A stretch of 64,000 bases of DNA from Hybos culiciformis. Taxonomy: Eukaryota; Arthropoda; Insecta; Diptera; Hybotidae. The notes under the pieces are model-generated. The model ran no database searches. It was not told the DNA's origin and was given only the letters and a program-made list of their open reading frames with translations. Numbering within the stretch: position 1 is the first letter of the stretch; every line of letters begins with the position of its first letter. Positions 1 through 64,000 of this stretch are shown here, one piece after another. Location: NCBI GenBank assembly GCA_964007475.1, contig OZ023273.1, positions 72,641,842-72,705,841 on the forward strand, in the 5' to 3' direction. The position numbers and the translations under genes were made by a program.

Positions 1-1607
1 TAATAATTAGTTTTTTTGAGATATTTAAACAAACCAAAATGTTTTTATCAGCCACTAATTTATTATTTTTTATACATATTCTATTTTTGAAGCAAAACAC
101 AGAGCTAAGTAAAATTGTAGCAAATTTGGTTCAAAAAAATTTGCAAATTAGGCGCTCTTTGATTTTTTATTTTAATTTATAGGTATAAATGGAAAAAACT
201 TTTAACTTTTAATAAATAGTGTTTTATAATTTTATAATACATATTATAAAATTAAAATGTAGCTAAAAACTTATTTGAGAACTTAGTTGAAAACTGTATA
301 ATTTCATATATGAATTAATGCAATTGAATATTGCTATAAAATGGATGTAAAAAATATTGGAAACGTTGACAGATGCATAAATTTAAGTATCGAGATGCTA
401 TTTCTTTTTAAAAATTTAATTGTGAAAAAAAAACTATCCTATTCAGAAATCAGTTTTTTAATAGCGAGTTGAATGAACTATTTTTCAATATTGTGGGCAG
501 CGTTCTGCAATACTCACAGCTTTTTCGTGCAATCTTATTTTCACAATGGAATTAACATAATCTTGTGATCATTCATAAAAAATTTAGACACCGGATAATA
601 GGTATATCACTAAAGTCCCAACTAATTTTCAAACATGTTTTACCACTTACTATGACAAGACAGTTATATGTATGTATGTATTTAAACAAGCATTTGTTAA
701 TCCTGTTGTAGTTAATAAAATTATAAACGCTAAAAAAAGTACGAATTTCCCGGGAGAAAAATAAGTAAGAAAAGTGATCACATTTCATTTCATGTTTCAT
801 GTTTTTGTTTTATTTTTTTTACAGAGATCATGTAACCACTAAAGTTATAAACATTATCTTAAACTGAATCTTATTCTTAATCTTAATCTTAATTATATAT
901 ATTAAAGGCAAAACGATTTCTCCGAAGCTTAAAAAAAATTCCAATAGGTGTCGCTATATTTATGATAAATATAAAGGCAAAACGATTTCTCCGAAGCCTC
1001 ATAAAAAACAATAACAAATCTTCAACACATGGCTCCTGGTGGTAATCGCAACAAATATTTTTACATTTTAAATTTTTATATTTAATGTAAATTCCAATAG
1101 GTGTCGCTATATTTATGATAATGTCCATAAAAACCATAGACACCATCCAGCCTTTCTGGTGGATCATTTCAAAACTTTTACTTAACAAAAAAATTAAAAA
1201 TTTTGAATGTGTTCTTATTGTATGTATTTCGTTATTGTAATCTATTTTGCTATTGCAGTTTGTTATTGTAATTTATTCTACATACTTATTTTTACGAAAT
1301 ACGTGGTATATTTTATTCGTAACAAAAAACTTTCGAGAGAAGCACTATCTATTGAGCTTTTTTAAGACATTTGGTCAAGTTAAAAATTAAAAAAGTGCAA
1401 AATTGTTTTACCACGACGCGATATACACCACGGGGGGAAATTTGCAAAAATTACAAAAAAACATATTTTTTGTTGAGTTTTCATAACAAATTTGATTTTC
1501 GAGTTCAAGAAAGTGAACATCTGTATCCCATTGAATTCTTGAATACATTCAAAGCCAGTGGTCAGGTCGGGGGTTGTTTTAGGCTATTTTAAAATTTGAT
1601 TGGCCTC

Positions 1608-1845
1608 CTACCCAGCGACCTCCCCTGGGGGAGGACTTCAAAAGTTCGTCCGTTGTCATTCAAATTTTGTGCATAAAACGAGGAAATGATTAAACACAAA
1701 AATTTCGTAACAAAAAATTTATGGGCTTCATACCCAGCGACCTTCCCTGGGGGAGGGCTTCAAAAGTTCGTCTGATTTCGTTCAAATTTGGTACATAAAA
1801 AGAGAAAATGATTATACACAAAAATTGCGTCACAAAAAATTGGGA
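1608..1845. repeat. 122-bp tandem duplication in the left fold-back arm
   Basis: Two adjacent units begin with CCCAGCGACC near 1611 and 1733. Each contains a GC-rich hairpin, CCTCCCCTGGGGGAGG or a close variant, followed by TTCAAAAGTTCGTC. The matching stretch of the right arm (about 4380-4630) carries the same pair with a deletion in one unit. Function unknown. Confidence 0.7.
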
Positions 1846-2485
1846 CCCCTCTTTTTAGCTCAGCAGCTCAATAACCCACTCTGTAATGGCTCAGAACAAA
1901 ATCGAAAATACAGTGAAAATCTCGCATACATGAAGTTTCATTTCTTCCGTGTGTCCTATTCACACATGTTTTTTAGAAGATCATGAATTTTCTCATGGAC
2001 AGTAGCGTTATCAAGGGTTTTGGATAAGAGAATTTTAAAAATATTCACGAAAAAAACTAATAAACATTTTATGGCCAAAAAGATTGTGTTTCATGAAATA
2101 TTTCAAAATTAATTATTGGAACAAGATGATCAGTGCTTGTTTGTATTTCATTAAGTATTAAATAAATGTTAAATCAATTATAATTTACTATTCTACGGGC
2201 TGACTAGTATCCTATAAAACAAATTTATAATATTGGACGCACTAAACTCGTTACAAATAATTTTGGCATTGATAGTATAGATATCGATCAAGTAATTTAT
2301 CATTATAGGTTTTCCCGGCTCAAAATATGCAAAAAAAAAAAATTTCAAAATAGGTAGCTCTGGTGAAATAAAGATTACCAGACCAAAAATTTCATAATTA
2401 TCGTACACTTTTTTAATTTCAAATATATGTATATATAGGGCCCAATATTACAAGCAAAAAAATTACATATTCTACCAATAAAAAA

Positions 2486-2718
2486 ACACGAAGCAGTCAT
2501 AGAACTGCCTACAGAAGTTTATACTTAAGATTTAAACTATGAAATAACAGTGGCTACAAATAATGGACTGCTTTTGGACTGATGGACTGATTTTTATTTT
2601 TATTTACATTTTGTACTGAGCAACCCATCATTTGTAGCCACTGTTATTCATAGTTTTTTCATAGTTTTTAAATCTTTAAGTATAAACTTCTGTAGGCAGT
2701 TCTATGACTGCTTCGTGT
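2486..2718. repeat. Palindromic MITE, copy 1 (complete)
   Basis: The sequence starts ACACGAAGCAGTCATAGAAC and ends with its reverse complement. It can fold into a hairpin with a stem of roughly 85 bp and a short loop containing CAGTCCATCAGTCC-like sequence. There is no open frame. Related copies lie at 6239-6416, 9646-9774 with 14425-14570, 22047-22268 and 25047-25224. Because the flanks are A/T homopolymers, no target duplication can be assigned. Confidence 0.8.
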
Positions 2719-2931
2719 GTTTTTTTTTACCAAAACGAAGTACAGATACTTAAATTAAGAGAAAAATTTTAACTTTAAAAATTATGACGCTTTACGGAAA
2801 TTAATTAGATCAGTCTGCAAAAATTAATTGACCAATTTATTATCTCTCCCTCTTTGGTATTTTGTATTTGGCGTAACTACATTATATGTTAAAAAAATTA
2901 AAAAAAAAAAAAATTTCATAAAATTCTCAGT

Positions 2932-2999
2932 ATCAGGGGATCGAACTTGGCACCTTCAGAATTGTAATCCGATATTCTATCCACTCAGCCATATTGCCC
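2932..2999 (-). other. tRNA-like sequence 1 (box A and box B)
   Basis: Read on the minus strand, the segment has a good pol III box A (TGGCTGAGTGG), a box-B-like AGTTCGATCCC, and a 5-bp anticodon stem (TCGGA/TCTGA) around the seven-base loop TTACAAT. The loop would give anticodon ACA. The acceptor and T stems pair poorly, so this is more likely a tRNA-derived relic than a working tRNA gene. Confidence 0.5.
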
Positions 3000-3099
3000 T
3001 TATGATTTCAGCTTTCTAAAATAACATAAAAGAGCACTTGTCTTCTTTAATAATTAAAATCCCCGGAATTTATTTTAAAAATTTCTCTCTCATTTCCTT

Positions 3100-3190
3100 C
3101 CACTAATCGTATTCATGAACCCGTTTATTTCATTCCACTAACCGTATTCATGAACTTAAAGAACTAACCGTATTCATGAACCTTAAAGAA
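3100..3190. repeat. Short degenerate direct repeats
   Basis: CTAAYCGTATTCATGAAC occurs three times in succession (near 3104, 3138 and 3164), partly followed by TTAAAGAAC. A small decayed tandem repeat in the loop of the fold-back element. Confidence 0.65.
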
Positions 3191-3248
3191 CTTGAATTTT
3201 TATATTATTTAGAAGAATAAACTCTTTATATGATTTTAGAAAGCAAAA

Positions 3249-3316
3249 ATTATATGGCTTAGTGGATAGAACACCAGACTAATAAGTCTGAAGGTGCCAG
3301 GTTCGAACCCAATTAT
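3249..3316 (+). other. tRNA-like sequence 2
   Basis: Box A TGGCTTAGTGG and box B GGTTCGAACCC lie at tRNA spacing. The anticodon region ACTAATAAG recalls the CTAATAA loop of tRNA-Ile(AAT). The stem CAGAC/GTCTG leaves only six bases in the loop, and the T stem is weak. Near-identical copies occur at 22679 and 25667. Probably a tRNA-derived repeat head carrying a pol III promoter. Confidence 0.5.
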
Positions 3317-3598
3317 GATTTGTTTTTTTTTTAATATTTGAAATTTTTTTTACATAATAAAATGATTTCTACAAGTAATAAGACAAAAATTGTTTTTTTG
3401 TTAGTGGGTACTGTTATGACCTAAAAGACGAGGGCGAGCGGGGGTCCCCTTACTCCCCACCGTCCCTAAAAATTATTGGTACTGACAGATGGAGAAAATT
3501 AATAGTTTTTCTTGTTCCAAATAAATAAAAAAAAAAAAAAAATGAATGGTTTATTAGAATTTTTTTATTATATTTTAGAAATCCAAAATCATATGGGC

Positions 3599-3666
3599 TA
3601 TATGGTTTGGTGGCTAGAACATCGGACTATAAGAGTGAAGGTGTCAGGTTCGATTCCCCCCAATGA
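3599..3666 (+). other. tRNA-like sequence 3
   Basis: Box-A-like TGGTTTGGTGG and a consensus box B (GGTTCGATTCC) at tRNA spacing, with anticodon-region sequence CTATAAG. The stems are imperfect. It lies 350 bp after tRNA-like sequence 2 in the same orientation; the same pair recurs at 22679 and 23027. Confidence 0.5.
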
Positions 3667-6238
3667 ATACATTTTTTTTTTAATTTTTTTGAACATAATA
3701 ATTTTTAATTTTTTTGAACATAATTTTTTTATTGGTAGAATATGTAATTTTTTTGCTTGTAATATTGGGCCCTATATATACATATATTGGAAATTAAAAA
3801 AGTGTACGATAATTATGAATTCCTACCCAAAATTTTTGGTCTGGTAATCTTTATTTCACCAGAGCTACCTATTTTGAAAAATTTTTTTTTTGCATATTTT
3901 GAGCCGGGAAAACCTATAATGATAAATTACTTGATCGATATCTATACTATCAATGCCAAAATATACCTATGTTGTTTCTCAAGGCTTTAATAAAATTATT
4001 TGTAACGAGTTTAGTGCGTCCAATATTATAAATTTGTTTTATAGGATACTAGTCAGCCCGTAGAATAGTAAATTATAATTGATTTAACATTTATTTAATA
4101 CTTAATGAAATACAAACAAACACTGATCATCTTGTTCCAATAATTAATTTTGAAATATTTCATGAAACACAATCTTTTTGGCCATAAAATGGTTATTAGT
4201 TTTTTTCGTGAATATTTTTAAAACTCTCTTATCCAAAACCCTTGATAACGCTACTGTTCATGAGAAAATTCATGATCTTCTAAAAAACATGTGTGAATAG
4301 GACACACGGAAGAAATGAAACTTCATGTATGCGAGATTTTCACTGTATTTTCGATTTTGTTCTGAGCCATTACAGAGTGGGTTATTGAGCTGCTGAGCTA
4401 AAAAGAGGGGTCCCAATTTTTTGTGACGCAATTTTTGTGTATAATCATTTTCTCTTTTTGTGTACCAAATTTGAACGAAATCAGACGAACTTTTGAAGCC
4501 CTCCCCCAGGGAATATAAATTTTTTGTTACGAAATTTTTGTGTTTAATCATTTCCTCGTTTTATGCACAAAATTTGAATGACAACGGACGAACTTTTGAA
4601 GTCCTCCCCCAGGGGAGGTCGCTGGGTAGGCGGCCAATCAAATTTTAAAATAGCCTAAAACAACCCCCGACCTGACCACTGGCTTTGAATGTATTCAAGA
4701 ATTCAATAGGATACAGATGTTCACTTTTTTGAACTCGAAAATCAAATTTGTTATGAAAACTCAACAAAAAAAATATTTTTTTGTAATTTTTGCAAATTTC
4801 GCCCCGTGGTGTATATCGCGTCGTGGTAAAACAATTTTGCACTTTTTTAATTTTTAACTTGACCAAATGTCTTAAATAAGCTCAATAGATAGTGCTTCTC
4901 TCGAAAGTTTTTTGTTATGAATAAAATATACCACGTATTTCGTAAAAATAAGTATGTAGAATAAATTACAATAACAAACTGCAATAGCAAAATAAATTAC
5001 AATAACGAAATACATACAATAAGAACACATTCAAAATTTTTAATTTTTTTGTTAAGTAAAAGTTTTGAAATGATCCACCAGAAAGGCTGGATGGTGTCTA
5101 TGGTTTTTATGGACATTATCATAAATATAGCGACACCTATTGGAATTTACATTAAATATAAAAATTAAAAATGTAAAAATATTTGTTGCGATTACCACCA
5201 GGAGCCATGTGTTGAAGATTTGTTATTGTTTTTTATGAGGCTTCGGAGAAATCGTTTTGCCTTTATATTTATCATAAATATAGCGACACCTATTGGAATT
5301 TTTTTTTTAGCTTCGGAGAAATCGTTTTGCCTTTATATATATTAAGATTAAGATTAAGATTAAGATTCAGTTTAAGATAATGTTTATAACTTTAGTGGTT
5401 ACATGATCTCTATAAAAAAAATAAAACAAAAACATGAAACGTGAAATGAAATGTGATCACTTTTCTTACTTATTTTTCTCCCGGGAAATTCGTACTTTTT
5501 TTAGCGTTTATAATTTTATTAACTACAACAGGATTAACAAATGCTTGTTTAAATACATATTTACATATAACTGTCTTGTCATAGTAAGTGGTAAAACATG
5601 TTTGAAAATTAGTTGGAACTTTAGTGATATACCTATTATCCGGTGTCTAAATTTTTTATGAATGATCAAAAGATTATGTTAATTCTATTGTGAAAATAAG
5701 ATTGCACGAAAAAGCTGTGAATATTGCAGAGCGCTGCCCACAATATTGAAAAATAGTTCATTCAACTCGCTATTAAAAAACTGATTTCTGAATAGGATAG
5801 TTTTTTTTTCACAATTAAATTTTTAAAAAGAAATAGCATCTCGATACTTAAATTTATGCATCTGTCAACGTTTCCAATATTTTTTACATCCATTTTATAG
5901 CAATATTCAATTGCATTAATTCATATATGAAATTATACAGTTTTCAACTAAGTTCTCAAATAAGTTTTTAGCTACATTTTAATTTTATAATATGTATTAT
6001 AAAATTATAAAACACTATTTATTAATTAAAAGTTTTTTCCATTTATACCTATAAATTAAAATAAAAAATCAAAGAGCGCCTAATTTGCAAATTTTTTTGA
6101 ACCAAATTTGCTACAATTTTACTTAGCTCTGTGTTTTGCTTCAAAAATAGAATATGTATAAAAAATAATAAATTAGTGGCTGATAAAAACATTTTGGTTT
6201 GTTTAAATATCTCAAAAAAACTAATTATTATGAAAAAA

Positions 6239-6416
6239 GATTTAAAAACTATGAATAACAGTGGCTACAAATGATGGGCTGCTCAGTACAAAATGTAAAT
6301 TAAAATAAAAATCAGTCCATCAGTCCAAAAGCAGTCCATTATTTGTAGCCACTGTTATTTCATAGTTTAAATCTTAAGTATAAACTTCTGTAGGCAGTTC
6401 TATGACTGCTTCGTGT
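6239..6416. repeat. Palindromic MITE, copy 2 (left end missing)
   Basis: This copy lacks the first part of the left stem. It joins the fold-back arm at ATTATTATGAAAAAAGATTT, and the same junction recurs at 25037-25050, so the two repeats have spread as one unit. The right stem ends in GACTGCTTCGTGTG like the complete copies. Confidence 0.75.
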
Positions 6417-7160
6417 GTTTTTTTTTTTTTTTGTTATCTTTTTCTTTTCGTTAAAAATAAAAATATGTCGTTAAAAAACTTTTTGTCTTTTTTCTATCAA
6501 TTGTTTTTTCTCTTTTTCTTCTTTTTTATTTTTTTTTTATTTATTTTTTTTTTTTGTTATTTTTCCATGTGTATTATTTTTAGGTTATTTTAAATTTATA
6601 TATTTTTTTTTTTTCTTCTTTTTTTTTTTTTTCAAACCTTTTTTTCCATAATTTTTCAGGGTTAATTTTTGTCTATGTAATTTAATTTTATTTATTTTTT
6701 TTTTTTTATTTTATTTTTTATTTTTCTCTTTTTATAATTTGTTTTTATTTCAGATTTCAATTTTAAAGTAAGTAAAAATAAAAATTTTTTTTTTTTTTTT
6801 TTTTTTTTCAAAGTTTTTAGTGTTTCAGAAATTTTCCTTCATTTTCGATAAAAATTGTATTGTTTTTTGTTTTTTTTTTTTCCACCAAATTAATTTTATT
6901 TAATAGAATAAAATTAATCACGGTCACGGTCGCCATGTGATGGTCTCCGCCAAGTATTCTTTTAGTTATTTTCAAATAAAACATGAATTTCAGTAATTCA
7001 TTTATTAATTATTTATTCACTAATTATTTATAATTGTAAGTAGAGCACTTCACTCTACGTCTTTACAAAACTATCACTTATATCCAACTCCCCTCTCATG
7101 ACTTCTTGTCAACTTACTTATCTACTCATTCTGATATTACTCAAAACTAATACTAGGACA
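6417..7160 (-). mobile_element. 5' end of a 412-like LTR retrotransposon, reversed and truncated
   Basis: On the minus strand, an LTR of about 225 bp (7160 to 6936, TGTCC...ATCACA) is followed directly by a primer-binding site, TGGCGACCGTGACCGTGATT (6935-6916). An A-rich leader comes next, seen on the plus strand as T-rich DNA down to about 6420. The primer site is nearly the same as in the element at 37335-46700, which fits tRNA-Arg priming. No gag or pol remains, so this is a truncated copy. The LTR ends were chosen by TG...CA and are less certain than the primer site. Confidence 0.6.
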
Positions 7161-9645
7161 TAATATTCCAGTACCCTAACGGTAAGTATTTAATTCAATA
7201 AAAAGAATAAAGTCTTATTTTATTATAAGAATATTCAGAGGCACTACAATATGAAGATTACAGCATCCATGTAACAACTGAAAAGGTAGATTTAAAGCGG
7301 CCGCAAAATATAACATAAAACCTCAGATTAATTATATACTTAGTACAGATGGATAAATTTTGAATTTTTCCGTTCTATTAAAACTGTCAAAAAACATATG
7401 ATATAAACTTTTTTTTTTTAAACACAAAATTTGTGTATTAAGAGTCGCATTTTATGTTCAGTTCGGGCCATGGAGAAACTTATTTCTTAAGTATTTACAA
7501 TTAAAAAAAAATTAAGTAATTTTTGCATATTAGTGCTTCTCCTGAAAACCTTTGGTTTTCATGAATAAAAACATTCTAGGATAAAAATATTTCGATAGTG
7601 TCAAAAAAGTACAAATTTTCTAATTTTTATAAATTTTTTTCGAAAGTCAAAAAATTAGTGGTTTAATTACACTAACAAAATACATTTGCAATATTTTTAT
7701 TAAAAAACTTTAGCAGAGGAGAACTACTATTGTTTTATTTATTTTTAAGAGTAGGGGTCGAAATCTCGGTTTTGTATTGAACTAACTGTATTCGTTTATT
7801 CTTTATCTGACCGAGGTATAAAATATTGTTCAATTTTCACGTTCGTGAACGACCCAAAAAAATGAACTTGAATCAATTCAACTATTTAAATGAACCACGA
7901 AAAAAATTACCTTTGTAAAAAAATATTACCGAGTGAACGAGCTAACGAAATACTAATTTATTTTTTAGTTCATCGGTTATTTTTAAACTTAATGATCAAT
8001 TAAAAATAGATATTTAATTTTAATTTTAATGTTTAAAACATTTTATTTTATTAATAAATATCTTTTTTTCTAACATTTAATTTGAATGCTTCCCTAAGAA
8101 CTGTAATACTAACGAAACCTGAAGCTAAACACATAAAATTTACAAGGGAATCTTTAACCTTAATTCTCTCTATAATATTATTTGCTTATTAAATTTTTCT
8201 TGAATTCAATCATGTAATCACGGATTGAATTGAAATTATATACTTCCAAAATATTTCCCTCATTCGACCCTGTTTTTCATGTCAATTTTTTTTTAATTTA
8301 AATTAAAAATAAACGATAAATTTAAAATTTTTCTTGTTTTGTGCGGGTTTTTTAATTTTTTTTAAATTCTACAATTAATTTTTCGAACGACATTTCGGGA
8401 AAGTTTAAAGATAATTATAATGTCTATTACCGACAAAAAAAAGTTTTTTAATATTTTGCGTTTCTGCGATTCTATTGCAGTCGGAGTGAAATTTTTTTTT
8501 CTATGAGAAAACTTTTTGATTTATTTTTTCGCTAAAAAATATGATTTTTTTACAGTTTTTAATTATAAATGTGCAAATATAATAAAATGTAAAATATAAT
8601 TTGTGTTCAGAAAAAAATTTGAATTAAAAAAGTTATTTTAGTGGCTTAAATCATGATTTTTGTATTTTATCGAAATATGGAGACGCGACAAAAAAATTAA
8701 TTTATAGTGAGAAAATATTACATATTTTTAATTTTCGCCGGAAAAACTTATAAATTAATATATATTCCTGTAAATTAATTAACGAAAATTATTTAAGTTG
8801 CATTAATTAAAACTCCCCAATGCAATTACCACTTCAATTACTTACCTGCCATTACTATATAATGATATAGATTTTTTTTTTTTTGCAAAATAAAATTCAA
8901 CTATTTTTTTTTTCAAATTTAAAAATTTTAAAATTATTGCACTTTTATAAATTGCAAAATTTTTGAGTTAAAAAATTCAATTTTTTTGTCAACAAACTTA
9001 ATTGTTTTTGTTTTAAATTTTTTTGACAGTTTTAATGGAACATATAAATATTTACAATTTAGAAGAAAATTTTTATATGATTCCTTCTATAGATTTAAAT
9101 TATATTAGTATTCGATGCATAAAACCGATAAAAAAAAATTTAATTTGAAGATACATTCGATAAATTTATAAATAAAAAAATTACAAAAAAAGAATAAGTA
9201 AAATAAGCTTATTTAATAATAAATAATACAATTTGTTTCGTATTTAAATTCAAATAACACTAGAATTCTCATATTCGTAAATCCGTCAATGTGAAAAGGA
9301 CAAAGAATTTTATATAAATGTTATAAAATTTACTCTGAGTAAACTTCAAAAATTTAATTGGGGTGGTGTATTATTTTTTTTTAACTAAAATAATATGATC
9401 TCTGTATATGTGTGTTCTGTGATAAGAAAAACAAACAATAATTATTATTAATTTTAATTTCAAATCCTACGGGGCATCGGAACAAACATATAATAAATAA
9501 TATTAAATTTATTAAATTATTAAATTTTGCAAATATTAAATATAAATTGTTTAATTATAAAATAAAAATATATGTAAACATTTTTGGAATGCAACCTTAA
9601 TATCTCCTTTTTTTAAATAGTGCAAAAATGAATTAAAAAAAACAA
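7161..9645. other. AT-rich DNA, no gene seen
   Basis: Very AT-rich with many homopolymer runs and no credible coding frame. A short stretch near 7840-7950 repeats GTTCGTGAACGACC-like sequence, possibly an old MITE edge. I find no matched inverted ends. Confidence 0.6.
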
Positions 9646-9774
9646 ACGAAGCAGTCATAGAACTGCCGACAGAAGTTAATACTTAAAAGATTTAAACTAT
9701 GAAATAAAAGTGGCTACAAATGAAGGGCTGCTCAGTACAAATCAGTACAAAATGTAAATTAAATTAAAAATCAA
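9646..9774. repeat. Palindromic MITE, copy 3, left half
   Basis: The left stem (CGAAGCAGTCATAGAACTGC) and part of the loop end exactly where the 5' LTR of the gypsy element begins. The other half follows the 3' LTR at 14425. The LTR element therefore inserted into a pre-existing MITE. Confidence 0.8.
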
Positions 9775-9921
9775 TGTATATGTATTGTAAATATATATAG
9801 ACATAACAATATAAATATCAATAGGTACTATTACAAATATTAATGTACACTTATAATAATTATAATAAAACAGTCTAATTCTAATCTTCTACGATAAAGG
9901 TCGTTTTATTAGTATAATACA
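9775..9921 (+). repeat. 5' LTR of element A
   Basis: 147 bp, starting TGTATATGTATTG and ending GTATAATACA. It is repeated at 14275-14424. The primer-binding site begins at the next base. Confidence 0.88.
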
Positions 9922-9936
9922 TGGCGCAGCCTGAAT
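9922..9936 (+). promoter_or_regulatory. Primer-binding site of element A
   Basis: TGGCGCAGCCTGAAT directly follows the LTR, and TGG is the usual start of a site complementary to a tRNA 3' CCA end. The cognate tRNA was not determined. Confidence 0.65.
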
Positions 9937-10064
9937 AAAATAAAAAATAAAAAAACAAAAGAAGTTTTTTTTTTTGTATTAAAAGAACCTTTTGGATAGG
10001 TACATACTTTTTATTGAAGAATAAAAAGATTAATAAAAAAAAAAAAGGTGATTTTCATGAATGT

Positions 10065-11168
10065 ATGGGAAAGGCAACATTGGACTCATCATTTAAAAAA
10101 CCACGAGGGCGACCAAAAAAACAAATCAAATTCGTAGAAAGAACCAAGGTTATATACTCAATGAATTGCATACGGAAAATAGAGCCGTTAAATTTGCAAA
10201 CTGGATCCAATTTAGCTGAAAATTGGAAGCAATTTTATCAAAATTTTAAAATATTTTTAATCGCAGGTGAATTAGACAAAAAATCAGATGAAATAAAAAT
10301 TGCAAGATTATTAAATCTGATTGGTGAAGACGCTTTAAAGACATTCAACACTTTCGATCTGACCGAAGAACAAAACAAAAAATATGTTGATGTTGTGGCA
10401 GCATTTGAAAATTTCTGCAAAGATAAGAAAAATGAAACATATGAAAGTTTCATATTTAACAATAGAAGGCAAATGGCGGGAGAGCCATTTGATCATTTTT
10501 ATATTGATTTGAAAAAAAAAATTGGTACATGTGGGTATGGAAACCAAGAATCAAGAATGCTGAGAGACCGCATTGTGATTGGAATTGCAGATAGACAAAC
10601 ACAAAAGAAATTATTAGAAATTGAAAATTTGGATTTAGAAAAGACTATTGCAATTGCCAGAGCAGCAGAGGTGTCAAAAATTCAGATAGAATCAATTCAA
10701 GGTTTGTCAAAAGTGAATATTAACGAAGTAAGTGGTGGTTCGGGATCAGGTAAAAAATTTAATTCTAAGAATAAAAACAGAAATAATTCAAATAATTGTA
10801 AAAACAATTTTAATGAACAAAATGTTAATAAAAATTCAAATTTTAGAAATGATTGTTGTAGATATTGTATGAAAAAACACGATTTGAACAAATGTCCAGC
10901 TCGAGGAAAAAGATGTTTAAAGTGTAATTTAATGAATCATTTCGCGGCAGCTTGTAGAACAAAACAAAATCAAGTAAATGAAACAACACAAGTAAGCGAA
11001 GTAAAAACTGTAGAATCTGTAAGTAAAAATGTCTTTGAAAACGAGGACGACAATTTTTATATTGATTCAATTATGAATCACGACTCAAGATATAACTCGT
11101 GGTATGAGCCAATTGAAATTCATGGTAATATAATCAAATTTAAATTAGATAAATGTTTTGCCATATAA
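10065..11168 (+). CDS. gag: Gag of element A
   Basis: Open from ATG 10065 for about 367 residues; upstream codons of the frame have only non-ATG starts. The middle holds the helical capsid-type region (QMAGEPFDHFYIDLKKKIGT) found in gypsy Gags. An Asn-rich stretch and two CCHC-like zinc knuckles (CCRYCMKKHDLNKC and CLKCNLMNHFAAAC) follow. The product would package element RNA. The last residues enter the protease domain, where a deletion shifts the frame and ends the protein. Confidence 0.82.
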   Translation: MGKATLDSSFKKPRGRPKKQIKFVERTKVIYSMNCIRKIEPLNLQTGSNLAENWKQFYQNFKIFLIAGELDKKSDEIKIARLLNLIGEDALKTFNTFDLTEEQNKKYVDVVAAFENFCKDKKNETYESFIFNNRRQMAGEPFDHFYIDLKKKIGTCGYGNQESRMLRDRIVIGIADRQTQKKLLEIENLDLEKTIAIARAAEVSKIQIESIQGLSKVNINEVSGGSGSGKKFNSKNKNRNNSNNCKNNFNEQNVNKNSNFRNDCCRYCMKKHDLNKCPARGKRCLKCNLMNHFAAACRTKQNQVNETTQVSEVKTVESVSKNVFENEDDNFYIDSIMNHDSRYNSWYEPIEIHGNIIKFKLDKCFAI

Positions 11169-13918
11169 ATTTTGTAAAAATTTGCAAATCTACAAATTTT
11201 CAGAATCTTCAAATAAAATTTTTTCTTATGGGGGAAATTTATTAAAAAACATAGGGAAACTTGATCTTAAATGTAAAGTAAGAAACGAAGAAAAAAATAT
11301 TTTATTTGAAATAGTTAATACGGATTCTTGTCCAATATTAGGTCTTAAAAGTTGCCTTGAACTTAATTTGATTAAAAAAATAAATGAAATTAAATCGCTT
11401 TTAACAGAAAAAGAAGAAAAAATCAGGGAATTTAAAGAATTATTTGGAGGGTTAGGACATTTTGCGGAAAATTTAAAATTAGAAATTAATAAAAATTGTT
11501 TACCTGTAGTAAAGCCATCGCGACGAATAGCCGAAAGTTTAAAAATTCCTGTAAAAAATGAACTCGCGAGATTAGTCGAAAAAAATATTATTGAAAAATG
11601 TACAGAAGCTGTAGACTGGTGTTCTAATGTGGTTATAGTAGAAAAACAGAACAAGAAGATAAGGCTATGTTTGGACCCAAAAGAGCTAAATATGGCATTA
11701 AAAGATTTTAATTACCCAATATGTACCTATTTTTGAAGAGATATCTTCTAGTTTAGCGGGAAAATCTTTTTTCACGGTTTTGGATTTAGCTGAAGGATAT
11801 TTTCAAATTTCTTTAAACGAAGAGTCTAAGAAACTGTGTACATTTAGTACTCCTTTCGGATGCTACAGTTTCAAAAGATTGCCGTTTGGTATTAAACCAG
11901 CTCCTATGATTTTTCAGAACTTAAATGAAAAAAATTTTGAAAATATTAGTGGAGTAAATATATACATCGATGATGTTTTAATTGCGGCAGATACAGAAAA
12001 GGAACATGACGAAATTTTCAATAAGGTCATGAAGAGGGCTAAAGAAAAAAATATAAAATTTAATTCAGCTAAATTCCAATATAAAATGGCACGTAATATC
12101 AAAAACTGCAATTTCTGTAGATCCAGAGAGAGTAAAAGCCCTAAACCAAATAAAAGACCCAAAAGACAAAAAAGACCTGTTAAAAATATTAGGAATGATA
12201 AACTATTGCAGAGAGTATATTCCTAATTTGGCCAACATTTCAGAACCACTAAGAGAGTTGACTAGAAAAAACGTAATATTTGACTGGACAGAAATTCATA
12301 AAAAATGTTTGGATAAAATTAAAATGGTATTAGCAAACTCAGTTACCCTAAAATCTTTTGATTCTACAAAATGTATTACAGTACAGGCAGACGCATCTAA
12401 AGCGGGGTTAGGATGTTGTCTTTTACAAGACAATAAGCCAGTACTTTTCGCGTCACGTAGTTTGAACGATTCCGAAGTTAGATATAGTCAAATAGAAAAA
12501 GAATTCTTAGCCATTGTGTTTGCTTGTAACAAGTTCCATTATTTTATTTATGGTCGTAAATTAAAAATACATACGGACCATAAACCTTTGATAGGTATTA
12601 TGCGAAAGGATATTTCGAAAATTCCCAATCCGAGATTACAGCGAATGAAAATAAAATTAATGAAATATCAATTTGAATTAGAATATATACCGGGAAAATT
12701 TATGCATATGGCATATATTTTATCTAGGTATTATAATACTGAAGAAAAGGGTGACGAAATTCCTGATATTGATTGTGTGGTGCATTCCATAAACGTGAGT
12801 GAGGGGAAAAAACAATTATTTAGAAATGAAACTAAAAATGACACAGTTCTACGTAAATTAGTGAAAGTATTAGAAGATGGTTGGCCAAATGAGAAAAATA
12901 AGCTAGATGATGATATAAAATTTTATTTTAGATTTAAAAATGATTTGATTTTAAATGAGGGTATTATATTTAAAATGAAAAAATTCTTGTCCCAGAATCA
13001 ATGAGAATTCAAATGTTAGAAGAGTTACACAGGCCCCATTTAGGAATAGAAAAGACATAGGCGAGAGCTCGTCAAATTTTATATTGGCCAAGTATGAATG
13101 AAATGATTGAAAATAAAATAAGTAATTGCGAAATTTGTCAAAAATATAAAAATAAAGAAATTAAGGAGCCTATGATTTCACATGAAATTCCAAATATGCC
13201 ATTTAATAAAATTGCCATGGATATTTGTGAAATAGGAGGCAAAAACTTTTTAGTAGTTATAGACTACTTTTCTAAACATCTGGAAATTATAAATATCAAC
13301 AAAAAAACTGCATTGACAGTAATAGAAAAATTAAAAATTCTTTTTAAATTCTTTGGCATTCCCAAAACAATAATAGCTGATAACATGCCCTTCAATTCTT
13401 ATGAATTCGAGGATTTTTGCAAAAAGTTAGATATAACAATAACTACCTCTAGTCCTCATTACCCGCAAAGTAATGGACTCGCAGAGAGGGCGGTTCAAAT
13501 AGCAAAACATTTAATTAGAAAATCTAGTGAGTCAAAAACGGAGTTATGGTTGGGTTTGTTAGAATATAATAGCACCCCAATTAAAAATTCTAAAATATCG
13601 CCAATTGAGATTATGTTTAGTAGGAAATTACGAACATTATTGCCTGCGCACAATAATTTTTTTGAAGATTCTGGAAACATTCAAAGTACACTTGACAGAA
13701 ATAATAAAATAAATAAAAATTATTATGATAAACATAAAACAAAAAAAAAAATTTTTGAAGCTAACGACCCAATTTGGTACCGCGATAAAAATATCTGGGA
13801 AAAGGGAAGAATAAAGGAAAAACATAATACACCGAGATCATATATAGTCGAAAGAGAAAATGGTAAGGAGATTCGTAGAAACTCTTATTTTTTGAGAAAA
13901 CGCAAGCAAAATGATTAA
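11160..13918 (+). pseudogene. pol: Pol of element A, broken (protease, RT, RNase H, integrase)
   Basis: The domain order is standard. The protease active site is interrupted at 11147-11160: after LD of the expected D-T/S-G site the next recognisable residues are NVLP, a loss of about 14 bp. RT carries its YIDD box (near 11965) but breaks near 11722 and again near 12090. RNase H (VQADASKAGLGCCL, HTDHKPLIG) is at about 12380-12740. Integrase has a damaged N-terminal zinc region with a frameshift near 12985 and a stop near 13058. Its core keeps D, D and E in AMDICE, IADNMPF and LAERAV. No chromodomain or envelope frame is seen. Confidence 0.88.
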
Positions 13919-14274
13919 ATCTAACAAATAATAAAAGTTGTGCATTTGTTCAAAACCACATAAAAATCAAAAATATCATATGAAATTGAAATTAAAAATA
14001 TTATAATATTGTAAAGGTAATATAGATTGAAATGATAAAACATTTACATTAAAAATTTATGAATTATATAATAATGTAAATTTATGTTTTAGAACTGATA
14101 ATAACTTTAAGTAAAATTTAATAGTAATAATAAAGCTAGTTTTCAAGAATTCAAAATCTATAAGTTGTAATATTACATTAAATATGAAATTGAAGTAAAA
14201 GCTAAAAATGAACTATAGTTAAGTAAAAGAAAAAAAAAAAAAAATTGAAATATGTTATAATTTTAAAAGGGAGA

Positions 14275-14424
14275 TGTAGTATATGTATTGTAAATATATA
14301 TAGACATAACAATATAAATATCAATAGGTACTATTACAAATATTAATGTACACTGATAATAATTATAATAAAACAGTCTAATTCTAATCTTCTACGATAA
14401 AGGTCGTTTTATTAGTATAATACA
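14275..14424 (+). repeat. 3' LTR of element A
   Basis: 150 bp, preceded by the purine tract AAAAGGGAGA and ending AATACA. It differs from the 5' LTR by a 3-bp indel and very few substitutions, which suggests a fairly recent insertion. Confidence 0.88.
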
Positions 14425-14570
14425 ATTGAAAGCAAGATTTTGTATTGTTACTTTTTATTTTAATTTACATTTTGTACTGAGCAGCCCATCATTTGTAGCC
14501 ACTGTTATTTCATAGTTTAAATCTTTTAAGTATTAACTTCTGTCGGCAATTTTATGACTGCTTCGTGTGT
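14425..14570. repeat. Palindromic MITE, copy 3, right half
   Basis: This continues the MITE interrupted at 9774: part of the loop, then the right stem ending GACTGCTTCGTGTG. About 35 bp next to the LTR do not match other copies. The satellite array starts immediately after it. Confidence 0.75.
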
Positions 14571-15466
14571 TTTTCTTTGCATATTTTGAGCCGGGAATAT
14601 CCTAACCGTAGCTCCCTACCCAAAATTTTTGGGCAGGTAATCTTTATTTCACCGGAGCTACCTATTTTGATAAATTTCTTTTTTTGCATATTTTGAGCCG
14701 GGAGACCCTAACCGCAATCTTTATTTGACCGAAGCTAGCTATTTTGAAAAAAAAAAAATTTATTGTAAATTTTGAGCATGGGACGACCATAACCGTAGCT
14801 TCCTACCAAAAATTTTTGGTCAGATAATCTTTATTTCACCGGAGCTACCTATTTTGAGAACATTTTTTTTTGTAAATTTTGAGCCGGGACGACCCTAACC
14901 GAGCTCTCTGCCCAAAATTTTTGGTCAGGTAAACTTTATTTTGATAATTTTTTTTTTTGCATATTTTGAGCCGGGAAGACCCTAAACGCAGCTCCCTAGC
15001 CAAAATTTTTGGTCAGGTAATCTTTATTTTACCGAAGCTACCTATTTTGAGAAGTTTTTTTTTTTGCAAATAATGAGACGGGACGACCCTAACCGTAGCT
15101 CCGTACCGAAAATTTTTGGTCAGATAGTCTTTATTTCACCGAAGCTACCTATTTTGAAAACATTTTTGTTTTGTAAATTTTGAGCCGGGACAAGCCTGGA
15201 CCGTAGCTCCCTACCCAAAATTGTTGGTCAGCTAATCTTTATTTCACCAGAGCTACCTATTTTCAAAATTTTTTTTTTATAAATTTTGAACCGGAACAAC
15301 CTTAACCACAGCTCTCTAGCCAAAGTTTTTGGTCAGGTAACCTTTATTTGACCAAAGCTACCTATTTTGAAAAAAAAAAATTTTGTAAATTTTGAGCTGG
15401 GAGGACCTAACCGTAGCTCCGTACCCAAAATTTTTGGTCAGATAATCTTTATTTCATCAGAGCTAA
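14571..15466. repeat. Tandem satellite, nine units of about 106 bp
   Basis: The motif GAGCCGGGA (or a variant) starts units near 14588, 14694, 14773, 14881, 14969, 15074, 15182, 15288 and 15393. Spacing is mostly 105-108 bp, with two shortened units of 79 and 88 bp. Each unit has GTAGCTCCCTACCCAAAA, TTTTTGGTCAG, AATCTTTATTTCACC and AGCTACCTATTTTGA in order. Single copies of the unit occur inside the fold-back arms (2290-2400, 3820-3920, 23245-23345). Confidence 0.88.
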
Positions 15467-16227
15467 TTTGTAAACGAAAGATTTTTAAAAAATAATTTGA
15501 ATTTAAATTTTTCGCGCCAAATTATTTCGTTTTTATAAATGACAAAAATGATTATTGAGTGGAATTATTTTTTTGAGTATTCAAACGTCAAAAAACCATG
15601 TCGTTTCGAACTCGAATGAGTCTCCGAAAATAAATTTTTACCCTCTACAGAATAACTCAATTATATCATACAACGCCGCTAAAGAAGTATTAACTTCAAA
15701 AATATTATAATTTCTTGAATAATAATTGCGATCAATGTCGAGAATATAAATTCAAATCATTCAATTCTTTTGATGTTGTAATTAAGAATTTTTCGTTTCA
15801 GAAATAATTCTTTCTAGATCCGAAAATTTTAACAATATTTGAACAGAATGATATTTTGTTTCCATATGGTCACAAATAGTTTACGGCTTTAAGATGTCTT
15901 TTTAATTTAGAATCAAAGTGGTCGTAAAGTCTAAAAATTAAAATAATTAAAATATTAGACTGTGTGACCTAAAATTAATCAATTCCTTTATAATAATTAA
16001 AAAAAAATTTGGAAGAAAATTTTTTTTTGACAAGAGAAACAAATTAAAACAAAAACCAATTCGAAAAATTTAATTTTTAAATTGTATATATAATTTTTGA
16101 AAAAGGATAAAAATTTGAAAAATTTTTGTAGTTTGTGTTTTTGAAGTTTCGCAAACTACAAACACTTAAAAAAAAAAGTTAATTCTATTCTAATGACTTG
16201 TTAATTATTTTATTTACATAGTACATT
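15467..16227. other. AT-rich spacer, no gene seen
   Basis: No coding frame. It contains ACGCCGCTAAAGAAGTATTA (near 15674) followed by ACTTC, a small hairpin motif shared with 25853 and 36965, preceded by TTTTTACCCTCTAC, which also recurs at 25828. Confidence 0.5.
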
Positions 16228-18699
16228 TTTTCCTTTTTTTTTTGTAATTCAGTTCTTATTGATTTAACAAAATATAATTATATAATTACATAATTACACT
16301 TAATCTTAAAAACAAAAATCTAATGCCCAATACTATAAAAGCCTGAAGGGCTAATAACTGGCAAATAAAAATGTAAAAAAATGTAAATATAAAAAAATAT
16401 AAATTCAGTATAAGTTGAAATTCAATTATAAATTCAATATTTTGATACAAATCAAATAAGTATTATGGTAGTAAGCATCATTACACAAATATTCCAATCT
16501 AAAAAATTCAAAGATCAATTTATGAAACTTAAATACAATATAAAAAAGAAAAAAAAAAATACAAACAATTTTATTGCTTAAAGTAAGTTCTGCATACCTA
16601 AATTGTAATACATTTCAGAAAAAAAAAATAAAACTTAGTATGTAAATTGAACTTAATACATTAACAAAATCATTAATGCAATAAATTAGAAGAAATCAAA
16701 AATCAATATTTAAAATGAATTAAGCAAATACTACTTCTTTTCACTTGAAGGTTATTAACTACTTAGAGAGAAAATTAAGTATTCAACTAATCAAACAAAG
16801 ATTATACAGAGATCTCAAATCAAGCTTGGAGTAAACAAAGATGGTCACAATATTTAAGTAGAGATAATTAATATATAATAAGAAAATAAGAAAAATAAAA
16901 CAAAAACCATATCAAAATTATATAAGAATTAAACTGAAGTAAAAAATAATTAATCACTCAACATATAAGAACCTACAACAGTCGATCAAGCTTTGAGTTA
17001 ATAATCCAATTAGAAACATTAAGTTTGAAGATTGATAAAGAAAGAGCTGATTTAATATCTACAGGAAGAGAATTATAAATTTTGGTGCCATTGTGAGAAA
17101 TTTTTTTGGTTGTCAATTCCAGTCTACAGAATTTAAAAATGAGGTTGTTCGAATTACGAGTGAGTCTCATGGACTCACATGGTATAAAATTAACAGTTTG
17201 ATATCCAATTCTATTTAGATTTTAAAAAAAAAATATGGTAGATTGTCTGATAAGGACTCCTTGAATTAGTAGAATATTCAGCGATCTGTACAGCAAGATA
17301 GACAAATAACGAATATTTTTACTATGAGTAAGCTTAAGACTTTTATTTTGTGTAATTTGAAGGCTTTATGATAGACACACCAGCATTTGCCCATATAATA
17401 GTTAAAGAAGATAAATGTGAATGAATCATTGAAAAGTACAATAGTTTTTTTGTACATGAACTAAGCATATTCCTATATTTGTAGAGAACTGCAAGTTCTG
17501 GTAACAGTTTCTTTATAAGGTAGGCAATGTGGTTATCCCATTTAAGATGTTTATTAAGGATGAGACCCAAATACTTAACCTTATCTGCCTCATATATGGT
17601 GGTACCATTTATGTCAACGGACAAAGGTTCAATTCTTTTATTAATTAATCTAAAAGCTAAAACGACAGTTTTGTTAGCATTTAAAGTTAATCTATTAATA
17701 TTAAGGTAATGACTTATAACATCAATGTCATGATCGATTAAAGAAAGCATGCTGCTTGTGCTAATCAACGGGTAGAAAAGAGATGTATCATCAGCAAATT
17801 GGTACAGGCAATGACAAAAGTGACATGTCATTTATAAATATAAAAATAGAAGCGGACCCAATATACTTCCTTGAGGAACTCCAATGTTAATAGGTTTAAG
17901 ATACTTCCTTGAGGAACTCCAATGTTAATAGGTTTAAGACTACTTCTTGAGTCATCTACTTCGACACATTGAAACCTGTTACTTAATAAATTTTAGAATA
18001 CTTGTAGGGATAAACTCCTGACCCCAGAAAATTCTAACTTCCTTATCAGTATTCTATGATCAACACTATCAAACGCCTTTGCGAAGTCCAAAAATAGCCC
18101 TTCTACAAACATACCATTATCTATTGAATGACAGATATAATCTATCAAATGGACCAAAGCTGTTTGTGTACCACTACCCGATCGAAATCCAAATTGAAAT
18201 TTGTAGAAAAATTACTAGCCAAAAAAAAATTGTATAACTGATTATGAATTAATTTTTGGATCACTTTGTCAATTACTGCTACGATTGAGTTTGGTCTATA
18301 GTTTGATGCATCTTCTCTATTGCCTGCTTTAAAAATAGGTACCATTTTTTGTATTTTAAGTTTCTCAGGATAAATACCTGTAGTTATGATCAAGTTGAAG
18401 AGACTAACAAGCAGACTAGTAAATGACTCCTTAGAATTAATAATGATTTTATGAGAGATTCCATTGAAACCGGGTACCTTGTTAATAGCTAGATTTGAAA
18501 TAATCAAGGATACCTCATTAGCTGACGTAGGGGAAAATTTTAAAATTGCATCATTGTAAGTAAGAAGGTTGTGAAAGTTAATGTCATCAGATATATTTGA
18601 TAAATTATTAGATAAGTTAGAGGCCATAGTCTCTCCGATGGAAACAAAGTAATCGTTTAAACAATTGGATATATTAAAATAAATGCTGTTAAAACTCAA
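16228..18699 (-). pseudogene. LINE-1st family: RT, C-terminal domain and 3' UTR
   Basis: This is the 3' part of a minus-strand jockey/CR1-type LINE. From upstream (high coordinates) it encodes RT blocks with NYRP (18300), then GSGTQTA-like, then VPQGSI (17880), then FADDT (17780), and a C-terminal domain ending in YNSLPVDIKS (17050). A 38-bp tandem duplication at 17871-17946 shifts the frame at VPQGS, and another shift lies near 18190. The plus-strand T run at 16228-16245 is the poly(A) tail. Upstream parts of the same element are at 19679-20243, 21122-21539 and 29288-29756. Confidence 0.85.
17871..17946. repeat. 38-bp tandem duplication in the LINE RT
   Basis: TTGAGGAACTCCAATGTTAA and the following bases occur twice with a period of 38 bp (17871 and 17909). 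As 38 is not a multiple of three, the duplication breaks the RT frame at the VPQGS motif. Confidence 0.85.
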
Positions 18700-19678
18700 G
18701 CGATTATAATATATTTATATAGTGTTATTTGTAGTTCAATCTGTCCTCATATTCTTATTGATGGAAAGATTATACAATATTCTCAATCAATAAAAAGTTA
18801 GGGTTTTATTATTGATGAGACTTTATCATGGGATAAAAATTTATCATCTATAATAAGCAGAGTAAATTTTAGATTAAGAAGTTTGTATACAGCTAACCAA
18901 TTTATTCCTCAATTCTTAAGGAAGAAATTGGTTTGGACACTAATAATGCCAATTTTTATATGTGGAGTGGAAATTTATCCTAGTGGTAATGTTTCATCCT
19001 TAAATCGTGTAAAGTTATGCATCAACAGAGCTGTGAGAGTAACTTTTGAACATTTTATTTCCATACGAGTATTAATATTACTTTTCAAAATAATCACTTT
19101 TTCTTCTCCTGCTTATCTATATAGATCTGTAACATATTTACGAACTGGAAGAAACATTATTTATACCTTATCATAGGTCAAATTATATGCAGCAATCATT
19201 TTTTATTAGAGCGTTTTTTACTGTATAATAATGTCCCTTTAATTATAAAACAGAGTATTTCCGTAGAAATTTTTAAACGTGAGCTTTACAAGCATTTCTC
19301 AGATTAAATATTAAAAATCGTTATTAAATTTGAAAATTACAATTATATTTTTTTTTTATTTTTTATTATATTTATATACTATTTATACAATATACATATT
19401 ATTACTCTGTTAATCATGAAATCGTGTTCTGTTGATATAATTGTTTTAAATTGATAAATATTGAATTTTTCTTTTTAACTTTTAATAAGTGTCGATAAGC
19501 GTCGTTGTGTGCATAAATAACATAAATTTCATTAACATATGTTAGGTTTAGAATAATATAATTTAGTTGTTCTATGATTATTTTATTTATTGTAAAATAT
19601 TAACATTTTTATATTTATCAATCTTTTTGGGCTACTATATCCATTCGATTGTAAATAATTGAAATAAATAAATAAATA
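18700..19678 (+). pseudogene. Second LINE family, 5'-truncated 3' fragment
   Basis: This opposite-strand fragment encodes the end of another LINE RT (LGFIIDETLSWDKNL, then RKKLVWTLIMPIFICG, then FFIRAF and FKRELYKHFSD at the C-terminus, 19307). It ends in an AAATAAATAAATA tail, typical of CR1/L2-like LINEs. It splits the minus-strand LINE between the segments at 19679 and 18699. Flanking GTTAAAACTCAAG and GTTGACCCCTCAG could be a diverged target duplication. Confidence 0.75.
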
Positions 19679-20243
19679 GTTGACCCCTCAGATTCCCTTA
19701 ATTTGGAAATAGTAACATGCTTTGGCTTTACCGGTAAGGAGTTGAGAAGTACCCACGTTTTTCTCATATTCCCAGAGCATTTACTTAAGTTGTTTTTAAA
19801 GTAAGAATTTCTTGCATTGTCAATAAGCTATTAGTTAGTTGAGTTGGGGGTGTATCTTAACAGCACTGCACTTCAAGGCAATAAATTGCCCTGAAAACTT
19901 TACCATCACTCTCATATACATGCTAATATGATAGGACAGGGCTCGGTAAGAAGCATGCAATGGAAAATTAGTATAACCTACAAACGATGCTTAAATCAAG
20001 CATCAGGAAAAAAAACCTTTTGTAAAAAAAACATTAAACAATAAGAACAAGTCTTGTTTCTGATAAATAACGAAATCACTAGTGACATAACACATAATTT
20101 ATAATTGTTGTGAATATCAGTGAAATTTTTATGTTTCGAACATAGATTCCTTAAATGGTTTTTATGTTTAATGAGCTTAGCCAAATCACTTTTTATCCAA
20201 GGCGACATTAAATGATTAGAATTTAGTTTAACTGTTTTAGAGA
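19679..20243 (-). pseudogene. LINE-1st family: linker between endonuclease and RT
   Basis: On the minus strand it encodes PWIKSDLAKLIKHKNHLRN, then NARNSYFKNNLSKCSGNM and KTWVLLNSL, the region usually found between endonuclease and RT in jockey-like LINEs. About 200 bp of non-coding sequence (19833 to about 20075) interrupts it. The upstream end is the hAT target duplication at 20236. Confidence 0.75.
19833..20098. repeat. 265-bp block shared with 53868-54132
   Basis: It begins GTTGAGTTGGGGGTGTATCT and ends ACTAGTGACATAACACATAA; almost the same block occurs once more. It contains both inserted non-coding sequence and flanking LINE coding sequence, so the second copy probably derives from a LINE that already had the insertion. 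Confidence 0.75.
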
Positions 20244-21113
20244 CAGAGCCGTAACTAGGATAAGGCGAACATGGCCCCGGCCATAGTCGCCTGATTAAAA
20301 AGGCGCTCACTCATTTTACTTTTTTCCAATTTTAAACAGTTTTTACTTAGAAAACATGATTTATTACAGCTTTATACAAAATTTCAAAATTCAAAGTTTA
20401 CGTAATTTTCTTCAAAATTAATTTTTGTTAATTTGCTAAATTATTTGAATTTTTGTCGGGAGAAAAGTTAATGTCTAGATCCATGTTGGAATTTAATAAA
20501 GCAGTGAAAGATCTTTGTTCGGAGTATTCAGAATTGGATTCCGGTGAGATGCTGAATGAAATCGAATGCTTTAAATTTCAAAGTGCGGAGCTGTTTAAAA
20601 ATTTGTGTGAAACATTTCGAAATATTTATGTTGCTTTACGAATTTTACTAACACTTCTAGTAACTGTGGCTGGCTAGTGGGGAGAGAAGTTTTAGCAAAC
20701 TTAAGCTCAGTTCACTTCACCATCTAATTAAAAATCATGTCTGTATAATCGATCGTAAATATTCAAAGATATTAATAAAAAAAAAAACAGACGTTAATTA
20801 TAAATCATTGATATTTCATATGTTTGAAGAAGCAAATTTTGATGAAATAATCAACTAATTTGCAAACATTAAAGCAAGAAAAATTAAATTAAAAAAATTT
20901 CTAAGCATTGAATTTGTTGAAATTATTGCTTTTGTTAAAAATAAATAAATGTATTAATTTCAAATTGAATAGTTATGTTGAATAAATAAAGAATTTATGT
21001 TATCTTTTTATTCGTATAATAGCATTTAAAATAGATCGAAATCAAAATTGGAAGTTAATTTTGTAACATTGTAATTTTTGCCATAGGCACCGCAAACTCT
21101 AGATACGGCTCTG
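20244..21113 (+). mobile_element. Deleted hAT element, 870 bp
   Basis: Terminal inverted repeats CAGAGCCGTAACTAGG and CAGAGCCGTATCTAGA, with an exact 8-bp target duplication TTTAGAGA (20236-20243 and 21114-21121), identify the hAT superfamily. The interior keeps only the end of a transposase: LRILLTLLVTVA, a break, then GERSFSKLKL (20610-20720), the hAT dimerisation signature. It interrupts the LINE between linker and endonuclease. Confidence 0.93.
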
Positions 21114-21121
21114 TTTAGAGA

Positions 21122-21539
21122 TTGTGTTGTTATGAACAAAATGGGTAACCGATTTGAAACTGTAATCAAAAAGATCATTAGGATCTGAGAAATTATTAAT
21201 CAAGTCCTCAGACAAAAAAGTATCAATTTCAGTTTTAATTCGTTCAAAACCTGTTTTTTTACTAATAAATTCAATGTATTTAGTATTAGGGAGACAGCAA
21301 GAAAAACTGCCAATCAAAGCATTATGGTCACTCATACTATTATCACAAACATCAACTCGAATCTGAGAAAACTTTGTAATATTAGTAAAAATGTGATCAA
21401 TACAGGAGTTAGATTGAGCCCTCGTCATTAACTTATTACATAATAAGAAATTGTATGAGTAAAGGGAATCAATTAATTGGTTACCTATATCGAAATTTAA
21501 GGTATTAAGGTTGGTATCACCCATAAAAATTGATGGTTT
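21122..21539 (-). pseudogene. LINE-1st family: endonuclease, C-terminal half
   Basis: It encodes GDTNLNTLN, SCIDHIFTN and SDHNALIGSF, the C-terminal motifs of the AP-type (exonuclease-endonuclease-phosphatase) endonuclease that nicks target DNA. Its N-terminal half is at 29288-29756; removing the hAT at 21548-29279 joins the two halves. Confidence 0.85.
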
Positions 21540-22046
21540 ATTACCTACAGGGGTGGCTCTACCATATAGGCAGCCTAGGCCGTCGCCTAACTGTGGAGGG
21601 CGCCAAAATACGAGAAAAAATAAAAAGATATTTTATTTAGTTATACGACTTTTTATAAACTGTTGAAGGCGCCAAAAAATTTGAAGAAAAAAATAAAAGC
21701 TACTTTTTTAAAAATTATATATAAAAACAAAATATTCAAATTTTGAAATTTTTAATTGAAATTAAGTAAGTATTTCTTAGGTGGCCATGATTTTTCACAG
21801 GATTTTAAATTTTCTGAAAATTTATACAGTATTATTTATTCGCACAAAATTATAGTCGCGTTTGGTATAGTGTTTTTGTTAAAAACAAATTTATTTGAAA
21901 ACATTTTTCACAATTTTAAAAAAAATAAAAGTGTAACATAATACCTTGTTCGCATTATAATTTTAATTCCCTTTGTATTCTGGAAAACAAATTACCGTTC
22001 GCATTACAAAATTTGATGAGAACTGGAATTTGATGATGTAAAAAAA

Positions 22047-22268
22047 ACACGAAGCAGTCATAGAACTGCCGACAGAAGTTTATACTTAAAGATTTAAAAA
22101 CTATGAATAACAGTGGCTACAAATGATGGGCTGCTCAGTACAAAATGTAAATTAAAATAAAAATCAGTCCATCAGTCCAAAAGCAGTCCATTATTTGTAG
22201 CCACTGTTATTTCATAGTTTAAATCTTAAGTATAAACTTCTGTAGGCAGTTCTATGACTGCTTCGTGT
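22047..22268. repeat. Palindromic MITE, copy 4 (complete)
   Basis: ACACGAAGCAGTCATAGAAC to its reverse complement ending CGTGT, with the same loop as copy 1. It starts the duplicated block inside the large hAT. Confidence 0.8.
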
Positions 22269-22745
22269 GTTTTTTTTAATTTACGAAATATTTTAACCTA
22301 CCGCTTCAAAATCAAAATGGCTTAAAATTCAAAATTACCATTAACATTAGATAAATATTTAAAAGCGTTTTAGAATTTTTTAGAACTATGCGAAATATCA
22401 CTTGGCTTGGCTGTACTTTTTTATTTTTTTCCATACAATTTTTATTTAATCCGTCAAATTGATTATTTAATTTTACAACAGATGCCTCTTTATTAATCGG
22501 GGAAAATAAACAAAAAATATTTATAAAATTGACATTTAGTATTTGAATAAAATTTCCTGTAACCGAATAAAATTTCCCGTATTGTGACTACAATTTAAGT
22601 ACTTATTTTTTCCTGGGTAATTGTTTACGATATTATTTTACAAGAAGTTGCTAACTTCTCTACGATAAATTATATGGCCATATGGCTTAGTGGATAGAAC
22701 ACCAGACTAATAAGTCTGAAGGTGCCAGGTTCGAACCCAATTATG
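22269..22745. repeat. Direct repeat R, first copy
   Basis: About 475 bp, containing ACCTACCGCTTCAAAATCAA, ACTTGGCTTGGCTGTAC and CTTATTTTTTCCTGGGTAAT, and ending in a tRNA-like sequence. It is repeated in the same orientation at about 25256-25732 with few differences. With the preceding MITE it forms a direct duplication at a distance of about 2.98 kb. Confidence 0.85.
22679..22745 (+). other. tRNA-like sequence 2, second copy
   Basis: Same sequence as 3249-3316: box A TGGCTTAGTGG, stem CAGAC/GTCTG, box B GGTTCGAACCC. Beyond it the match to 3316-4045 of the first fold-back element continues. Confidence 0.5.
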
Positions 22746-23026
22746 ATTTGTTTTTTTTTTAATATTTCAAATTTTTTTTACATAATAAAATGATTTCTAC
22801 AAGTAATAAGACAAAAATTGTTTTTTTGTTAGTGGGTACTGGTATGACCTAAAAGACGAGGGCGAGCGGGGGTCCCCTTACTCCCACCGTCCCTAAAAAT
22901 TATTGGTACTGACAGATGGAGAAAATTAATAGTTTTTCTTGTTCCAAATAAATAAAAAAAAAAAAAAAATTAATGGTTTATTAGAATTTTTTTATTATAT
23001 TTTAGAAATCCAAAATCATATGGGCT

Positions 23027-23092
23027 ATATGGTTTGGTGGCTAGAACATCGGACTATAAGAGTGAAGGTGTCAGGTTCGATTCCCCCCAATG
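23027..23092 (+). other. tRNA-like sequence 3, second copy
   Basis: Same sequence as 3599-3666, with box B GGTTCGATTCC. It keeps the same 350-bp distance from the preceding tRNA-like sequence. Confidence 0.5.
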
Positions 23093-23475
23093 AATAAATT
23101 TTTTTTAATTTTTTTGAACATAATAATTTTTAATTTTTTTGAACATAATTTTTTTATTGGTAGAATATGTAATTTTTTTGCTTGTAATATTGGGCCCTAT
23201 ATATACATATATTTGAAATTAAAAAAGTGTACGATAATTATGAATTCCTACCCAAAATTTTTGGTCTGGTAATCTTTATTTCACCAGAGCTACCTATTTT
23301 GAAAAAAATTTTTTTGGCATATTTTGAGCCGGGAAAACCTATAATGATAAATTACTTGATCGATATCTATACTATCAATGCCAAAATATACCTATGTTGT
23401 TTCTCAAGGCTTTAATAAAATTATTTGTAACGAGTTTAGTGCGTCCAATATTATAAATTTGTTTTATAGGATATA

Positions 23476-24190
23476 GAGGAAGTACGGGTATTGTGGACCA
23501 CTGCAACTGTTTTCGAATATATCTCAGTTGTTTTTTGTAAATTTTTTTAACCCAAGATACATATTGAAGCTTGGTCTTTCTCCTTTACAAAAATTAGTTG
23601 AAAAGCCAAATATCTCATGTTATTCAATAATTATAACCTAAAATGTGGAAAAAGTCCAAAACGACAGTTTTAGATAACGTGCGGTTAATTTGGACCATAG
23701 CATCGGGTAAAGTGGACTAGCTTCAAATTAGAGTTTTGCTGGTCATTTTCAAAATACAAAATATGCGGTTAATGTGGACCAGTGTACCACAGTACCGAAA
23801 TTGGGTGGTTCATATTACCCGCATTGGTTATCGTCACAAAAAAAAATTTGAAAAATATGAAAAACTTAGACTTAATAATACTTATTTGACTTCTTCGAAT
23901 GCTGTTTGTTTTACTCTGTTCAAAAAAATATTAAATTTTAAAATTAAATAATAAATGAACTTTTAAGCCAAAAAATTGTTTTAATTTTTTTTTTACAATT
24001 TTTTTGCCAAATTCAACTATCAAACTAAAACTTTTTTATTGAATGAGTTTTTTATGAGCAAATTTTTTTCTCTTAGTTTTTTAATATTGTGCATTTTTCC
24101 ACATGCTCAGATTTGTTACTTGAATTTAAATAGCTGAGAAAATGCACTGGTCCACATTAGCCGACCGGTCCACATTACCCGTAATTACTC
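23476..24190. mobile_element. TA-flanked pogo/mariner-like non-autonomous element
   Basis: The inverted ends are GAGGAAGTACGGGTATTGTG and GAGTAATTACGGGTAATGTG, each followed by GACC, with TA on both sides (23474-23475, 24191-24192). The motif GGTTAATGTGGACC and variants recur inside near 23680, 23765 and 24140, suggesting several transposase-binding sites. A weak basic frame at 23736-23951 is not recognised. It lies where the fold-back copy has lost the bases matching about 4042-5380. Confidence 0.8.
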
Positions 24191-24192
24191 TA

Positions 24193-25046
24193 ATGTTTAT
24201 AACTTTAGTGGTTACATGATCTCTGTAAAAAAAATAAAACAAAAACATGAAACATGAAATGAAATGTGATCACTTTTCTTACTTATTTTTCTCCCGGGAA
24301 ATTCGTACTTTTTTTAGCGTTTATTATCTTATTAACTACAACAGGATTAACAAATGCTTGTTTAAATACATATATACATATAACTGTCTTGTCATAGTAA
24401 GTGGTAAAACATGTTTGAAAATTAGTTGGGACTTTAGTGATATACCTATTATCCGGTGTCTAAAATTTTTATGTATGATCACAAGATTATGTTAATTCTA
24501 TTGTGAAAATAAGATTGCACGAAAAAGCTGTGAATATTGCAGAACGCTGCCCACAATATTGAAAAATAGTTCATTGAACTCGCTATTAAAAAACTGATTT
24601 CTGAATAGGATAGTTTTTTTTCACAATTAAATTTTTAAAAAGAAATAGCATCTCGATACTTAAATTTATGCATCTGTCAACGTTTCCAATATTTTTTACA
24701 TCCATTTTATAGCAATATTCAATTGCATTAATTCATATATGAAATTATACAGTTTTCAACTAAGTTCTCAAATAAGTTTTTAGCTACATTTTAATTTTAT
24801 AATATGTATTATAAAATTATAAAACACTATTTATTAATTAAAAGTTTTTTCCATTTATATAAATTAAAATAAAAAATCAAAGAGCGCCTAATTTGCAAAT
24901 TTTTTTGAATTAAATTTGCTACAATTTTACTTAGCTCTGTGTTTTGCTTCAAAAATAGAATATGTATAAAAAATAATAAATTAGTGGCTGATAAAAACAT
25001 TTTGGTTTGTTTAAATATCTCAAAAAAACTAATTATTATGAAAAAA
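24193..25046. repeat. Fold-back right-arm fragment, second copy
   Basis: Matches 5380-6238 of the first fold-back element almost base for base, ending with the same junction into the palindromic MITE. The internal fold-back part between 4042 and 5380 is missing here. Confidence 0.85.
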
Positions 25047-25224
25047 GATTTAAAAACTATGAATAACAGTGGCTACAAATGATGCGCTGCTCAGTACAAA
25101 ATGTAAATTAAAATAAAAATCAGTCCATCAGTCCAAAAACAGTCCATTATTTGTAGCCACTGTTATTTCATAGTTTAAATCTTAAGTATAAACTTCTGTA
25201 GGCAGTTCTATGACTGCTTCGTGT
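25047..25224. repeat. Palindromic MITE, copy 5 (left end missing)
   Basis: Truncated at the same base as copy 2 and fused to the fold-back arm. The right stem is complete. Confidence 0.75.
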
Positions 25225-25255
25225 GTTTTTTTTCTTTTAATTCATACCATTAAAT

Positions 25256-25732
25256 TTTTTTTTTTAATTTACGAAATATTTTAACCTACCGCTTCAAAAT
25301 CAAAATGGCTTAAAATTCAAAATTACCATTAACATTAGATAAATATTTAAAAGCGTTTTAGAATTTTTTAGAACTATGCGAAATATAACTTGGCTTGGCT
25401 GTACTTTTTTATTTTTTTCCATACAATTTTTATTTAATCCGTAAAATTGATTATTTAATTTTACAACAGATGTCTCTTTATTAATTGGGGAAAATAAACA
25501 AAAAATATTTATAAAATTGAAATTGAGTATTTGAATAAAATTTACTGTAACCGAATAAAATTTCCCGTATTGTGACTACAATTTAAGTACTTATTTTTTC
25601 CTGGGTAATTGTTTACGATATTATTTTACAAGAAGTTGCTAACTTCTCTACGATAAATTATATGGCCATATGGCTTAGTGGATAGAACACCAGACTAATA
25701 AGTCTGTAGGTGCCAGGTTCGAACCCAATTAT
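25256..25732. repeat. Direct repeat R, second copy
   Basis: Repeats 22280-22745, ending in another copy of tRNA-like sequence 2 (25667-25732), where the anticodon stem has one more mismatch (GTCTGTAGG). After it the sequence changes to single-copy DNA of the hAT. Confidence 0.85.
25667..25732 (+). other. tRNA-like sequence 2, third copy
   Basis: Box A TGGCTTAGTGG and box B GGTTCGAACCC as at 3249 and 22679. Confidence 0.5.
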
Positions 25733-25752
25733 GGTTTGTTTTTTTTTTTAAT

Positions 25753-26370
25753 ATTTGAAAAATGATGACGGACGATTCTCAGAAAAATGATGACGATTCT
25801 CAGAAAAATTCTATATGAAAATGGATTTTTACCCTCTACCAAATTTCTTCCAACGCCGCTAAAGAAGTATAAACTTCAAAAAAAAATTGAGAAAGAGAAA
25901 AAGTTTTTGTTGTTGAAAATCTTGACTTTTTATCTCGCTTTTTATCAATTTTTTTTGTTTTTTTTTTCATTTTGACTCAAATTTGACAAAAAAATTGTTG
26001 CCAACTATAACAAAATTTCAAAAAATGAGTGAAAATAACTATAAATGTAGAATTCTAACCCTGACAAACTAGAATATGAAAGTGGAATATACATATTCCG
26101 GAATATTTTTTTATATGAAAAATCCAGTTCATATTCCTGAAATATTCCGGATAACAGCATATTCCACTAATATTCTCCTAATGCGAACACCATATAAGTA
26201 AAAAAAAGTTTAAAAGTGTAATGTAAGTAATTTCATAATTTAAATACTATTCTATTTTATACTTTTATTTTGCGTACTGAGGTAAGAAACACATTAGGTT
26301 ATATATCTAGATGTAATAGTCTCTGGTAAAACTAACAAAAATAATTAATAATTTTTTATTACGTAGGGTC
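25753..26370. other. hAT interior upstream of the transposase
   Basis: AT-rich, with a short duplication ATGATGACG...GATTCTCAGAAAAA (25761-25806), the TTTTTACCCTCTAC...CGCTAAAGAAGTATAAACTT motif (25828-25878), and palindromic GGAATAT/ATATTCC stretches (26082-26180). A pyrimidine-rich tract and AG just before 26371 could be a splice acceptor. No coding sequence seen. Confidence 0.5.
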
Positions 26371-28872
26371 ATGGAAGGACACAAAAAGAAAAAGCTATCA
26401 GGTTATGAAAATCGAAAAAGGAAAGTTGAAAAGGAAAGAGAAAATGTGAAACAAAGCGTGGCCCTTTTAAAATATATTTCAAAAAATAAGGAAGGCGATG
26501 CGAATTCCTCCAACTCCAGTTTGACCGAAAGCAGTACAATTATTGTCAACCCGGAAGAAAATGTTTATATAATAGAGAATCAGGAATCTGTTATGGAAGT
26601 AGATGCGATAGATTCAAAACTTGTGAATCAAAATGATGTTTGTGAAGAAAATTTAACATTAGAGTACGATTACAAGGATCCTGGTACATGGCCTATCAAA
26701 TGCACCAATAAATTACGTGATATCATAGTCCAAAATTGGTCACAAAACATACATGACATTTCATACCCAAGTGATTCTAATAATCGGAAATTTTCAAATT
26801 ATCACTACAAAAGAAGGCTTATTAATGGTGAAGTAATTCATAGGAATTGGTTGCAATATTCACTTCTTAGGGATTCATTGTTTTGTTTTTGCTGCAAACT
26901 GTTCGAAAATGAAAATAAAAATCTTCGTCTATTACTGAATATGGTTGCAAGGACTGGAAAAATATATCTGCGATACTTTTATTACATGAGAAAAATCCAA
27001 AACATTTAGAATGTTTTCAGGTATGGAAAGAACTGGAGTTGCGTCTCAAAACAGGCACAACTATTGACGATGATAATTTGCGACTTATTAAACAACAAGA
27101 AAATTATTGGCAAGGAGTATTAGTACGTTTGATCTCTTTAGTTCGGGTTCTAGGGCAACAAAATTTAATACTACGTGGTACTGGTAGCGGCGGAGAAAAA
27201 TTGTTTACTCGTTGCAACGGAAACTTTTTAAAATTTGTTGAATATCTTGCAATGCTTGATCCGCTAAGAGAGAGCACTTGCGTAAGGTTACCGTTAATGA
27301 AATACATAATCACTATTTAGGGAAAAATATTCAAAATGAAATGATTCAACTTCTAGCAAATGCAATTAAGAAAAAAATTATTGATAGTGCTCATTTTTCA
27401 AAATATTTTTCAATAATTTTAGATTGTACTCCAGATGTCAGTCATATCGAGCAAATGACGATGATCATTCGGTTTGTAGATGTAAGAAAATTATTAGATA
27501 ACGACACAGTTGAAATCATCATTAAGGAACCTTTTTTGGGTTTCGTACCGTTAAAATCCACGACAGGTAAGTATATGACAGAAACTGTTTTAAAAGAGTT
27601 GAAAGATATGTCTTTGGATATTCAGCAGCTACGTGGACAAGGTTATGATAACGGAAGTAACATTAAAGGAAAGGAAAATGGAGTGCAGAAAAGAGTATTG
27701 AACATCAATTCTAGAGCTTTTTTTGTGCCTTGCAATGCGCATTCATTAAATTTGGTAGTTAATGATGCTGCTAAGTGTTGCATTGAAGTAGTAATTTTTT
27801 TTGACGGCGTAAAATGTATATATACGTTTTTCTCAGGCTCATCACGCAGATGGGATGTGTTGGTGCGTTATGTAAAGTCGCTGACTTTAAAACCATTAAT
27901 AACACAAGTTGGGAAAGCCGAATTGATGCTTTGAAGCCTCTTCGTTACAAACTAGAAAACATATAGATATTTCTGATGATAAAACTTTCATTGGCACTGC
28001 TGGGACAGCAGCACGTTCAGAAGCACAAGGATTATCCGTTAGAATTTCGAAATTTAAATTTGTTGTTCAACTTATAATATGGCATAAGATATTGTTTGAA
28101 ATTAATATTACCAGCAAAATGCTACACGAAAAAAGTTTAAATATTCATTCTGCTATCCAACAATTACAGAATACAAAATTATTTTCAGAGAATTTAAGGA
28201 GTGATATCGGATTTGGCATATGTTAGTAGATGCTTGTGAACTTGCGAAAGAAATTGATTTTCCAACGGATTCTGATGCAAAACCAGTTCGCATTTGATTA
28301 AAAAAGAAACAATTTTCATATGAAGGGCAAGATTCTTTCATCCAGAACCCTCAGCAACGATTTAAAATGAATTTTTACTTTGCAGTCCTTGATACTGCTA
28401 TTAACTCCGTCAGTGATAGATTTGAGCAAATGCAAAATCTTGAGTCAGTTTTTGGATTCATTTGACATTTACAGCCTACAAAACGTAACAACACAACACT
28501 TATATGCATCGTGTGCTAAGCTTGAGTCTGCATTAAGTCATGATGGCTCTAAAGATATCAAAGCAGTGGATTTGTGTAATGAGCTTCAATCTATTTCTAA
28601 ACGCATTGAACAGAGTTCGTCGCCGAAAGATGTCCTATATTTTATTTGTGAAAGAAAGTTGACCGATATTTATCCAAATATTTTTATCTCCTTAAGAATC
28701 TTTTTAACGTTACCTGTTACTGTAGCAAGTGGTGAAAGAAGTTTTTCGAAACTAAGCTTGTAGGCTTGGCAACACTATCAATTGAAGATGAGATAGCCCT
28801 AGACATTGATGTCGAAGATTGCGTTGCTGATTTCGCCAAACAAAAGGCGCGAAAAGTTAAACTGTTGTGAGT
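26371..28872 (+). pseudogene. hAT transposase with TTF-type zinc finger (ZMYM1-like), decayed
   Basis: ATG 26371 starts a lysine-rich N-terminus, then a TTF-type zinc finger (HRNWLQYSLLRDSLFCFCCK). The catalytic core includes ILDCTPDVSHIEQMT and GQGYDNGSNIKG, two sites for catalytic Asp. The C-terminal dimerisation region reads LRIFLTLPVTVASGERSFSK (28695-28755). Frameshifts or stops near 26945, 27255, 27870, 27930-28380 and 28760 rule out a full product. The protein would cut and rejoin the 21548/29279 ends. The relic in the 870 bp hAT belongs to the same broad group. Confidence 0.85.
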
Positions 28873-29279
28873 TATGTAAAAATGTAAGTTACAGTATGTT
28901 AAGTATTCTAATATACATTATATATTATTAACAAATGAATTCTGATTATTGTATTATTTACATAGATAAAAATAACAAAGTTAAAAGAACTCTAATAAGG
29001 AAAACGAGGTGGACAATCAAATAAGAAAAAAAAATTGAAAAAAATATATATCATTTTAAATATTAAACATACCATTTTACTTTTTTAATAATAAATAATT
29101 ATATCATTATGTGTACTAATATTATTTTAAAACTCTTTTTTTTTTACCCTAAATTCACTAAGAACAATTTCATGGAGCAAGGTTATTTTCTTTACATATC
29201 TGTTTTCATTGGTAGAGAGGGCGCCACAAATAGATTGCCTAGGGCGCGAGGAAAAAAAAATATTTTTGAGCCACCGCTG
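28873..29279. other. 3' end of the large hAT, non-coding
   Basis: AT-rich DNA up to the terminal repeat. The subterminal motif AGAGGGCGCCAC...GCCTAGGGCGCGAGG (29216-29252) mirrors the left end. Confidence 0.6.
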
Positions 29280-29287
29280 ATTACCTA

Positions 29288-29756
29288 TTGAGCTATTTAA
29301 TTTATCCAAAAAAAAACCGATTCCTTGCATTTAGGTGACCTATAGAAAGAAGTAATAGAAATGGGGTGGTTACAAATTTTAAATTAATTTGAATAAAATT
29401 ACTAAAATCATTGCTATTATTGATTGAGGTATCGAACTCAATACCGCCCAGAACATATACTGATATGCCTCCATAACCATCATTTCTACACGAATGAATT
29501 GATTTATAACCCGGTAAATCATATATTGAAGTTTCTTCTTCACGGAACAATGTTTCTTGAAAAGCCAAAATATGAATTTGAAATGGAATCTGAGATAGAA
29601 TACCACGTAGAGAATAAAATTTGTTAATTGAGTTTAAACTACGAACATTGAAACTTAAGAAATTTAGTATATTATTAGACACATGATCAGCATTAATATA
29701 ACTATCAAAACTATCAAAATATTTTTCATTAAATTGAGAAACTATCAAGGTCAAAG
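29288..29756 (-). pseudogene. LINE-1st family: endonuclease, N-terminal half
   Basis: Minus-strand frame with LSFNVRSLNS, ILAFQETLF (catalytic Glu region) and DGYGGISVYV, the N-terminal motifs of the AP-type endonuclease of LINE ORF2. The frame runs through the ATTACCTA duplication into 21539 once the hAT is removed. This is the start of ORF2. Confidence 0.85.
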
Positions 29757-30345
29757 TAAAGAAATTTATGCAAGATTGCTAACAATAAAATCAGTTTATA
29801 AATTATCCGCATTATATTCCACAACGGGTACCACTGATAATCAAAAAACTTAGAAACTTAAAGAAAATATATTGTATATAATGAAAAGACATTGGACACT
29901 TAATGCAGAATAATAATGCTAAGCAAACTTCTATAACATCATGACAATTTGCGTAATACGCTATTAAATAATGAATTAAATACAAAGCAATGATCGTGGT
30001 ATCATGATACAATACTGATGGTAATATATAACTACGACTATAAGAAGCTAAAAAAATATATGGTAATATTTGTATATCGGGCTCATTAACAGAAATATTT
30101 TGGAAAATTTCTGATAATATTTAAATTGCAAAAAAAATATTGAAATGTACTACATGACATATAAATTTAAACGTGAAACGGAGTAGGCAGTAAAGGCCTC
30201 ATCAACCTTATCAAACTGCAATAACCACTGTGTCTCACCAAGGTTGATTTGAGATACTCAAAACTAAAATTAAAAAAAAAAACAAAATTAGAATAATAGA
30301 AAATAAATGTATAATGTTAAGAGGATAGTTATTCTAAAAAATCGT
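29757..30345. other. Unassigned sequence upstream of LINE ORF2
   Basis: It may be the LINE region between ORF1 and ORF2, but I find no convincing coding match. It lies between the LINE and the recombinase region, and the boundary between them is not visible. Confidence 0.35.
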
Positions 30346-30530
30346 TATTAGATGAATCTGTGATCTTTTTCCGTGTCATCAACTGTACTCTTCGAAATAA
30401 TTGCAATGGCACTTTTATCATTTCCATCCAATTTGGCAAAAACTTTAATGCGCATGTCTTCGGTACATTCGCAAATTTAGCTCGGTAAATGGTCCATTAC
30501 ATGCATCAATACACATGCAATTATAGAGGA
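30346..30530 (-). pseudogene. Possible RPA-like zinc/OB-fold fragment
   Basis: Minus-strand sequence reads ACNGPFTELN in one frame, then CECTEDMRIKVFAKLDGNDK and SAIAIISKS in the next. A Cys-rich element followed by a beta-rich segment of this kind resembles the C-terminal zinc/OB-fold region of RPA70-like proteins. The fragment is short and broken by a frame change, so the assignment is tentative. Confidence 0.3.
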
Positions 30531-30601
30531 ATGTAAATTGTATTTACATTTCCCTGCGATGTAAATTGTATTTACATTGCTCTATATTGTATTTACATTC
30601 T
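30531..30601. repeat. Three palindromes AATGTAAAT-N-ATTTACATT
   Basis: AATGTAAATTGTATTTACATT-like palindromes follow each other about 30 bp apart; the third is half-sized. They lie about 300 bp beyond the stop codon of the tyrosine recombinase and could be binding sites, a 3' structure or part of an old MITE. Confidence 0.55.
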
Positions 30602-30892
30602 TCATTTTGAATTGCGTAATACTATAAACAAAAATAATATCACTCCAACTCACAATATTTCAATACAGACAAATACCAAAAAAAAAAAAAAATTGCAAAT
30701 GTATACCTCTCACATGCATCATATCAATGTCAAACAAAGCTTAGTTTATAATGCTAAAATCTATATTTTCCCTCTGAGCTAATCAACATTTTCCCTCTGA
30801 GCAAACAAAAAAAAACAAAAAAGAACAAATAAAAAAATACGCGGCTATTTTTTTTTTTTTTTTTTTTATTTATTTAATTAAGCCTTATGTAT

Positions 30893-32278
30893 TTAATTAA
30901 AATTAAAATTAATCGAGCAATTGGAAAAATTGAAACCATTTTTGACGCTTTGATTTTGCAATTGATTCATAGCAAGGGCGGATTTTAATGCACCTGTGTC
31001 AAAATCTTTTTCTTTGTTCAGCAATTGGTCGTTGTAATTTTCCAATTTATCAACTACCAGTGGATCCATTCCTCGCAATGGATTTATTGTATCTTCTATT
31101 GTCTTGTCAGCACTGCTAAAGTCTGGTATTTCAACACATGCTATGTCGCCTGCAACGTGAGGCATAGAACCCTGCGAGGCACCCATCATGTTCAATGTTA
31201 TAGTAGATGTTATTAAATTGCCGGTTGTTTTTTTGTAGTGAATAGAGTCTTCAATGTATCCCTCGGCAACCTTACTTGAGCGCCACCCACCGTGTTTCTT
31301 TATTCTTTCGATACTGGCCCCTGAATTGGCCAACGTTGACGCAGACGTTCGTCTGAACGAGTGACCTACAAACCAAAAACATGTAATTGCTAACATATAC
31401 ATATCCAGCATAATTGAAACTCACCTGTGTATTTCTGCGAATCCGCTAACTTCAAGTATGTAGCAATTCTCTGTGGCATTTTGCTGAACTTATTTTTCCC
31501 GATTGGCTGAATTGTGCATTTTCCAGCTCTGTAGTTAACAAAAAAACGTCGATCAACCGTTCTTGGAACTCGTAAACCAGCATATTTTTGGACCACATCG
31601 AATAATTTTCCAGTAATCGCGAATGATTGTGGCACTTTTGTTTTTGTTTGTGGAATATGCACCAGCAAATAGTTACCATGGTTTTTAACGTCTGCAACAA
31701 CAATTCTAGATATTTCGTCCGTTCGCAATGCCCCACAGATGCCGAAAATGCAAACAACCTGTAATGAACAAAAAAAAATTAAGATAACAAACTTAAATAT
31801 GTACAACATGGATGCCATGTTGAAATAACTACATTTACATTCGTAGATTAAGAGAATTTGTACTCACCTTCACATCTAACCATTCAAAATCTGCCGCGTC
31901 CGAAATGAATTTATGAATTTCTGCTTCAGAAAAAACTGTTGCCTTAACAGGCATGTATCCAACAGCGTTGTTTTTCAAGAAAGCAGTCAATTTATGATAG
32001 CTGCTGATATCAATTTTGTCATGCAATTTCATCATCGTTTTTACCATGGAATAATTCGTCCAAATGCTCGTCGGTTTCCACTTTTTAGATAATTCAAAAA
32101 AATACGCCAGTAAAACGTCTTCTGAATCCGATTTAGCACAATTCAATGTTTTCCATTTTAAAAATTCGTCATAAGCCTTTTTGTATCTTATATTGGATGT
32201 TTCTGGGATGATATTATTTTCTGCAGATTTAACAGCTTGAATAATGCTTTCTGGTTCAAATTCACCATCCGATTCCAT
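30893..32278 (-). CDS. Tyrosine recombinase, Crypton-like, three exons
   Basis: Exons are 32278-31868, 31758-31425 and 31365-30893. Introns of 109 and 59 bp both have GT..AG ends and join in phase to 405 codons without a stop. Exon 1 carries a helical core-binding domain (YKKAYDEFLKWKT...FSEAEIHKFI). The catalytic residues are in place: R149 (GALRTDE), K176 (PQTKTK), H250 and R253 (GHSFRR), W276 (HGGW) and Y285 (AEGY), with nine residues from W to Y as is usual. The protein should cut and join DNA through a phosphotyrosine. No RT lies alongside, so Crypton fits better than DIRS/Ngaro. No element ends were found. The chosen start is the first ATG of the frame; an upstream exon is possible. A piggyBac insertion lies 149 bp upstream. 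Confidence 0.85.
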
Positions 32279-32430
32279 TGTAGTACAGCTTGATAATAAA
32301 TTTAAATTCAAAACTTACTGTACTGCACCAATACGAATGACAATTAAAATCTCGTAAATAAATTTGATTTAACGGTTATCCGATGATTTATTATTATTTT
32401 TGCACAAATATATTATAAACTTTTGTTTAA
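32279..32430 (-). promoter_or_regulatory. Region upstream of the recombinase, cut by piggyBac
   Basis: About 150 bp between the recombinase ATG and the piggyBac TTAA. The original upstream DNA resumes at 35399-35567, which is less AT-rich and holds palindromes such as CGACTAGTCG. No certain TATA box seen. Confidence 0.35.
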
Positions 32431-35394
32431 CCCTTTCATACCAGGTGTCCGCTGGAACGGACATACATTTCAAACCCTTATAAAAAGTAATGAAACACTT
32501 TTTACTATAAAACATTTATGGCAACTAATAATAAAATCGTAAAGTTGCTTAGTTTTAGGCGCCTGTATTCGTAAATAAATATTATCTGTCATTTTTATTG
32601 AAAAAATCGGGAAAAGTCTTGGTCTAAATCTTTCAAACGCAAAGTGCTCCGTTTAAAATTGAAAAAACAATAAAAAGGTAAGTAAAATTAATTTTTTTTT
32701 TTTAATATTTAGAAAATAAATACATTAATTTTTACTAATTCAATGAATATTTCATTAATTTATACAAAATAATGAAATAAAATGAAATAAAAAACAATGT
32801 CCGTTACGACGGAAATTCTTTTCAAAGGCATTGTCCCTTATATGGGACATAAATAAATTTGTACTTCATAGCGAACAAAACAACTGTAAGGATATTTTTT
32901 ATGCACTAATTAAATTAGTTTTAATCGAATTTTTAATTTGTTTGTTAGAAAAATTTTACAATCTTGATTTACTTGGTATATAATTTTGCTTTTATTGATT
33001 ATTAAAATTAATATTTTTCTCGTAGAAATAGAAATAAAATTTAACAGAAGAAGAAATTTTTAAAATTTTGATGGAAAGCGACGATGACAATGTTGAAGAA
33101 GAAGAAGGTGAAGAAAATGAATTATTTGAAGAAATAGACGAAACGAACGAAAAAGTGACTAAAAATTCAGAAAAACTTTTCCTTCAACGAACTGATTGGG
33201 AGCAAAATTTGGAAAATTACGAAGATTTTGAGAATAATGTTGAATTATCGGTTGATTTACCTACTATAATAGCGCAGGAAAATTCTGCAAACATTCAAGA
33301 CAATATTCATATTCAATTAATAGATGGTTTTTTAGGTATTTGGATTATATGTTTATTTTAATTTTAATTACAGGATTTTTTTTCAGGAAATTTTAAGATT
33401 ACACCTAAAAGTAAAATTCAATGGAGACGTCGTGGGAATGAATTATCAAATCCCAAAATTCCTTTTACTTCTTCAACAAATGAAGACGACAATTATACAA
33501 AAGAGCTTACGCCATTTGAAATTTTTTCAAAATATATTCCAGGTGAAATTTTTCAAACAATGGCCACCTATACAAATATTTATGCCCTTCAAAATGACAA
33601 TAAAATGAAAACTACTATTTCTCAAGAAATGCGTTTGTTTGTGGGAATTCATGTACAAATTGGAATTTTTAAATTGCCACAACTAAGAATGTATTGGGAC
33701 CGCAATTTAAACCTTTCCTTAATTGCTAATGCTATGTCAAGAGACCGTTTCCTCCAATTACGTTCAAATTTTCATCTTGTAAACTGTGCAGAAATTTCGA
33801 TTGATAATAAGGATGTCTTTTTCAAAATACGACCTTTAGCAGATTCGGTTAGAAAAAGATGTTTGGAATTAGATCTAGAGGAAACACTCTCTGTTGACGA
33901 ACAGATTGTTCCATTTAAAGGTCGATTCGTTGCCAAACAATATTTGAAATATAAGCCTCATCCTTGGGGATTCAAAATTTTTGTGTTATGTGGAAAAAGT
34001 GGTCTTCCATATGATTTTTTTTTGTACCAAGGGAAAACAAAACCAATCCCAGAGCAGTATTCGAAAATGTTTGGTTTTAGTGGTGCTGTGGTTATGAAGC
34101 TTGTTGAGCGCATTTCAAAAGACGGCCCCACTTTATTTTTCGACAATTTTTTTAATTCCTACCAATTGTTGGAAATTTTACAACTTTAAAATATAAATGC
34201 TGCTGGGACCTGCAGAATTAATCGTTTCCCAAAAACTATATTTTCCGCCGATAAAGAATTTATGAAAAAATATAGAGGTTATTCAGAAGAAATTTTTAGT
34301 CGAGACGGAATGATAAATATAACAAAGTGGCAAGATAATAAGCCTATACATGTCGCATCAAATTTTAAAACATCTAATTTTAAAAATGACATACAACGAT
34401 GGGATAAGTCTAATTGCAAATATGTGCAAATTCAACAACCTGCTATTATTAATAATTATAATCAAGGAATGGGCGGTGTTGATCTTTTAGATCAACTAAT
34501 ATCATATTATCGTTGTTTTGTAAAATCAAAAAAATTGCCATTACGCCTTATCTCTCATTTTATTGATTTTGCTATTGTGGCATCATGGATTGAATACAAA
34601 CAAAGTGCTCTTAAGTTAAATACAAAAATAATGTCACTCCTTCAATTCAGATCATACATTGCGGCGTGTTTATTAACAAAAACCGATCCAGACAAAAAAA
34701 GAGGACGACCACGATTGGAAGTAGATGAAATTGAGAGAACATTAAAGCGAGCTGAATTAGAACACCGTCCAATCAAGGATATAAGGCTTGATAATTTTAA
34801 TCATTTACATATGTATGATTGTAGAAAGGAGCAAACCAGATGTAAAGCTGATGGCTGTAAGTTTAAAACTCACATCTATTGTTCAAAATGTGGAGTTCAT
34901 TTATGCTTGTTGAAGGATCGAAATTGTTTTCTTGATTTTCATACTAAAAAGTAATGGGCAATATTAACACAAATAATGTTGAAAAAACAATAACCAAAAA
35001 GAACTGACATAATATGTACCTTAAGAATTAAAAAACCAAGATTATAAAATATTATTAATCGTAACATATACCTAAAAATGTTCCTTATATGAATTTGAAT
35101 ATTATTTTCTTTAATTTTTTATTTTTCGTTGTTTTTTTAAATTTTTAATTAATTTAAATAAAATATATTACAATAAAAAATATATTTAACGCATTTTAAT
35201 TAAGATTTTTCTACATCCTTTGATTTGATTTGTACGCTAGTGCGGTTCTAAAAGTCATATTTTAATAAAAAAGTCATATTTTAATAAATTATAAATTTTT
35301 TTTTATTATTTTTTGATTTATTAGGCAATATTCCATTTATTAAAAACGAGAAAGATTTTTTTGCACTACCAGAAAAAAATTAGGTCTCAAAGGG
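32431..35394 (+). mobile_element. piggyBac element, 2,964 bp
   Basis: The ends CCCTTTCATACC and CCCTTTGAGACC (as read inward) are flanked by TTAA on both sides (32427-32430 and 35395-35398), the target duplication specific to piggyBac. It carries one transposase gene with a short intron. Except for one stop codon in that gene it looks complete. Confidence 0.95.
33071..34954 (+). pseudogene. piggyBac transposase, one in-frame stop
   Basis: Exon 1 is 33071-33335 (acidic N-terminus) and exon 2 is 33387-34954, joined across a 51-bp intron (GT...TTTTTTTTCAG). Together they give 610 codons, near the size of the moth piggyBac protein. Catalytic aspartates are at about 259 (SVDEQ), 341 (FFDNFFNS) and 454 (GGVDLLDQ). 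The C-terminus has a Cys/His-rich domain (CKADGCKFKTHIYCSKCG). A TAA at 34187-34189 (codon 356) interrupts a frame that is otherwise open on both sides. Without readthrough the protein would lack the third aspartate and the zinc domain. Confidence 0.9.
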
Positions 35395-35398
35395 TTAA

Positions 35399-35567
35399 CA
35401 ACCTTTGTTTACTTTTTTGCAATGCAGTATAGATTGGAACCAGACATCGACGCCGATCGCTTTTTTCCGCCGGCGACTAGTCGAATTTTGGCCTTCGATT
35501 GCTGCGGCTGGTCGACTCAAAAATACCTGTTTTAGAGAAAAAGAACGGTTCGAAAAAAAAATCTAAC
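35399..35567. other. Continuation of the recombinase upstream flank
   Basis: DNA to the right of the piggyBac. It includes ATCGACGCCGATCGC, CGGCGACTAGTCG and CGGCTGGTCGACTC, an unusually GC-rich stretch with short palindromes. It may be promoter or an end of the Crypton-like element. Confidence 0.3.
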
Positions 35568-35905
35568 GGGCTGTCTACATTAGCGATTTAGAATCGCGCG
35601 TATTTATGAATGTATTGTATTTTTTCTATTTCATTTATTAGTATTTGTGTTTGCTCAATATGCCACAGGGTTAAATTTACAGCATGCGATTTTTATACAT
35701 TTTTCCAAATTGTACCATTTTACTTGATTTAAATGTGAAATTAATAAAAAAAAAAAATCTGTGAGAAATGTCAAAAATACGCATGCTGAAAAATTATTCA
35801 AAATCAGCATGCGTATTTTGCTGCGATTTTGGATTTGTATAAAGATACACGAATACATTTAAAGAACAAAATCGCATGAAGGAAAAATACGCTAATGTAG
35901 ACACC
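35568..35905. mobile_element. Small TIR element (MITE), about 338 bp
   Basis: Left GGGCTGTCTACATTAGCG and right (reverse complement) GGTGTCTACATTAGCG form terminal inverted repeats, and internal GCATGCG motifs are also arranged inversely. No target duplication could be fixed, so the superfamily is open. It sits at the border of the LINE ORF1 segment. Confidence 0.7.
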
Positions 35906-36509
35906 TAGTAAAAAATCGGTATGCATATGCTTGATGTCAATAGTATCTATTTCAACATTTATAGCTTCAAATAGTTTAATGATAACAAGTTGATTATAGT
36001 AAGGTGAGGGCGAGGGAAAATCAAGTCCTTTAATTATAATATCATTTTTTATTGAAATTACTTTTAAACGATAGATTGCACTTTCCAAATATTGGATTTT
36101 TATATCACGTTCATTATTCGATACATTGATATGTTAGATTTCATGGAGCTACAGGAAGTAACTAAGTTATCTATTTAATTATTCATATCATTCATACTGG
36201 ATTGGAAACCATCCAGTGTTTCCAGAATTTTGTTGAGTTTAACCTCAATATTGGATTCATCCTTTCTCTTATCAGTCTGGATTGAGCCGGTAGGTTTCCG
36301 CGGCGGTTAAATTGGGACATAGCCACAAAAAACTCGTTGGAGTTCGCTAAAACTGAAAACTCATCTTTACTCAAACCTGAACATGGAGCTGCATGAATCC
36401 ATATATGGAATTTGGAGCATTCCGCTGCATTGACATCACCTACATTAGTGCGACAGACATTGCAGACATTGAGTGCTTTATTATTTTTACCGATTTTATC
36501 ATTGCCCAT
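35906..36509 (-). pseudogene. LINE ORF1 with PHD-like zinc finger and coiled coil
   Basis: The N-terminal frame (36509 to 36192) has CNVCRTNVGDVNAAEC...HIWIHAAPCSGL, a PHD-like zinc finger typical of CR1-type ORF1, with one expected Cys replaced. After frameshifts a Leu-rich coiled coil (LNKILETLDGFQSSMNDMNN) and the NDIIIKGL region follow, ending at the MITE. It is probably ORF1 of the LINE whose ORF2 starts at 29756: same strand, right order, matching decay. Confidence 0.65.
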
Positions 36510-37334
36510 TCTAACCTTAATAAATTAAATCCGGTGAAGTGTAGTTTTTTTTTTCTTTAATTGATTTTTTATGTTAAACAAAGAAAAAGATCAGATGACG
36601 TGGTGGCACAGTTTTAATAGATGAAATTTCAATAATTCCTCCTTTTATTAATCAGTATTAGAATTAAATTTATTTATCAATTCTTATGGCAAATAATTAT
36701 TTTAAAATTTAAAAAGTTAAAATAAATTTTACTTTTAATTTTATTACCATTTTATTTATTTTTATATGTTTTTTATTTTCTGATCAAAATTTTGACATCT
36801 GTACATGAAAGTTGCCAGAGTTCTTCAATTGCATCACTATTATTTTGGGATGTCGTATGTACCGTTATGTGTCGTATTCACTACACTCCTCAAATTTCGC
36901 GGCTTTTCTATCTTCGTTTTATTATTTTTTCTTTTTCGTTGCATAAAATTTCTGTAAAAAATACCTCGCTAAAGAGGTTTAACTTCAAAAAATAAGTAAG
37001 CTGTTAGAACGCTTAATTCGGATAGGCACACTAGGCACCTGCCTAGTATATTAATACAATATTAATTAAAACAATATTAATACAATTTTTGTTTCTAGCC
37101 ATCGGATATATCGTATCGTATCGTAGAATCGTAGAATAAAATGAGGAAAAATATAATAAAATTGTAAAAACACGAATCCGTTTTATTTATAAATGCCACG
37201 ACTGTATTTTTTATCAATATATATAACATTTATACATTATACAAATTAATATAATATACAATAATATTCTCTAACAAGGAAATCAACGTGTAACATTATT
37301 TTTTAAAATTATATATACATATAAAAATTACTAA
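36510..37334. other. AT-rich flank, no gene seen
   Basis: May hold the LINE 5' end. ACCTCGCTAAAGAGGTTTAA followed by CTTC occurs near 36962-36985. GGCACACTAGGCACCTGCCT (37024) resembles the GCCTAGG ends of hAT elements but has no partner. Ends with CTAA, the target duplication of the LTR element. Confidence 0.5.
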
Positions 37335-38752
37335 TGTAGTGCGCTCTTTGAGTGGGTCACTCACTCTCTCTCTCATTTATTATAATTATATAAACCTAGT
37401 ATTAAGTTTAAGCAAAGATGGCATATTATAAAGATAAGAAGCACAGGAATAAGTGTAGTTTTCTCCCGCCAAAACTTCTCTTTGTATTGGTTGTTTTTTT
37501 TTTTTATTTACACTTAGTTTTTATATGATTTTATTATAGGTGTTCAATAGACAAAATCAGGGATGGACCCGATGAAATATTTTTTAAATAAAAATTTTTA
37601 AATTTAAACGTGTAACACGGATAAATTTTTTTTTCTATTTTTCTTAATTTTAATTAAAGCACTTTAAAATATAAAAATTCGAGAGCAAATAAAAGGATTT
37701 ACTAAAAATTCTTGGCGATACTGCCGTTTGAAAACTTTGAAGGGCCATAACTCCAAAATGGAGGCCTTCCCGCAACAACCGTTTCGGATTTAACATTTAG
37801 GGACCGCCTATAGAGGTAATAGTACCTACCCAAAAATAGGGCACAAAAAAAAAAATTTCCATACAAAAATGTATCAAAACTTTGGGAGGCCCTACCTCCG
37901 AAACGGGGCCTTTGCCCCAAGAACTGATTTCAGTTTTGGGAGTTTGTGCACCGCCTCTACCGCCCTCCAAGTTTCTGAGAGGTTTCAAGGAAACGGAAGT
38001 TTAGCCAAATTCTTTATTAAAATAATTGTAACAGTGGTAGGAAAGAACATTAATTAAACTAGATAAAATTATAATTTTATTCATTTTAATGAACATTATT
38101 TCCACCTTGCTTTCTAATTATTGCAAAATATTTTTCTTAACAATCTTGATATAACTGGCGGGTGCAGATATTCAAAAAATCTAAAGAAATATAATATCCT
38201 TATCGATTTTTACATGATGGGAACAAAAATAATTATATTTCGATCATTATACCTGGCAAAATATACTTTTTTCCTGACATTTTAATATATTTAATTATTT
38301 TTTTGAAAAAAATTTATTATTTTACAACTTTTTTTTTTACACAACTTAACTTCAGTTGAAAGTTTTCAAATTTACATCCCTAATCATTTATTTTTTTTCT
38401 TTATCGTTTTGTTTTGGAAAAATATTTTTGTTGTTTAAAAAATAGAAATAAACGTTTTTTAAACAAAATAATTTCAATACAACCTGAAAAATTTAAATAT
38501 GTTGAGAGGAAAATTTATGCAATATACCTTGTAAATTAGAAAAATAATACACATAAAAATGTATTGCTGTCTTGTCTAAAAAAAAGTTTACACTATGCTA
38601 CTTATCTTTATAATATGTCATCTTTGGTTTAAGTAAGTAGAGTATGATATGATCATTCAACTGTGAAACAACATAATATTAAAACAGAATAAATTAAATA
38701 AAACAAAAGTGTATGTGTGTTTTTTCTTTCACATGCCTGACTTTGCATGACA
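37335..38752 (+). repeat. 5' LTR of element B, split by an insertion
   Basis: LTR bases are 37335-37412 and 38634-38752; the middle is a TIR element. Together they match the 197-bp 3' LTR, with small differences (for example TTATTATAATTATATAAACC against TCATTATATATAAACTAATC). Confidence 0.9.
37413..38626. mobile_element. Non-autonomous TIR element, 1,214 bp, 7-bp target duplication
   Basis: Inverted ends CAAAGATGGCATATTATAAA and CAAAGATGACATATTATAAA continue with GATAAG. The duplication GTTTAAG flanks it (37406-37412 and 38627-38633) and is single in the 3' LTR. No transposase is seen. GC-rich inverted segments lie in the middle (37700-37990). A 7-bp duplication is known for 1360/Hoppel-type P-superfamily elements, so P is my best guess. 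Confidence 0.85.
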
Positions 38753-38766
38753 TGGCGACCGTGACA
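38753..38766 (+). promoter_or_regulatory. Primer-binding site of element B
   Basis: TGGCGACCGTGACA starts at the base after the LTR. The sequence fits the tRNA-Arg-type site of 412-like elements. Confidence 0.85.
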
Positions 38767-40795
38767 TCGAAATTCAAAAAAAAAAATAAATTAAAAAATC
38801 GATAAAGTGCATTTTTAATTTAAATGTATTTTTTATTTAAAATTTATAAAAGAAAAAATAAAATAATTAAAATTAATTTATATTTAAAATATAAATTTCG
38901 AAAATAAAATAAAAAAAAAAAAAAAAATTAAAAAAAAAAAAGAAAAACTTATAATTAAATTAAAAACAATTATTTTCGAGTTTTTTTTTTCTAAAGAAAA
39001 AGTGTTTATAAAAGAAAAAAAAAAATAATTAAAATTAATTTATAATTTAAAATTAAATTTCGAAAATAAAATAAAAAAAAAAAAAAAAAATTAAAAAAAA
39101 AAGAAAAACATCTAATTAAATTAAAATCAATTATTTTTGAGTTTTTTTTTTTTTTAAAGAAAAAGTGAAATGTAGAAAGAAAAAAAAAAATTGTTCACCA
39201 CTACAGAAACAAAATAAGACAAAAATTATTTATCCAAAATATTTGATTTTTTCTTTAATTATTTAATTCGAATGAAAATAAAATTATTTTAAAATGAATT
39301 ATACTTACCTATAAATATTTAAAACAAATGAAAAAAAAAATAAAAAATGAAAAAAAAAAAAAAATATTTTTCAAATATGGAAGGTTGAAATCCTAATTTC
39401 TGAAAAAAATTTAAATTGAAAAAAAAAAAATAAAATAAAATAAAAATTAATGAAAAAAGGCGAATAACCTAAAAAGAAATTCTATTTGAAATTAAAATTC
39501 GAAAATCACGCCACATAAAAAAAAGAAAAAAGGCGCAAAACCTAAGAACAAGAAGAAAATTTTTTTTATTAACGAATACAATAAAATCAAAAAAAAAAAA
39601 TGTATAAAGAAAAAATTACACATCCACAGAAACAAAAAAAAAAAAAAAATGAAATGAAATTGAAACAGAAAACAATATAAAATAAAATGAAACAAAAAAA
39701 AATTACATGAGAATCAAAAAAAAAAATATATATATAATTCAAAAAAAAATTTTTTGACAATAAGTGAAAAAAAATCTTTATTTATGATAAATAAATAAAA
39801 ATAAAAAATTATTATTATGAAAAATAATAAAAATAAAAAATTGAACAATTACCAGTACCAAAATAAAATTCAAAAAATTTTTTTTTAAATAAAATTATAA
39901 TTAAAAATAAATAAAAACAAAAAGCGAATTGAAAATTGGAATGATTTTCTTTTCGATTCGAACTCAAAATATAAAAATTTTTTTTTTGGTAAATAACAAA
40001 AACAATTAAAACAATTGTAAACAAAAAAAAAAAAAAAGTAAATAAAATTACAACATCAGCTGTTTTAAAAAACTTACAATATCATCTGTTATACAAGCAG
40101 CAGCAACGACAACAGCAGTAGCAGCTACGAAAATTCAATCAACAGCAACAGCAAAGCAGTCAACTAGAAGCAGCAGCAAAATCAACAAGTACTTCACTAA
40201 TTAAAAATTTTTTTGTATATACAAATAAATTTTTAAATATATTTTTAATAAATTTTAATTTAAATAAAATAAAACAATGTAGATCCAAATTGTTACATAA
40301 ACAATTTCTAAATTTTTTGAAATTGAAGTAAATAATTTTCAAATTTTTGAATTTTAATTTCTAAATCAAAACTTTTTAAATTTTTATAATTGGATGTACA
40401 CTGTTTCAAATAATTTTTATATAAAAAATTATACTATATTATTTTATAAATATTAAAAATTACATAATTTAACATAATTTACTTTAAACTGATTATTATA
40501 CATAAATATTTTACAAATAAATATTATTTACATCATTTACTTTGAACTGATCGTAAAAATTAAAAAAAAAATAATAATAATAATAAAATTTATAATAATA
40601 TATCTTATTATTACTCATTATTACTTATTATTACATTTTATCTCTTATTACATGTTACTACAAAATTTTTTTTTGATGCATAGTAAAAATCAAAAAGGGT
40701 TTAACATAATTTCGCTTAATTATTTGACATCTTTATTTTCTCTGGAAGTGATTCAGATTCCAATAATAACCGGATCTAATTTTGCATATACAACA
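38767..40795. other. A-rich leader of element B
   Basis: About 2 kb of untranslated leader, strongly A-rich with runs of A up to about 18 bases. A duplicated section (about 38830-38990 and 38995-39150) has the run AAAATTAATTTATAATTTAAA. Short CAGCAGCAACGACAACAGCA repeats lie at 40100-40190. No gene. Confidence 0.65.
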
Positions 40796-41030
40796 TAAGG
40801 TAACCACTCCTCAAATTTATAGGGACTTTCAACATAAGGTAACCACTCCTAAAATTTTTTTTTAGAGAACTTCAATATAAGATAACCACTCCTCAAATTT
40901 TTTTTTTGGAAACTACAATATAAGGTAACCATTCCTCAATTATTTTAATAGGACTACAATATAAGGTAACCATTCCTAAATTATTTTAATATTTCAATAC
41001 AAGGTATCCACTCCGCAAATATTTTAATTT
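40796..41030 (+). repeat. Six tandem units of about 41 bp before gag
   Basis: AAGGTAACCACTCCTCAAAT or a close variant occurs at about 40797, 40836, 40878, 40921, 40962 and 41000, spaced 38-43 bp. The array ends just before the gag start codon. It could act in translation initiation, RNA packaging or transcription, but the sequence does not tell which. Confidence 0.85.
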
Positions 41031-41046
41031 CGTAAAATTTTTTTTT

Positions 41047-42339
41047 ATGGATGAAGCTTGCAACGAAATTCTAACAGCTAAAGATAATTTTCGTAAAGCT
41101 TACAAACGCATTCAGAAAAACCTTAAACCAAAAAATTTAGAAACCTTAAAAGCAATTAAATTAAATATTGAAGAAACATATAACATTTACGTAAATACAG
41201 TTCTTCAAGCTTGTATTACATTTGAAGAACAACATCATCATATTTTAGCTAAAGATCGTCAGTATTGTTACGATAAGTTACAAGAGAGCTTCAAACTATT
41301 AAAGTGCGCAGATCTAATTCCAAAAGATATTCTATTACCGATCAAAATAAATCAAATCGAAAAAGTACAAAATATAATAGAATCAGATAGTTCTGAAGAA
41401 AACTTTGACGATACTGTGACGATGGCTCTTTCTAACCATGAATTTTTGCGTTTAGCTAGTTCACAAATAAATAGAAATTATAGTGGTGATCCACTAACAC
41501 TTAAATCTTTTATCGAATCAATAAATTTGTTAGACACACTAGCAGAGACACAAGACTTAAAAAATTTATTAGCTCGATTTATTTTATCAAAGCTTGACGG
41601 AACAGCTCGCGAAGCTATAGCCGATGATTCTAATAAGGTAGAACTTATTAAACAAGATCTTAATAATTCGATCAAACCAGAAAGTTCTAAAATTATAGAA
41701 GGAAAAATAAAAGCTTTGAGAACGGATAGGAACACTTTACAAAATTTTTCAGAAAAAGCTAACGAATTAGCTGAAGCTTTTCGTCGTTCACTTGTGTTAG
41801 AAGGTATTCCAACACAAAAAGCTAAAGAGATTTGTATTGAAAAAACAGTCGAAATGTGCAGAAATAATGCAAGATCTGATCTGACCAAAGCTGTTTTATC
41901 ATCGACCCAATTCCAAGACCCTAAAGAAGTAGTATCAAAAATTTTAATAGAAATAGATTTACAATCGCAAGAAAAACAGGTTCTGTCATTCAGAACAAAC
42001 AATAATAATAATTCACTTAGAAATTCTTATGGAAATCATTCCAATAACAATTTTCGTGCAAATTATAATAGGGGAAATTTTAGACACCAAAATCAACGAT
42101 TTGTAAATAATAATTTTCAAAACAATAATCGTAATAATTGGAACAATAATCGAGGTAATTTTAATAATAATCGAGGTAACTATAATAATAATCGTGGGAA
42201 CTTTAATAATAATCGTGGTAATAGAGGAAACATAAATAGAAATTTTAACCAAAATAATTATGTACGATACGCGGAAAACAACCAGGCCCCCCAAAACGGC
42301 CAGGGGGAACGAGATCAAATGCGTTTACATCAAAATTAA
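41047..42339 (+). CDS. gag: Gag of element B, intact frame
   Basis: Open from ATG 41047 for 430 residues. An N-terminal helical region is followed by a capsid-like domain (GDPLTLKSFIESINLLDTLA; FSEKANELAEAFRRSLVLEG). The C-terminal tail from about residue 315 is rich in Asn, Arg and Gly (repeated GNFNNNR). That tail replaces the usual zinc knuckles and fits 412/mdg1 Gags. Pol continues in the -1 frame, so a ribosomal frameshift near the end is likely. Confidence 0.87.
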   Translation: MDEACNEILTAKDNFRKAYKRIQKNLKPKNLETLKAIKLNIEETYNIYVNTVLQACITFEEQHHHILAKDRQYCYDKLQESFKLLKCADLIPKDILLPIKINQIEKVQNIIESDSSEENFDDTVTMALSNHEFLRLASSQINRNYSGDPLTLKSFIESINLLDTLAETQDLKNLLARFILSKLDGTAREAIADDSNKVELIKQDLNNSIKPESSKIIEGKIKALRTDRNTLQNFSEKANELAEAFRRSLVLEGIPTQKAKEICIEKTVEMCRNNARSDLTKAVLSSTQFQDPKEVVSKILIEIDLQSQEKQVLSFRTNNNNNSLRNSYGNHSNNNFRANYNRGNFRHQNQRFVNNNFQNNNRNNWNNNRGNFNNNRGNYNNNRGNFNNNRGNRGNINRNFNQNNYVRYAENNQAPQNGQGERDQMRLHQN

Positions 42340-45300
42340 ATAACAACGCTAATTTTAAAACACATTACATTTATCCTAGTACAAAATTTAATACTAACTA
42401 TCCTTCAAATTCGAATAAAACAAAAATTTTTTTTAATTCTAATTTAAGACCAAATGCAAACCGAAACACAAATTTTTCAAACGAAAATAAAAATTGTCCT
42501 AATTATTATCCAAACGTAAATACAAAATCTAAATTAAGTACAAAAAATGTCTTTAACGTAAATCCAAATTTCTCTGATTTCATTATTTTAAATTCTAAAT
42601 TAAGTTTTCAAGGCTCAACTTTTCTAGTCGATACTCAAGCAGATATTTCGCTAATAAAAATTTCATCAATCGATTCAAATTTTAACTTAAAAAATAAATT
42701 AAATTCTAACAATATTATAAGCATTTTGGGAATTACGCAAAATTCTATAAAAAGTTTAGGTACAATCAACGTCAACTTTCATTTTAAACATACAATATTA
42801 TCTTGTTTACTACACGTTGTTCCAGACGAATTTAATATCCCTTCGGATGGTATTTTAGGCAAAGCCTTTCTCAAATTTTATAAGTGGCAAATAAATTATG
42901 ATTCTATGCAATTAACACTCAACAATAATTCTTATTCTTTTTCAATTCCAATTTTAGAAAACCCTAGTGAAAATTCAATTGTTTTACCTTCTAGATGTGA
43001 AGTCATTCGTACTTTTATTCTTCCAAATGAGTCTCCTTGTGTAGTGCTTGATCAACAAATAGCACCTGATATTTTCATTCCACGTACAATAGTTTCTTCT
43101 TTAATTAAAGTTTTAAATTTATCAGATAAAATTCGAATAATTCCTAAAACACTTCACTTAAATCAGAACCTCTTTCAAATTTTAACATCCTAAGAATTGA
43201 CACAAATAACAATCAAAATAGAACAAAAGAATTGCTTCAAATAATATCTAAAAATACCAAACCGCAATACCAAGGAAAATTATTAAATTTATGTGAACAA
43301 TATAGTAATATTTTCCATATGAAAGATGATAAAATGACAACAAACAATTTCTATACACAAAATTTAAGAATAGATAACAATACTGCGGTATATGTGAAGA
43401 ATTATAGACTTCCATATTCCCAAAAACAGGAAATCGACGATCAAGTTAATAAATTGTTAAAAAATGATCTTATTGAACCAAGCCAATCTAATTTTAACAG
43501 CCATATCATTTTAGTGCCTAAGAAAGGTTCAGATAAAAAATGGAGATTATGCATAGATTACCGTCTAGTAAATAAAAAACTAATTGCAGATAAATATCCA
43601 CTGCCATATTAGACAATTTAGGCAGATCAAAATTTTTTACGGTACTCGACCTTTATTCGGGATTTCATCAAGTTCCACTTAGTGAAAACTTGCGAGATAT
43701 AACATCTTTTAGCACAGACAAAGGTTCGTTTAGATGGAAAGTTCTTCCATTCGGTTTAAATGTATCACCTAACTCATTTTCAAGAATGATGGCGCTAGCG
43801 TTCTCAGGTCTTACACCGTTACAATGTTTTCTATATATTGACGATATCATATGTCTTGGCTGTTCAGTCGAACATCACCTTAAAAATCTTAAATCTATCT
43901 TCGAAGTTGTAAAAAATTTAACCTTAAACTTAATCCTGAAAAATGTGTATTTTTTAAAAATGAAGTCACATACCTAGGACATAAATGTACTGATCGAGGT
44001 ATATACCCAGATAGTAGCAAAATAGATACAGTTAGAAATTATCCTGTACCAAAAGATAAAGACGCTACCAAACGATTTGTTGCATTTATGAACTATTATC
44101 GTAAATTCATACCAAATTTCGCATCCATAGCAAAACCCCTAAATAATATGACTAGACTAAAAGTAAATTTTTCTTGGACACAAGAGTGTCAAAAATCTTT
44201 TGAAATTTTAAAAAATTGTTTAATTAATCCACCCATCTTAAATTATCCAAATTTCTCAAAACCTTTTATCCTTACTGTTGACGCTTCTAACTTGGGAATA
44301 GGATCCACCCTAAGTCAGGAGATCAATGGCAACGATTTACCAATTTCATATTCTTCACGTAGTTTTACAAAAGGTGAAATGAATAAATCAACAATAGAAA
44401 AAGAATTAGCTGCAATACACTTCGCAATTTTACACTATAGACCTTACATTTACGGAACAAAATTTACAATTAGATCTGATCATAAACCCTTAATTTATTT
44501 ATTTTCTTTAAAAAACCCATCTTCAAAATTAACTAGAATGCGCTTAGATATAGAAGAATATAATTTTACAGTAGAATATATTAAAGGAAAATGTAACGTG
44601 GTGGCAGATGCCCTATCCCGTATCTCAATCGACGAACTTAAAGATTTGCAAACCAAAGAAAATAAAGTATATGTTACGACAAGATCAATGTCAAATAAAA
44701 AATCAACAAATAATAATTTCAACGAAAGTAGCAACAGTCCAAATAGAGAAAAAATTTTAAATAAAAATGAGAAAATTGTTATTTATGAGGATAAATTTAA
44801 CTATAAAATACCTCAGTTAATCTTCAACTCAGTAGATAGTTGTAAAGTATATAAAAAACGTAAATTAGTATATAAAAATGACATTTCAAATATTTATCAG
44901 ACATTAGAGCCTGGATGCAATAAAATTTTGAAAAAGGAAACAATTCTAGCATTGTTTCTTGCCCAGTTAGATAAAAATTTAATTAAAAGCAATATAAACA
45001 AAATTCAAATAAATAAAGAGGATAGCATTTTTAAATTAATTACAATAAAAGATTTTATTAAAGTTGCAAATAAAAAGATAAAAGAATTAGAAATCGCGAT
45101 AGTTTCACGTCCATTACCCATTATTAGTACTGGGGAAAAACAAAAACTTTTAGATCGTTATCATAAAGACCCTATATTTGGCGGACACGCAGGTCAAAAA
45201 AGGTTATATGCAAAATTGAGGTCATGTTTTTATTGGAAAGGCATGAAAAAAGACGTAGCAACCTACGTCATGGGATGTAAAGATTGTCAAAGAAATAAAG

Positions 45301-46154
45301 CAAAAATTAGAAACATCGAACCGCTTCAAATTACAAAAACACCTAATAAAGCGTTCGATACCTTAATTATTGATACGATAGGCCCGTTACAAAAAACCAT
45401 TAATGAAAACGAATATGCAGTCACTTTAATGTGTGACTTAAGTAAATATTTAATTACGATACCAGTAGCCAATAAGGAAGCTACCACTATTGCGCAAGCT
45501 ATTTTCGAACATTTTGTTCTATTATACGGCCCAATGAGGAAAATCATTACTGATTGCGGTACAGAGTATGCCAATAGTGTAATAGCTGAATTATTTAAAT
45601 TATTAAATATTGAACATAGTTTTTCGACACCTTACCATCACGAAACAGTTGGAACTGTAGAAAGGAACCATCGTGTTCTTAATGAATACCTTAGATCATC
45701 ATGATAATTGGGATGAATATTTGAAATACTTCACGTATAATTATAATATTACCCCTAATTCAAATTTTAACTTCACATATTCTCCATATGAGCTAATATT
45801 TGGTAAACAACCAAATTCGCATAATTTCTTATTAGGTAACCAAGTAGATCCTGTTTATAACTTTGATAGTTACGCTAAACACGTAAAATTTAAATTACAA
45901 AATTCAAACAAAATCATCAAAAAACTATTGGAAAATTAAGAAATAAGTCGACATATGATAAGAAATCGACAGATAATCAGTTCAAAGTGAATGATAAAAT
46001 TCTTCTAAGAGAAGAAAATAGAAAAAAATTAGATAAACTATATTCTGGCCCCTACACAATTATAAAAATAGATGGTTTAAATATAACTTTTATTAATAAT
46101 AAAAATAAACCTATTAGGGTCCACAAAAACAGAATAATTAAATATAAGGATTAA
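42300..46154 (+). pseudogene. pol: Pol of element B, frameshifted
   Basis: The -1 frame is open from about 42300 to 43193 and holds the protease with DTQAD (42630-42644) where D-T/S-G is usual. RT begins after a frame change near 43165, loses several bases near 43610, carries YIDD near 43843, and shifts again near 43910. RNase H (LTVDASNLGIGSTL; RSDHKPLI) and integrase lie in the long frame 44088-45704. Integrase has the zinc region (GGHAG...GCKDC) and the catalytic D, D, E in IIDTIGP, ITDCGTEY and GTVERNH. The C-terminus continues in other frames to about 46154 (GPYTIIKIDG). Confidence 0.9.
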
Positions 46155-46503
46155 ATAAAAATGTAATGAATTACAAAATAAAATAAATAAGTTATGTATT
46201 TTTAGTTTTCTAGTTAAAAAAAAAAAAAAAAAAAATTTGGTACCAAATCGAAAATAAGTTTAAAAAATTACTATTATAATAATAAATTAAATAAATAATA
46301 CTTATACATTTAATTATATTATAAAATTTTTCAATAATTGAATTTCATAAATTTAAATCTATTATACTAAACTAACTAATAATAAAAATTTTACTTTTAT
46401 TTTTATTATATATATAAATTTTTAATATATTACTTTGGTTAATTAAACTTACTTTTAGTCAAGTAAACTTTCAAAGTAAGTTTAATTTCCTAAAGGAGGG
46501 AGG
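46155..46503 (+). other. 3' untranslated part and polypurine tract of element B
   Basis: AT-rich, ending in AAAGGAGGGAGG (46492-46503) directly before the 3' LTR. This is the primer for plus-strand DNA synthesis. Confidence 0.8.
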
Positions 46504-46700
46504 TGTAGTGCGCTCTTTGAGTGGGTCACTCACTCTCTCTCTCATTCATTATATATAAACTAATCTAGTATTAAGTTTAAGTAAGTAGAGTATGATATGA
46601 TCATTCAACTGTGAAACAACATAATATTAAAACAGAATAAATTAAATAAAATAAAAGTGTATGTGTGTTTTTTCTTTCACATGCCTGACTTGGCATGACA
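46504..46700 (+). repeat. 3' LTR of element B
   Basis: 197 bp, TGTAGTGCGCTCTTTGAG...GGCATGACA, uninterrupted. It carries the empty target site (TTAAGTTTAAGTAAGT) of the TIR element in the 5' LTR. Confidence 0.92.
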
Positions 46701-46832
46701 CTAATTTTAAATACCATCGAAATATTCGAAATATTTTACACTTGAACTTGCGCTGTTTCATATTATAATCTTTCGTACGATTACAAATAATTTAATATTT
46801 AAATAACTGATTGAATATTAAAAAAAATTTAA

Positions 46833-47215
46833 TCTAATAAATAAAAATGAAAATTCTTTGTTTCTCTGTCCTCAATCACGCCTAAACCGCTGGCCCGATT
46901 CGGCAGGAATTTTGTACTTAAGTAGCATTGAGTCCCGAGATGGTTATAGAGTACTAGATATTTTGATCCGCGACCCCGGCGGGGGGTTACCTTAGCCGGT
47001 TTTGTAATTTATGTATATTCCGATAAATGTAGTAGCATTGAACCCGAATCGACCATTTAGAAGACTGGATGTGTTAAGGCACCCATCCCTGAGGTTTTGG
47101 GAAAAGGGCTATGTAGCAAATTTTGAAATTCTGTTTGTGCACTAAATCTGGATTAAAGTGTTTTGATATTAATATAACTTCGGTACCACCGTGCGAAGCC
47201 GGGTATTTCGTCTAG
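46833..47215 (+). mobile_element. Non-autonomous Helitron, 383 bp
   Basis: It starts TCTAATAAATAAAAATGAAA, includes CACGCCTAAACCGCTGGCCC, and ends GTGCGAAGCCGGGTA...CTAG followed by T. The 5' TC, the 3' CTAG, GC-rich DNA before the 3' end and insertion between A and T are Helitron features. No Rep/helicase frame, so it depends on an autonomous element. Confidence 0.8.
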
Positions 47216-49046
47216 TATTAATAAAAAATTGATGAAATGAATTTGAAAAAGAATTTTGCACAGAAATTCTTCTCGATAATCTTATTGGAAATTTTTAAAA
47301 ACTTAATATCTAACTACATATGATGCATATGGTTTACGTAGGTACATATTGTTTCATCATCATCTCAAAACAAAGCACTATACCTATTTCTTTTAACTTC
47401 CGAATTTATTGAATATGTATATAGATTTTTGAAATTAAAAAATAATCCCTACTTCTAAAAATATTTTTCAAGATTTCTATTTATGTTTTATTTCAAGCAT
47501 AATAATAATGTACTTGTATACATCTCTTTTTCTTAGTAAAAAATGTATATTTAAAATAACGAATAATAATATCACATATTACAGTATTGAAATAATAATA
47601 TATTTATTTCGTAGAAAAATTATCTACAGGCTTAAAATCTTTCAGCATTATAAGGAAAGGAAAATAACAAGGTATAGGTTAAGATTTTAAGTATAAATTA
47701 ATGGCTCGATCATAGCTAATTTTTTTAAAGAATGTTCCGGAAACCTATTCATAACTAATTTAACTTGAATACAAAATATCAATTATAGCAAAAAATATTA
47801 AACTCTGAAATTGCGACACCAAAATAATAAATGAATAATTTGAGATTAACGTATTAATTTTAAAATAATACACCTAAAAATTATCCTGCTTATTGATTAT
47901 TAGCAAATTGTGACGGAAAAGCATAATGAACTACTTAAAAAAAATAGAGCTATATTGAAAATTTTGATTGACATTACATGTTCCTTGAAGGACTTGCATT
48001 CCGTGGTAATGATGAAAGTGAAAAATATTTTAACAGGGTAATTTATATAGAATTGGCTCATCTGATAGCTAAATATAAATGAAAATTTTAAAATGCATCT
48101 AGAAACATCAAATGTTATCCTAGGTTCTCTATATCTCTATCATTTAAAGATAAAAAAAAGAATCACGGTTACCAAAAATAGTCAGAAGATGGAATTTTCT
48201 AGAATACACATAAATGCAATAAAAAACACTTCCCTCAACAAACAGGTCAGGTAAATATTAAAGATTTCGTTGCCAAAGTAGGTGGACAAGGTACATAAGT
48301 ACTTAAAACTTAGTTTATGATCATTTTTGGTTCATCAAAAGTTATATTAATTGCGAAATTTTAAATGCATTGAAATTAAAACTCGTGAAAATTGTCTTCA
48401 CAGTTTTAATACATAATGTCGCTGTAAATTTTTTTCTTTTTTTGTAAATTTGCCAAACAATAAAATTTTTTAAAACAAAACTTTATATTTGAAATGTCAT
48501 TCATGACGGTATACGGTCGTTTTCAGAAATATATTTTGCTTGTATTGTAAATATAATAAATATCTTATTTAAAAAAAAAAATAATAATGTAAAAAAATAA
48601 AGTTTAGATAAATTTATTTTTACTTTTTTTTTGTTATTATTATTATTTTTTTTTTGCAAATTACTCGGCTATAAACGCGAAATGACATAAAATTGCTGTA
48701 AAAAAAATTGTTATGAATAAATAATGTTTTTTTGCTTTTAAAAAGAAAGAAAAAAAAAATAAATAAATAAATTCCTATTATAGGTAGAAAAAATAAAATA
48801 AATAAAATTTAAATAATATAATGATTTTTCTTTATTTTAGTTGACAGATACTTTTCATTTTAAAGGTGCTATTTTTTGAAATTCCAAAACTTCTACACTG
48901 AGAAAAATTGTTTTATTTAGTTTTATTATATTTTTTTCAATTGATATTATTGAAACAACATTGAAACTGAAGTTAATAGAATTTTTTATTAAATTTTTAT
49001 TTTAAATTACTCTAAAAGTCATAAACTTGATGTATATAAATTTCAG
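47216..49046. other. AT-rich DNA, no gene seen
   Basis: No credible coding frame or inverted ends found. Homopolymer and AAATAAATAAAT runs lie at 48590-48800. Confidence 0.55.
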
Positions 49047-49114
49047 TTCCGAAGCGGGAATCGAACCCATCATTTAATAACAATATCGACCACTACCACA
49101 CCATAGCGGCCGAA
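49047..49114 (-). other. tRNA-like sequence 4 (tRNA-Gly-like promoter boxes)
   Basis: Minus strand: box-A-like TATGGTGTGGTAGTGG and a consensus box B GGGTTCGATTCCCGC at tRNA distance, as in tRNA-Gly. The anticodon arm does not pair convincingly. Probably a tRNA-derived relic. Confidence 0.45.
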
Positions 49115-50185
49115 TTACAATTTTATTTATTAATTTATTTATTTTTTAAAAATTTTAATTAAAAATTGTTCCACCCAAATTTGGAAATTGAATATAATGA
49201 AAACAAAAATAAAATAAAATGCAATTACATGTTAACTCCGTCCTCAGAATAAATACAATAATATATGGCTACCCGGACATAAAATCCCAACAATTTCGGC
49301 CATAAAATCCAATGGATTTTGTGACAGATTTAAACGGTCTCGAGAGTAGCGGTGATAAAATCTTGGTGATCTTATGACCGATTAGAAAGGTTTTATCATA
49401 CAATTCAAAATCGGAATAATTTAACGACACATTAGCATATGGAAATTATTTTTTACTGCATACAAATAAGTGAGCGGAACTTCTCTGCTCGATAGCTTCA
49501 TATTATTATCTGAATATAAAACGTTATGCTGCTACATTGGCTCATACATTGTGCAGAACAATTATTATGCCATTCTACTAATCAGCTGTTTAACAATGTT
49601 TTTTTAATATGACTGTCGAAGTACGTAAGGCATTTTGTTCTATAGTTGATACGTTTTTTTCAGCTGGTTTCATATATTGTATTAAATATTCACATTCACA
49701 GCATATGAGCTGATGTCAAATAATAATTTTTTTTTTTGAATTAAAATTTGTAAATAAAAAAGTTCAACAAAAATAATATTAAAAAAAAAATAATATAATT
49801 TTTACGTCCATATCATACTTCATTTCATTCATTAAGTGATTGCAAAAAATCCTTGTTAAAACTTACAAAAGTAACTTTCATACATATACTATTTCATCGG
49901 TGTAAAATCTAATACTTATTACTTCAAAAAGTAATTTAATTTTCAATTTAGTTTTGCTTTATATTCTGTGTCATTTTTCTATTAAAAAACAAGATTTACT
50001 TTTCACGTAGGTATATAAATACCATATACATATATAAAAGAAAGTCAAATCATTTACAAAATTGTTTGATTACATTTTTAGAATATTTTTTTTATATTTT
50101 ATTTCTTTACCAACATAAAAAAAAGTATTCGTCATTATTGCTATAAAAAATAAACATGTATACAATGAACATACCTATATATATA
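49115..50185. other. AT-rich DNA, no gene seen
   Basis: ACATAAAATCCCAACAATTT, CATAAAATCCAATGGATTTT and related runs (49278-49400) repeat an ATAAAATCC motif, possibly an old MITE. Nothing else recognised. Confidence 0.5.
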
Positions 50186-50445
50186 TGAGCCGTTTATTTT
50201 GAAAGTGGTTTAAGTCCATTTTTAAAAAAAAAAAAGTTAATGATAACAATAAGCACAATAGTATATATTCTTTTTATTTATAAACAATTTTAGTCTAGTA
50301 TCATTAAAACCGCTTAGATTTTGACACTTGAAAATTAGCTTATGGAAATATTAATGTATATTTTTTAATCAATTCAAACACAAAACCTTAAATATCTCAA
50401 TACAAGAACAAATGGACTTAAACCACTTTCAAAATAAACGGCTCA
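50186..50445. mobile_element. Tc1/mariner-type MITE, 260 bp
   Basis: Perfect inverted ends of at least 34 bp, TGAGCCGTTTATTTTGAAAG continuing GTGGTTTAAGTCCA, with TA on both sides (50184-50185, 50446-50447). No coding frame. The inner part of the end (TAAGTCCATTTTT) is shared with the element at 53209-53615. Confidence 0.9.
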
Positions 50446-50901
50446 TATAACATATTTTTAATTAAACATTTTTTCAAAGCATAATAAATGTATGTACACT
50501 GTACAGCTGGGGGAAAAAAAAAACTTTATGTATATAATGATCTTGATAATTGAAAATGAGAAAAAAGTAATTTTTATTTATTTTTCTTGATAAAATTCAT
50601 GCAAAGGAGATTAAAATAAAACTATTTTGACAGATAACTTTATGAACTGTTAAAACATATAAAAAGTTAAAAGAAAATTTTTTTTCCTGCTAAATAAGAA
50701 AAGTTTGTTAAAAGACCGCTGTACGCGGAAAGAAAATTTTTTATACACGGGTTTAGAGAACTTTTTTTTGTATTATGTATTAGGTATAATGAAATTTTTA
50801 ATTTATAGCATTCGTACTCGTAATCGAGTTCTGTGCTTAGCCAACCGCCGTCGGGCCATCCGATTATCTTTATTTTTTATTATTCATTGGTTCCATTCCA
50901 A
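50446..50901. other. Non-coding DNA with a less AT-rich patch
   Basis: Bases 50800-50880 (GTAATCGAGTTCTGTGC, CCAACCGCCGTCGGGCCATC) have higher GC than their surroundings. A 78-codon frame over 50705-50941 shows no recognisable domain. Confidence 0.4.
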
Positions 50902-50992
50902 GTATAAAAGACTATTATTATCTTTTGTTGCTGTTTGCTAGGTGAGTACGATCATACGAAGATCATCAATTTCCGGTTAATTTTTTTCAGAA
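50902..50992 (+). promoter_or_regulatory. Possible TATA promoter with short first exon
   Basis: TATAAAAG at about 50902 is followed 30-40 bp on by TTTTGTTGCTG and a strong splice donor, CTAG/GTGAGT (50940). TTAATTTTTTTCAG/A follows (acceptor near 50991). Spacing fits a promoter with a short leader exon, perhaps the 5' region of an element. Chance cannot be excluded. Confidence 0.25.
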
Positions 50993-52439
50993 ACATTGTA
51001 GTAAGCTGACCATACGTCGTACTTTGATGAGGATTATCCTCCTTGTTTACGCTTTGTCCTAATCAAAACTTATGTACTCCTTTGTCCTCCTGCGGAAAAA
51101 TGTGTACTTTGTACATACTATGCGTTGAACTCGAATGCACTCGAAAACATAAAAAATTTAGTAGAACTAGTATCAGACTTAATTATATTCCAAGAAACTA
51201 GAGAGAGGCTAAGGTGGTCTTTATACCGGAGGCAGGCAGGAGTACTCATGTCGGGCCTGGGGATTATAGACCGATTAGCCTTATGTCCTTCCTGTTAAAA
51301 ACGTTAGAGAGACTACTCGATTGGTACATTAGAGGCAATCTAGATGCCGAGGTAATCTCTTAAGCACAACACGCCTACACGAAAGGGAAATCAACGTACA
51401 GATCTGCATGAGGTTGTGTTCGAGATTGAGAAAGCCCTACAATTAAATAGCACACTCTTGGAACTTTCCCCGACATTGAGGGAGCTTTCAATAATGTGAC
51501 AACCGAAGCGATTTTGGGCGCTCTGGAAGAAGTTAAGACGGACAAAACCATAAAGAAATGGAAAGCCGTAATGCTTACAATTAGCGTTATTTTCTCGGAA
51601 TGGGTAACGGCAAAAGCTCGTAAAACTTTAAAGCGCGGCACACCACAAGGAGGGGTTTTATCACCTCTACTGTGGCTGCTAGTGGTGAACAACATTTTGG
51701 AACAACTCGAAGAAGAAGGTATAAAGGTGGTAGCTTATGCTGATGACATTGTTCTATTAGTATCGGGGAAACACATCAATACCTTGACAGAAATTACAAA
51801 TATCGGGTTAAGAGAACTGAGCAAATGGACCAGTTCCAAAGGGCTGGGTTTAAATCCGCAAAAGCTCTGTTCACAAGAAAGACTAAAATTCCAACTTTTA
51901 AACTTCCGGAAATAGGGGGAAAAGACACTAAAAACCCACGCAAAATATTTAGGTCTTATTTTAGACCACAAGCTAAATTGAAAGCTAAACATAGAGGAGA
52001 GAGTAGCTAAAGCTATGAACGCCTTCTATGCGTATAGGAGGCTTTTTGGGAAAAGATGAGTACAACCTCACACAACCCACTGGCTATACACAGCTCAGCT
52101 GTAGTGAGACCGATAATGTTATACAAGGTCTTTATATGGTGGACAGCTTTAAGGAAAAAGACTTCCTTACAAAACTCAACAAAGTACAGAGAATGGGAGT
52201 CGTTGGAATTAGTGGGTCATGTATACAACTCCGGGGCCAGTTCTTACCGCTATCCTATCTCTCACCGGTGGATCTAATCGCCAAAACCATAGCGGAGCTA
52301 ACCGCACTTAGACTAAAAGAAGCGAACACTCTAAAAATGAAGCCTTACGGTCACAGTAGCTTGGGCAGAAAAACAAGAGAAAAGACCGACTACTACCTGT
52401 TACCAACGTTCCCTCTAAGCTGGGCGCGCGGGGGGCCAC

Positions 52440-52912
52440 CCAGATAAAAAAGGCCATTTGCCCACTCATCAACTTGATTTGCCCATTAGAAATAATGAAA
52501 AATATCTTTTTTTTAAGGAGAAATAATGCAAACTATTTTTTTTTTATCAGCGCAAATAAATTTGTCATTATTTTCATTTCGTAAATGAACCCAGTTTAGA
52601 AATAAATTCGTGTAGATTTGGACACTGAAGTCATGTCTATTGACTGTTTTGATAACACATTTATTTACATTTTTTCTGTCCATAAATATGTGCCTTTTTT
52701 CGCCATTGGAGGTACTATTTGGATATGTAACTAAGTCAGACTGTTTTTATTTACATATTTTCCATCCACTTATGCCAAAACAAATAAAAAAAAATATGTA
52801 ACAATAAAGTTATATTAAAAAAAAATTTTTGTTTAAAATTTGTCCAATTTTTTTTTTGAATTTAAAACATTTGCCCACATTGCATTTTGTACCGCACATG
52901 GATTTTGAAAAT
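52440..52912. other. Insert of unknown type in the LOA-like LINE
   Basis: AT-rich and non-coding, between the RT C-terminus and the RNase H region. It has CATTTGCCCAC near both ends in direct orientation (52452 and 52868) rather than inverted ends. Possibly an indel-altered solo repeat. Confidence 0.5.
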
Positions 52913-53208
52913 TAAATGGAACGTTGCCTGTTACCTTCGCTGAGCTTCGATATAAACTTCTCCATTAGAATCCCATCTAAAGAAGAGTTGGCATCTGTAA
53001 TGGAAGAAGAAAACACAATTAGTATGTATACGGATGGCTCAAAAACAGCAACAGGAGTGAGGGCGGCAGTGCACTGTGAGAAACTGGACATAAACCATTG
53101 TTACAGGCTTCCGCAGATGTGCAGCGTCTTCCAGGCTGAGATTACAGACATAAAAAAGGCAGTGGAGGCCCTAATGGTAGGTAAACCAAAAACCTCTATT
53201 AATATATA

Positions 53209-53615
53209 TCGTCCGCTCAGATCAGAACTATTCTAAGTCCATTTTTTTCAAAAACGGTTTTATTTACTTATTAGCTAGTCAGTACGGTTTCTGATCTGTG
53301 TGCAAAAACACGTTTTTGTTTAAATTGTTTTTCGTGTTCAAAACATAGGTAAGTACAAAATAATCCTATGCCCAACATATTTTTTTATTACCGGAAAAAT
53401 CATTGTATGTCCACTTATTTGAAATTTAATTAGTTCTGAAACAGGGTATTTCACCCATTGCCCCTCTCAAAATGATTGAAAAATGATATAATTGTAGAAT
53501 AAACTTTTTCGCATACATCACTTTCTTAAACAAAGAAACAGTTTTTAATCTTAAAATAGCTCTCCTGTAAAATTTTAAATTTTGGACTTAGAATAGTTCT
53601 GATCTGAGGGGACGA
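53209..53615. mobile_element. Tc1/mariner-type MITE, 407 bp, inside RNase H
   Basis: Inverted ends of about 33 bp with one mismatch (TCGTCCGCTCAGATCAGAAC against TCGTCCCCTCAGATCAGAAC, both continuing TATTCTAAGTCCA). TA lies on both sides (53207-53208, 53616-53617). Removing it with one TA rejoins the RNase H frame (INIY then VDSQAA), which proves the borders. Confidence 0.92.
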
Positions 53616-53867
53616 TATGTAGACAGCCAAGCAGCATTAAAAGCTTTGGTGTCTCACGAACTGAAATCCCAAATAGTTATTGAATGCACGAAAGAACTTA
53701 AGAGGCTGCGAAAAAAGAAAAAGATGCAACTCCTGTGGATTCCAGGACACACTGGAGTGGAGAGTAATGAAAAAGTTGACGTGCTTGCAAAGCAAGGGGG
53801 CGCGCTGTCAGAGGGCTCAACCCTAAAGATTCGAGCGCGTCTTGGTTCTATTTACAAATAGATAGTA

Positions 53868-54132
53868 TTAGTTGAGTTGGGGGTGTATCTTAACACCACT
53901 GCACTTCAAGGCAATAAATTGCCATGAAAACTTTACCATCACTCTCACATACATGCTAATATGAGAGGAGAGGGCTCGTTAAGAAGCATGCAATGGAAAA
54001 TTAGTATAACCAGCAAACAATGCTTAAATCAAGCATCAGAAAAAAAAAGACTTATATAAAAAAAAAAATTAAACACTAAGAACAAGTCTCGTTTCTGATA
54101 AATAACGAAATCACTAGTGACATAACACATAA
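53868..54132. repeat. 265-bp block, second copy
   Basis: Matches 19833-20098 (GTTGAGTTGGGGGTGTATCT...GTGACATAACACATAA). It lies between the LOA-like LINE and a minus-strand LINE. Likely a broken piece of the first LINE family. Confidence 0.75.
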
Positions 54133-54240
54133 CACAAAGAATAGTTTTCCTATTAAAAAATTTTAAAGGAAGAGAAGAGAGTGAATATTAGAAGAAAGAG
54201 TAAATTAAAAAAAATTAAAAATATAAATAAGAAGAAATAT

Positions 54241-55390
54241 TAATTAAAGTGTTCCAATGTTATGAGCGCAAAAAGAATTAGTCTTTAAACTAGCTTTAAG
54301 GGATGCCTTAGAGATATTAAGGTTAAAAACATGATGATTTTTGTTAGCAAAAGCAAGCATTCGAGAAATGGGATCATTGCATCGTTATTCGGTTCTATGG
54401 AAAGCAACTTCAAATAAGTTAGTAGTACGGAGGCTTCTGGTATTAACTCGAAAGTTGACCTTCTCCAGAATAAAAAGAGAAATAATTTCACCAATAATAA
54501 TTTGATGAATGAAAACAACATCAGCAAATTCACGTCTGTCTTGAAGAGATTCAACCTTAATGAGATTTAAGCGCTCTCTATACGGTGGAAGGATTAAGTT
54601 ATCCTCCCAAGGAAGATGCCTCAATGCAAATCTAAGAAATTTTTTTTGGACGGATTCGACTCTATTGATATCGACAGAAAAAAAGGGTGACCATACTTGA
54701 GAGGCATATTCTAACAATGGTCTTACAAGAGATGTAAAAAGAAATCTAGTTATAAATAGGTCACAGAACTCTCTTGACCAACGTTTCATAAAACCTAGAG
54801 TGGAATTTGCTTTATTTACAATTGAATTAACATGTGGTTTAAATGTCAATTGGTAATCTCATAAAATGCCGAGATCTCTAACTTCATTGACTCTGGGAAT
54901 ACGAATATTATTAAGTGTATATTGAAAATTAATAGGATTTCTTTTCCTTGAAAATGATATATTTTGACACTTAGACACATTAAGAAGAAGATTATTCTTA
55001 ATACACCAAAGGCAGAAGCTATTAATGTCAGTTTGTAAGAGATTGCAGTCTGAAAGACTAGAAAGAAGGTGGAAAACCATACGCAGCCAATTTAAATAAA
55101 ATAATCTGATGAGGAAGAACATCGAATGCTTTGATAAAGTCCGTGTATACGGAATCAGTCTGAAAACCTTTCTCCATGTTATCCCCATAAGCTGAAGTAA
55201 TTTCTATAAGATTGGTAGTAGTAGACCTACCCTTAAGAAACCCATGCTGATATCAGTAATAAAATTCTTGCAATAAAAATGTGTATGCACAAATAACAGC
55301 TTCAAAAAGCTTAGGAATTGAAGAAATTTTAGCTATTGGACGATAATTTAAAACGTAGAATCCCAATGATAAAGGGAATTATGTGGGGAT
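54241..55390 (-). pseudogene. Third LINE relic with RT core deleted
   Basis: Minus strand: NYRPIAKISSIPKLFEAVI (55345), HGFLKGRSTTTNLIEI, then FDVLPHQIILFKLAAYG. It then jumps straight to SDCNLLQTDINSFCLWC, so the RT core with the FADD box is missing. The C-terminal part is well kept in one frame (54849 to 54385: WSREFCDLFITRFLFTSLVR, RPLLEYASQVWSPF, FHRTE) and ends near 54250 (NSFCAHNIGT). Jockey/CR1-like. Confidence 0.8.
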
Positions 55391-56932
55391 ACTACGATGT
55401 AAAGAAGACCAAAAAATTGTTAAAATTCAAGAGAACGAAAAGAAATTATAAGGCTATATTTATTATTTTATTATTGCTACTTTCATAATACATCGTAAAT
55501 TATTTTATAATGCTTTTTGTAAGTTTGTTATCAATTAAAAAAAGTAGTGAATTCTAACAGTAAAAATTCATAAATCACTTTATTATAATTATACAAGTAC
55601 TTACATTCACAAAAAATAAATCAACAACAAATTTATAACTTTTTACTGATTTGTGTTACTGAATACTATAAATGCAGAGCTGTAACATTTAAAATAATTG
55701 CCAATACCAAATACAAAGTAATTGTGTTAGAAAAGTACTGAATACTTTTTTCAAAAAGTAATTGGATTTGATAAAATACTGAATACAAAGTAATTGTATT
55801 TGAAAAGTACTGAATGCTTCTTTAAAAAAGTAATTGGATTTGATAAAGTACTGAATATAATTATATTTGAAAAGTGATATATAAACGTGTTAAAATAAAA
55901 GTACGACAAGAGGTGTTAAGTATTTAAAAATACAGATATTTTTGATTTAAAAATTCTTATTATCTTTGTTAATATTTTATATTAGAAAATTATTTAAGAA
56001 TTACTATGTTTTGCTTCCTGTTGATGTAAAAAAATTTTTCTGTCTCTGTGACAAATTGTAATGAAAAATTCGAAAAAGTCCTTTAATGATTAGAAAGGCA
56101 CTCCTATTAATTCTATATACATATTTAACATTAAAGTTATTTAAATTTAAATAATAAATTTTTGTAATATTTTAAATATAAAGTTGTGACCTTAAATTTT
56201 CAAAATAAATTCTTTTTATTCTTAGAAATAAATTTATGAAAAATAAAAAAAAAAAATGGAACAAAAATTGGTTTTGCAAAAAGGAAGACTAATTCACGAA
56301 CAAATTGTCACTAAAATATAATTAATTATTTCAAATTAATCTTTTGTGTTTTCAAATGAAAATAAATTTATTATTATATTTTTTTTCTTCTATTTTTTGC
56401 TTTTGGTATTTAATTTTGTTGAAAATAAATAAAAATAAAAGGAACATGATTTACCTTCTTCCATTTGAATAAATTTTTTATATTTAATTTTACTCTATGT
56501 GCCTATAAATTTCACAACAAAATAATATTATTAAAAATATATTTAATTTTCTAAATTTCTAAAAGGTTCTATAGTTTTATAAAATTGAACCTTCTTTTGC
56601 TCTTGACCTGAAAACTTTTTAATTCAGGGACTTGAAATTTTAGACGAATATTTAATACTAGTTGGTTTTAAGACGCCTAAGACGCCCGTTGAAAACTGAT
56701 GAATATGCAAATTGTTTTAAATCAATAACCTCTTCATAAAATATATTACTCATAAAAAAATAACAATTAAAAAAAAACAACAAAACAAAAATTGCGTTAA
56801 TGAATCAGCCAGTTGTTCAGTCAGTGATGAGCGTAAATATATATTTTAATAATAAATATTTGGAAAACTTAACTTAACATAACAATGGAAGCAGATTTAT
56901 TTATAAGGAACTGTGTACTAGCCAGAGCTGAC
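55391..56932. other. AT-rich DNA with a 72-bp repeat
   Basis: No gene seen. ATACAAAGTAATTGTRTT, GAAAAGTACTGAAT and AAAGTAATTGGATTTGATAA recur with a period of about 72 bp between 55711 and 55880 (about 2.3 units). Confidence 0.55.
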
Positions 56933-57155
56933 TAAATTTAAGTATTTTTTAATATAAGTACCAGTATACTTTTTTTTTTCTCACAATATACTCGTATATA
57001 ATACACAATATAGTATAGTATAGTATATTGGTACTGAATTTTTTTTGCAGCACCAGTACATTGTAGAAAAATTTTGCAGTATTTTTGCAGTACCACTATG
57101 CTGGTACTTAAATTTTCTGTAGTACCAGTATATTCTGAGAAAATACTTAAAATGA
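56933..57155. mobile_element. Probable MITE
   Basis: TTTAAGTATTTTTTAATATA on the left and the complement of TATTCTGAGAAAATACTTAA on the right form imperfect inverted ends. GTACCAG and CTGGTACT repeat inside in both orientations. No coding function; superfamily unknown. Confidence 0.5.
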
Positions 57156-57189
57156 TGAACCTATTTTTTTGCAAAACCATTAAATGATT

Positions 57190-58477
57190 GGTAACTTGAA
57201 GTCTGTCGAGGCTCTAAAACTTTGTAATGAAACTAGATGTGCCTCGAACCTATATCTAAACAAGGCTTAAAAAAACATATTATTTTAAAATGTAATGTAA
57301 GTATAGTTTATTATAATGCAAAACTTAAAAAGACGTTAAATTCAAATCCACATTGTTTAAATATACTAGCTTGAAAAATATGTTTCTTTTTAATATTTTC
57401 CAAATTTTAATTTACATATTATAATAATTATTATAATTGAATAAAAAAAAAATCATAAAGATAACTTATTTTAATTAAAGTAATGTTTGATTTTTTTTTA
57501 AATTATTTAGCTTTTACCTTTCAATTTCATTCATATTTCACCAACAACCCCCCAGCCCCCCCTATACTTAGCATTAAATAAATTTATTTCAATCCTTTTC
57601 TTTGAAGTTTTTTTTTTTTTCAAATTTCCTTTTATTTTTTTTTTATTAAAAATCATAAAAATACTTGATTTCTTTATTTCTTCTTCTCATTAACTTTATA
57701 TCATAAAAATTGTGGATATAATAATGAAATCTAGGCCATACTGCAATATTACCGCTTGAATAATCATCTATTTAACTTATATGAAATTGTTATCATTTAA
57801 ATTAAAACTATGTTCATTTCTCTCTTTATGTACTTTTACGTTATATAACTATGTAATTTATATGTATATTATAAGTTTGAACTTATGAATACTAAATATT
57901 GTCTGATGATAAAAGTTCATGACAATTATTATTGTGTATATAAAACTTCTAAGCTAAAGTTAAAATTAAGATTTCCTAAACTTTTTCAATTGGAAAATGT
58001 TCATGGAGGTTTGCATTAACTATGTAGAATTAAAAGAGCCAGTGGGCAGAGTCATTTCAATGAAGCAGACTATCTTTACTGGGAAGCAGAATAATATGAT
58101 CCCCACTAAATAATTAAACTTAGTTACAAGTATTAGCGATGATCAAGAATATTAAAAATATTTTGTTTTATTTTTATTTTAAAGTGAGATTTATTAATAT
58201 ATAGGGAAAGTATTGGTAATACTACGATAACCATTACGCCGCGATTAGGTGACGTCATCTCGCACCCAATAAAATATTTGGTAAAATCGACCCAAAAACC
58301 AACCCAAAATGAAGTTCAAATTTGTTAAATTTTTAGGTAATTTTTTTTTTTTGTAGTTTTTGGTTACAGTAAAAAAAAAAGATTTTTTAATTTTATTTTG
58401 ATTTTTTATTTTATTTTTTTTTTTTAATTTTGTTTTTTTTTTTAACTATTTTCTTAATTGTTTTTATTATGCTTTTC
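57190..58477. other. AT-rich DNA, no gene seen
   Basis: No coding frame, inverted ends or tandem array recognised. A T-rich stretch lies at 58340-58470. Confidence 0.5.
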
Positions 58478-58540
58478 TTCGGGATTCGAATCTCGTTCTT
58501 TTGCATTTCATTTGATCACTCTCCCACTGAGCTATAGTAT
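58478..58540 (-). other. tRNA-like sequence 5
   Basis: Minus strand: consensus box A TAGCTCAGTGGGAG with a pairing D stem (GCTC/GAGT), and box B AGATTCGAATCCC. The anticodon arm (ATCAAATGAAATGCAAAAGA) does not form a proper stem. A tRNA relic or tRNA-derived repeat head. Confidence 0.45.
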
Positions 58541-58804
58541 TAAAATTATGTATGTGTGTAAAATATAAAATATAAATTTTCTGATGTAACCGAAAAAGAA
58601 CCATAAAATCACCAAAAATTTGGTGAAATTTTAGGTAAGGTTAGGCTTTGCAAGAACGGGAGTTTTACAGCTTTTCTGGCATTTAGGTTTTAGCTGTTTT
58701 TATTATAGCAATAAAAAAAAGGTGTTTGATAAGAAAAAAATAACCATATTAAAACCTATTTTATAATTTGGATCAGACAGGATTCGAAACGGCAACATCA
58801 GTAT

Positions 58805-59313
58805 TAGGGTTTCCAAAACGGATATATCTGTATCCGGTATCCGCGGTTATTTATACTCTTAACCGTATCCGACATCCGTTAAAAATCTCACGGTTAGTTT
58901 TCAAATTAAATCTGTTAAATTTTCCGAGAAAAGTAGGCTAGTAATTATAATTTTAAGTTTTTAAATTAAATTAGTTGAATTTTCCAACCAAAGTAGAGCC
59001 TACAGCGAAGCCGACTTCAACAGACTCAGAGAACTTTTTCGGTTTCAGGAAATTTTTGTACCAAAATTAGATCTCGTCTTTCTTGTGCATCACTTAATGC
59101 ATTAGTGTTCCTGAAATACTATTATTTAAATGAAAAAAATCAAAAAATGTAATAATATATTTCAAATTTTATTTATAAAAAATAAATAGTATTCATAATT
59201 AGATTCAATATTATTTGTTTATTTTTGTAGGGTTATCCGGTATCTGCAGGATAATTCTAGAATTACTATCCGATAACCTCGGTTACAGAAAATCCGGATA
59301 TTTGGAAACCCTA
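58805..59313. mobile_element. Short hAT element, 509 bp
   Basis: Inverted ends TAGGGTTTCCAAA, with 8-bp target duplication ATCAGTAT (58797-58804, 59314-59321). Internal copies of ATATCCGGAT/ATCCGGTAT motifs lie near both ends. No transposase. Confidence 0.9.
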
Positions 59314-59689
59314 ATCAGTATTGCTTATTTTTTGATTAACATTTTGGTAAAAAACAGTATTTTGGTGAAATTTTAGTGAATTTTTAGCTATTCAAAAAGA
59401 ACAAAAAAATATATATATGTATATATTTAGCAGTTTCTTATCAACTCTTTCAGATTGATAAACGAAATTATTAAACAACAGTCAACTCGTATTTTCTCTT
59501 TTATTAATATCTATATATATAAATTTATATATAAATCATTGGTAACAATAGGAAGAGAAGACAAACAACTTCATCAGGTGATGAATATAATTTCGACAAC
59601 AGTACACAAACTGCTACAAAAATCAGCAGAATGGCTCCAGTGACCAGTACGAACATCTAGAAAATATAAAAACTATTTTTCGCCTTTAA

Positions 59690-60060
59690 GTCAACTGATG
59701 ATGAGTTATGAAAACCAATGCAGAGCCACATGCAGAGCCACCGCCTAAAATTAGAAAACCTCCACCTTTAACTATAATAAACAACAAATTACAAACTTCT
59801 ACTAAAATAAAAAAACCTATAAGTACATTGATTCAAGTCACAATATCAAATACACTAGCATCGGAACTAAAGTTTATTGTAAAAATATTGATGACTATAA
59901 CAAATTATTCGAATTCCTGAAGAGTAAGCAAATTTTATTTTTTGGTCACAACACTGTCGAAGATAAAGCATTAAAAATAGTTCTCGCACGTCTACAAAAA
60001 CTTCAAAACACAGACATATTAAAAAAAGAATTCATGCGCTAATAAAATGACCAACGTTTT
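59690..60060 (+). pseudogene. Jockey-type ORF1 (nucleic-acid-binding) fragment
   Basis: Reads EPPPKIRKPPPLTII, then after a frame change GTKVYCKNIDDYNKLFEFL, KSKQILFFGHNTVEDKALKI and VLARLQ. This is the region before the zinc knuckles (PRE_C2HC-like) in ORF1 proteins of jockey LINEs. FSPLSQL just upstream also fits. The zinc knuckles are absent. Confidence 0.65.
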
Positions 60061-60288
60061 AGACATCAAAGAATGTCCAAAAGCAGGGACGGCTCGTGAC
60101 AACAGTAAGTGCCCAGGCACTTATTGGTTTAGGAGCCTATTCGACAGACAAACAAACTAACATTGAGTTTTAATATATAGATTTGATTAAAATGACTACA
60201 AATTAGAATTTAAGTTTGGTCAAAAACCAAAAAAATGCAAATCAAAAAGATAATTTTTTAGGAAATGACAATTTCCTCTCCTTAAAAC

Positions 60289-60495
60289 AATAACAAATAA
60301 ATTTCAATATTCCCTTACTAAGCAATTTTTTTGTTGCTTTTAATACAACAATATGCATTAGAACAAAATGTAATAGAACTTTTTTTATTTTCTCTCTTTT
60401 TTAAAACACCAACAAATAAATTTCAATATTCCCTACAAAGCAATATTTTTGTTGCTTTTAATTCAACAATATGACATAGAACAAAATGTATAGTA
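60289..60495. repeat. 119-bp tandem duplication
   Basis: AACAAATAAATTTCAATATT occurs at 60292 and 60411, followed in both by TTTGTTGCTTTTAAT and CAACAATATG...AGAACAAAATGTA. Two diverged units, non-coding. CAGGGACGGCTCGTGA at about 60084 upstream looks like a hAT end without a partner. Confidence 0.7.
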
Positions 60496-60747
60496 CGATT
60501 CAAATCACTTGGCATATTTGAAAATAAAGTTTTCCCTTTCCACTAAAAGAAAAAAAAAATTATGTCTGTTTTTTGATTTTCTCCTACATATCTAATTTTT
60601 TAGTTTCCGTGATTAAAAAAGAGCTTTTCATATTGTAGAATAATTATTTTAATTTTAATTCAACATCAATAACTTTATATTGATATTTTTATTAATTTAG
60701 ATATTTTATTCATTGATACAAAATTATTGTTTTATTTTTTTAAAAGC

Positions 60748-62172
60748 TGGACCGGGTTCATTATCTGAATTATAATTTGAATTAGAATCTGAGGAGCTAT
60801 TAGAACTATCATCATTTAAATTAATAATGAATTCTCAGTGAATGTATCCCATTGAACGTCGGTATTTCTATATTTTTCTTCCTCCATCTTAACATGTTCG
60901 CACGTACTTCTCCACTCATTAACACTTATTTTGTCAAATTCTTCTTCAGCTAATTTCAGAACGTCATTTAATTTGAAAGTGGTATTGCGTGCGGCTACTC
61001 GCCCCTTTGCAATGCCCCAAATTTTTTCTATTGGATGTAAATCGGGGTGTTAGGGTGGTAGACGCAGAACTTCGTGGGTGGTAGACGCAGAACTTCTAAT
61101 CATTTTGTCAATCTGGTATTTCAAATTACCATCTTCATTTTTCTTAATAATTTCGTACAATTCGGGCTTTAACATATTTTCACCAAAATTTAATACTGAA
61201 AAGTTTAAATATTTTATTTATTCTAACTTGGGTTTAAAATTTTAATTTGAGATAAGAGTCTAACCTAACGGATTAAAAATATCAAAGACCGAATATGATA
61301 CTTAAGTTTCTTAAATAGAAAGTTAAATCAGATAAATTTATATTGTATACGTTTTTTATTATTATATGTTCAAAAAATGTATTTTAAGTAATACCTAAAT
61401 ATTAAAACGTAAATTAATTTGTATTAAAAATTACGCAATACGAAAAATTAATTAAAAACCTAAAAGTTGATTTGTATATTTTTTGATCTTTATTGAAAAA
61501 TTTATTTTTATTTGTTAAAATCGTATTTGATATAATTAATTTTTCTGGTACCGAGCTTGAAATTTTTTTTAACGAGTTTCGAAAATATATAGTTTTAATA
61601 ATAATTTTGAAGTACTTTATCATTAAAAGAAATATTCAAATTTGCAAGTTAAATATGGAAAGTTTACCCTTATTTTGTAACCAACTAATCATCTCTGCTT
61701 TTCGAAAATTTAATGTAGGTGCCTGTTCATCCAGTTTGTTGTGATAAGGTACATTATCAAGTACAATTATTGAAGGTGCATCTAAATTTGGCAATAATTG
61801 CTCCACTAACCATTTAAAAAAATTTTGAAAATTCATTTCGTCGTGGTAATCTCCACATTTTGTTCCAGACTTGAAAACCAATAAACAATTTGGAATAAAT
61901 CCATTTTCACATCCTGCATGAACAGCTATTAATCGGTTACCTTTCGAAACGTTGCTGAATAAGTCTTTGTTACTTAAATCAGACCAAGACCTAGATTTAG
62001 TATGGCTGGCATGAATGTACGTTTCATCTAGATATACGATATTTTTATTTTGACGTCTATAATTTTGAATTTTGGAAATATATTTAATACGTGAAAGTCG
62101 AATGTCATTTCTTTCACATAGCAATTTTCTATTCGTCTCTGTTTTTCTGAATTTAAACCCAATTTTTTTCAA
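60748..62172 (-). pseudogene. IS630/Tc1-like DDE transposase with intron, decayed
   Basis: Exon 62172-61668 has KKIGFKFRKTETNRKLL, YLDETYIHASHTKSRSWSD (first Asp) and IVLDNVPYHNKLDEQAP (second Asp). A 472-bp intron (61667-61196, GT..AG) follows. The next exon reads MLKPELYEIIKK, VLRLPP, stop, HPDLHPIEKIWGIAKG (catalytic Glu), and ends with a Ser/Asp-rich tail. A TAA replaces the codon after LPP, and a 23-bp duplication (61053-61098) shifts the frame. The N-terminal helix-turn-helix part is missing or interrupted by the hAT at 62299. Confidence 0.8.
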
Positions 62173-62298
62173 AAATTAATTATTAATCATACAATTTCGT
62201 TTTTAAAAGAAAACTTATATTTTCAATTTCGAAAACTTCAATAAAAAAAACGCATACTTTTGTTCCGAAATTAGTTCTATACAACTTAATACCACGGA

Positions 62299-62943
62299 TA
62301 GGGCATGCATTACCGGTTTCGTTTACCGGTTAATCGGTAAATTGTATCTTAAGAGCATTACCGAATTACCGGAAATACACTTTTTTTTACCGGTAAAACT
62401 TGCAAATAAAATTACATTAGATGATTCGATTCTATAATGTTTTAATTTTTGGAACAATATGCGAATGAAAAGAAATATATTTTTATCAGGACCAGAATAA
62501 AAAGGGCAAATACTTAACATCTGTTTACAATCAACTAAAAACTATTCGGCCGACAAGTGTGGAAGCAGAAAGAGCTTTTTCGGGGCAGGCCAAATCTGCA
62601 ATAAATTTCGTTCAAGTCTAGATAATTCCCCATTGGACAATATATGTTTTTGCGAACTTTTTTTAATTCGCAAGAGAAGATTGAAGAATCTCCATAACTT
62701 TTATTTTTATATTTTTTTTAAATATATTTATTTATGTAATAACTATTGAAATTGAATAAAAATGAATAAAATTCTTGATTTGAAATAACCTTTTTATTTA
62801 GTAGTACGTAAATAAAAAAATGTCTTCAAAAGGATTAAAAATATAGTATTTAAAAATTCGGTAATTTACCGGTTAATCGGTTCCATGAAAACTTTTTACC
62901 GAATTACCGGTAATTTTAAAAGTCGGTGAATTTGCAAGCCCTA
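62299..62943. mobile_element. Deleted hAT element, 645 bp
   Basis: Inverted ends TAGGGCATGCA and TAGGGCTTGCA; target duplication ACCACGGA/ACCATGGA (one mismatch) at 62291-62298 and 62944-62951. A transposase remnant at 62545-62660 reads RPTSVEAERAFS, then after a frame change FRSSLDNSPLDNICF, the hAT C-terminal dimerisation region. ACCGGTTAATCGGTAA motifs recur near both ends. Confidence 0.88.
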
Positions 62944-63131
62944 ACCATGGAAAACCTTCTAGGGCAATTTTTTCAAGACAAATTACATAATAATTTTACA
63001 AAAAACCGTAGTTTTGTATTTTTGAAAAGCAATAATAGTTTTTATCTAAATTCTTATTAAAACCTACTAATAATACGTAAATTTGCTAATTTTGTTGATC
63101 AAAAATGAAACAATAAAAGGAAGGATATACC

Positions 63132-63787
63132 CAGCGGCGTATTACGCCGTAGGAAAATTAGGCAATTGCCTAGGGCACCATGATTTGGGGGGCGCCAAAA
63201 TACAAAATAATTTTTTTACATATAATATTTTAAACTAATTTTCAGTTGTCTGCTACCTTTAAATCTTTTCAAACAGAAAAATTTTAGATTGTGACAAGTC
63301 ACATAAGATTATTTTGCATCAAATTTTAGTATATATTGAAAGTGAGCACAGGGAAAATTAATTATGTTAATTTATTGATGAATTTGTAGAGCATCAAGTG
63401 AGAAAAGTATCGCTGTGAACTATTTTATAAGTGTATACAAGACTGGACTGGGAATAATTTAGGACCGAGAAATCAAAATATTTATTTATAGGAAAATTTT
63501 CTACGCTTAAAAAAAGCTAACAGAAACATTCCAATTTTAGACAACGGATTTTGGAACGGCCTATTTCGTTATTCATTTTTAATTATTTAATAATTTTATT
63601 TGAATTTTTTTCAATTCTTTTTCTTTTCATTATTTATAACTTGGATACATAAATCAATAAATAAATATATGTATATGAATTAAAGAAAGCATATCTTATT
63701 ATTTTAAAGTTGTTTATTATTTATGTAAATTTTAATATAGAAAAATTATAATTGCCTAGGGCAGCATAATGTCATAACGCGCCCCAG
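63132..63787. mobile_element. Non-autonomous hAT element, 656 bp
   Basis: Ends CAGCGGCGTATTACG and CTGGGGCGCGTTATG with exact 8-bp duplication GATATACC (63124-63131, 63788-63795). Subterminal ATTGCCTAGGGCA occurs at both ends in opposite orientation, and GGGCGCCAAAATAC near the left end matches the large hAT at 21548. No transposase frame. Confidence 0.9.
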
Positions 63788-63795
63788 GATATACC

Positions 63796-64000
63796 TAATA
63801 CCTATACTCTGTGGTTTAAAAATTTTAAGAAACTAAATGAATAGTTATTTTTATCAATTAAAGTTTTTTTTTATATTAAGGAAACTATTTTAAGGATCAC
63901 ATTTATAAAATCAAAATAAAGTTATAATAAGTGTTGCAAATTTAAATAAATTATTGCTTTATAGAACTTTTTTTGATTTTTATTTTTGAATATATGAAAT
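63796..64000. other. AT-rich end of window, nothing recognised
   Basis: No coding frame or repeat structure seen. Confidence 0.5.

Follow-up and report, generated by a model that had tools for sequence, protein, structure and literature searches.

A recombinase gene and the remains of its element

On the minus strand of the window, by which we mean the whole 64-kb stretch of DNA that was analysed, a recombinase gene runs from position 32278 to 30893, its three exons joining into 405 codons with no stop. No second copy of this gene was found within the 64-kb window. The gene and the element parts on either side of it are given below, with loci elsewhere in the genome (L031 and the like) named where they define a feature.

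30445-30447, minus strand: TAA at the 3' junction, the target trinucleotide, placed by alignment to sister copies
30448-30892, minus strand: 3' non-coding part with the intact 3' terminus (..GACATGCGCAT), aligned to the 3' ends of L031-L037
30531-30598, no strand: three ATGTAAATTGTATTTACAT palindromes close to the 3' terminus, two of them exact and the third degenerate, also in L031
30893-31365, minus strand: exon 3, ending in TAA, with H250, R253, H273, W276 and Y285
31366-31424, minus strand: intron 2, 59 bp, GTGAGT..TTGTAG
31425-31758, minus strand: exon 2, with R149 and K176, and with Q181 where most relatives have R
31759-31867, minus strand: intron 1, 109 bp, GTGAGT..TTACAG
31868-32278, minus strand: exon 1, ATG at 32278, matching copies L031-L038
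32279-32426, minus strand: gene-side part of the 5' non-coding leader, from comparison with L038
32427-35398, plus strand: piggyBac-like transposon (32431-35394) within the leader, with TTAA at 32427-32430 and 35395-35398
35399-35571, minus strand: outer leader remnant, common to L038 and partly to L043, with no 5' terminus beyond it
35572-35903, no strand: MITE-like inverted-repeat element with 14-bp ends TGTCTACATTAGCG / CGCTAATGTAGACA, also in L038

The two GT..AG introns and the in-phase, stop-free 405 codons proposed in the sequence-only reading are borne out by these coordinates and by the relatives. Alternative GT..AG combinations likewise give open frames, up to 424 amino acids long, so that openness alone leaves the splice sites unfixed, and relatives were therefore used to place them. 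Both junctions are crossed by the 405-residue model in the 45 relatives inspected (of 120 aligned); three of these, P0026, P0035 and P0043, are protein predictions in which an intron at exactly the intron-1 position has been translated as coding, and both introns, with the same ends, are retained in four intact sister copies in the genome. Both introns are thus predicted from these comparisons.

The catalytic set consists of R149, K176, H250, R253, H273 (W276) and Y285, all present as had been claimed. Among the 120 listed of 158 relatives, the corresponding columns hold R in 115, K in 109, H in 115, R in 118, H in 105, W in 118 and Y in 117. A profile search, which had been suggested as a check, matched Pfam Phage_integrase (E 2.9e-11, residues 146-287), and the nearest solved structure by sequence in a PDB search is Cre (E 2.7e-5). 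With a Phage_integrase match and the residues R..K..H-x-x-R..H/W..Y in order, as in the tyrosine recombinase superfamily, the product is a tyrosine recombinase, its activity being predicted.

The relatives comprise 158 proteins at E 1e-3 among 2161 candidates. The best of them by E-value show 48-49% identity over about three quarters of the query, with up to 58% over a shorter part, and all of the 120 listed that carry a named organism come from insects (ants, wasps, a sawfly, moths, beetles and fungus gnats). In a tree of 50 rows the window protein falls in a set of four that includes two fungus-gnat proteins (100/97; bootstrap not settled), making fungus gnats the nearest named relatives. 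Pfam scans of 36 members found Phage_integrase in all 36 and a phage-integrase SAM-like N-terminus in seven. Relatives outside insects were also sought and were rejected, since none of the 11, 36 and 23 pattern matches from scans of prokaryote genomes and IMG/VR was confirmed by tblastn.

The leader of the element is split by two insertions. The empty TTAA site of the piggyBac-like transposon is found, exact, in L038, and its transposase frames, interrupted by a single in-frame stop at the end of the frame 33368-34189, match PF13843 before and after that stop; the suggestion that neighbouring elements are broken, followed up at this adjoining transposon only, holds there. Similarity of the window copy to any Crypton copy stops at the MITE-like element, where no target duplication was seen. 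The MITE in L038 has its left end cut at a different place than in the window.

The window copy thus keeps a 3' end and has no 5' end. Its 5' terminus is absent from the 64-kb window, including 28 kb upstream, at up to 7 mismatches, and the 5' end region of about 650 bp has only two short, weak matches in the window (63 and 51 bp; 75-76% identical). Nested insertions might have displaced the 5' end of a copy that is itself still mobile, and the leader is indeed split in this way by the piggyBac and the MITE, but given the missing terminus and those two weak matches we find continued mobility highly improbable. The missing region is one that gene-less derivatives keep (see below), so that the window copy could at most supply enzyme in trans; by these comparisons it is probably immobile. 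Two other candidate features were dropped: position 32376 as the 5' end of the element, where active copies are without a leader segment that L038 has, and the ATGTAAATTGTATTTACAT palindromes as recombination site, these being weakly enriched (10 matches, a number reached in 3 of 100 shuffles) and not terminal.

A recently active family that inserts at TAA

The genome searched is a 342-Mb assembly of 509 contigs. A Pfam profile search of it returned no match, whereas a search with the window protein returned 55 exon-level matches, which indicates that the profile search was limited; 18 genome stretches were retrieved for comparison. At least 11 further gene copies (L031-L041) lie in the same genome. 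Four of them, L031-L034, are full elements of about 2.6 kb, 99.0-99.9% identical to L031, with different flanks and with intact, mutually identical coding sequences. Apart from the three recombinase exons, the 2610-bp element in L031 has no frame above 108 amino acids, and its coding capacity is a tyrosine recombinase only, as required of a Crypton. Common ends, different flanks and empty sites among the copies attest to mobility. The identification as a Crypton is accordingly upheld by a recombinase-only element in multiple copies with different flanks.

Other copies have lost parts of the gene. A second near-identical trio, L035-L037, carries a 1-base insertion and a 16-base deletion, leaving a frame of 399 amino acids (translated for L035) in which the stretch with H250 and R253 is out of frame. 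That three near-identical copies exist despite this loss indicates that a copy need not encode the enzyme that moves it, and L035-L037 were probably moved by the enzyme of other copies. The gene is frameshifted in L038 and has indels in L039 and L043; only its first part is present in L044 and L045. L040 and L041 form a local cluster at 54.93-54.99 Mb of contig C2 of this genome, with 392-residue frames, R149G and K176N in both and R253K in L041; their dN/dS against the window copy is 1.25 and 1.40, respectively. Judged by these substitutions they would be catalytically dead while still open, either relics or candidates for a repressor or domesticated form.

The 5' 256 bp, used as a query, gave at least 83 matches, and 40 places were scored out of 1772 first-look candidates. 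All 40 are 99-100% identical over the matched part, and the gene-bearing L031-L037 account for seven of them. Four other scored places, read over 801 bp, share 87% identity with the first 641 bp of the element; one of these, traced to its 3' end, is a 1339-bp derivative without the recombinase gene that keeps both end regions. Gene content at the scored places thus covers the seven gene-bearing copies and this one fully traced gene-less derivative. Near-identical copies had been named beforehand as the sign of an active Crypton, and by this measure the family was recently active.

The window copy differs from the four intact copies at 23 of 1218 coding bases and 15 of 405 residues, and from the broken L038 at 15 compared bases. 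This small distance agrees with the young copy proposed in the sequence-only reading, and sequence comparison places the window copy as a recent sister that has diverged only slightly and whose gene is still open. The other proposal, domestication as a host gene selected as a recombinase or DNA-binding protein, could appeal to the open frame, the good splice sites, the complete catalytic residues and a pairwise dN/dS of 0.48 against the intact copies (15 nonsynonymous and 8 synonymous changes). However, with 15 nonsynonymous changes among 23 the shortfall from neutrality is not significant (binomial p 0.085). Only five changes can be polarised to the window branch, four nonsynonymous and one synonymous, which is close to the expectation under no selection. 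The window copy has Q181 at a conserved arginine: R stands at this position in 108 of the 114 relatives whose alignment covers it, and in those other genome copies that have letters here. Nor is a stop-free frame remarkable, since 4.9% of random substitutions create a stop and the chance of none after 5 to 23 changes is 0.78 to 0.31; the frame is still open because the copy is young. Moreover, the known domesticated Crypton domains of animals have, according to PMC3212892, lost catalytic residues, whereas here these are retained. Single-copy status and low dN/dS had been put forward as signs of domestication; the gene belongs to a multi-copy family with four identical intact members, and the five polarised changes, of low power, show no purifying selection. 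We therefore give domestication very little credence, and we hold with very high confidence that the window copy is an insect CryptonI-like recombinase gene of the status described.

Copies with different flanks set the termini of the element as TAA|TAGTAGATTAC.. and ..GACATGCGCAT|TAA. In 15 tabulated elements the left neighbour is TAA in 11, TTA in one (L033), AAA in one (L037) and TAG in two (L040n and L041n), and three further left ends (L050-L052) are likewise preceded by TAA. The right neighbour is TAA in 14 of the 15, the 3' end of L037n not having been found, and the base following the right TAA is A in 14/14.

Empty sites were identified for three insertions. The left flank of L034 has ten other matches in the genome, and all three examined read as an empty CCAA-TAA-AATATTT, as against CCAA-TAA-[element]-TAA-AATATTT in the occupied site; one further match, at 99%, ends six bases short of the site. 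The other two come from one repeat, copies of which hold members of two Crypton families (L044 5199-5910 and L048 4411-5230, oriented), so that each serves as the empty site of the other: L044a has its empty site in L048 (GTATT-TAA-AAATTTTAG), and the second-family copy in L048 has its own in L044 (ACATAA-TAA-AAACTTTTT), both resting on paralogues about 80-93% identical. At the sites examined, insertion is at TAA, with one TAA on each side and no other gain or loss. A 7-bp core, ATAGTAG, and a common AAT had also been considered as the overlap and were dropped once the empty sites fixed it as TAA. For identity, status, ends and TAA insertion taken together our confidence is high, a step below that for identity and status.

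A predicted left-end hairpin and an inverted copy of the 3' terminus

Terminal inverted repeats of the DDE type were not found in L031 when its 5' 300 bp were compared with its 3' 350 bp. What matches the 3' terminus in inverted orientation in L031 is an internal place, 198-211, and not the 5' terminus. The first 190-195 bp or so of the left end form one hairpin with a predicted energy of -55.3 kcal/mol, compared with -18.6 (sd 2.9) in shuffles (z -12.5). Left ends were taken from 5' motif matches in the retrieved loci, of which 11 were folded (L035 being the same as L031) and 10 aligned, leaving out near-identical copies, a tandem duplicate in L038 and a 7-mismatch match in L047. In this alignment (A2), the 58 pairs are 95.1% paired, against 90.4% in shuffles, and two-sided changes occur at 12 pairs (6.4 in shuffles) and in 29 cells (9.3 in shuffles), values reached in none of 500 shuffles. 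Slid structures give 0 to 7 two-sided-change cells. Further pair types show no excess over shuffles (20 against 19.8). The stem keeps GA opposite GA in 10/10 left ends, and a second such position near the loop in 7/7 with letters there; two other GA positions are not retained (3/10 and 2/8).

The hairpin is followed immediately by a stretch that repeats the 3' terminus in inverted orientation, matching at 12 of 14 bases, whereas about 128,000 window positions, with the window copy's own 3' end masked, reach at most 11 of 14. Read in reverse, this stretch gives CATGCACAT-TAA-AGCAGTATACAATACATG, in which the 3' terminus runs into the 5' terminus across TAA. In L045, the 3' terminus and the inverted copy alike have CCCATACGCAT, and some subfamilies change both together; in others, the two differ by one or two bases. 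The left end holds what reads as an inverted copy of a predicted circle junction; the internal complementary region of DIRS1 is built alike. When the left end is co-folded with the 3' terminus, the latter pairs beside the hairpin, in both Crypton families.

The second family (L046-L048) shares about 46% protein identity over 116 residues with the first and has unrelated end sequences. A left-end hairpin is present in L046 and L048, the left end of L047 not being preserved. Its 3' end was predicted from the sequence behind the hairpin, and similarity of the three copies stops there; among seven pattern matches to the predicted end, three are these ends, two are inverted copies and two are unrelated. 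In this family the inverted 3'-end copy matches at 20 of 21 bases, the best match in the window reaching 17, and the family's single insertion with an empty site is also at TAA. An internal complementary region on a 3-bp junction equal to the end trinucleotides is thus found in both families.

Fold-back sequences are frequent in this genome. Long examples outside Crypton copies, of 280-760 bp and 85-88% self-complementary, lie in L037:1625-2058, L045:3718-4440 and L031:3071-3344 (oriented).

Possible routes of movement and known systems

We class the element as probably CryptonI-like by comparison with the published description of CryptonI; our own tree consists of 50 relatives' rows. As in the CryptonI and animal Cryptons treated in PMC3212892, it is a DNA element of insects that encodes only a recombinase with no extra C-terminal domain, it has no terminal inverted repeats joining both ends, and it has gene-less derivatives built from both end regions. 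For animal Cryptons, neither direct nor inverted repeats were found at the termini in that study (Kojima and Jurka 2011, PMC3212892). Unlike those published elements, the present one has a left-end hairpin with an inverted copy of the 3' terminus, exact ends and a TAA target. Excision, multiplication and target choice of Cryptons are there described as inferred mainly by analogy with bacterial elements (PMC3212892). Within the open-access full texts searched, including PMC3212892, PMC3627910, PMC6681497, PMC4157794 and PMC8969392 in the parts available, and with subscription papers, Repbase notes, supplements and preprints outside that scope, we found no account of a region like this in a Crypton.

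We hypothesize that the left end, when single-stranded, would fold on itself, and that the 3' terminus would pair with the adjacent inverted copy, holding both ends at TAA in the manner of a splint. Closure would then yield a circle, whose junction (3' arm, TAA, 5' arm) would be the recombinase site, and the recombinase would swap this junction with a genomic TAA. Tyrosine recombinases act on a folded single strand at integron attC sites and at the attachment hairpins of CTX phage. These systems are bacterial, and the comparison with the Crypton ends makes no claim of homology between the sites. We put at about 0.4 the probability of the boldest reading, namely that insect Cryptons carry a DIRS-type internal complementary region with a conserved terminal hairpin and move via a self-splinting single-stranded intermediate over TAA; the splinted single-strand step in itself we rate a little short of an even chance.

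Alternatively, the left-end palindrome and the inverted copy of the 3' end might be only double-stranded recombinase sites or a cruciform, subject to arm-to-arm conversion, with ordinary excision and no single strand. The inverted copy and the outer arm would then be two arms round a short spacer, much like a normal recombinase site with its two inverted repeats of 11-13 bp set 6-8 bp apart. Because conversion between palindrome arms can mimic compensatory change, and because fold-backs are common in this genome, such a binding-site explanation is viable. Against it, the pairing spans the whole of about 190 nt, beyond the terminal arms, and the GA/GA mismatches are kept although arm conversion should erase them. 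We consider it a substantial possibility.

In DIRS1-like elements, according to the account of their structure in PMC3266345, both termini are repeated internally in inverted orientation, the two copies meeting on 3 bp that recur at the ends; insertion is proposed to proceed by recombination with an identical 3 bp and to leave no further duplication. The Crypton ends described here resemble these in their inverted terminus copies on an end-matching 3 bp, in 3-bp recombination and in having a tyrosine recombinase. They differ in that the Crypton has no reverse transcriptase, RNase H or methyltransferase and no inverted terminal repeats, retains its introns, and carries its internal copy at the left end beside a hairpin and not near the 3' end. 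The shared inverted junction copy and 3-bp junction rule (PMC3266345) could mean that the element moves by reverse transcription in trans, in DIRS fashion, having lost its own reverse transcriptase. We regard this as unlikely: introns are kept in 4/4 intact copies, where a spliced sense transcript would lose them, L031 offers no frame above 108 amino acids besides the recombinase exons, and the termini are not joined by inverted repeats.

A hairpin at the 5' terminus and short asymmetric inverted repeats are also described for Helitron2 in PMC3627910, which reports compensatory changes in that hairpin in two related elements. Helitron2 differs as a rolling-circle Rep/helicase element with another protein and hairpins at both ends (PMC3627910). 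Crypton movement becomes a testable model in a genome that offers intact copies identical to one another, precisely defined ends, empty sites and a folded end that is conserved. Structurally, such ends also offer a bridge from DNA-only Cryptons to DIRS retrotransposons, two groups whose relationship the trees discussed in PMC6681497 leave unsettled. If Cryptons do splint themselves over TAA, the splint would predate reverse transcription or owe nothing to it, and it could have passed from a Crypton to the DIRS retrotransposons.

Elsewhere in the window, Gypsy-type frames with RNase H extend over several frames at 43893-45704 and 12057-13004, the former also with an integrase domain. Positions 27260-27934 match DUF4371, which we take to be probably a hAT-type remnant, and 14716-15465 hold a tandem array of about five copies of a unit of 105-107 bp.
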